Positions 1-64,000 of a stretch of DNA of 64,000 bases are shown piece after piece; position 1 is the stretch's first letter; each line of letters starts with the position of its first letter. Both the position numbers and the translations under genes were made by a program. Source of the stretch: Siniperca chuatsi (taxonomy: Eukaryota > Chordata > Actinopteri > Centrarchiformes > Sinipercidae); assembly GCF_020085105.1 (NCBI RefSeq), contig NC_058064.1, forward strand, positions 18,111,823-18,175,822, read 5' to 3'. The notes under the pieces were generated by a model. It worked only from the letters and a program-made list of their open reading frames with translations, made no database searches and had not been told where the DNA came from.

Positions 1-925
1 ATTAGATTTCAAGCTTTCTAAGCTTTTTTTCTTTCAGTTTGGAGATATGGCATGATCTTCATCCCATAGAAAAACACAATTTCCTTAAAATCTCAATTAT
101 TTTCCCAAATCAACCTGCACTCAGAATTCCTCAAGTCTTTCTGCACTAGCTGACCGAGAAATTAGTTCTTGCAGACCCTTCACCATGCAAATAGTGACAG
201 AGCAGTGATCCTCCTCCATCCCAAACCCGGGGTACAGAGGCTCAGTGAAGGTGCTGTAGAATGTGTGAAGGTGGCTGAAGGTGCCGCCCGGCCAGTCCAG
301 ATACACTCCCACCCTGTGGGAGCGAGACGGAGGTGCTGGTATTTCCACAGGCTGGTGGTCGTGCTGAGCACTGTAGTGATCCTCAGAGCAGTACAGACTC
401 CAGGACTGGTCTGTGTAACCAAACCCACAGAGGTGAGAGCTCGCCCTGCGGCGGATCCCCCTCATCGCCACTGCGACGTCCACCCAGTGTCCTCGCCACT
501 CCACCTCCCAGTAGTGGCGTTGGGTGAGGCCTTGGTGACACAGCACCTGGGAGACGCTCTCGAACCTGTCGGGGTGATCTGGGTACTGCTGGTTCTCCCT
601 GACCCACGTCACCTGCTTCCCACTGTCGTACAGAAAGAGAGACTTGGCGGCTGTGTTTGTGTCCAACGTCAGCGTACATGCATCTGTACAAAACACAGAT
701 ATGGCTATTTCAGTGTTGTTTATAAACATTATTTTTATTTCATTACAATGATGAGGTCCATTGTAATGTGCTTTGGTGGTGCATGTAATATTAATTAATT
801 AATATGCAATTCATTTAAGTCAAAACTGCCACACAACTGTTCCAGAGCTTTCAGGACCCTGACCTGTGCCTAATCTAAACAAATAGACACGGACAGAAAG
901 ACAGAGCGACAGAAAGAAGAGAAAT
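1..925. repeat. Segmental duplicate of 28505-29450
   Basis: The B30.2 exon plus both flanks (3' flank with the 'ttggagatatggcatgat' stretch, 5' flank with 'attaattaattaatatgcaa') recur at about 28505-29450 with only scattered substitutions, one 30-nt deletion and small indels. The right edge breaks in a GACAGAAAGA-type simple repeat, after which this copy continues into a LINE and the other into unrelated intron sequence. Confidence 0.85.
121..729 (-). pseudogene. Orphan B30.2 (PRY-SPRY) exon, copy of the NLR terminal exon
   Basis: The minus strand encodes a PRY-SPRY domain almost identical to the last exon of the NLR gene at 28625-29217, including the splice acceptor near 683. Compared with that exon it lacks 30 nt in frame (between about 272 and 285), removing ten residues with the core strand motif [10 protein letters not shown]. 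No NACHT or LRR exons lie upstream on the minus strand before the fibrinogen-domain gene, so it has no gene to belong to. Homology to the 28.5 kb copy runs from the window edge to about 925, so it arose as a segmental copy of the gene's 3' end. It is most likely a relic; it could still serve as the last exon of an unseen transcript. Confidence 0.75.
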
Positions 926-1004
926 AAAATACCACAGTGAATGACGAAATATAAATATAAAGAAATAAAACACACAAAAGCAATAAAATAAACAATAAAA
1001 TAAA

Positions 1005-2490
1005 CAGCCAGTTCAGGTAAAATCAGGATATGCTTTCGGATAAAAATGTGTTTTGAGAAGAGACTTAAACGAAGACACTGACTCAGACAACCTAATTTCT
1101 TCAGGCAAGTTGTTCCAGAGCCTCAGGGCCCTGATAGCAAAAGCTCTGTCCCCCTTAGTTTTCAAGCTGGACTCAGGAACAGACAGGAGACCCCTGCCCG
1201 AAGATCTCAAACTACGTGAAAGTTCATAAGGGATTACAAGGTCTAAAATATAGTCTGGAGCCAGGCCATGAAGAACCTTAAAAGTAATCAATAAGATCTT
1301 AAAATCAATCCTAAAACAAACAGGGAGCCAATGTAAAGAGGCTAAAACAAGTGTTATGTGGCCGTACTTCTTGGTCCTGGTTAACAGCCGAGCAGCTGAG
1401 TTCTGTACAGTCTGCAGTCGTGCCAAAGTTTTTTGATTAAGACAAGTGAACAGGCTGTTATAAAAATCAAGGCGTGATGAGATAAAAGCATGTACAACAG
1501 TTTCTGCATCACTAAGATTTAAAATAGATCGGATTTTTGCAATGTTTCTGAGGTGATAGAAACATGATTGGACAAGCCTGGTGATATGTTGCTCAAAACA
1601 TAAATTATTATCAAACAGGACACCAAGATTTCTTGCAACAGGCTTGATATGTTTTGACAGGTTACCAGTGGATGGCAGCATTTGTTTAGTGATGTGTTGG
1701 GGCCCAATAACAAGGATTCAGTTTTATTTGAGTTGAGCTGAAGAAAATTTATCGACATCCAATTTATTATGTCAGACAGGCAGTCCTGCAGAGAACTCAG
1801 CGTACTAAGGTCAGTGGGCTTGACAGAGAGGTACAACTGTGTGTCATCCGCATAACAATGAAAAGAAATACCATGCCTGCAGATTACATCACCCAAAGGA
1901 AGCATGTATAAGGAGAACAATATTGGTCCCAGAACTGAACCTTGAGGCACACCGTACTTGATATGGGAAAAGGATGACATGAAGTTAATTATTAATGCTG
2001 ACACAGAATTTCCTATTGGACAGATAAGATGAGAACCAGTCTTGTGCAGTACCAGATATGCCCACCCAGTGCCTCAGTCTATCTAAAAGAATGTCATGAT
2101 CAATTGTGTCAAAGGCAGCACTTAAGTCCAGCAGCACAAGAAGTGAACACATGCCTGCATCTGCATTCATTAAAAGGTCATTGATGACTTTGAGAAGGGC
2201 TGTCTCAGTGCTGTGGTGTTGACGAAGATTGGAAATTTTCAAAGGTATTATTGTTTTCCACAGCAGCAAGAAGCTGCTTGGATACAAGTTTTTCGAGAAT
2301 CTGTGAAATAATAGGCAATTTGGAGATTGAGCGATAGTTATCCAGGAGGGTGGGATCAAGCCCAGGTTTTTTTTAAGACTGGCTGGACACAAGCTGTTTT
2401 AAAGTAATCAGGAACGTAGCCAGTAGACAGCGAGCTGTTAAAAATAATTTGTAAAAGGGGCGCAAGACAATCCATAACTTCCAATAAAGG
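1005..2490 (-). mobile_element. Non-LTR retrotransposon (LINE) reverse-transcriptase fragment, CR1/L2-like
   Basis: Three overlapping reading frames on the minus strand (about 2392-1985, 2004-1519, 1681-1013) form consecutive pieces of one reverse transcriptase. Visible are the finger/palm segments 'HSTETALLKVINDLL', 'LDLSAAFDTIDHDIL', 'GVPQGSVLGPILFSLYML', the catalytic YADD box, 'FLQLNSNKTESLLLG', and the C-terminal 'LWNNLPEEIRL' tail typical of fish L2/CR1-group elements. At least two frameshifts separate the pieces, so it is dead. It is 5'-truncated: the endonuclease domain is missing and the minisatellite begins where it should be. The 3' end lies near 1005 in an A/T-rich tail next to the duplicated B30.2 block. 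Confidence 0.85.
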
Positions 2491-3330
2491 TCCAGGTGGG
2501 AGACTTGGGGCGGACGGCCCAGGGGCTGGACAGGTGCGGAGCTGGGGACCTCGGGCAGACAGACCGGGTGCTGGACAGGTGCGGAGCTGGGGACCTTGGA
2601 ACTGATCTGGAGATTGTGATGGAGATTGACACCATCCGAAGGCCTGACGGAAGGCCGGCGGCGAACACTGAGAGTCACAGGAGGCCGGCGACGAAGCCCT
2701 TCTGGAGGACGGCGACGAAGACGGCCGGCCGGCGACAAAGATGGAGAGTCACAGGAGGCTAGCGGCGAAGGCGTAACCCTTCTGGAGGCCGGCGGCAAAG
2801 GCGGAGCCATTCTGGAGGCCGGTGGCGAAGACCAAGAGTCTCTGGGGGCTGCCGGCGGATGCTGAACCCTTCTGGAGGCCGGCGGCGAAGACCGAGAATC
2901 TCTGGAGGCCGGCGGCGGACACTGAGTCCTTCTGGAGGCCGGCGACGAAGACAGAAAGTCACAGGAGCCTGGCGGCTGCTGCGATCCAGCAGGGACTGGA
3001 GCAAGGGGCTGCTGCGATCCAGCAGGGACTGGAGCAGGCTGCGATCCAGCAGAGAGTACGGGAGCGGGGGGCAGTTGCCACCAGGCAGGGGTTGCTGTCT
3101 GCTGCGATGACTGCTGTGTTCTAGTAGGGTGTGATGGTGCCGCCTGCGATCAAACAAGGAGCTGCTGCGACTTAGCAGGGACCAGAGGAGGCGATCCAGC
3201 AGGGACTGGAGCAAGCTGCGATCCAGCAGAGAGTTCAGGGAACTGCTGTGATCCAGCCGGGAATGGAGTCGGCTGTGATCCAGCAGAGAGTCCAGGGGGC
3301 TGCTGAGGTCCGGCGGAGAGTACACACACT
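2490..3330. repeat. GC-rich minisatellite, two unit types
   Basis: Two adjoining tandem arrays. From about 2640 to 2980 units of roughly 30 bp share the core 'tctggaggccggcggcgaag'; from about 2970 to 3310 units of roughly 27-30 bp share 'gctgcgatccagcagggact'. A shorter array near 2510-2600 repeats 'gctggacaggtgcggagctg'. Units keep multiples of three, so both strands stay open for long stretches (for example Arg-Pro-rich on the minus strand), but there is no recognisable protein. Open frames here are most simply a by-product of the repeat. Confidence 0.8.
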
Positions 3331-3621
3331 GAGAACAATAACTATAATAATAACTGTAAAGTTTTAATAGTTATTCTAATTCTATGAGAATAGCAAATCC
3401 ACACTACAGCTATAACGATAATGACACAGAGGAACAATATTGTTGTAAGAACTTTCGGAATTTATCATGTGCCTTGTTAATATACAAATGCTTTCTGATT
3501 GTGACTGAACTAACGATTTTTGCCTGGTGGATGAAAACGTAAGACTCAAGCTGCCTGTAACACGCGTACAGCATTGGCTGGCGCCTTGGAGCAATTATAA
3601 CTTTGTATTAAAAAAAAACGC

Positions 3622-5452
3622 CTAATGTGATGGATGGGCGCTGTGCGCGGAGCAAAGCAGGTCCACTCTAGGTTCAATTTTGGAGATCGCCACCCGCAGA
3701 TCATCTTCCACGTTAAGCCGTGACCAGTGTTTATTCTTAATGTAAGTCAGCGCGGAGAATGTCTTTTCGCATAAATACGTTGAGCCAAATTGCATGAGTA
3801 CATCCAACGCAGCTTTTGACAACTGTGGATATTCCAGCGCGACAGAAACCCAGAACTCATCCAGAGTCTTGCCGTCAAATGTCGTCCTCAGGGTTCAATC
3901 GGTTGAAAGTTCTATCAGCGCATCTTCCATATCTGACGCCAGATGAGTTGCCGTGGTTACATTGAATGGTGACCTTATCCAGTCATATTGGTCGGGAGCG
4001 TCTCCTTCAGGGAAATACTTATGAAAGTGATCCAAAAGGGACTGAAGGTGAGCAGTAATAGACGCCTTGATGCTGTTAACACTGAGTGCATTTTCCTCCA
4101 TGAATTCTTCCAGTTCAGAAAACATGTCTATGCATCCCATTTCCACTCTCTCTCTCCCTTTCTCGCAAATGCCTGCACTTTATCATTAAGGTACAAGATG
4201 TTTGTGTTTTCACCTTGCAGGGACACATTAAGTCCGTTGAGTTTTTCAAAAATACATGACAAATATGCCAGTCTTGTCACCCAGTCAGGATCAGACAGAT
4301 GCTCAGCAAGTGGGGATCTTCTCAGCACATTTCCGCGAGACAGCCACCTGACTTCTGTGTGCAGGAGCAGGCCTTTGTGCTCTGATCCCATTTCATTACA
4401 GAGAGTCGTGTGTTCAGTGGACGTGATTTTATGTAATTAACAATCTTCACAGCAGTGTCAAGAACATGTTTAAACTCTGCATTCAGGGTTTTGCATGCGA
4501 GGGCTTCTCTGTGTATGATGCAGTGCGTGAAACTGAGGTGAGGTGCAACTTGGAGGACTCGTGCCTTTAGTCCTTTCTTTTTTCCCAGCATTGCCCCAAC
4601 TCCGTCTGTGCACACTAATATGCACTCTCCCCAAAATAGTCCTTCATCTTTAAGTTTGCTGTCCAGTTTATTGAAAATGTCCTCACCCGTGCATGATCCC
4701 TCCAGTTGCGTACAAAATAACATTTCCTCATTTAGTTTCCCCTCAAAAATATATCTAACAAATACAAGGAGTTGAGCGGTGCTGGACACGTCTGTGGATT
4801 CATCCAGTTGTAAGGCGTACCTCCCACTCTTCTTCACTCTGTCAATCAGTTGACACTTGATATCCTGAGCCATTTCTGTAATGCGGCGGGATACAGTCCC
4901 ATCAGAGAGCGGCACTTGTTCCAGCTCAGCGGCCAGTTTATCTCCATGCATGAAGCGACTCATAACTATTGCTGCTGGTTTGATTAAAGTTACTCCAATG
5001 GTGTGTGGCTTTTTGGTCTATGCAATAAAATATGCCACCTCATATGAAGCCCTCTGAGCTTTAGTGGGGATAGTTGTTTGTTTAATAAGGACTTTCTTTT
5101 GTCCCTGTAACTCTTTCTCCTTTCTGCAGAAAAAGTCAGTGGGTTTATCTGTGAGGCTTGGGTGTTTGGTGTTCAGGTGTCTTTGCATTTTCACGGGCTT
5201 CAGACTCTCATGTGCGAGGACTTTGGAGCACACAACGCATTGAGGGTGTTGTACCTGATTTATAACAATGCACGTGAAACCATAGTTTATGTATTCCTCT
5301 CTGTATTTTCTGGCTTTCGAGGAGGGATGGTCCGTTTGCGGGGCATGGGTTTGGCGGGCTGCCCTTCCAGAGGTGGAGGGTAGTCCTGGCGGCTCATCCT
5401 CTTCTCTGCCCTCTGCATTTTTTGCTGATCCCGCTCTCTCATCAGCAGGCAT
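3622..5452 (-). pseudogene. ZBED/hAT-type transposase relic (ZBED5-like)
   Basis: Reading down the minus strand the pieces are: a BED-type zinc-finger region (5452-5018, with C-x2-C and H-x4-H), the hAT catalytic core (4963-4322, with 'ALQLDESTDVSS', 'CTDGVGAMLG' and 'THCIIHREALA'), a middle part (4391-3895) and the C-terminal hAT dimerisation region (3822-3622, 'SALTYIKNKHWSRLNVEDDL'). The pieces are separated by two in-frame stops (about 5018 and 3895) and two frameshifts (about 4390 and 4140), and there are no introns. It is a decayed copy of a hAT transposase of the kind domesticated as ZBED5 in mammals; these disruptions argue against a working gene here. Confidence 0.85.
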
Positions 5453-5696
5453 CTCTGCTCCCTTCTCTTTTTTCTGTTCTGCAATTTCATGGGTAGTGCT
5501 CCAGCTGCATCTACTTTGAAACTGATTTTATATGAAAAATAGTGTGAAATGTGTAAAAAGAATTCAGGTCAGTCTTTTAAAAAAATATATTGTTTATTAT
5601 TATTGTATATTATTACAGTGAACTGTCTGTATGATTAACATAAACACACTCACAGATGGTGTTCCAAACAATTTATTGCAGCCGTAGTTGTTCATA

Positions 5697-6094
5697 GTAA
5701 GTCATGATTGCTTTGGTTGCACTCACTGAGAGTGGAGTTACTCCCAAAAAGCCTATCGATCCAGCCACAATGCAGATCATTGTCATGTGCTCTGCCCCTG
5801 CAAAAAGATGGACACAAGTATTTTCATTAACTCTGTATTCAGAGTGCACATATACACCTCACATTGTACTGTATGTTACACTTGTGACAATGAAAACCAT
5901 AAATGTTCAAACAAGACTGTATGAGAGATATTTTGGTTTTTATCAGTGTAGAGTAGTTCATTCATTTCAATAATGAAATCAACAGTAAACTCACAGTAAG
6001 ACGGTCCGACTCCTGACCTCACCCTCTTGTTGACCACCAGAGGTCCGGCAGACACGATGGCAGCTTGTTTCCCCTTTCTGTCCATCTGGCTCAC
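5697..6094 (-). CDS. Possible small single-pass membrane protein, two exons
   Basis: I do not recognise this protein. An upstream exon (about 6094 or 6085 down to 5992) encodes 'MDRKGKQAAIVSAGPLVV' followed by a basic stretch and ends at a good donor, T|gtgagt, in phase 1. A second exon begins after 'tttttgcag' near 5802, joins in matching phase and encodes 'HMTMICIVAGSIGFLG' and more, a hydrophobic segment, then a stop at about 5665-5670 directly followed by AATAAA. Total length would be about 70-75 residues. Support is the phase match, plausible splice sites and the poly(A) signal. Weak points are the uncertain 5' end, a poor upstream acceptor and the surrounding transposon relics. Confidence 0.35.
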
Positions 6095-6369
6095 TGACCT
6101 CTTGGTGCGCTGCTGGCTCGTGCAATTGTATTACAAAATTAGGATCAGTTGGGGTCCATTTTCATGGAGATTTTCACTCCTCTACATTTATTTGACAGCT
6201 TTACTTACAGATTAAGATTTCACATAAAAAACACATGATGAGCTTTTAAAATATGATGCACTTTTATAGCTACCCAACAGTAGCCTCTATAAAATAGTTA
6301 AATAGCTCCACCTCAACCAACCACAACGGTAAAATGTTACTTACATTACTGCATCAGTAACAATAATCC

Positions 6370-6600
6370 AATAATATAATAGTAGAACACTCACAGGCAT
6401 CATTTTTCTGTGTAATGAATACTTTTACTTTCGATACTTTAAGTACATTTTGCTAATTATTCTTCCGTACTTTTACTTCAGTGACATTTTCAATGCAGTC
6501 ACTTGTAATGGAGCATTTTTACATTCCAGTATTGCTACTTTTACTGAAGTAAAGGATCTGAATATTCCTATTCCACCACTGATACCGCTTATGGGTATTC
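6370..6600. repeat. MITE-like A/T-rich dispersed repeat
   Basis: The run of 'acttttac' motifs ending in 'tattccaccactg' is typical of a short non-autonomous DNA element common in teleosts. A related end ('gtacttagttcctttccaccactg') sits at about 10785-10858. Confidence 0.5.
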
Positions 6601-6769
6601 CGAAATTACGCCTCGGACCATCTTTTTATCATTAATCAGTGTTCCTTGCACTCTCTTACCATCAATCTTATTTAATCTGACAGCCTTGCCTTGTTGAGTA
6701 CTGTCCCTGCAGATAATCAGCAGTGACCCAATACGCAGCACTCTTGCACTTTTCACCTCACCTATCAAT

Positions 6770-7440
6770 TAGTTTATTGATTTAGTTAGTTGAACCGGGT
6801 TCCACTCACCAAATGAGGAACCTTCTTGAACCAGTTTAATGATTGCTTTGTAGTCTCCATTTCGATCTCCTGTTACTACTATATTTTGCTCATTATCAGT
6901 CTCTTCTGAGTGTGAACCTTTATTTTGCTCGGTTGTGCCACCGCCAATCCCTGTTGGGTCCTCCAAAGCTGCAGTCAAGTCAGACAGTTTCTTCTTCTTC
7001 TTCTTCTTCTTTTTCTTTTTCTTTTTCTTCTTCTTCTTCTTCTTCTTCTTCTTCTACTGTTGAGTTTTATGGCGGTTGGCATCCATAAGTGACATAGTCC
7101 ATTCTATAACCCAGACCCAGTTGTCTGAGTTGGTGCAGCTCCTTCCCTCTAGATCCTCTCCAGATATGTCCACAACATTCAGGAACCTTCTTGCAGCGTC
7201 CAGCACCATCTTAATCCTTTCTGACTTCCCCTTTATTTCAGCCACACAATTTATAACCGTGGCAATGAATGCCAGAAATAATTTCTTGTCCATACTGATG
7301 CTGTGATCATCTCCATTCCCTTTCTGCTCCTTTTCCACTGCCACCATTTCACCATTCCTCTCCATTCTCTTAGCAGCTTCAGCGTATGACAATCCCTTTT
7401 CTGCTCTGATCTTATTCACTTTTACTTCCTTAAATCTTTT
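6770..7440 (-). mobile_element. LINE ORF1 fragment interrupted by a CTT microsatellite
   Basis: On the minus strand 7419-7054 encodes 'KGLSYAEAAKRMERNGEMVA' followed by a helical segment with 'VLDAARRFLNVV', and 6978-6769 encodes 'YKAIIKLVQEGSSFGEWN' followed by 'PVQLTKSIN'. Both match the gag-like ORF1 of fish LINEs of the Nimb/I or Tx1 type, in the right order. They are separated by the (CTT)n tract at about 6990-7055 and are in different frames. No reverse transcriptase follows. Confidence 0.6.
6988..7056. repeat. (TTC/TTTC)n microsatellite
   Basis: About 65 nt of pure pyrimidine on the plus strand, mostly TTC units with a TTTTTC interruption in the middle. Confidence 0.95.
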
Positions 7441-7619
7441 TGGACAGTGTGCTGATCCTGTATATGGTCACATTGCAACGTTACAAAGAGGACATGTGGG
7501 ACAAAAACAGAATGTTCCCATATGGTTCCCTGTTATGTATGTAAAGGCACTGTAATTTAAAAATCATACGACCTTAATTTTAAAAAATTGAACTACTGAA
7601 ACAGTTGTTTCATTTTCAA

Positions 7620-7770
7620 ACAGAGAATGGAGAGGAATGGTGAAATGGTGGCATTCATTGCCATGGTTATAAATTGTGCTTTTGAAATAAAGGGGAAGTC
7701 AGAAAGGACTAAGATGGTGCTGGACGCTGCGAGAAGGTTCCTGAATGTTGAACCAAATGGGAGGGACGTA
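7620..7770 (+). mobile_element. Second LINE ORF1 fragment, inverted relative to the first
   Basis: Plus-strand sequence encoding 'MERNGEMVAFIAMVINCAF' and 'MVLDAARRFLNV' is a copy of the minus-strand ORF1 piece at about 7170-7370, lacking an internal segment of roughly 60 nt. The two form an inverted pair about 250 bp apart. Confidence 0.7.
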
Positions 7771-7821
7771 GTGGGAACCTTGCGTAACGTTCCCTTAAAG
7801 TTCTATACATTTTGTAAATAA

Positions 7822-9500
7822 AGAAACACTCAAGGCGTCTGCAGACGGACTCACAGCAGCAAAACATACATCAGTATAATCTGCTCTGAATGAGTACAGA
7901 GGGAAAGGAGCATCAGTTATTTATCCAGTCTTCAGGGTCAGGCTCATTAAAAAATGAATCAGTTACATTTTAATTAATTCATATTAGCAATTACTTAATA
8001 ACTAATATATTCAAACAATATAGTCTATTCAATGCTCCATGTGTGCAAAAACTGCGGTTCATACAGGCTATGATGTATGCCTCATGGCTAAAAACAAACA
8101 AACATATCTCAGTTTAGGACATGCACACTGCAACATGTAGCTAGCTACCACACATGCTCTTTTTGGGAATTGTCTTCACCGCAAGCCAGCTTCTACTGTG
8201 GTGAGTGGCCATCTGATTATCTGCGATGTAAAGTTCTTTTAATAAACCGCCCTAAGCATATAATACTGAAGTATTGTTTTTTGATAAAGAAGCTAAGGCA
8301 CTGGGTCCTGGATTTGCGGAAACTCTTTAGGTTTAGGCATCAAAACTACTTAATTAGGTTTAGAAACGCACACAATGAAGAAACAACAAGTTGTGGATCT
8401 TTATAATATGTCTTTATTTTTTGTTGTTCTCCCAATACTGTAAGCTTTCAGCAAGTTCCGCAAACTCCAAACTAAGGTATTAATCTGAGATGGTGAGGAA
8501 AGCTGAGAGCTGAAAGTTCACATTCTCCATTTGCCCCCTTCAACAAAATGACTACACCAAGACATTTATAGCCTACCCAAAGGTGTTGTAGTTTCAATGG
8601 CAAGCTCAAGTTTGCATGCTGCAGGCTTCCCCGGGGCGTGGCGTTAAGAGAGAGGCATAGGAAGCACAAGCAGTGGCTTCTACCTATTTGAAGTAAGGAC
8701 AACTCCATACAGTTTAGAGCTGAGTCAGGTGCACTATTATCCTGTTGAAATGCTCTTAAACGTGAAGTATTGACATATTTGATCTACAGATGTAAACTGC
8801 AGGGTTACTAACCATTTCCAAAGTTGAGCTTTTGTGGCATCAGTGCTTAAGATTCTCCAGAAATGCTGGGATTGTGCTGTAAAGATGTGCAGTAGATGCA
8901 TAATTATAGACAGCTTGTTAAAGACTCACCAATGTGGAAGAGTGCCTCACTAGGAAGTAAGTAGTATCTCACACACAGTGAAAAATCTACTTTATCGAAA
9001 TACTGTGCCTCATTTTTCTAGCTCTCTCTGTGGTTTCTCCTCATGGACTGATGGAAGAACTGAAGTAGTACAAGTTGGCACAAAGATGGCGCTCACACCA
9101 AAATAGTGACCTCACAGTTACCCACAGCAGCCTGTGGTGACTTAACAAACAACAATAAACAGCAGCTCTTAAAAAAACAACACATTTCCATATGGAGTTT
9201 CATGAACAATCAGTTCAAAACAATCGTTTGAATGTTAGGTGGTTGCCATATAAACAAAGCATGTGCTATGGTCTCTGCGGCAGAGACCCCTCACTTCCCC
9301 TCTGTGTTCATGTCGATGGCGTTATTGTTGATAATATTCGTATAATTGCCATCAGTATAACTTTCATTATTATGTTCGGTAATAACTCATAAATCATGCG
9401 TAGGCACGCCGTGTCTTAGGTGTCTTTATTGGTTCTCCTGATAGACAGGCTCGGTGTGACCAACAACAACCCCCACCACCCTTCTCTTCCCCTCTCCCCA
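7822..9500. other. No gene seen
   Basis: A/T-rich spacer with short accidental frames only. No splice-coherent exon, RNA gene or clear repeat could be made out. Confidence 0.6.
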
Positions 9501-9517
9501 ACCCACCCCCCACGCCA

Positions 9518-9870
9518 GGTCGCTGTCCCGTCAGGCAGTACATGCCCAGCAAACTGGCCAAGTACTGGATCAAGGCCTGGAAGATGCAGATCTACACTGG
9601 GAAGCCCACGGCCGCGTGGTTCTCGACCTGCCAGAGGGCCTCCCGCAACAACACCTGCGACAACTTCTTCTCCTCCTACGAGCTCGCACGGCAGCTCCTC
9701 TGCCGGAACCTCACCTTGGTCGGCACAGTTAGGAAGAACAAGCCCGAGCTGCCGCCCGCGCTGCTCTCCATCAAGGGCAGGGCGGTCCACTCTTCCCTGT
9801 TCGCCTTCACGGGCGCCGCTGCCCTGGTCTCCTACGTGCCCAAGAAAAACAGGAATGTACTAGCCCTCTG
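9518..9870 (+). pseudogene. piggyBac transposase relic
   Basis: The plus strand encodes 'GRCPVRQYMPSKLAKYWIKA', then 'QIYTGKP', then in a shifted frame 'RVVLDLPEGL', then 'NTCDNFFSSYELARQLL' and 'LVGTVRKNKPELPPALL', ending near 'LVSYVPKKNRNV'. These are consecutive conserved blocks of the piggyBac (DDE_Tnp_1_7) catalytic core. At least two frame changes and a deletion between the first and second blocks show it is broken. The block is clearly more GC-rich than its surroundings, and no terminal repeats were found nearby. Confidence 0.85.
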
Positions 9871-9961
9871 TATATTTTCACTGGCCTGGCAGCCAAAAAA
9901 TTTAAATAACCCTTTCCCCCCATCATTTAACAATTATAGGGCCCTATATTGCAACACTTAA

Positions 9962-12200
9962 CTGAAAAGGACATTTCAATCATCCTTACACTATAAGACA
10001 TTAGGTAAATATTTACATTTTAATCCAGTCAAAGAGTACAGTACAGTAAATTGTAGGGATGCTGTTAAAACCCACAGCGTTCGACATTACACAGACAGCT
10101 AGAGTAAAAGCTGACATTAGCTAGCGTTACTGTTAGCGTGGTGTTAACCTAACATTAGTCGAAGTGTTTTCTTGCTGAAGCGGCTGGCTACAGGGAGAAA
10201 GGACAACTGTATGATCATGTCAGTATTTTCAGATATTTATATTAACATGAGTACCGTAGCTGTTGAGCTCAACGCAGCTAGCTACATGGCTAGCTAGCCA
10301 CAAGTACATCAGTGAAGTGTCTCATAATAGGGCTAACGTTAGACTGCTATATGGGATGACAGCCTCAATAACGTCACATCTTGGGTCTAAACAGTATAAT
10401 GAGTAGATTTACAGTAGTTCTGAACTTTAATTTATCTTCGACATGACACAGTGGTAATATATTGGGATCCCACGTCCACTCCGTTCTTAAAGAGCAACCG
10501 TCTTTTTTATAAGCGGAGAAAGTCCGCCACTGTCCGCAACTTGACCTGCATAAACTTTGTTTTGGTCGGACCCTGGCCCACTTCTAAATCCCCTCTGATA
10601 TGCATCTTCTTTATAACTTTACATTGTTTGAGGGAACTATAACGTTAGGTAACTGGACGCAGCCGTCACTAATGCTAACGTAACTCCTCAGGGATTGAAG
10701 CTGTTATTTTTCGAATTTTTGCAGTATTTGCCTCTGAAATGTAGTTGGATAAAAGAATACACTAGCATAAAATGGACAAACTCAAGTAAAGTACCAGTAC
10801 CTCAAAACTGCTTAAATACAGTATTTGAGTAAATGTACTTAGTTCCTTTCCACCACTGCCTGGGAGACGAGGAGAAAAGCCTTTCATCAGGATAAACTTC
10901 AGGCTTGCAGCATTTCTTTTCTTTCTTTTGCTATTCAGTGCACAGTTTATTTTCAAATGTCCACATAAATATATGTAATTTGAAAGTATGTAGAAGCATG
11001 TTTAATGTTATAATTCATGACTTTCTTTTGATTTTGTATATACAGTATGTGTTACCAGCAAGTATGTTAGATTTTTTTGATGTTTGATATACAGCAGTGT
11101 TTTGTGATCCAGTGTGGGGTGGGCACAATGTGTGGCATGACACAGAAGTAAAAACTTACTCACTTAAAGTACATTTAATACTTACTTTTGCCTATTTTTT
11201 GCCCCTTGAACTGATCTGATTTTTAAGGCCATTTACTAAACTCTGAAATAATGTATAATTATTGCATTATATTGTCAAATAAACACAAAATTTTTTTTTG
11301 AAAAATAATAAGTGATAACAGCAGAAAAAAGGTTTATGGGCATTCAAGGGCACTTTTGCTCCAAGCTCTGTTCATTTCTGACCCAGCCTCTGTCATGCAC
11401 TTTCTCTTTCCACCCGTCTGCTGTAGAGAATATTGATAAAGTATTGAGAAATTTTATTGAGAAATTTTGATGGAGCGTTTATATTTTAATCAGCGCAGCT
11501 ATTTTATATTTAATCAGCGCAGCTATTCTATATTTACGGCACTGGTTTAGTGGGCCAGGAAACTCACAGATCAATTGCATGCATTGTAAATCATCTCACG
11601 TGATGCTACTCAGCCAATCAAATCTGTGCATTCCGATAAGCATTGCGACTCGACTCAGGAGAAATAATTTCACATGACTTGCTCTAAAAAGAGATAAGAA
11701 GACAGCAGAAACAAAGCTTTTAATCAAGAATGGATGGACTCTTACATGTTCAGTCTTCCCACAGTTCAAAACCAGTATGTCTCATATGTTCCGAGACCGT
11801 GGCGATAATTAAAAGATATTAAAAAACTACGAGACAAACCACAGAGCATCTTTTGAGCAGGTTAACAAGGGGGATGGATTCTGGTCATTTTGCTAACAGG
11901 ATGACTATCCCCTTCGTCCCCCCTCAAATGGCCTACCTATCTATCCTAGAGAACTTTAGATGTGTGGCAATACAAGTGAAAACAGATATTTGTGCAACTT
12001 GGGTAACTTTGCAGAGTGTTGTGTCAGATTGCAAAAGACTGCAGTGTCCAAATAAAGTACACGATAGGGTCACCTGGGAATGAATCAGTCTTTGGTTGTG
12101 GCCTTGGTTGATCATCAAAGGAATTTTCTGGGTAACTGGATTTAGTTTAGCCTCGAATGGTAAATGGCTACATTTATATAGTGCTTTGGATAAAAGTGCT
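9962..12200. other. Spacer upstream of the NXPE gene
   Basis: No coding exon recognised. It holds palindromic CTAGCTAGC/GCTAACGTTAGC-type stretches common in fish repeats, the MITE end at about 10785-10858, and a duplicated segment of about 30 nt at about 11483-11530 ('atattttaatcagcgcagct' twice). The promoter and any 5' noncoding exon of the NXPE gene should lie here but could not be pinpointed. Confidence 0.5.
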
Positions 12201-12248
12201 TCAGTTATGCCTTTGTTGTTTTGTTTTTATTTTTTAATCCAGTGCCAG

Positions 12249-18393
<6,145 letters not shown>

Positions 18394-20412
18394 ATGTGTT
18401 TGTTGGGGACAGAGGAGAGGGGATTCCAGCACACACACTGAGTTTACATGTTGTCTCCGTGTTTCTACCAAGTGCTGCATTTTTTGTTCAGCAGTCCATG
18501 CAAAGACTAACAATCATTTTTCTAATTTATTTTTAACCAGGAAAGTTGAGTCAGCACAAAAAAACAGAACAGGATGGAAATCAGCTACAAGCCAGGTTGG
18601 TGTTGGGTATTACAAATAACCACTGCTGACTGATAACTTTCTACCTAAGAGATAACCTGTGCTCTGCTAGTTTGACTCCAATGTACAATGTGTGTGGTCA
18701 CTGTAGTTCACCATAGTTTCCAAGTGCAATTAGTGTTGTGATTTCTGGAAACAATTTAGGGTACAAATATACTTTCAGCTTCATGGGGAAATATGTCAAC
18801 TGATGTGACAACTCACCTCATCTTTCAAATTTAGGAGCTTTAGAAGTGCTGGTAGGTGAATTTAGTTAGAAGACGTTTTAGAAGAAAACATGGATGATAA
18901 TGTACAAGAAGAATTGACTGACTAACTGAACAGGTGTGTTAAACACAATAATAGTGCAGTTAAGATAACTCATTAAAACTCAATAATAAATCTCCGCTAA
19001 CCTCGGCCCCAGCCTTTGCCACTCATGGTTCTTTAGGAGCTGGTCAAAAAGTAAAAAAACAATAAGCTGTGTCTCAATTCATGGGCTTGATCCTGCAGAT
19101 TGTGGAGTAACTGATGTGTCCTTTGCAGCCCTAAATATCCCACAATCCACTATGCACTATGCAGTTGTTTTACAGAGCTTTCAGGCGATCCATGGCAGCT
19201 TGTAAAGCTGGAAAATGTCACATGACTATGTATTTATAGGATATTTGGTGGTTCTCAATCACTGGTAAATATTTGACTTGAACAAGGACCATGTAAGGCG
19301 AGATGAACGTCAAACAAAATGTCCACTGTCTGTGCTTTTTTCTTTGGGACATTGTGGCTAAATGAAAGTTATATGAATATATTTACAATTAGTCAGCTAG
19401 ATTATGTCACTGTTGTTGAACACTTCTCTGCTCCCAAGTTGTTTCTCTGAATAGTGTTGTAAACCTTGGATGTGTGAGCAGTACCAGACTGTAGCCTACA
19501 TTACTTCAGCTGATTGTGCCTTACTGAGAGCAGCCAAGGTTCCATTCTTTCTGACAGTAAGTTTAACAAAAACATGTAAATCTGTCTCAGAATGACTCCT
19601 GGGATGGTTTATACACCAGAAGCTGTTGTTATCCAGCAGGGTGGGAGTTTCTTCCATTCTATAGTCAGTCAATGTGGCATAAAACTGAAGTGGATTCACT
19701 TTTTTAGGAATTTATAATAACAGCCTTAATAATAAATAATATCTACCTTTACCTCAACAGCTACATTTATGAAAATGTCCCTCAAGATATATGAATGTGT
19801 TTTATGGCTCAAAATAACAGAAACAAAGATATTTTCATGATGTAACAATAATATATTTACATGATGTCAAACTGGTATAGTAAGTTTATCGGCGTATTGG
19901 AGTACTGATGCAACACTTTTAAAACCCGTGTAATTTAAACTGCTGTTAAAACTACTGATACCGTTGTTGACAAAACTGAATGTTGTATGAAATGTTAATG
20001 TGGTTATGCTTGGTTGTGGGTTGATGGAAAGTGGGGAAATGTAATTTCTTAGTTGTTGCACTTTCCTGCATTTTTTTATTTTGCTTATTTTGTAAACGCA
20101 AACTGGAATAATCATATGAAATGTAGATTATTTTCATAAAAGTTCTTGTAATGGAATATTATTTTGAAGACGAACGCACTGTGAAGTGTACTCACTGTTA
20201 ATCACATGTTGTGATTTTTCAATAGGAATAAAAAAAATTCAACAAAACAAGGGTTCTGCAAACAAAACCATTTAATGAATATGTATTTTTTACTCAGGTG
20301 TATCATAATGAAATGAATGCACTACATGTGGACTTTCATTCATTAAATAAATCAAAATCTTCCGCAAGATGATCTACTACACCAGAAATAACAAAGTAAA
20401 ATAATACATGTT
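18394..20412. other. Convergent 3' flanks of the NXPE and fibrinogen-domain genes
   Basis: No conserved frame. This should hold the NXPE 3' UTR; an AATAAA on the plus strand lies at about 20225. On the minus strand an ATTAAA for the fibrinogen-domain gene lies at about 20270. The two genes end tail to tail, possibly with overlapping 3' ends. Confidence 0.5.
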
Positions 20413-23400
20413 TTAAAAAGTTATGACAGACTTGATCATCATTCTGGTGGCCTTCATGGAGTAAGGCGCATGAGTTTTCCAGGTTTGCCAGTGGATGCCT
20501 GACGCCCAACCGATGTGTTCACCGGCAGGATGCCAGTCGCTGTTCAGACTAGCAGAGCCACAGCGACTGTACCACCAACCGCCACCGTTTGAAGAGGAAC
20601 ATTCATTTTCAGCAATGTCACCGAAGATGCAGGGGAGCAGCCGTCGTTGTCACGGTCGATGGTGCTGAAGCCGTAGCCATTCTGGTCAATGCCTGGATAA
20701 GCACCACGGATGTCATCACCTTTGGACAAAGTTGGAAACCATTTAAGGAAGTCTGGAGTTTAGAATTCAGAGGGTTCCTTTAAAATGTAACTTGCTGAAC
20801 AGTGGCCACTGTGAGCACAAGTGGCAGTTACAAGATGATCGAATTTCCCTTCATTTTCAAAGATCCTCTTGTTTTACATTTGTCATAAAAACATTTAAAT
20901 GTTCATCTGTGACATGCTAAAATGTAGCATAACAGTAGCACAAGTACAAAGGAGTCATAAAGTCAGTGAGCTTACTCAGTAATGTCAGTTATACAGCTAT
21001 ATCTGGATTAAGTTTGCCAACATTAGCTAACATTAGCCACCATAAGTTACTGGTCATAACCAAGCGGCAACCTCCGGGGCTGAAAATGAAGCCAACGTGG
21101 AAGTGCCAAAAACTGCAGTTCCTCAAATGGCCACTTCACTCCAAAAGTGAGTCAATCCCCATAGACCCCCATGTTAAAATGCCCAACTTTACAGCAGAAA
21201 TAAAAATGTTTGCAGGCTGGTACAAAAAATGTTTTGGTCTCTATAGCTAATTTCCCCCTTCATGACAACTGTGAGGGGGGTGAATATTTATATAACTCAC
21301 CCGTTTAAATTATATTAAGGCTTAAAGTTATGCATAATTAAGGACATGTCCGCTTTGAGTGACAGGTGGGTGCCCTATCAGGCGGCTAGCCAGAGTCAGG
21401 CACTGCCAAGATGGCGACGGCCGGAGCCACCGGAGCCGCCCTCTTTGAGCTTCACAACGGCTCTTCAGAAACCTATGGGTGACGTCCATGTTTTATACAG
21501 TCTATGGTCATATCAGACCAAGTACGGCTGTAGCAGAAAAACCCCTGAGTGCAATAAATTGAGCAAAGGTGCATTTTATTACTGCATTGCATTTTACAAC
21601 TTTTCAGTTGTGTGAGGAAAATATTTTATTTAATCTTTAAAGCTGCCGTATGTAGCATTTTATCATGTGTAGATCAACACAACATTATTCTAGACACTTT
21701 ACAAATGAGATCATTCCTGAAAGGACTGTCAGTCTCTAGCTGCTCTACACTTATGTATCAAGGCTGAATTTGAAGCTGCTGGATTGCTTTACACCATAAA
21801 ACAGGAAGAGGGGGCTGCTGTTTCAGAGAAAACAGAGCTGCATGCAAAGCCATCAGAGCTTCTGCTGACAGCAGATGGTGGAAGACGTGAAAGTCAAAGG
21901 GGAAAATCACGTGACTGAAGGAGCAAAGATCTTGAAAGGGAAGCAACAGGTTTTATAGGAAATGTCTTAGGTTTGAGAACCATAAGCACTAAAAAAAGTT
22001 GTTTCCAAGGTAACAACAATAAATAATAAAACCTCCATCATTGTCTTGTGCTCACAGACTCACAGAATTATTTTTATATTGAGTAGTTTGTAAAGTACAA
22101 ACAACAGTGGAAAGGGTGCACAAGTAAGGCAAAAGGACTATTCCAACCAGCATAAATTCAATTTCATTTCACAATGGCATAACATCTGTGTCTATAAAAA
22201 GCAAAGGGAAAAGAGGGATAGTAAGAAAAGCTTAAAAGCAGCTGTACCTGCATTTCCTCCGTAATTCCCGACACGCAGTTTGAAAGCTGCTTTTTCATCG
22301 CCAAGTCTAAAGTTTGTGTACTCGGCGAATGCAGTGCCACCTTCGTGGTCCCACAGGTCGACCCTCATGATCCAGGTCTTGGTCTTGTTGTTGGTCAGAG
22401 AGAAAATCTTCTCCAGACCGAGCCAGTGGTCCTCTGGGGGAATCAGCAGAGCACAAGGAAAAGATTTACGTTTGTCTGTCTTTGCACAAATTCACAGAAA
22501 TAAACAAATCACTTCTTCATTATATGTAACTACTTGGAGAATGCCTTTATTCCAAACACTTTTCAAAAGCCATAAAAAGGACGATAGGTTTCCAAGGCCC
22601 CAAGGCAAAGAGTTTGGCCCATTACAATAACAGGTGTCATCGCCTGCAAGGAAGTAAGGCAAGAATTCAGGGTCAGCTGAAAGTTCAAGCTTGTAATTTC
22701 TGAAGTGGCTCCTCACACAATGCTTTCCTGCAGGAGTAGTTGGCACCACAGCCTGATTTGCATACATTTCTGTGTGGTAGAAAATGTGCATATCGCACTC
22801 ACAGTGTAATCTAATTTAGTTTTAGAGCTGGATTGTGTCGGTAATATGTCTCTTCCCTCCGACATTACGGTGGAGAGCCTGTGACAATGTCAATAAGGAA
22901 AAATAATCTCTTTATTACTGCAATGTTTTACCTTCACAGCAAATTGAATCCCTAATCCTGTATGTTCATTTGTATTTAACAAAGACTTTTCTGGGATATA
23001 TATTCACTGTGTTAGTAAGGCGTGTCACAGTTTACTTACGTGATAGGTTACCAAAACCATTTTTATATTCTGCCCATTCTCTGTTAAAGTGAACCGCTCC
23101 TCCACTGCGCCTCTGAAACACCACCCAGCCTCCATCTGGCCGCATCTCACAGTACACCTGAGCAGGTAGTCCAGGAAACATATGTTAAGAAAACCAGCTG
23201 ACAGGCTTTTCACACACTACCTGAAGACTGAGGCATCTTTTACAGTTTTTGGAAAAGATTACAATTTGTGACTTTTGACTTTATTGATGTCAGTCATGCA
23301 TATGATTTAAGTAAAAAAATTACATTAACAGAACAGAAAAGTACTACATTTTAAGCTAAGTATTAGGTATTAAAGGTCCCATGTTATGCTCAACCAGACA

Positions 23401-25263
23401 TTATGTTTATCAGACTGTTCCTTGCTGCAGCGCCTCTATTCACCCTCTCTGAACACTCCGTTTTAGTGCCTGTCTCTTTAAGGCCTCCCTCGCTAAAAGC
23501 CCACCTTCTTCTGATTGGCCAACTTCCAGAAGCCTGCCAAGGGGCCAGTGTTACCAACTTGGAGACTTTGTCATTAGATTTAGCAATTTTATTTCTAAAA
23601 AGCGACTAGCGGCAAATTTAGGGATTTATTCAGACCATCAGGGAAAAGTCGAATATATTATATTGTAATTCGTTCCCGTGCATTGTGCCACAGTGTCTCT
23701 CTTCCTGTCCTCTCGCGCTGTGTGCAGGCAGTCAGTGTGCTGCTGTGGGGCAGCTTCCCTCTTTCTCTCCGGATCTCTGGATTAAGATGTTATAGTGTGT
23801 AAATATGTAAATAGTTCGTTTGATCATGTAATCTTCTCCCGCCTTCCTCCCATTGTAGATTTCTTTTTTTTACTTCAAACACACGATGTCCCCATAATGA
23901 GTTTGTGAATATTTGGCCAAAGATTGCTCTATCTACGTTTTATACGTCTTAAATTAAGGTGATCATCAGAGGGAAAACCAGAACATATTTAACTTTCCTT
24001 CACAACCGAAGAAGCACTTTCTGAAAGACATACTGAACAACCTCCAACTCTAGCTCAGCGACAGTTGTGTTGTTAATAAAGTTTCAACAACAGCACAAAA
24101 AAAAAGGTTGGACAGTGGGTCCGGGTCATATATGTATAATAAGAACTGGATAGGACACCGCCGCGCAGCCTTGTTTCCAATTTTTCCCTGCGGCCCAAAA
24201 AGCACATTTCCCACATAGGCCACCATTATAAAACAGACGTCTGTAAAACTGTTGACAGGACACCTCAAACTGCAAACAAGGATAATTATGACTCTTTCTA
24301 TTATGCATTTGTGATTTGTAAAACTTTCCTCGAGCCGAGAAATGCGATTTAAAAATCGGTGACGTCATCACAATGGAAAGTCTATGGGCCGAGTGGGAAC
24401 TCGCGGACGGGGCTGGCGGGAGAAACACTACTGCGCATATTCAGTGGGCCGCATACCCAGGAAGTGAACCTGGGAGCTCGAAAACTGTTTTGGCGTATGC
24501 TCAGGCAAGCAATTCTCATTGAAATGAACAGGCGCCCGCTTTGGGTCCTTAACGATTCCTACAGTGTATTTCTGTCACGCTTATATGAGTGAACTGCACT
24601 GAGCAAAACGCGAGGACCGCACATTACATCAGTGGCTGTCGAGTCTTGCTGGACCACAGCAGCGTGTGTGTGAGAGGGCGAGCGGCAGAAAGTGACGGTG
24701 AATGGAGCAGAGCAGAGGAAAAAGAAATAATTACTTTGTACATTACATGTCAGGTGTAGGGTCTTTTATGATACCTTAAACGGGGTGCTGACTCCGGGAG
24801 GCTGGATTACGTAAACCCCACTGGATGCTTGTGGTGAGAGAGCCTTAATCTGTGTGCAGTCTGTTCCTGAGGTTAGCATGACAAGAGAAAAACAAGAGGA
24901 TGACCAGCGTTAAATCTGAATGCGTGGTGCCTTGTATCTTCCATAATTTGTAATTCATTTGGATAATTTGCATGAAATTGTAAGTATACTGTAAGCAATT
25001 ATAACATTCACCATACCTTGAGAAGAAACTGCTTTCTGCTGCTCCTAGCAATACCACAGAAACAGTTTTAAAGTGAGACTTGGTCTACTGTAAATGTACA
25101 ACTTAAAATACAGACATTACAGCCAGAGCTGAACATAATAAAGAGGGAAGACATTGGAGAGAGGAGGAGAGGTTTATGTAGTTTTTATTTTTACCTTAGC
25201 CTGCTCTGTGCAGCTCAAAAGAAATGCCAAGATGAGCCCACAATACCAAACCAGACTCTTCAT
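20413..25263 (-). CDS. Secreted fibrinogen C-terminal domain protein, frameshifted
   Basis: Six exons on the minus strand: 25263-25195 (signal peptide '[15 protein letters not shown]'), 25044-25017 (28 nt), 24866-24775, 23157-23040, 22433-22248 and 20719-20413. The fibrinogen domain starts at '[20 protein letters not shown]' and continues with '[17 protein letters not shown]', '[10 protein letters not shown]', the calcium-site-like 'DRDNDGC' and '[15 protein letters not shown]'. Junction phases agree. In the last exon a C run (plus-strand GGGG at 20632-20635) is one base short, which shifts the frame between 'DNDGCSP' and '[11 protein letters not shown]'; with one base added the protein is 266 residues and ends normally. 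It lacks a coiled coil, so it resembles short secreted fibrinogen-domain lectins (MFAP4-like) or angiopoietin-like proteins rather than fibrinogen; the exact family is not resolved. Confidence 0.8.
21055..21510. repeat. Fish dispersed repeat in an intron
   Basis: Stretch with 'gaagccaacgtggaagtgcc', 'gagtcaatccccatagaccc' and, at its end, 'gttttatacagtctatgg', a sequence type scattered widely in teleost genomes. It lies between the last two exons of the fibrinogen-domain gene and holds only accidental frames. Confidence 0.6.
23371..23640. repeat. Fish dispersed repeat in an intron
   Basis: Starts 'aaaggtcccatgttatgct' and includes 'cttctgattggccaact', the form of a common teleost non-autonomous element. 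Non-coding. Confidence 0.5.
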
Positions 25264-26079
25264 TTTGACCTGGTTTTCACAGTTTAAAAGTGACATGTTA
25301 GCCTTAATAGATAATATAAATATCTTATACATTTATTTACATTTAATTATCTAAAACATTTTCTAAAGAAATGTAATCTTTTAATCTATACTAAACAGGC
25401 AAAACAGTGTTACAGTGAATGTTAAATGACACCAGCAGTTCACAACTCAACCCTTGCAAAGTGACAGACTTAGAAATGAGAGAAGCCAGACATTTCAGCC
25501 TTCATTCACTTTCACAAGGGTAAAATACTACATTACTATCCAATCATTTCTTTCTCCAAATACTTACCTGCGTGTTGGATGGACTTTGTATCCCAGTTCA
25601 GATTCCACAACAGAAACTGCACCTTTTCCCACGGACTAAACTACCACACTGTTTATCATAAATGCCGTCACTTCCTAGTATGCAGACTGAGTAGGAGCAA
25701 ACTCTGAATAACAGACCCAGAAACTTTCCGTAATTCTCTTACTACAGTAACTTCTTGTTTTACAGAGTATGTCACACAACTTTCACAACTGTGACACAAC
25801 ACTGCTGCACTAAATATACCCAGCAGTGTTTACGGACTTGTTTTTCTGACTTTTCTGGCTAAACCTCTACAACATTCCAAGACTGACTCAAACAAGTGAA
25901 AAGGCTGAAAGATGGCAGGCTTGTTTTTCTGACTTTTCTGGCTACACCTCTCGAGGCAAATAACGTTCCAAGGCCGACTCAAACGAGAAATACCTGTTAT
26001 GTTGAACAGTGCCAGTACCTTGAAATCGCAATATTGTGCATTCCAAATAATGTAGTAATAGTAATATATTCATTTATTT

Positions 26080-26437
26080 AGTGCCAATTAGCAAAGTTGA
26101 GCATGCTGACACGCTAAACTAAAATGGTGAACATGGTAAACATTATAGCAGCTGAACATCAGCCTGTTAGCATTGTCATTTTGAACATGTTAGAATGATG
26201 ACGTTAGCATTGAGCTCAAAGCGCAGCTTTACATAAGTACAACCTCACAGAGCTGCTAGCATGGCTGTAGATTGTTGGAAGATTTTTGCCCTTGCTCATT
26301 GGCAGCATTTGACCTGAAAAGTATGTGTCAGTGTGTTCTAATATGGTGCATTTATGTGCAGGATGGAAGATTATAGATGGAAAGTTGGCTGTTTAACAGA
26401 AACCTTTTTTAATGAAAGACGCTACCAAATTAACACA

Positions 26438-26474
<37 letters not shown>

Positions 26475-27000
26475 TGGTGTGAAAAAGTGTTTGCCCCCTT
26501 CCTGATTTCTTATTTTTTGCATGTTTGTCACACTTAAATGTTTCAGATCATCAAACAAATTTAAATATTAGTCAAAGATAACACAAGTAAACACAAAATG
26601 CAGTTTTTAAATGAAGGTTGTTATTATAAAGGGAAAACAAGCCACATTGGAGGGTTTTCAAGCATGAACTGCCTTTTTAAGGTCATGCCACAGCATCTCA
26701 ATAGGATTCAGGTCAGAACTTTGACTAGGCCACTCCAAAGGCAAACACTTTTGCACACCACTATATATATATCCTCTTTTTTTTCTTCTTTTTTTTTTTA
26801 CAATATCCATGCTTTCATAGATACATATATATTTTGTTTTCCAGGTTTGAATTTACTACAAACTATAAAATAAGTTTAAAATGAAAAAGTTAAACAGTGT
26901 AAGTGAAAATGGCGAATTCTCTTTTTTCCTATTCATCACATATTCTCCAGCCTTGCTGCCCGCCTCTGAGAGCAGAAAAATATGGAATGAACATCATGCT
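26080..27000. repeat. Direct repeat block, left copy
   Basis: From 'agtgccaattagcaaagttg' to 'gaatgaacatcatgc' this block matches 27784-28382 almost base for base, apart from the inserted Tc1/mariner element at 26472-26762 and length changes in the TA and T tracts. It contains the 'ggtgaacatggtaaacatta' / 'tgctagcatggctgtaga' repeat common in fish. Confidence 0.85.
26472..26762 (-). mobile_element. Internally deleted Tc1/mariner element
   Basis: Terminal inverted repeats are CAGTGGTGTGAAAAAGTGTT on the left and a right end finishing CAAACACTTTTGCACACCACT, set in TA repeats consistent with a TA target duplication. Internally the minus strand (about 26720-26650) still spells 'NPIEMLWHDLKK', the block around the last catalytic residue of Tc1 transposases. 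It is absent from the matching place in the right repeat copy, so it inserted after that duplication. Confidence 0.85.
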
Positions 27001-27109
27001 TTCCTTTTTCATGGCTGTGAAACAGCATGGGATAGGAGATGTCACCTTTGAATTCCACAGACTAATACAATTACCAACTCCTTTGAATTTTTTGCCATTC
27101 ATTTTTGTA

Positions 27110-27590
27110 CAGACATGCATGGTCCCCAGAGGATGAATCCTACTGACTTTGTCACTTTGACTTCCCTGACTCTTACTCTAGCGTCATCAGGAGGTTGACA
27201 TTTTTGTGAAATGTCTCGACAACTGTTGGATGGTTTGCCATGGAATTTGGTACAGATATTTATGGTCCCCAGAGGATGAATCCTAGTGACTTACTCGACC
27301 CCCTAAATGTTCATATAGTGCCACCAGCAGGTCAAACTATTCACTCATCACTCACAATATCTCTTCATCTGCTTGACGGATTGGCATCAAATTATGTATT
27401 CATGGTTCCCAGATGATGTATCCTAATGACTTTGATGATCCCCTGCCTTTTCCTCTGTTGCCACCATGAGCATGACATTTGCGGTTTTGAGCCAAATATC
27501 TCAACAGCTATTGGATTGCCATGAAATTTGATCCAGACATTTGTGTCCCACATCAGCCTCAGCTATACTGAGTCCAAATTAGCAAATGTA
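27110..27590. repeat. Degenerate tandem repeat, units of about 140-150 bp
   Basis: The motif 'catggtccccagaggatgaa' and variants recur at about 27117, 27261 and 27401, each followed by 'tcctantgactt' and later by a 'caacag/tctcaacagctatt' segment. About three diverged units. Such arrays are common in teleost spacers. Confidence 0.65.
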
Positions 27591-27783
27591 ATGGTAACTT
27601 GAAAATTTACAGTTGGCTGTTTAAGAGAAACCTTTTTAATAAAAAAATGTGGTCATATTTATTGTCCTTAAGGTCTGATTGTGACAACTGAAAAAAAAGT
27701 TTAAAATCCATTTTAGTTTAAAAATTAGACAGCTTGAGTGAAAATTCAGAAATCTCTTTTTTTTTTTTCCAATTCATATATAT

Positions 27784-28382
27784 AGTGCCAATTAGCAAAG
27801 TTGAGCATGCTGACACGCTAAACTAAAATGGTGAACATGGTAAACATTATAGCAGCTGAACATCAGCCTGTTAGCATTGTCATTTTGAACATGTTAGAAT
27901 GATGACGTTAGCATTGAGCTCAAAGCGCAGCTTTACATAAGTACAACCTCACAGAGCTGCTAGCATGGCTGTAGATTGTTGGAAGATTTTTTCCCTTGCT
28001 CATTGGCAGCATTTGACTTGAAAAGTATGTGTCAGTGTGTTCTAATATGGTGCATTTATGTGCAGGATGGAAGATTATAGATGGAAAGTTGGCTGTTTAA
28101 CAGAAACCTTTTTTAATGAAAGATGCTACCAAATTAACACACACACGCATATATATATCCTTTTTTTCTTTTTCTTTTTTTTACAATATCCATGTTTTCA
28201 TATATACATATATATTTTGTTTTCCAGGTATGAATTTACTACAAACTATAAAATAAGTTTAAAATGAAAAAGTTAGACAGCGTAAGTGAAAATGCAGAAT
28301 TCTCTTTTTTCCTATTCATCACATCATTCTCCAGCCTTGCTGCCAGCCTCTGAGAGCAGAAAAATATGGAATGAATATCATG
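27784..28382. repeat. Direct repeat block, right copy
   Basis: Near-identical to 26080-27000 without the Tc1/mariner insertion. Confidence 0.85.
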
Positions 28383-28624
28383 CCATATCTCCAAACAGAA
28401 AAAGGAAAACTCAAATACAAAATAATGTTTGCAGAGATTTGAAATTGTCAATCAAAACATTATGCAAGCCTTCAAAACTTAGTTTCAATCTTGCAAAACC
28501 TTTTTAATTTGATTTCAACCTTTCTAAGTTTTTTTTTTCAGTTTGGAGATATGGCATGATCTTCATCCCATAGAAAAACACCATTTCCTTAAAATCTCAA
28601 TTATTTTCCCAAATCAACCTGCAC

Positions 28625-31600
28625 TCAGAATTCCTCAAGTCTTTCTGCACTAGCTGACCGAGAAATGAGTTCTTGCAGACCCTTCACCATGCAAATAGTG
28701 ACAGAGCAGTCATCCTCCTCCATCCCAAACCCGGGGTACAGAGGCTCAGTGAAGGTGCTGTAGAATGTGTGAAGGTGGCTGAGGGTCCCAGAGGAGACGC
28801 TGTAGAAGGACAGGGTGCCGCCCGGCCAGTCCAGATACACTCCCACCCTGTGGGAGCGAGACGGAGGTGCTGGTATTTCCACAGGCTGGTGGTCGTGCTG
28901 AGCACTGTAGTGATCCTCAGAGCAGTACAGACTCCAGGACTGGTCTGTGTAACCAAACCCACAGAGGTGAGAGCCCGCCCTGCGGCGGATCCCCCTCATC
29001 GCCACGGCGACGTCCACCCAGCGTCCTCGCCACTCCACCTCCCAGTAGTGGCGTTGGGTGAGGCCTTGGTGACACAGCACCTGGGAGACGCTCTCGAACC
29101 TATCGGGGTGATCTGGGTACTGCTGGTTCTCCCTGACCCACGTCACCTGCTTCCCACTGTCGTACAGAAAGAGAGACTTGGCGGCTGTGTTTGTGTCCAA
29201 CGTCAGCGTACATGCATCTGTACAAAACACAGATATGGCTATTTCAGTGTTGTTTATAAACATTATTTTTATTTCATAACAATGATGAGGTCCATTGTAA
29301 TGTGCTTTGGTGGTGCATATAATATTAATTAATTAATATGCAATTCATTTAAGTCAAAACTGCCACACAACTGTTCCAGTGCTTTCAGGACCCTGACCTG
29401 TGCCTAATCTAAACAAATAGACACGGACAGAAAGACAGACCGACAGAAAGAAAGAAAGAAGGCTTGGGAAAGTTGTAGCCATTTACCAATAAGACAGAAA
29501 GAAAGGAAGTAAGAAAGATGAGAAATACAGAATCCACACTGTCAGTTTCAAATAGATCTCTATCCTGCCATCTGTTGGACAAACGACACTACAACATGCA
29601 AAAGCAAAAAAACAAGTGAAAAGGCTGAAAGATGGCAGCATGCATATGACACATTTATATATGCGCACAATCAAAACTAAAACTAAACTCAGATGGCAGA
29701 TGGAAGAAATCATTCAAAACAAAACCTAACTTTTTTAAGCAAAAGGTTTTGCTTTGTCAATTCAAAGATCCTTTTAGAGGCTTGATTAAATGTTGAAAGA
29801 GGAATTTGTAAATATGACACAGATTCATACATTATTTTTAATAATCAGAATCATTTATTTGATTCAAAGATTTTGTATTTAAAAGAGTCTTGTTGCTAAA
29901 ATTCTATTCAGCAGGCATACAGTTGTGACATTGCAGGTACATAGCCTGATCCTTGGCCTGCTGCTGCCAACAACTACAAAGCTTTTGTGTATCTTCTTCT
30001 GCCCACATTACAGATAGTTGCTGTTTGGTTCAATTAAATGAGTGAAAATAATGTAAATAGAAAATACATCACTTACAGTTTTTCAGTGTTGATTTCAAGT
30101 AGCACTCTGCATTATAGTCCACACTGTAGACAGAATGATATATATACAAATATTAATCATTAATAGACACATTATGACATTTTAGAATACTTTATATCTG
30201 TCTTTTGTAACCAAATCATACATGTAATATATGTTTTGCATGTATGAAAAATTTGATTGTATGTGCTGTAGAGCACGTGAACATGTTGCGCCTTGCTTCC
30301 TCTGAATATTGTGCTTTCTGTTCTCTGTAGTTAATCATGTGTGCAGCACATGTGCTTCTGCTCTAAAACAAACTTTGCCAGATAACTGCATGGCAATACA
30401 CACCCTAATAAAGGGACCTTGATCATTAAATGAAACATTAAACCACAAGACATGTTGCATATTTAAAGGAATACTCATCTTAACAAGGCATGTGGTATAA
30501 TAATAGTGTTTATTTTCAAGAATTTTCCTGAATCTCTTCTTGGTATTTTTGGTCAACTGTGTTGTTGATACTAGAGAACAAATAGTACCAGGAGAGATTT
30601 AAACCCGTAATCCAAAGACACAAAATTATTAGCTGTGATGGATTGTTTTACCTGAATTTTTCCAGTTTACAGAGCGGGTCGTTCCAATGAACAGAGATCA
30701 GCTTCACTCCAGAGTCCTGCAGGTAGTTGTAGCTGAGGTCCAGCTGCCTCAGGTGAGAAGGGTTGGAGCGCAGGGCTGAAGCCAAATAAGTGCAGTCTTT
30801 CTCAGTGACTCCACAGAATGACAGCCTGTGTGGATAGGTATTCACATTTTATCTAAAAACACAATATTTGCCTTTTCATGTTGTGTATTTGATAAAGACT
30901 TTCCAAAAATAAGACCAAAAATCTCCAACCCTTTTCTATTTATTTACCTTAAATATCTAGGTGTTTCTGTGTCTTTATTGTGCAGAAATAGTTTTTACTT
31001 TCATATTATTATAGTATTACTTACTTGCATATTGGCTGCTATAGAAAGTAAAGATTATGTTACTTTGAATGTAAAGCCAGCTTACCTTAACGTCTCCAGT
31101 TTACAGCTCGGACTCGCCAGTCCAACAGAGAGCAGCTCCACTTCTGAGTCCTGCAGGTCGTTCCCACTCAGATCAAGCTCCTTCAGGTGACCGGCGTCAG
31201 AGCTGAGGACTGAGGCCAAATCAGCACAGCATTTCTGGAGATTGCACTCGTTTAACCTGCAGGTGAGGATATGCTTAGTTTCAGTGGGACTATATTAAGA
31301 AGTGGTACCCAACAAAGTTTAAAATTATCTGAGACTTGTTGAACTGATGCCAAACAAATTGAAAGTGCATGTAATAGTGTGTCATTACATTAATATAAGC
31401 CACTATATTATTTGTTGTGTCCACTGAACCTGCGTGACCTGACCTTAATGTCTCCAGTTTACAGTGTGGACTACTCAGTCCAGCACAGAGCTGCTGTATG
31501 TCTGGACCCTGCAGGTTGTTTCCACTCAGGTCCAGCTCTCTGAGGTGGGCAGAGTCAGAGCTGAGAGCTGAGCCGATGTGATTGCAGCATTTCTGTGTAA

Positions 31601-34600
31601 GGCCACACCAGCTGAGCCTGACAGGTGAAAGAAATTTTCAAATGATGTACAGCACACTACATGTGACATAGTGATGATAAACACATGATCAGTCCACACT
31701 AAAATACTTCACAAACATCACATATGGCTGCACATTAGTGGTAAAAAATTGTGTTGTAATTATTTGGTTGTAATTGAACCTATATTCATTGATTTTTTGG
31801 GGGGCAGCGCAACAAGGTCTAAACACAACACTGACATCATTTTTTAAAGTCGATATGGCAAACATGTTAGCAAACAGTTGCCTATTTACCCATTTAGCAT
31901 AGAACATTAGCATTCATTTGGAGTTGTGTTTCTGTCTCCATGGTGAATGTAAGTCCAATATTAATTCTCTTTTTAGCACTGCTTTGTTCCACACTAACTC
32001 CTGAGCGAAATAGCTGTCTCTTTAGTCGCCAAATGCTCCACTATTTTCACCAGCTAGTTGCTAATTTGGTTGCCTGTTGTTTGGTGCTGGGCAGGTATGT
32101 GTATAATGGTTTTATCAGAGTTTTTACAGCTGATGAAAGCGGTGAGAGTAAACCAAAACAGTAAAGTTGCAGGCTGTAAAACCAAAACGATTAACTGAAA
32201 GAGGCCTACAAGTTCTGCAGAGCGGAGGGAAACTGCAGAGTTGGGTGATAATTCTTTGTGGATGAGCAAACCCTTTCACATGTTAACATGAAAATAGAAA
32301 TTAGTGCAGCTTTAAAGCTGCATTAATCAGTATTCTTTATATTAATATTACATCAAATGTGATAAGTGTAGTGAAGTGTAATATGAAAGGGTTTACTCAT
32401 AGTGACACACAATTACAACCTAAATTCACAGCTCTACAGAGGTTTTTAGCATGTTTTAGCAGAGTATTTTGGTGATCTGCACATTCATTGTATGGTTCAG
32501 TCTTACTGCTCTCATTATTTATGTTTGCAGCACCAGTAGTGCAGCTGTTTTCAGCAAACAAGCTCTGACAAACACTGTACTGTACACTTTACCAGCCCAG
32601 CACCTAATGTTAGTTTTCTCAGAAGTTGGTGGAAAAAAAACAGAGCTAAAAGGAAATAGTGTAGCTAAGACAATCACAGTCACAATTTTCATTTCAGAGG
32701 ACTGCACTGACCTTAATGTTTCCAGTCTACAGTGTGGATTACTTAGTCCAGCAGTAAGCAGAGATACACCAGAATCCTTTAGGCTGTTGTTGCTCAGGTC
32801 AAGAGTTTTCAGGTGGGATGTGCCTGAACTCAAAACTGTAGCCAAATCTGCACAGCAATTCTCTTTGAGCTTGCACTGATTCAGCCTGCAAAAGAGTATT
32901 CACCAAAACAACAGGATTTGTTTTCTTAAAAACATGAATTGTGATTAAATTCAAGTCCAAGCAAGTGATTTAAGTTTGTCAGCAAGAAGAAGGTCTGACC
33001 TAACTGTTTCTAGTTTGCAGTGGTGGCTGCGCAGTCCCACACACAGAGCCTTCACTCCTGCTTCCTGGAAGTCATTAGCACTTAGGTCCAGTTCTCTGAG
33101 TCGGGTAGAGTCTGTGCTGAGAGCAACAGCCAGTGCTTCACAGCAGTCTCCTTCCAGTTTACACTTATGTAATCTAAAAAAGGAGAAAGCTTTTAATGTT
33201 CTGAACGGAAAAACAGCATGTGGATTGTATATCATTCAAGAGCAAATTATGACAACAGCAGTGAACCTAAACCACAAGTCTTTAACCACAAGAAGTAAAT
33301 GCTGCTGTTTGCAGGGTTGTATTGTGCAATATTTGGTTTCTAAAAGACTAACAATTGTTACAGACCTTAAATTCTTTAGTTTACAATGTGGACTCCCTAA
33401 TCCAACAGAAAGTAGCTTCACCCCTGAGTCCTTCAGCTTGTTGTCACTCAGGTCCAGCTCTGTCAGGTGAGAGGAGGATGAGCTCAGCGCAGAGGCCAGA
33501 ACTTCACAGCAGAGCTCAGTGAGGTTGCAGCGATTAAGCCTAGAAAAACGATACATAAACAAGAAATTTCTGTTTGTTAATTTTTTTTTCATTATGGGAT
33601 GAGAAGGTGCTCAGGCCAACATCCAAGAATAGCTGCAGTATTACAGAGAAATTTGTTTGCGGCTTAGAGAGCAACTAAAACCAACATGCATGAGGAACAC
33701 TATTATCAAGTGGGTAAACTCACAGAGCACGTGTGGAGGAAGTAATGACGGTCAGCAGCTTCACTACCCCTTCTTCTGATCTTATGTACTTCTTCAAGTC
33801 GAACTCCTCCTCTGTTGCCTCTGATGTCATAAGTTCAAAAGTGAGAGCAGACCACTGGACCGGAGACAGCTTTTTAGCTGCAAGCCTCCCAGAACTCATA
33901 AAGCTCTGGACCTCCTGCACCAAAGACTCCTCTTTGAGCTCACTCAGACAGTGGAACAGGTTGAGCTTGGCCTCTGGTTCCTCTTTGATCTTCTCCTTAA
34001 TAAACTGGATGGTTTTCACCACATCCTCCTCTCCTTCTGCTTCTAAACACAGTATTCTACCCAGGAGCTCCTGGTTTGACTTCAGCGACAGTCCCAGGAG
34101 AAAGCGAAGGAAGAGGTCCCAGTGGCCGTCTCGACTCTCCAAGGCTTTTTCGATGGCAGTCTTGTGAAAACTGAACACAGACTTGGGGAGCCATCTTGTA
34201 GATATTCTTTTCAGGTATCCAAGAAGAACATTTTCTTTTCTTTGCATGTAGGAGTGATGGGCATACACAGCTGCCAGAAACTCCTGGATGGTTAAATGTA
34301 CAAAGCTAAAAACTTCTTTCGTCCTTCTGCCCTCCACCATGAAGACCTCTGTACAAACTCCTGAGTAAATGGTTGCCTCTTTGACATCCATGCCACACTC
34401 TTTCAAGTCAGCCTCGTAGAAGATCAGTTTGCCTTTCTCCAGTTGACGGAACGCCAGCTCTGCTAGCTTCAAAACAACATTGTTGCTTTCCATCGGGTAG
34501 TGCCCTTCTATCATCCGGTCTGTCTGGCAGAGAAGGAGATACGTGTACATCTCGGTCAGGGTGTAGGGCATGCCTCCTGTCACATTGTCGCGCAACATTT

Positions 34601-35988
34601 TCTTCATTACAGTGACTGTGATCCAGCAGAAAACTGGTATCTGACACATGATGTAGAGGCTTCTTGATGACTTCACATGGTTGATGATCCTCATGGCGAG
34701 GTTATCATCATGCAAACGTCTCTTAAAGTATTCCTCCCTCTGTTCATTAGCAAAGCCCTTCACCTCTGTCCACTGGTGGATGTACTTTCGAGGGACCCGG
34801 CTAGCTGCGGCAGGTCTGGATGTGATCCAGATGAGAGCCTTGCCGAGCAGATCTCCCGTGATGAGGTTGGTGATCAGCACATCTAGCGAGGCCGGCTCCG
34901 TCTCATCTCTCAAAACCTTGTTGTGCTTGAAGTTCAAGGGGAGGAGAGTCTCGTCCAGGCCATCAAAGATGAAGAGGACTTTGCATTCTCTTCCCAGCGT
35001 CTCAAGAGGTTTCATCTCAGGGAAGAACTGATGGAGCAGCTGCATCAGACTGTAGTCCTTTTCTCCTATGTTGGGATTCAGTTCACGGAAAGGAAGCGGG
35101 AAGAGGAAGGTGATGTCCTGATTTTCCTCTCCTTCTGCCCAACTCAGGGTAAACTTCTGTGCACAGACAGTTTTACCCACTCCGGGTATACCCTGCGTAA
35201 GCACAGTTCTGATTCGCTTCTCTTGGTTGGGCTTTGGTTTGAAAATGTCGCTAGCTTTAATGGAGGTTTCTTCTGTTGTCACTTGGTTGTACCTCTGCTG
35301 TCTGACCTCGTGATCCTCACTGAAGCCTCCCCAGGCTCCTTCGATCACATGCAGCTCAGTGTAGATTTTGTTCAGGTAGACGCTGTCTCCTTCATCTGCA
35401 TTACCCTCGTAAATGTTTTGGTACTTTTCCTTCAGGGTGGATCTCAGTTTTTCTCTGATTACATGGTGGTCGATTTCTGTTCAAAGAATAAATAAAGCAA
35501 TTCAACCTTTACTCTTGTGTCTGTAAATGGATATAGTATGAGTTTGAAATTGTCAACATGACTGTGTGTGTGGGTGTCTTTTAACCTTCTTACCTTTGCC
35601 TACTTGATTGCTTGAAACTGATAAAGAAACAAAGAGACAGGTGTTACATGGCCAAGCTCTTTTGTCTTACAAACTAACTAAACAGTCAAATCTTGTACTT
35701 TTTAAACATGATTTTACCTTCATCGTACTTCTTCTTTAGTGTTTCAGCCCACAGTTTGAGTTTCATCCTCATCAGTATATCCACTGTGACTGTAACAGCA
35801 CCGTCGTAGCCATATGTCTGCACCAAAAGATCCACAGAGCCCAGCCTGTCTACCCCATCGATCCGAGACTTTGGAATATGAGGGAATCCTTCAAGAACAT
35901 TACTGTAAAGGAACCACTGGAAAATCCTTAGCTCTTTATCAACCAGCTCCTCCAAAGTGGCCAAGAGCAGCTCTGGGACACAAGCCAT
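28625..35988 (-). CDS. NLR immune sensor: PYD-FISNA-NACHT-LRR-B30.2
   Basis: Eleven exons: 35988-35718 (pyrin domain, '[20 protein letters not shown]'), a 24-nt exon near 35623-35600, 35476-33724 (FISNA plus NACHT), six LRR exons starting at 33539, 33173, 32885, 31617, 31256 and 30825 (174 nt each except one of 171), a 47-nt linker (30123-30077) and the B30.2 exon 29217-28625. All phases match and the total is 1242 residues without a stop. Walker A is GIPGVGKT at about residues 194-201, Walker B FIFDGLDE at about 267-274. LRRs have the ribonuclease-inhibitor form ('[19 protein letters not shown]'). The layout is that of the expanded fish NLR-C / NLRP3-like sensors; the pyrin domain suggests signalling through ASC. 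The ligand is unknown. Confidence 0.92.
31850..32300. repeat. Dispersed repeat, copy 2 of 3
   Basis: Matches 15560-16060 over most of its length; lies in the intron between LRR exons 3 and 4 of the NLR gene. Confidence 0.75.
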
Positions 35989-36218
35989 ATCTGTTTTCCG
36001 AATTAGTCATGTGATCAACCAGTCCTGTTGTTCTGCGTTCATCCTCTAGCAGAAGCAAGGTTCAAATGCAGCAACAGTTTCACTTTTGAGCTGATGTAGG
36101 CTGGGGTAGCTGTCGTCATCTCACTACTCAGTTCCTGCTGCGCTCACTGAAAATTATAGCCATGTAATCACCATAGAGAGCACCGTCACTGCACATACTA
36201 AACAACCCTGTTTTACAG

Positions 36219-36403
36219 TAAATGACACAACAGGAACTGTGATCCCTGTTGTTGTGCTTATTTTATTATTAATTGGATCATCTGTATCTGTATGGTGCTG
36301 TTTCAGAAAGAAGAAAGGATGCCAAAACAAGAAATGCAGGAGATCCTGCCCCTCTTATCAGCTTTCCATAACAGTGCATTTGTTTACATGCCATACATGG
36401 TGA
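36219..36403 (+). pseudogene. Orphan transmembrane/cytoplasmic-tail exon of a receptor
   Basis: After an acceptor 'ccctgttttacag' the plus strand reads 'NDTTGTVIPVVVLILLLIG' then 'SSVSVWCCFRKKKGCQNKK' and stops at 36401. That is a short stalk, one hydrophobic span, a Cys-Cys juxtamembrane pair and a basic tail, as in fish immunoglobulin-type receptors. No ectodomain exon lies upstream on the plus strand, which is instead the divergent start of the NLR gene. It is most likely a stranded exon from a broken or transposed receptor gene. Confidence 0.45.
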
Positions 36404-36409
36404 AACATG

Positions 36410-37940
36410 TTGAGCCAGTCCAGTCAAGTAGGTGATAGGCAGGTATGGGGGTTGCTTATGAAAAGCATAATAGTGAGGTAAAAGAACTGTGTGGTTTAGA
36501 GCAGAGACACCGGGCAGTTCATTACCTCATTATTAGTTTCACTCTGTGTCACATCCACAGAAATATTCTCGTTTTGGTGACCAGAATAACCAAAATAGAA
36601 AAAACGTGCATGTCCTACCATCATGAGATGCAGGAGTATGACACTGGTGGAGTGTTTGCATCTCCTTTGACATACTGTAAATGTGTACTTCTTTAAAACC
36701 TCTTTGATGTGGTTTCATAGATAATAAGAACCACGTGAGAACAAGAAAGGCAGCTAACTAGCACTGTGGTCACAATAAGCACAGCCAATAAAAATGTCTA
36801 TTAATAAATAATCAATGCTACATAGTGTACCATAGCATTAATTAACACAATTCTCTACTTCAATTAAAAGTTAATACAAATGCACTAGTAACTGTTGGAT
36901 AAAACGATATATCTCTCTCATGGCAACCTTAACTGGGTTGTAAACATCATTACATTGGATGAATGATTTTTTTTAAATGAAAAATCTGGTGTGTCATCAA
37001 TACAGTAAAACACTGTATGGTAAATATCAGCAAATTAATTGTTGTTTTCACATCAAAGTACTTCCCTATAACAGGGGTCAGCGATTAGGTTCAGCCATGT
37101 GCCAGTTTTTTAAGCCTTGTTCATAGGGGGGTGGGGGGTGAATGAATTAAAGGGGTACTTGTTTAATTTAAATGTGGATTGTATTTTTTATTTGCGTTAG
37201 TCATCTGCTAAATTCATTAGACTTTATTCCAGCACTATGCCCTTTTCATACAGTGTGATGCAAGTTTGCATGTTTCACGTGTGGGCAGTATTAAATGTTA
37301 CAAAGACATATTTATTGAGATTTACATGAGCCTTGTCTTTACATTGTTATCTACAGTAGATTTGTGAAAAATCATGCAAAAGCTTTGATGCTATGGAACC
37401 TTTGTCAGGGGCTAAATATTTTTGCTGTAGGGTTGAGTACGGCCCATGGGCCACTATTTGTCTATACAACTGCTCTATAACATTACATTTTCAAGACTAA
37501 ATAAGCTAAAGATTGGAAAAAAAACATTCTTAGTTATTATTTATAAGAGTTTAAGACACCAAAACTCCTAATCTTCTTCATCAGCACTGTCTGGGTGATT
37601 AGATTTCATTGACAGTGGCCACAGCTATCATTTTGATTCAGACATTGCACTGAAATTCGTGACATCACCTTTCTCTAACTAGGCCCTGGCCTCTTCAAAC
37701 CGGTGAGAAAAGCACAAACAAACACACATAACCAGATATTCTCATGTAAAAAAAATAAAAAAACTGTTCCAAGTTTGGAAAAAACATTTGTTTTCATATA
37801 GGACCCCATAGTTTATAGTAAGAAACTGGTTGACAAAATAGGTTTTCAGGGCCTTTAAGACACTGAGCTAATAACTAATATGTATAGGTTTAAAGCAGAC
37901 ATATAAACCATCACAGTTAATTAACACACTTTATGATAAA
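36410..37940. other. Intergenic, no gene seen
   Basis: A/T-rich spacer between the NLR and SELENOO genes. There are no splice-coherent exons; it includes low-complexity A runs at about 37747-37764. Confidence 0.5.
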
Positions 37941-37953
37941 CAACACAGGATCT

Positions 37954-37959
37954 TTTATT
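37954..37959 (-). terminator. Candidate poly(A) signal of SELENOO
   Basis: AATAAA on the minus strand, downstream of the SECIS candidate and about 560 nt past the stop codon. Confidence 0.5.
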
Positions 37960-38104
37960 TCAAACTTTGAGAAACTGTTAGAAACAAAGTGCCAACAATC
38001 ATTCTATCTACAGTAGGTTTAAGAAACTAATGGTAAACATTTTGAATTGCTCATACTTGTGGCTATTGACATTTTGACCTTATAAGTAGTAGTAATATTC
38101 AGTG

Positions 38105-38172
38105 TGTTCCTAGTGTTTCAGACCCAGACAGGTCATTGTGTGACTGGTCATCTGAGCCGTCATACTTCATCA
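38105..38172 (-). promoter_or_regulatory. SECIS element candidate (CC-type, form 2)
   Basis: In the SELENOO 3' UTR, about 360 nt after the Sec codon. The minus strand has AUGA (38163-38160), then 12 nt later CC in place of the usual AA, and a closing UGA (GA at 38119-38118). The stem GGCUCAGA / UCUGGGUC pairs over eight positions directly above the AUGA/UGA core, allowing the tandem G-A pairs. A mini-stem CAGUC / GA(C)CUG above the CC gives a form 2 apex. SelO and SelM SECIS elements are known to use CC. Helix I below the core is weak. Confidence 0.65.
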
Positions 38173-38515
38173 GCAAATTCATAGACTACTTGTCTGTATC
38201 TTCAATAGCATAACCGATTTATTTGTACTTGGTAATTTATCAAATTTGACTGTGATGTTGTATTACTCTTTAACACCTTTAAACACCGCAATAAAAGCAT
38301 TATGATCACGCAAACATCGATCTATAACCACACTGATGAACACTGGAACACACTGGGTTACATCCTCTCTTCAGGAAGCAGGAAAGAGTCTGAGGTGGAA
38401 GTATAGAGCAGCAGCAATAACTGTACCGACAACCCATATCTTGTTTGCTCTGAAAACTGAGGCCTATGTGGTCCACCAGTGGAAACAGACCTCTCTCCTT
38501 CACCTATAGGAGGCT

Positions 38516-44664
<6,149 letters not shown>

Positions 44665-45432
44665 GAAGACTCAAGTTCAATACGACACAGTCAGTCATAA
44701 CCAGGGCTGTGTGTCACTGCGCGGTGGCGTTAGTCGGTTGCCTATTGTATGGCACTGTGGAATACGTAAGACAGTGTTCAGGAGCATGAAATTGGCCAAA
44801 TGTAAGCCTAAACAAGTGAAAAAGTATTAAGGCAGAAATTAAACACAAGAACACATTTAGTCCATAAATATCAGAATACTTTGTAAAAAAACAAAAAAAC
44901 AAACAAAAACAAAAACTACACCTAAAGGCTTTAAAAACAGAAAAAATAAAAAAGACTGGAAAAAAAATGGCACAAATCCAGAAAAAATAAACTTTATGAA
45001 ACCACCGAAGAAAGCCAAAAACACAGAAGAAGACACCAAACACATATGAAAATTGTAGTTCTTTTTCCAGAGGGCAGAGCGCATTGTTGTTTTGGGGAGT
45101 ACAGGGTAAATATTATCCAGCAGGTGGCGGTAACAACCTAACAACAAGAAAAATGTCACCTGCCATAAAATATAAACAGAGAAGAAGAAGCCTCTGACAA
45201 CAAATCAATTGCCCCATGTAACTGCTTGCTTTATTTTTTTATACGTTTAATTTGACTACTTCTCTTATTTAGAGGAGAAGTTTTGTAGTTTCAGTTGGAT
45301 AGTTACCTCAATCCAATTTTTGTCACCCTGTAACGGCTAATACTAGTCAAGTGTGGCTGGGTGGGTGGGTAGCTAGCTGGCTAACTGCAGCTAACCACAG
45401 CTAATCAAATTTTTCAACACCGGTGTGAGAAG
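44665..45432. promoter_or_regulatory. Divergent promoter region, SELENOO / TIN2-like zinc-finger gene
   Basis: About 770 bp separate the two start codons on opposite strands. No CpG-rich core stands out; the middle (44870-45020) is A-rich low complexity and 45355-45410 has GTGGGTGG and CTAGCTGG repeats. A shared promoter is an inference from spacing only. Confidence 0.4.
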
Positions 45433-48400
45433 ATGGACTCAGGTGTCTTCACGGCCATTTCCAAAGGTTTGTTTGCTGGAAAACCAAGAACGGTTAAAAG
45501 CAAATTTGCTTGGAAAACTTGGAGTTGGCGATAGTTTAGCTAACGTTGACTTTTATCAGTGGTTCTACTCTAGCTAAATTAGCTTAGATAGCTTATTAAC
45601 TTATCACCGGATAGTAACGTTACGTTGTTTTATTATGCATCGCAAATCATTTTGCATGCATGTTGTCTTATGAATATGAGTGCTGTATGTACAGCATACA
45701 AACATGGCAAAAGTAAAGCTAACTGGGTTTGAGCAACATTGTTGTTATTGAACATGCACTCTGTTTCTAGAAAGGTTGCATTCAAAACACGTCGCTGTTC
45801 CTATAGCTAATAAACAAAAGCACTCTGCAAGCTAGATCCTCCCACTGAACGAGAATTAGAGATGGGCAACATATCTATTCTCTTAACATTTACTGTCCTC
45901 ACATTCGTGGGTTTTTTATATGGTATTATGCATAATTGTATTAATTATTATTATTATTTTTATTTATTTATCAATTAATTCACAAAATAAGTCCCAGAAT
46001 TACTTAATGAATAACTGAGAATACAGCTGTAAATAACAGCCCCAATTTGAGCGTACAGTCCAATGTGATTATAATTAACTCGACATGTGATTTTGCCCTA
46101 TGTAGACAGATAACATATCAGACTAGACGAATTAGGATACATGGGACATATAGGTTAGATACTGTACATTTGCTTTCAGTCAGAGTGCTTTTCTATTTTT
46201 AGGTGACCCCTTTCCTCTGGAGTCGCTGCGCCTCCTGGTTCCACCTTTCCAGCTTATGGCAGCCTCCATGTGGCAGGTCCTGAAGAAACAAGATGTCATG
46301 AACTACTGGAAAGTGGCAGAGTATGTGTCTTTGGTGATGGACATGGTTCCTGAGCTGCTAATGTACAAGCACAGGATGCAGCTTAACCTGGGATTAAGAG
46401 CCAGGGTGGGTACCAGTGGAGGACACAAGGCATTCACAACTAATGTAACATTTAGTTTTTAAAGATGGAGGCAATGATAAATAGTTATAGACAGTTAATG
46501 ATGTGTGAACTGTACTGTGAACATGAGTATTTTGGTGCAAAGTTTGTTTCTACCTCCTCAGTATATTCTTGAGTTGTGCCGAAGTGAGCAGCTTGTGGAA
46601 CCAGACTTCATCTTGTCTCATCTGGACAAGATTAAATCGCGACACCCCACCCTGGTAGATGTAAGTGTCTACAGTCTAGATTAGTTGATTTCAATTCACA
46701 CATCAATTTTAACATTCAATCTTTGTAGCATTTCTGCCTCTTAGATCAATATGTGTTTATTGTAAACATATGCTGTTACTGGCTGGGTAACAATCATATC
46801 AACACCACTTTGGCAGTTATCCAGTTGTGAACTTGTAATATGTGTAATTGTTATGTTCATATTGCAGATGAAAGAATCAGAAGAGGAAATAGCAGTTAAC
46901 TTTCTTGAGTTGATCCAGACTCTGCTCAAAGATCCCGAAGAGAGACAAGACTTTTTCTTGGTGAGGCAGTATCACTTCCAACTGTAAATGTTACTTGCCA
47001 TTATAGTTTAGAATCTGTATGAAGCTGGGCTCTGTTAGTTGCAGACATTCAGTTTGTTGTGGAATCTGGTAGATACAAATTGCTTGGAAACATGTTTGGG
47101 AAAAAAAAGAAACTTGCAGAATATAAAAAAGGCAAAACTAACATTTTATTTAGTAGCTGCAAAAATAGCAGCGATACCTGCCTTTAGTTTTGTATTTGTG
47201 ATGCAGTATAATAGTTTTTTATCTCAATTTCTTCTTGTCATTCAAAGGAGGTCTTCCCTGCTGAGTATGGCCCTCAGTATGACAGTGATTTGCAGACGCT
47301 GTTTTCTGAGTTCCTCTTTCGGCTGGCACAGCTGTTGCCCGTTCCTGACCTTGAGCAGGTGAGAGGAAACAGTATGTCACCATCAAAGAACAACTTAAAC
47401 TACCATATTGCTTCTATACTACTATATTAATACATCTGAATTCCAATAACAGTGGAAGAAATTAACTTTGCATTACAGTTAGACAACAGCGCCAGTTTTA
47501 AAAGTGGCTGATGGTATGCCACTCTTGTTCTAGTGGTTTTGGTTTTCATGTGCCATATGCCAGTCGAACAGTAACAACATACCTCTGTTCAAAGTGGCAT
47601 ATAACACTAAAGAGTGGCACACCACCGGTATTACTAATGAAATAGGAGTGATAAGCTATTTATAAGTCGCACACAGCATCAGCATATCCTATTCAACAGT
47701 GGCATATATCAATAAGAATGAGTGAGTTCAGTGACACATGAAATTAGTTCACTGCTAATCAAATCCACATGTAAAGGCTCCAACAGTTTTCAATCAATAA
47801 AGGTCAGATGGGACCAGGCAGAGCAGTACTTTTAACAACAATCCAATTGTAAAATGTTAGAAAATTCAAAAAGTTTGACACATACCTTCATGGTGGATCT
47901 AATGAAACATCTGGCTGCAGTGTTCTATTTACAGACTGAAGTCTGCACAGGTCTTTTTGGCTCAGACAGGTAGGCACTACATTTGCATAGGTTCTTGAAT
48001 CTTCTTCTTTCAGCTGCTCCCAGTAGCATCCCCAGTGGCTGGGGTCAGTGTCTTGCCCAAGGACACTTTGACATGTGGACAAGAAGAGGTGGGGATCAAA
48101 CTGCCAACCTGTGATCAGTAGACGACCCGCTCTACCACCTGAGCCACAGCCGCCCGTTCTTGAATGATAATGATCTAATCTTCAATTAAATAAGATATTA
48201 GTCTCAAGTTCTGCTTAGTGTCACAGTAATGAGGTTTAGATAAGATTACATAGTACATCTGCCATATAGCAATAAGCAGCAGTTACTAATGGCTACATGA
48301 TATATGCTACATAGTATACTCTATTTAACCAATAGGAACTGTCTCAAATTGCGAATGCTGTCTAAATGAGGTGCATTGCTACACTCATCGCCAGTAATAA

Positions 48401-51400
48401 CAATGTCTCAGTTTTGCCTAAGCTATAATTCAAAGTAAAACAGACATAATGTTGTTGAACATTATTGGGTAGTGATATATCTTACAGATGTTTAACCTGC
48501 AAATCTGATGTCTTGGTATCCTACTTTTGAAGTTGAAATCTTTTGATTATATTGGATTTGACGTGATGTGTGTTTTCATACATTTCCCACAGACTGTCTC
48601 CTGGCTTGGAGCTGAATGCTCTGTGTTGGAGGATTGTGTGCATTTAGTCTCTGAGCCTACAGACCTGAAAAATTTACTCCAGCACCACAAACACCTTGGG
48701 CATTTAGATCAACATGGTAAGTCACTTCCCATAACCACATCTATATTATTCCACTTTCATCGTTGAAGACTGGACTCTATGACAATAACTTATGTGTTAT
48801 TCTTGGCCTTTTTTGTGCAGTTCCACCTTCTGGCATGGGCGACAGCATCCTCTCCTCCCTCTCTGCAGTTTCCCCTAGCAAAGTGGCAAAACCTACAGAA
48901 GAACCCAACCAGTCAGATCCACTGCAAGGCCTCAGTGATGACACACACACTGTATCATTCGTGGATGATGTAGCAGTTGAAATAATCACAGTGACAGATT
49001 ACGCAGAGGTTGAATTGGGCGCAAGCACCGACATCGAGGTGGTGATGGGAGAAAATTGCTTTGAGGGAACAGACACTAGCACAGTGGCTGAAGATTCGCT
49101 TGTAGTGCTTCCTGATGAGACAACCAGGGAAGAAGAAGTAGGTGGAGCAGGGGAAGAAGCAACACAAGAAAAAGCTGCAAGTGGTTTGCCAAACATCCTC
49201 CTTCCAAAAGTTAACAAGGACGACTTAGCGTCCTCTCAACACAAAATCTCTATGGGACCTCATGACTGCCCAGACTGTGAGAAGAAATTTAAGTTTGCCT
49301 CTTCGCTAATCGCCCACAGGGTCATCCACACTGGTGAACGCCCCCACCGGTGCAATGACTGTGGTCGCTGCTTCTCTTTCAGGCAGTCCCTCGACAGGCA
49401 CAGACGCACGCACAAAACTGGACGCAAGTACGACTGCGTTATCTGCGGGGAGACCTTCCACTCCTTGTCAGCCCGCACAGAGCACAAGCAAACACACATG
49501 GAAGATGGTGTTTACACGTGTTGTCAGTGCAACAAGAAATTTAACTGGGAGCTGGCACTTGCAAGGCACCTGAAAATTCACACTGATGATCACAACGCAA
49601 ACAAGCTCACAGAGAGCCATAAGGATGGGCAAGAGGTTGTCATATGTGATGAAAATGTCAGCGCTGCACTTGCTGGACCCGACAGCCATGCGGATGATAA
49701 TGGTGACCGCGATCCAGAGAATGCAGATGTTCAGAGCAGTGAGCGTCCCACCTCTGAGCCTGAAGGCAGGATCCCTGAACTTGACAATGAAGACATTTCC
49801 CAGGTGAAGGTCCGCACAAGTGGGCGCAAACGCAAACCAACCATGAAGATCCAGGTGATAAATTTACAGAAGTGCATGACCACTAAAAGAAGGAAGGAGG
49901 TCACTGTGGCGAACCCTCCAGAGCTAAAGCCTTTGCCTTTCAATTGGTAAATCCATCTGTCCTCATTAACCACTTTTGATCTGTTCTTGTCTCACAAATG
50001 GTTTCCTTCATTTCTGTTTTTGTCATCCTTGGTTTATTACATGTTTAGTACATAGAAATATAATGTACTATATTATGTTCAGTTGAATATATGGTGGCTG
50101 TGGTGGGACATCAGTGCCTCATGTTTATTTTTCCTTTCTTGTCAACAGTGCAGAACACTCTTATGGGTCCTCCATGGTCTCATCAAAAGACGGTGATGAA
50201 AGTGAGTGTTCATCTTTAGAAATATAATTTTTTTGATCTTTCTCACCACAATTACATAACCAGAGAGATACGAGAACGTGGACTACAGTATACGTTACAT
50301 AAAAAAAAATCAAGGCATCTGAAAATCTGATAAATTGTAAATTACAGGCCAGAAATTAACTAATAATTACCACGTACTTTGTCCATAAAATATTAACAAT
50401 TTGTTTGAAAAAAGTTGGAAATGTTCCTTCTGTAATCATTTTTATTACATATTTTTATGAAATCGTTAGCATCAAGATAGTAAAAAGTCTTTATCTTAAA
50501 GTCTTTATAAAGTTTATCTTGAATGACTAATGGCCAAGTTGGGCCTTGAATGCTTTGACAGGCAGCTTTATTTGATTATACTGGGATGTATGGGATGTAT
50601 ATTTAATATTGGAACTTATCAATTATCTCAGAATTTTTCAAGTAGAGCTGAAACAATTAATTAATTACTTGATCGACAAAAACTATTATAAATTAGTCAT
50701 TATTTTGATCAAATAATCGTTTCAGTCATTTTTCAAGCATCAATGCCAAACATCACATTCTTTTGTTCTAGCTTCTCAAATGAGAGGATTTGCTGCTTTT
50801 CTTTGTCAAATATTTTAGTAAATTGAATATCTTTAGTTTTTGGACAGTTGGTCAGACAAAACAAGCAATTTATTAAATGTGTTGCCTTGAGCTCTGAGAA
50901 ATTATATTTGGTATTTTTTACTATTTTTGACATTTTATAGACAAAACAGTTAATTGATCAATCAAGAAAATAATTGGCAGATGAATCGATAATGTAAATG
51001 TTAGTTGCAGCGCTATTTTCAGTATTATGTAATATTTGTGAATACTTAATTATATAAAAATTGCTTACAATAAAATAAGTGTAAAAGTATTTCAAGGCAA
51101 CAGTTGAATAAGCCAAGTCCGTATCAGAGAAAAGAAACCAAGTGGCAACAGCTTGTTTACAATAGTTGCACATTTTCCTGCCGATATGATAGTTTCATAT
51201 TGAGCAAATGTGTCATTACAGGTCAGCGTTTTTTAAAAACTTATTTTTCTAGCAAAATTTCCAACTTCTTTCAAACAATTTGTTTGCAATTAAATTTTAG
51301 TTATGGACAAACATACAAGTAATTGTTCCTTTTCCAACCTGTAATTTGCATGGTTACTGAAAATCCTTTTAATGGCTCTTACAAACATAAAAGTCTGAAA

Positions 51401-52736
51401 TGCAAGCACGTAATTTTACCATTTCTTAGCACATTGTTCATTTCTTGCTCCAGTCTCTAATAACTTTGTTTTTCCTTATGGTTCTGTAGCAGATGGCTCA
51501 TCAGCGGCTTTCTCCTGTCCTAAGTGCTCCTTCCACCACCCAGAAGAAACACAGGTCCAGCAGCACACTGACAAGGTTCACTCTGTTCAGACTGAGGATG
51601 ACAAGCCTCTCACAGATGAAGAGGGCCGTTTTAGTTGTCCTGACTGTGAGAAGACCTTCAAGTTCCAGTCCTTGCTAAAAGCCCACCAGCGCATCCACAC
51701 AGGCGAGCAGCCCTTCCTGTGTTCTCAGTGCGGACGGCGGTTCTCCTTCAAACAGTCACTGGAGAGGCACAAGCAGACACACAAGTCCGGGCGCAAGTAC
51801 GAGTGCCTAATCTGCGGGGAGTTCTTCAAGACCCTGGTGGCCCAGAGGGAGCACAAGAGCACCCACATGGAGAACGGCGAGTACCTGTGTTCAGAGTGTG
51901 GCCGGGCATTTGCGTGGAAGTCGGCACTGGTGAGGCACCTGAAGACCCACGGCGAGGACGCTGACAAGGTGGAGCGTTCTTACAAATGTCCTCGCTGTGA
52001 CCTGGGCTTCAGCTGTGCCAGCTACCTCAACAGGCACCTCCAGACTCACCAAGAAGAAAGAGTGCACACCTGCAACTGCGGAAAGAGCTTCGCCTACCGG
52101 GCAGCTCTCACTGCACATCAACGCATCCATCAAAAGGAGCGGCCGCACATATGCACGCAGTGCGGCAAGGGATTCCTCTACAAGGGGGGTTTGCTGAGCC
52201 ACATGAAGATCCACTCAGAGGAAATGCCCTTCATGTGTTCTTTCTGTGGTAAGAGCTTCAAGAGGGAACGTAACATGAAGAAGCACGAGCGCTGCCACAC
52301 CAGGGAAAACGTGTTCAGCTGCTCACAGTGCGACAAGAGTTTTGTGTATAAGGCGACTTTGATCAGACACGAGCTGACTCATTCAGGCGAGAGGCCATAC
52401 CTCTGCTCCGACTGTGGGAAGGGCTTCTTTTCACACGCCGAGCTTCTGAAGCACGAGCGTTTCCACACGGGCCACAAGCCCTTCCAGTGCCCCCACTGTG
52501 GCAAGAAATTCACTCAGTCTTGCTACCTGACCATCCACCTGCGCTACCACACCGGAGTCCGGCCGTACTCCTGCACCGACTGCGACAAGAGCTTCCTCAG
52601 TGCCAACCGCCTGAAAAGACACCAGCGAACACATTCAGGGGAAAAACCATACCTGTGTGTAGAATGTGGGAAGGGATTCAGGCAGTCATATAATCTCAAA
52701 ATGCATCAACGAACGCATATCATGAAGTTAACATAG
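45433..52736 (+). CDS. TIN2-like N-terminal domain fused to C2H2 zinc fingers
   Basis: Nine exons: 45433-45466, 46203-46405, 46562-46660, 46868-46960, 47248-47358, 48593-48716, 48821-49946, 50149-50201 and 51493-52736; phases agree, 1028 residues. The first ~220 residues ('ASMWQVLKKQDVMNYWKVAE', 'LLMYKHRMQLNLGLRARYI', 'LFSEFLFRLAQLLPVPD') match the helical N-terminus of the shelterin protein TIN2 (TINF2_N, TRFH-like). Then comes an acidic linker, four C2H2 fingers at about 369-480, a basic linker ('TSGRKRKPTMKIQVINLQK'), one degenerate finger and 13 more fingers at about 664-1024. One finger (HTCNCGKSF) has only one residue between its cysteines. I see no F/Y-x-L-x-P TRF1-binding motif. It is probably nuclear; telomeric or ordinary DNA-binding roles are both open. 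Confidence 0.85.
48001..48155 (-). mobile_element. tRNA-derived SINE with target-site duplication
   Basis: The minus strand starts GGGCGGCTGTGGCTCAGGTG (A-box region), has a B-box-like GTTTGATCCC about 50 nt on, then a tRNA-unrelated body and an AAGAAGAAG-type tail. It is flanked by perfect 10-nt duplications GTTCTTGAAT at 47991-48000 and 48156-48165. Lies in an intron of the TIN2-like gene. Confidence 0.88.
50643..51015. mobile_element. Fish MITE
   Basis: Starts 'gagctgaaacaattaatt' and ends 'atgttagttgcagc', roughly inverted to each other, with the internal 'gtcagacaaaacaagcaatt' typical of this teleost family. A related diverged internal segment lies at about 55975-56100. Intronic, non-coding. 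Confidence 0.65.
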
Positions 52737-53724
52737 TCAGTCAAGACTTGAATTTATTGATCTGGAGATTAATATTTTGGAAATGTAAATGGTATGAGTT
52801 TATAAATTAGTTTAGACTGGGACAAAAGCTAGCGTAGATGGATTATTGTAACGTTATCTTCTATGCAATCGCAGTGAACTGCATCTAGTTTAGAAACTTG
52901 TTCTAGCAAGAATAGGTTCATGTTGAATGTCCCGTTATACTGAATGCATTTGATTTACAGGTTGTGTAGCGATTAAAGCACACTGAGCAGAGGAGTATGT
53001 GTTTTTCAGATAAAGTCTGTTGCAACTTTTGTCTAATATTTTGGCTCAATCGACAAATAATAAACAAAAGGTTTTACATAAATCCAGTCTTTATTGTAGG
53101 CATGTTTTACAACAGAAAAGTTAACACTAGTTGGAAAAGAGACTTTAAACATTTTTGTGATAGAACAAGTTACATTTTCTTTTAACAGCATTGGTTTAAT
53201 TTCAAACAGTAACACAAAAACATACTGCAGGTTCTGTGGCATGGAGGCTTGTGTCTCAGGTCAGCAGTAGTACAGACAGGAGTTACACTGTAACAGTTCT
53301 ACAGCCAGTAACAGGTCATTGTTGAGAATCAGCTTAGACATCTTGGAGTATTTAGTGTTGCATCTTTACAGAATAGCAGAGAGGAATTAAGGTGTACATC
53401 ACTGGGTTTACTGACAGACTTCAATTACATGAAGAGGACAAATGGGCATTATGAATTGTGTTGTGAAGTCATTTTATTAATTTCATGTGAAAACTGAAAA
53501 AGATCAGAGTACTAGACAACTGAGCTACTGAGAGAGTAAGAGTTTGGGCAGCACTTCACCCATGAGAAAGGTCAACAAATGTAAGACTTCCCTGCCTAAA
53601 TAGGCAATGCCTCAGTCTAACAGAGCACACACTGGCATACATGATAGTTTCAGCCAAGTCGGAATGGTACTAAGAAAACAGTGAAGGCTATGCAAAGCAG
53701 TAGCCCTGCTAACCAGACAGTGAC
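52737..53724. other. Convergent 3' ends of the zinc-finger gene and APEX1
   Basis: Plus-strand poly(A) signal candidates: ATTAAA at about 52973 and AATAAA at about 53058. Minus-strand AATAAA for APEX1 at about 53084-53092. The signals of the two opposing genes lie within about 30 nt, so their transcripts probably abut or overlap. No coding sequence seen. Confidence 0.55.
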
Positions 53725-55704
53725 CTACACAGCTATGTGCAGAGTGATGGGGCAGTGGTCGCTTCCCATGACCTTGTTGCGGATCTTGCTGTCGCACAGA
53801 CCTGGCAGCAGACCGGACGACAGCACAAAGTAATCGAGCCTCCAGCCCACGTTCTTTCCGCGGGCGTTCATCATGTAGGTCCAGAAGGTGTAGGCGTGGG
53901 TCTGCTCGGGGTAGAGCTCGCGGAAGCTGTCGGTGAAACCGGCCTCCAGCAGCTGGCTGAAGCCCTCGCGCTCCTCGGGGGTAAAGCCTGCGTTTTTCTT
54001 GTTCCCTTTGGGGTTCTTCAGGTCTATCTCCTGATGTGCGACATTAAGGTCGCCACACAGCACCAGGGGCTTCTGTATGTCCAGCTCGCTCAGGTATGCC
54101 CGGAAGTCCACGTCCCAGGTTTTGCGGTAATCTAGGCGCACAAGGCCTCTACCGGAGTTAGGCACGTAGGCAGTCACCAGGAAGAAGGTGGGGAACTCGG
54201 CAGTGATGACGCGGCCCTCATTGTCATGTTCTTCTTTGCCTGGAGGATTGGTAGAGAAGGTTCCGTTAAAATTGAATGCAATTACATCACCAGGATTCAA
54301 AGAGAGTTCATTTTAGTAATTTCTTGTGTAGGTTTGATTGTGTTCATAATGGAAATTAAGGGTAATAGAGACTGTCAGCAAAGCCAAGTAGTGTAGTGAT
54401 ACAGCTTAACATTTTTCTTTGCAGTGTATAACAATATGTAACTGACAGTTTGTCTTTAAAGCAATAGTTCGACATTTTGGGAAATATGCTTATTCATTTT
54501 CTTGCCGAAGAGTCATCTGTACAGTAAATATGAAGCTACAGCCAGGAGCCGGTTAGCTTAGCTTAGCACAAAGACTGGAAACAGGGAAACAGCTAGCCTG
54601 CCTACCAGCGCCTCTACAGCTCACTAATTAACATGTTGTGTCTCATCCGTACACAACCCAACGTGTAAAACTGACTATATGCAATTTTACAGGGTTTGTG
54701 CCGGATGTGGTAGCAGTTGCCAAGCAACCAGCAGAGACTCCAGGAAGTTATTGCCCCCCCAGCCAAGAAATAACCCAGCACATAGTCCAGTTTTATTTCC
54801 CAAATAGCAAACTACTCCTGTAACCACATAAAATGTGTAGGTGTACTTAAAATTTAAACTTAAATGTCTTTTTTGTGCCATCTCCAAACATCCAAACACT
54901 TAGAAAGTATCCATTTGAAGCAGTATTCTGCAAACTTGGTTCATAAAATTACACCCAAGAATCTAAACAATTCTTTTTGCCATTTATAGCAGGATCAAGA
55001 CTCCTTAGACCAATGAATGAGGTCTGCTATACAGGCCCAATGTTTTAATAGTTCCAAATGATACAACAGCATTAGAAGACACCACTCACCAATGCCATAG
55101 GTAACTTTGAGGGGTTCAGTCTTGCAGAGCATGGCCACACCACTGTAACCCTCCTTGTCATCTGACACGGCCCAGTACTTGTGAGGGTACTCAGGCATTG
55201 AGGTGATGTCAGCAGGAAGGTTTTTCTCTGCACACTTTGTCTCCTGCAGGCACAAAACATCTGGAGCCTCCTCACGCACCCACTGAGAGGACGAACATAA
55301 GTGTTAACCATTAAAACCAGTCTCAAAACTAGACTTATGTTGCTTTAGTTCATCAAGTCCACTGCAAACTCACATCCAGGCCCTTCTTTTTCACCCAGGC
55401 CCTCAGCCCGTCCACGTTCCAAGAGGTGATTTTCATGTTGGCGTTGCGTCCGTCTTTGCTAGTCATTTTGTCAGGAGGATCATCGTACATTATTGGGGCC
55501 TCTGGTTCCTTGGCCTTCTTTGTTTTCTTTGCAGAAGCTACAGGTGAAAGGTGTTTTAGTTAGCAAAACATATTCAAAAGTTGTTGTTTAATATGTAGAG
55601 AACAGTATGTATTTAAAATGTGCATTAGTGCAGGCTGTAGTACCAGAGCCTGTGTCATTTTCGCCATCTGCAGCCGCCTCCTCTGCCTTCTTGCCTCTCT
55701 TCAT
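53725..55704 (-). CDS. apex1: AP endonuclease 1
   Basis: Four coding exons: 55704-55644, 55537-55374, 55282-55090 and 54239-53725; exactly 310 residues. A basic N-terminal tail (1-50, 'KKTKKAK') precedes the exonuclease-endonuclease-phosphatase fold. Visible active-site blocks are '[10 protein letters not shown]', 'CLQETK' (metal-binding Glu), '[16 protein letters not shown]' (Asp/Asn pair), '[10 protein letters not shown]' and the terminal 'GSDHCPITL' (Asp-His pair). It cuts DNA 5' of abasic sites in base excision repair, in nucleus and mitochondria. Residue 58 is Thr where mammals have the redox cysteine (Cys65 in human). The last intron contains a dispersed fish repeat. Confidence 0.97.
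54465..54690. repeat. Fish non-autonomous repeat in an APEX1 intron
   Basis: Contains 'gacattttgggaaatatgct', 'agccggttagcttagcttag' and 'aaagactggaaacagggaaa', a sequence set repeated widely in teleost introns. Non-coding. Confidence 0.7.
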
Positions 55705-58700
55705 ACTTGAACTCGCTCTGACAGCAAACACACCTCGCAGACACACAACACGCACACACAACAGCACACGCGCCGCTGGAAAAACAGAAGAGGAATTTAA
55801 GTGAAGGGGTTTTGTCTGAAACTGTTAAGTGTCAAATGCTACAACAACATGCAAGACTTTTACAAAAGGTTCTCAACTGTGCCATTAAGGCCAGAGAATC
55901 TGCAGGTTTTTACTGTGGTCAATTCATCAATTACGCAATTATTACAAGTCACTTGTCAAAGGAAATGGCCCACATTTACTGTTTCCATCTTCTCAAATGT
56001 CACGATTTGTTGCTTTTCTCGTTTTGTGCCATTGTAAATAGAATTTATTTTGGGTTTGTACTGTTGGTCAGACAAAACAAGCAATTTGAAGAGATCGCCC
56101 TGGGTTCTGGGAAATAGTGATGGGCATTTAAATCTGGCATTTTATAGACTGAACAACTGTCGACAAATTATTAATAATTCCAATTCAGCATATTTTGAGT
56201 TTTCAGTCATCAACACATCTCCATGCAGAGTCACTCAGAAAACCAGTGCATGTAAAAACAATCCAAGAACGATAAATCTTAGTTATAATACGTATCTGAA
56301 ATTAGCCAATATCGGCTGATGTATCAGTCTATTTTCATTTTTACGGCTAATACTTGGAAATAGGCAAGTGTGAAAACTTAAATGTGTACTAACACTCATA
56401 TAGATGCATATCAGCACCAGTATCGGCCTATCGGATGTTAGCCGAACTACGATGCCTCCCCTCTTGCAAGAAATATTAGTTCATTTCTGAGTAACGTTAC
56501 CTGCATAGCCTCATGTTACAAAATGTCTCAGTTATACACGTACGCATTTGTTTTACAAGTGGTGCTTGTCAGCCTGAGGTAAATTAAGTTTCTGAAAGCT
56601 TAAATAAATTCTCTGACAAAGGGGAAGTACGCTGAGCGTTTATTTTGATGCAAGTCGTTGATGTGGAAGATAGAAAAGCACACTACATGCAAAATACGAA
56701 TGAATTTGTTACCCGCTGGATGCAAAATTAACAGCATGCATGGAGAAGACGTACAACCAACAACAGAAGAAGTTTTTTTTTCTGTTTTCACGCGTTACAC
56801 AACAGGTTTAATAGCAAGCTATGCTAACGCTAGCGTTTCCTCTGTGACAAAGAGCTCAGAGCCAGCAGCGGACGGCCTGCACTGAGAATGAATGAAGAAT
56901 AACCAGCCAGCTACTAAATCGCTTCCTACACCGCTTATTTGATTAATCAACAAATGCAAATGTTAAATAACGCTAGAGTTATTTCAACCAGCTACACGTT
57001 TCAGGAAAAGGAGATGCAAATAATCTTACTTTCTCACTTCCACAACAGGATGCAAAGACCAGTCTGTGCTGCTACACAGTCACTCCCCCTAAAGACACTC
57101 ACTCACACGCGCACACATACACAAAGCACAGTAAAGATTTCTGACCATGTGCTTGGTGCTTGCTGTACGTAGAGACTGTCTAAACGCATGCCTGATAAAA
57201 ATGACAAAAACCCCTCTAAATTTGTATTCCTCATTTTGAAAAATTGATTAACATACACAACACTGGTAGCTATAACGTACATTACATTATCCTGATATGT
57301 TGCTTAAGTAAAACATTATTTAGACAAAGCTTTTTGGTGAGGCCATCTCTACAGCTGTCAGTGTTTGGGACCCCCGAGCTTTATATGGAGTAGTTGAGTT
57401 GCAAAAGTTAGTCGAGGCAGTAAAATCATTAGTTTAAAAGTTGAACTGTCACGAATTTGGATTAATGTGAACTACCGAACGAAAGTGAAAAGCTAGGTAT
57501 ACCCATTTTGTTATTCAATGCAGCGTTAAGCTAGTTTTACGACGACAGTATGCTGTCACTGCTAGCATAGCAGCTATACAGGATGCTTTATTTTGATTTT
57601 TCTAAATATGAACAGTATGTATGTATGTATGTATGTTAAATATAATGTGGCATTATGTAGGTTAATTATGTATCGGGAGGGCTACTGTATAGTCTAATTT
57701 AGTATCTCCTTACATGTCGCATTTTCCATCTGTTTTAAATTTAAAAGTACGGTTTAAAATTTGAATTTTGACAGTTAAATGTCCGCATGCTTATCACCGA
57801 AACCTTACAAAATATAAATACCCAGTTAGGATAAACTTAAATAATTAACCAAAAAGCTCTTTCTTTGGGAAAATCAAATTGTAAGGTTGGTCTCGCTCTG
57901 CTGTGGAAGCCCATTTCAGCCAGGAAAAAAAAGAGGAGTTATGATTAAAATATAAATAGTCTTGGTAAATAAGAATTAAGTGATACTAGATTAAAGTCAT
58001 TAATTAATATAAGTTAAAATTTTGACTTTGTGGCAAATAGGAAATGTTGGCACAGTAAGTTAAAAAACATTGACTTAGAAAGTTGAAAATTATGAGAATT
58101 GAAATTTTAACATAGCATTTCATAATTTGTCTATGTCAATATTTTGACATACCGATACACTCCAGCGATTTAATAATGCACTTCTACAGAATTAGGGGAC
58201 TTACAAGAAACAGATATAAAAAAGACCTTGAGAGCTTGAGATATTCTGACTTTTAGTCTCAAGTATAAGTGTTAGTCTCTATGACCCTAGGTCACTAAAC
58301 TGGACATTAAGCATTACATCTCTGCCATACTTGAATAATTGTGCAATATTCTGTGTACTACTCCCCTGTAATATTTAGTTTTCCCATGTTAGTTTTTCCT
58401 ATTTATTGATATTGATATTATATACCTCCATTACTGCTGTGCAATATCTTAATTATCTCAATAAGCTACACTTAACTCGACAGTACGTGCACCACTACTT
58501 ATTACTTATATTATTACATTATATTATTATACTGTATTATCATCATCAACTGGTAAACCCACTTACTACTTCACACTTATTTTATCTTATACTTATACCC
58601 ACCTGGTACTTAATTTATTTTCTGACCTGTTTTATAGTGTATTGTATTATATTTTTTGCTAGTACTTTCTCCTGTGTGCACTGACGTAAAGGCGAGCTGC

Positions 58701-59238
58701 TGTAACAAAGAGTTTCCCTTCGGGGATCAATAAAGTATTTCTGATTCTGATTCTGAAGTCAAGCCTCAAAAACACTTGATCCTGCATTTCCTTTAATGCA
58801 TCTCAGTAGCCTTCTTTCATTTGACCTATCCTGCCTGGTAAATGCCCATATCTTTCATACTATGCATCCAAAGCTTGCCAACCCTTTTGATTTTCCTGCC
58901 CCTCTCCCCACTCCTGGAGTTTTGATTCCCCCCGTAGAAATGCACGTCTGGTGTGAAAAGCCAGGCTACTGCTTGCGTGAGAGTTGATATATTGGGGTGC
59001 TTCCGCCTCCTGTCTGAACCCTGCGTTATGCTCTAGTCTGGCCAATACATTTTTTTTTGTATGGTTCATTTTCTGCATATCTTTAAATTACAAAGAGGTA
59101 TATTTTAAATTAAATAGAAGTGTCTTTAAAAGGTGGACACATTAGAAACTGTAAATGAGCAGAGACACCAATGAATAGTGAGACACATTAGTTAAGGGAA
59201 TATCAACAAATGACATTTATTTCATTCATTTAATTATC
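55705..59238. other. Intergenic region upstream of APEX1
   Basis: No gene seen. It contains the likely APEX1 promoter just above 55704, a diverged MITE segment (55880-56160), a small (GTAT)n tract at 57618-57637 and, at 58680-58757, 'ccttcggggatcaataaagt' followed by TTCTGA repeats, the form of a fish LINE 3' tail. Short frames here look accidental. Confidence 0.5.
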
Positions 59239-62149
59239 TCATGAAGACTGAACAGTGACATGCATGTTATGTGGGTTTATCCATCTTCTGAAATGCAGTC
59301 CATTTTGCTCTCTTTGGTGAGAGGGTCTGAAGCGACGGCAAGCTGGCGTGCTGTCCATTTTTCGTCCAGTTTTTCCCCTTTTGTCAAAGAATGACCTGTA
59401 TAAGGAGAATTTATTCTACAAATTCAATAAACTATAAAGCAACAACACTCAAAGGACAAGTTCCTGAGTCACACAGCTTGAAAATCAAAACCAAACCTGA
59501 GAATGAAAACATTCCAGATTCCATTTCATGTAACAAACATCAAAGTGTTAAGTTGAAACTTCCTGATAATGGCAGAGCCATCACGCTTAAAAATGTATTG
59601 TGGACCAGTTCTAAAGACATTTTGTGGCAAACTGCAAAAACAAATGAATCTCAAGTGTTTGTGTGCTGCTATAAAATAACGTACCTGCGTCTCTCAGTAG
59701 GAGACAGTAGTTCACACTTCTCATTTGTTCTCCTTCCTCTCCAGGTCTTTTTCACGTCATGAACAGGGTATTCTGGGTGTCTGCACAGATAATAGATTGT
59801 TTAAACTCTAATCCCTGTAATAAAGACAAATTATTTTTAAAAAATTGAACCCAAGAGAACCTACCGGCATTCCTCTGCACCCTGTGTAGGATTTCCTTTG
59901 CCTCTCCTGTTTCTTCTTCCTGCTCTGTTTTTTCGTTGTGGGATGACAACCAAAGATTTGTCGTCTCTGTTTGTCTGCTCTCCACTTAGGTCCACTCTTC
60001 TCTTTCTGTCTAGATGGAGGCTGTCTGGGCTTTTGCATAAAGATGAAAAGTTGTTTTAATCTCCAGAATCTTAATGCAAACAGTAAATCATCAGTACAAA
60101 GAAGTGATATAACACTTACCTTCTGATGTTGGCCGGATTAACAGCCTTCCATTTCCTTTTATTCAGAGGTCTTTGTTGGGCTTCCAAGCCTTCTATCAGA
60201 TTCCGCTTGACTCTTGTGGGCTTTCCACCGGTGCCCTTGGAGCATTTGGTGGGACTGGGACTCCTCATAGGGATATCCATCTTCTCTTGGGCCTCCGGTG
60301 AAATCCTCAGTGGCAACGTCTGCTGGACTCTGACAGATTCCCCCACAGCCCTGGAGCGACCAGTACTAAAGCTCCTCACACAGGGAGCCTCCTTCTCTTT
60401 GGCCTCAGGTGTATTCACTCTTATCTTTTTGTATGGACAGAGTCTGTCTGGCCTACTGCATAACGATGAAAAGTTGTTTGAATCTCCAGAATCTTAACGC
60501 CAACAGTAAATCATCAGTACAGAGAAGTGATATAACACTTACCTTCTAATACCAGCTGGATTAACAGCCTCCAATGTCCTTTTATAGGAAGGTCTTTGTT
60601 GTGCCTTCGGCTTTCTTTGAGCCTCCACAACTGTGGTCCACCAGAGTCTGGCATCTTTTATTAGAGTCTGCTTGACTCTGGTGGACTCCCCGCCGGTGCC
60701 CTTGGAGCATTTGGCGGGACTGGGACTCCTCATAGGGATATCCATCTTCTCTTGGGCCTCCAGTGGAATCCTCAGCGGCAACGTCTGCTGGACTCTGACG
60801 GATTCCCCAACGGCCCTGGAGCGACCAGTACTAAAGCTCCTCACACAGGGAGCCTCCTTCTCTTTGGCCTCAGGTGTATTTCTGTCTGTCACAGACAGAA
60901 CGACTCGGTTTGGCTGCTCTCCACTTAGGTCCACTCTTCTCCTTTTTCTGTCTGGGCCGACGCTGACTGGCCTTTTGCATAACGATGAGAAGTTGTTTGA
61001 ATCTCCAGAATCTTAACGCCAACAGTAAATCATCAGTACAGAGAAGTGATATAACACTTACCTTCTAATACCAGCTGGATTAACAGCCTCCAATTTCCTT
61101 TTATAGGAAGGTCTTTGTTGGGCCTTCGACTTTCTTTGAGCCTCCACAACTGTGGTCCACCAGAGTCTGGCATCTTTTATTAGAGTCAGCTTAACTCTGG
61201 TGGACTCCCCGCCGGTGCCCTTGGAGCATTTGGCGGGACTGGGACTCCTCATAGGGATATCCATCTTCTCTTGGGCCTCCAGTGGAATCCTCAGCGGCAA
61301 CGTCTGCTGGACTCTGACGGATTCCCCAACGGCCCTAGAGCGACCAGTACTAAAGCTCCTCACACAGGGAGCCTCCTTCTCTTTGGCCTCAGGTGTATCC
61401 ACTCTTATCTTTTTGTCTGGACGGAGGCTGTCTGGACTACTGCATAACGATGAGAAGTTGTTTGAATCTCCAGAATCTTAACGCCAACAGTAAATTATCA
61501 GTACAGAGAAGTGATATAACACTTACCTTCTAATACCAGCTGGATTAACAGCCTCCAATTTCCTTTTATAGGAAGGTCTTTGTTGTGCCTTCGGCTTTCT
61601 TTGAGCCTCCACAACTGTGGTCCACCAGAGTCTGGCATCTTTTATTAGAGTCTGCTTGACTCTGGTGGACTCCCCGCCGGTGCCCTTGGAGCATTTGGCG
61701 GGACTGGGACTCCTCATAGGGATATCCATCTTCTCTTGGGCCTCCGGTGGAATCCTCAGCGGCAAAGTCTGCTGGACTCTGACGGATTCCCCAACGGCCC
61801 TAGAGCGACCAGTACTAAAGCTCCTCACACAGGGAGCCTCCTTCTCTTTGGCCTCAGGTGTATTTCTGTCTGTCACAGACAGAACGACTTGGTTTGGCTG
61901 CTCTCCACTTAGGTCCACTTTTCTCATTTTTCTGTCTGGACCGAAGCTGACTGGCCTTTTGCATAACGATGAAAAGTTGTTTTAATCTTCAGAATCTTAA
62001 CGCCAACAGTAAATCATCAGTACAGAGAAGTGATCTAACACTTACCCTCTAATACCAGCTGGATTAACAGCTTCCCATTTCCTTTTATAAGGTCTTTGTT
62101 TTGGCCAGTCAAGTGGTCGTGTTTTCTCACTAATTGTTAGTCTGGCCAT
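59239..62149 (-). CDS. Unrecognised basic repeat protein made by tandem exon duplication
   Basis: I do not recognise this family. Eight coding exons: 62149-62046, 61955-61527, 61439-61062, 60971-60543, 60455-60120, 60029-59865, 59780-59685 and 59395-59239, every intron in phase 2, giving 697 residues without a stop and AATAAA about 20 nt after the TGA. Exons 2-5 are repeats carrying 'TPEAKEKEAPCVRSFSTGRS', 'EKMDIPMRSPSPAKCSKGTG' and, at the end, 'KRKLEAVNPAGIRR'. Exon 1 has only the unit's end, exon 6 only its beginning. The protein is Lys/Arg- and Ser/Pro-rich with SPSPAK motifs, has no signal peptide or membrane span, and looks disordered; a chromatin or nuclear role is a guess. The ATG is in a strong context (GAGGCCATGG). 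Confidence 0.75.
59865..61955. repeat. 984-bp dimeric exon/intron tandem duplication
   Basis: Exon starts 61955 and 60971 are 984 bp apart, as are 61439 and 60455. Intron lengths run 90, 87, 90, 87, 90. Exons 2 and 4 are both 429 nt and nearly identical; exons 3 (378 nt) and 5 (336 nt) differ mainly by a 42-nt deletion. The unit is therefore a pair of exons with their introns, itself derived from an older single-exon duplication. Confidence 0.9.
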
Positions 62150-63657
62150 GGCCTCCTCGTCACCTATGTAATACTAAATGAGCAAATAATTGGATACATG
62201 TTTAGACCATCTGTTGTTTTTAACTGCCAGAAACAAGATATGTACACCTAAATAACACTTATATGATTTAAGTGTTATTTAGTTTAATCAAAGAATAATC
62301 AAAGCACTTCTGTGTACTATTAATAAACATGGTAAAAATAGTAATTTATAGAAATGTTACTCCTACTGATTTCAACTAAAGTGTTATCTTTCTTAATTTA
62401 AATTCCTAATCACATCCTGCCTGTCAAGCAACTTTGTACATTATTTGTCAGCATGTAGAAATGGCTGATGGGAAGCAACTAATTACTTGTGTGTCTGTTT
62501 ATTTGTTTTCCTGCTTAGATTAATAGGTCAGTGGGCTCTAGATTAGATGGCAGTACCTAAAAGAACCTAAGCATTTAGATAGCTACATATTTACATTGTA
62601 AGCAGCAGTTTCTAATTACTTTTACCTTTTGAGAAAAGTTTGTGCTAGAATAAATCAACACATTTAATCAACTTACCATGCCGTCACTTGGCCTCTGCGA
62701 GGTGCTGAAGCTTGTAGTAAAAAATATTTTGTTGAAAATGTAAACAGTTGAACACTGGATGTCTCTTTGCGTCTGCACTCAAAGTGTGAAGATAATTGAA
62801 ATGATCTACAGAGCTCATATGTTCTCAAATGTAGAATCCTGTTGAGTTTTATTCCAGAACCATAAAGGTGTCATTATGATGGATGGAACCTTCCAAACAA
62901 TGGGCTGACTTGAGCTCTATGACTCATAAAATAATAATTAAAGGTGTATTATCATATCAACACAAACTTACATCTATATACAACCTTCAGAGACACAAGT
63001 TATTTGTCGTTATTGAACATACTTGAACATGATTTCACTTCATATCAAATAAACACTCTTTAAAGTGTTTAAACAGGAATTTTCCTCATCAGAAATGTCA
63101 AATAAGAAAAAATAAAACAAAAACAAAACAGTTGCTGCTAAAACAGTTAATTATTTACATTTTTCACTATAGCATCTCTTTATATTCTTATACTAATGAC
63201 CAACAGTTGTACCTCCCAGTAAAGCTGAGAGAATATGCAACAGTACATATAAAAAGTGGAAACAGCCCACAGTTTAGCCTACCATGCCATCTTGCTGCTG
63301 ACTGCTCCTTTTTGTCACGTTGCTGCCACCTGTGTTGACTGGACCAGTGGAGCTGGCAATGACTAATATTTATGTTTTAAGTCAGTCCAGTACCCCTTTA
63401 ATTTCTCATAATTTTGACTTGGTATGTTAGAATTTTGAGTATTGTTATTTTTTATCATGCCTAACTTTTTGTGGTTCTTTTTTTTTTTGGCGCAAATGGG
63501 CTTCCAAGAAAAATGAAGTAATTGAAGGGAAATATGCTTTAAAACTGATACTGTATGCCTGTAAAAATAAGCTTCTTGCCTTCCATGCAAAGACAGAATG
63601 CATTAGTCTTCACTGCATATTGCTTTCCTCTTTCCTAAAAATTGTTTTTTAGCTGCC
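62150..63657. other. Region between the repeat gene and OSGEP
   Basis: Holds a probable noncoding first exon of the repeat gene ending at the donor 62677 (CATG|gtaagt) and the OSGEP promoter/5' UTR, whose acceptor is at about 63652. The rest is A/T-rich with no frame of note. The T run at 63478-63489 is low complexity. Confidence 0.5.
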
Positions 63658-64000
63658 ATGACTATAGTAATTGGATTTGAGGGCAGTGCCAATAAGATTG
63701 GCATAGGAATCATCAGGGATGGTGAAGTGCTTTCCAACCCTAGACGGACCTACATTACCCCACCTGGTCAAGGCAAGTCACATTTCTGCTAAAGGATTAA
63801 TCACCTTAAGTCACCTTCACTTCACTGGTGATATGTCAAAGTCGAACAATCTCTTGCATGTTAAGTTGAGAACATGTTGTTTTACCCATCAGGGTTCATG
63901 CCGAGTGACACCGCCAGGCACCACCGTGCTGTCATACTGACTGTCCTCAAGGAGGCGCTGGAGCAAGCAGGGCTGAAGCCTGCAGACATCGACTGTGTGG
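63658..64000 (+). CDS. osgep: tRNA N6-threonylcarbamoyladenosine synthase OSGEP, 5' part
   Basis: Exon 1 (63658-63772) encodes '[20 protein letters not shown]' and '[10 protein letters not shown]'; exon 2 starts at 63893 ('[20 protein letters not shown]') and runs off the window. This is the ASKHA-fold N-terminus of OSGEP/Kae1, catalytic subunit of the KEOPS complex that makes t6A at tRNA position 37; the metal-binding His pair is HH in 'ARHHR' or further on, beyond what can be judged here. The intron uses a GC donor (AAG|gcaagt) with a normal AG acceptor. The gene lies divergent from the repeat gene and, beyond it, APEX1. Confidence 0.95.

Follow-up and report, generated by a model that had tools for sequence, protein, structure and literature searches.

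What is the gene that lies in the gap between APEX1 and OSGEP in Siniperca chuatsi, and where did it come from? A sequence-only reading of this locus had described an unrecognised gene lodged between the two neighbours, with eight exons, phase-2 junctions throughout, a frame of 697 residues and a middle built from duplicated exons. Here, we analysed the whole stretch of 64,000 nucleotides (C23:18111823-18175822, referred to below as the window, whose positions are used throughout) and searched the organism's own genome (719 Mb, 65 contigs), for which match counts are lower bounds. On balance we lean towards the reading that the window gene is protein-coding and derives from a HIPK-like gene, that it is devoid of the kinase but has amplified tail exons, and that it sits antisense in a 5'UTR intron of OSGEP.

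Exon model and duplicated exons on the minus strand

When the eight minus-strand exons were joined and translated, they gave a single open frame with its sole stop at the end. All 7 of the 7 junctions are in phase 2, and exons 2-7 are each a multiple of three. The frame of 697 residues was thus reproduced, with CAG acceptors used at exons 3 and 5; TAG acceptors at these exons give 695 aa. Both options lie inside one CAGTAG, and by a simple score the CAG form is the better one at exons 3 and 5 (8.1 and 8.6 vs 3.1 and 6.0 bits); the same form is also seen at the related acceptors on contig C9, described below.

Exon 1 (62046-62149, probably extended to 62173) bears an ATG at 62149. Exons 2 (61527-61955) and 4 (60543-60971), of 429 nt each, represent the long form of the repeat exon. 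Exon 3 (61062-61439, or from 61436 with the TAG acceptor) is a short form of 378 nt counted from the CAG acceptor, and exon 5 (60120-60455, or from 60452 with the TAG acceptor) is both short and the most diverged, 336 nt from the CAG acceptor. Exon 6 (59865-60029) repeats at its 5' end part of the long repeat exons, and is followed by exon 7 (59685-59780; acceptor 6.6, donor 9.5 bits) and by exon 8 (59239-59395; acceptor 9.0 bits), which carries the stop codon. An AATAAA on the same strand (59216-59221) lies 17 nt past the stop. The acceptors of exons 2, 4 and 6 are weak (3.4, 2.9 and 3.5 bits).

An additional first coding exon is likely. Its probable end at 62677-62679 on the minus strand is an ATG followed directly by a GTAAGT donor (ATG|GTAAGT), with 5'UTR upstream, and it would extend the product to 706 aa. 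The donor at 62677 (10.4 bits) belongs to the six donors that exceed 10 bits in 55.7-63.66 kb when both strands are counted; joined to the acceptor at 62173 (4.2 bits) it keeps the frame (MYYIGDEEA-MARL..., 706 aa). The alternative acceptor at 62163 scores higher (6.5 bits), and with it the ATG at 62679-62677 stops after nine codons and the start of the gene becomes the ATG at 62149. Throughout 55.7-63.66 kb only 12 donors exceed 8 bits on the two strands; the minus strand carries 11 of them, including the 7 that belong to the model when the upstream exon is counted.

The exon model is open beyond the expectation of a first-order Markov simulation. Exon 2 (142 codons) stayed open by chance in 0.2% of 4000 runs, and exons 1, 6, 7 and 8 in 8, 16, 7 and 19%, respectively. 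The product over these five exons, about 3e-7, serves as a guide only, because the splice model was chosen after the fact.

That the middle of the gene is made of duplicated exons was borne out, as exon and intron were found copied together, head to tail. Each of the 4 full repeat exons (4/4) has a length of 3n and phase 2 at both ends. Introns 1-5, each of 90 nt (61956-62045, 61437-61526, 60972-61061, 60453-60542 and 60030-60119, minus strand), are near-identical, with pairwise identities of 90.0-97.8% (10 pairs) and 79 of 90 columns invariant, and they are related to the tail introns of the C9 gene. The spacing of donors along the repeats is 519, 465, 519 and 423. Long and short exons alternate because exons 3 and 5 lack a 54-nt piece, in frame; together with exon 6, which starts like a long exon, this alternation indicates that a 984-bp unit of two exons was copied. 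Exon 5 lacks a further 42 nt, so that both indels among the repeat exons, 54 and 42 nt, are in frame.

The copies differ considerably in their divergence. Exons 2 and 4 show 9 differences at 426 sites, and exon 5 shows 41-50 differences from the other repeat exons at 330 sites; its 3' half is about 20% different, and its 5' half differs by only 5% from exon 3. KRKW occurs in exons 1 and 5, and KRKL or KRTL in exons 2-4. Within exon 4, a 43-nt stretch repeats 117 nt further on (77%, E 1e-5), and this nested repeat yields two RVxx[TN]L motifs per exon in four exons, that is eight in the product. In the older pairs the introns have diverged less than the exon flanks, both when junctions 1 and 5 are compared (6/90 vs 29/121, P 0.0007) and for junctions 3 and 5 (6/90 vs 21/121, P 0.02), therefore either conversion or constraint on the introns is needed.

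A HIPK-like relative on contig C9

The description of the gene as unrecognised has to be corrected, since the genome contains a relative, a HIPK-like kinase gene on C9. When protein sequences were used as queries against the own genome, the window locus alone was returned, both with the repeat exon (4 matches from 6 scored candidates) and with exons 6-8 (3 matches from 3 candidates); by these searches the gene would stand alone, but a DNA search found C9. This search gave at least 5 matches, 4 at the window gene and 1 at C9:4355934-4356031 (76% over 98 nt, E 3.4e-9); the reciprocal search with the C9 tail gave at least 6, of which 5 were on C9 and 1 at the window gene (E 4.6e-12). The many-copy transposon or satellite family that the sequence-only reading had named as its own refutation did not materialise, as the protein searches with the repeat exon and with exons 6-8 and the two DNA searches showed C9 only besides the window.

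Compared directly with a C9 stretch (L010, 505-623 and 1501-1629), the window introns and exon edges gave ten matches of 71-77% identity, the best with E 3e-16. Intron 7 of the window gene also contains two stretches similar to the C9 gene (59664-59614, 80% over 55; 59583-59518, 75% over 72; minus strand). The C9 tail consists of tandem short exons which start with AGTCCAGACAGC, end with ...ACAG|GTAGG, and are separated by introns related to those of the window. Two of its units read R|SPDSRSPERKMSLLYDSKEAQIEAPSSEVKMKPRRKRTWVTFVASHSGN|R and R|SPDSSSPERKRRKMSLDEVETQ..., and the window unit reads R|SPDSLRPDKKIRV...QRPSYKRKLEAVNPAGI|R; the phase is identical and the edges are alike. In one C9 tail unit (L010, 1388-1502) the phase-2 frame is interrupted by a stop, thus the C9 tail may have decayed in places. 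At the protein level the link is weak: tblastn of the window product on the same C9 stretch gave a best E of 0.36, and a protein search with the C9 unit did not recover the window gene. The protein similarity alone is not significant, and the connection between the two loci rests on introns and exon edges. The introns of the window gene are better kept than its exons, and its ancestry can therefore be read from introns where protein searches fail. Other so-called orphan genes may be traced likewise.

The C9 exons upstream of the tail encode a protein kinase: all 5 of the 5 kinase pieces searched gave Pkinase rows, and 3 passed the curated cut-off. For two joined exons the best PDB relatives, among the best 60 of 239 sequences with E up to 1e-15, were HIPK3 (1.5e-41) and HIPK2 (6e-40). 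The reading frame of the kinase exon runs on into the tail exon (Y|VKSCCETMEVCQ...). Judged by these matches, the C9 gene is a HIPK-like kinase gene with repeated tail exons. Its first-exon region is similar to window positions 62760-62174 (score 27 vs a maximum of 22; 0 of 300 resamples as good), with GTGAC..CATGGTAAGTTGATT common to both. The DNA likeness in introns, exon edges and the first-exon region argues for shared descent of the window gene and the HIPK-like gene.

With one kinase exon as query, the own genome gave 22 places (E up to 1e-10), the second best of which is on C24. This relative is an intronless frame of 744 residues; it includes a kinase (3.6e-45) and a SPDSTSPVRKKRK tail, and shows a weak GDSL-like match. 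Its DNA tracks the C9 exons one after another but has none of the introns, including the one before a tail exon, and the tail match begins at a C9 exon edge; we read it as a probable copy made from a spliced transcript. Since introns are missing at the homologous tail junction, such tails appear to be spliced in this family, although this says nothing about splicing of the window gene. The window gene has no kinase that we could find: Pfam gave no Pkinase match in its product, and tblastn with the C24 relative (E up to 1) found no kinase in the window or in stretch L005, while on C9 the same query matched six pieces of the kinase and one of the tail.

Coding signal and the predicted product

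The intact frame in every repeat copy had been taken as a sign of selection. This argument is weak, as under random placement of the changes a stop-free outcome is expected in 50-89% of runs for exons 2-4 and in 30-43% for exon 5. Among themselves, exons 2-4 do not show reduced amino-acid changes (dN/dS 0.55-0.68, P 0.18-0.58), and they bear little on selection because the copies are too alike. Exon 5, however, appears to be under modest constraint (P 0.008-0.03). Against exons 2, 3 and 4 its dN/dS is 0.34-0.39 (dS 0.28-0.34, dN 0.10-0.13), and random placement produced more amino-acid changes than were observed (P 0.008, 0.029 and 0.009, in tests that share exon 5). For exons 3 and 5 the remaining five frames yielded P 0.095-0.925, which is a mild contrast; when this comparison was run again, P in the true frame was 0.035.

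Codon usage gives the frame no support. With a reference of 1929 training codons, from six exons of other genes of the window, the frame scored -0.018 vs a noncoding mean of 0.014. After correction for amino acids all six frames were above the noncoding null (mean -0.21), the sense frame (0.004) being lower than the three antisense frames (0.134, 0.045 and 0.123) and one other sense frame (0.046). GC3 (0.50 vs 0.63) also counts against coding. Codon usage in the frame is unlike that of the other genes of the window.

The predicted product, in its 704-residue version, has a pI of 10.8, a net charge of +79 and a hydropathy of -1.04. In this version SP/TP is in excess (17 vs 8.7, P 0.003), also with the repeats left out (7 vs 2.9, P 0.014). 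Neither nuclear-signal patterns (4 vs 2.9, P 0.32) nor full CDK sites (4 vs 1.9, P 0.13) were above shuffles. AlphaFold2 gave no confident fold for repeat exon 3 with four copies (mean pLDDT 52.5, pTM 0.15), and the sole helix in exon 3 (LTLIKDARLWWTTVVEAQR) sits in blocks of mean pLDDT 50-58. Among the candidate motifs tried, exact D-box, KEN, LC8, RVxF and PxVxL patterns had 0 matches each; a loose D-box-like pattern (4 vs 1.2) fell to 1 vs 0.66 once the repeats were removed. With low confidence, we suggest that the product may be a disordered nuclear protein which shares partners with HIPK-like kinases or is phosphorylated by them.

Searches of other collections placed the product in no known family. 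A profile search, which the sequence-only reading had proposed, found no Pfam family above the curated cut-off (best row 17.1 bits, cut-off 27). An exon-skipped join of the gene had no Pfam match; it was the only form compared with PDB sequences, where it gave three rows of E 0.79-0.97. The repeat exon and exons 6-8 had no match in IMG/VR, and bacterial and archaeal genomes had none either; a fish gene would hardly be expected in either of these two collections.

Position at OSGEP, rival readings and known systems

The neighbours are as previously named. APEX1 matches the PDB entry 'APEX nuclease 1' (2o3c, E 5e-105), and OSGEP matches Pfam TsaD with 3 of its 4 pieces, the N-terminal piece having no Pfam match, as well as PDB 6gwj_K (1.4e-30). 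The coding span of OSGEP is about 63658-68617. Its exon with the start codon (63653-63772, plus strand) has the start 5 nt past an AG acceptor (3.3 bits), and its 3' end is read as a GC donor, CAAG|GCAAGT. The ratio of observed to expected CpG is 0.40-1.12 in 56251-57750 vs 0.11-0.27 in 62501-63750. Candidate divergent first exons of APEX1 and OSGEP probably lie at 57030-57336, with minus-strand donors at 57038 and 57030 (6.4 and 7.6 bits) and a plus-strand donor at 57336 (7.5 bits). According to the accessible parts of PMC3121118, OSGEP and APEX share a bidirectional promoter in human and mouse, and in those of PMC8549617 stickleback osgep is placed at 25,499,574-25,509,648 and apex1 from 25,509,908, 260 bp apart. 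The CpG pattern, the divergent donors, the mammalian promoter and the stickleback coordinates together suggest that OSGEP probably begins near 57.3 kb, with the window gene antisense within its first intron, a 5'UTR intron of about 6.3 kb. The expression 'lodged between' is then probably wrong in detail, as by CpG, splice sites and stickleback coordinates the gene is likely inside OSGEP. The accessible parts of PMC8549617, PMC4481373, PMC7915175, PMC2670823 and PMC3121118 name no gene in the APEX1-OSGEP gap; those of PMC7915175 deal with osgepl1.

In the reading that we favour, a copy of a HIPK-like gene would have lost its kinase exons and kept the start and the tail. A tail exon would then have acquired the nested 117-nt repeat and multiplied, with exons 2-4 amplified most recently, via unequal exchange or conversion through the similar introns; every added exon copy would bring two motifs and leave frame and splicing intact. 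The product, by weaker inference, would be a disordered and strongly basic protein of the nucleus, SP/TP-rich and bearing eight RVxx[T/N]L motifs, which may compete with kinase-bearing HIPK relatives or be their substrate. A bolder form of this reading, which we regard as unlikely though worth stating, holds that, within the 5'UTR intron of OSGEP, a tRNA-modification gene, a HIPK-like gene was stripped of its kinase and came to encode a basic, multivalent protein of the nucleus, a kinase-free competitor or substrate of its kinase relatives, that its motif number is rising by ongoing exon copying via homogenised introns, and that copy number varies between fish species, perhaps between individuals.

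It could instead be that the locus is a decaying or non-coding HIPK-like fragment, in which, after loss of the kinase, the tail repeats are drifting and the frame owes its openness solely to the youth of the copies. The absence of codon bias, the lack of measurable constraint in exons 2-4, introns conserved at least as much as exons, the weak acceptors, and plus-strand frames across the repeats that are likewise open (113-131 aa) would all fit such decay. However, exons 1, 6, 7 and 8 share one phase at their junctions, have GT-AG sites and are followed by AATAAA 17 nt past the stop, exon 5 appears constrained, and the strong donors are in one strand and order; we hold decay to be rather improbable, about as much so as the bolder form above. 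The order of events may also have been the reverse, with a free-standing tail gene first and the C9 gene formed later by fusion of a HIPK-like kinase gene with a tail of this type. The intron-bearing tail was seen only at C9 and at the window gene in DNA searches of the own genome, whose counts are lower bounds, and human HIPKs are not known to have tail exons of this kind. Nevertheless, a tail fusion would not produce the first-exon region common to both genes, which speaks against this scenario, and we consider it quite unlikely.

Could the similar introns themselves be the functional part, as in a host gene of small RNAs? The introns are less diverged than the exon flanks, they can be aligned to C9, and 4 of the 5 contain TGATGA, which we take to be a C-box-like motif. 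Rfam, however, gave one row only for 59000-63660 at E up to 1 (WT1-AS_5, E 0.76, over exon 4), and folding of the introns did not exceed that of shuffled sequences (z -0.86 to 0.32), hence this explanation was rejected as very improbable. A mobile element, to which the repeats and the one related locus elsewhere might point, was rejected as even less probable, the own genome having only C9 besides the window (counts being lower bounds). There is also little chance, in our estimation comparable to that of the fusion, that the gene is as we propose but independent of OSGEP, the latter starting to its right. The plus-strand donors are indeed weak, with a single one above 8 bits in 55.7-63.66 kb, but the CpG pattern, the shared mammalian promoter described in the available parts of PMC3121118, and the stickleback annotation in those of PMC8549617, where osgep extends to within 260 bp of apex1, argue against it.

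If expressed, the window gene would be a signalling-enzyme gene turned into a repeat protein, with the enzyme dropped and the disordered tail kept and multiplied. With regard to HIPK and the HIPK-like genes of fishes, its introns, exon edges and first-exon region resemble the HIPK-like gene of its own genome, whereas it has no kinase domain and its tail exons are far longer and amplified. Fourteen HIPK-family genes are counted among the new genes of flatfishes in the part of PMC8618825 available to us. Genes nested in introns are described in the available parts of PMC3933685 and PMC2151771; here, too, a gene would lie inside the intron of a host gene, but the host intron is a predicted one. 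As for the bidirectional APEX1/OSGEP pair of human and mouse (PMC3121118, accessible part), the divergent pair is identical, but in the window the start codons are 8 kb apart and another gene is found in the gap. A third gene would thus be placed within what is, in vertebrates, a classic pair with a shared promoter. In animal genes, symmetrical exons are known to be duplicated in tandem. Exon tandem duplication of this sort is treated in the accessible part of PMC2394523. The window gene resembles it in that exon and intron were copied head to tail with the frame preserved, and differs from it by its two length classes, its higher-order unit of two exons and its predicted disordered product.

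B30.2/SPRY-like, NACHT, LRR-like and SelO frames in the window

Two near-identical minus-strand open frames, B30.2/SPRY-like by eye, lie at 121-798 and 28625-29332, at a distance of 28.5 kb, and a short stretch is absent from the 121-798 copy. A minus-strand exon at 33720-35480 carries FISNA-NACHT-NLRC4_HD2 (Pfam), alongside frames at 31.3-33.6 kb which were judged by eye to be LRR-like. An exon of SelO (Pfam, 7.5e-15) was found at 44227-44670, also on the minus strand.

Reverse-transcriptase-like and hAT/ZBED-like frames, a probable repeat and the OSGEP donor

By eye, the minus-strand frames at 1013-2398 and 4322-5527 are reverse-transcriptase-like and hAT/ZBED-like, respectively. The segment 55983-56087 aligns to 50766-50871 (108 columns, 77%, E 8e-16); this pair is probably an old dispersed repeat, close to the APEX1 start. 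The donor of the OSGEP start-codon exon, read from the sequence at 63773-63774 (plus), is apparently GC, not GT.

HIPK-like relatives in the same genome

A single HIPK-like kinase exon used as query matched 22 places in the S. chuatsi assembly (E up to 1e-10), part of them within open frames of 642-807 aa. The family thus appears sizeable, and its members may not all be HIPK. On contig C24, an intronless HIPK-like frame of 744 residues (C24:4538823-4541051; 4324-6552 of the stretch L016) is probably a retrocopy. It encodes a kinase and a basic SP-rich tail, and its C-terminal part gives a weak GDSL/SGNH-like match; the putative kinase-hydrolase pairing, whose hydrolase part comes from that weak match, would be unusual.
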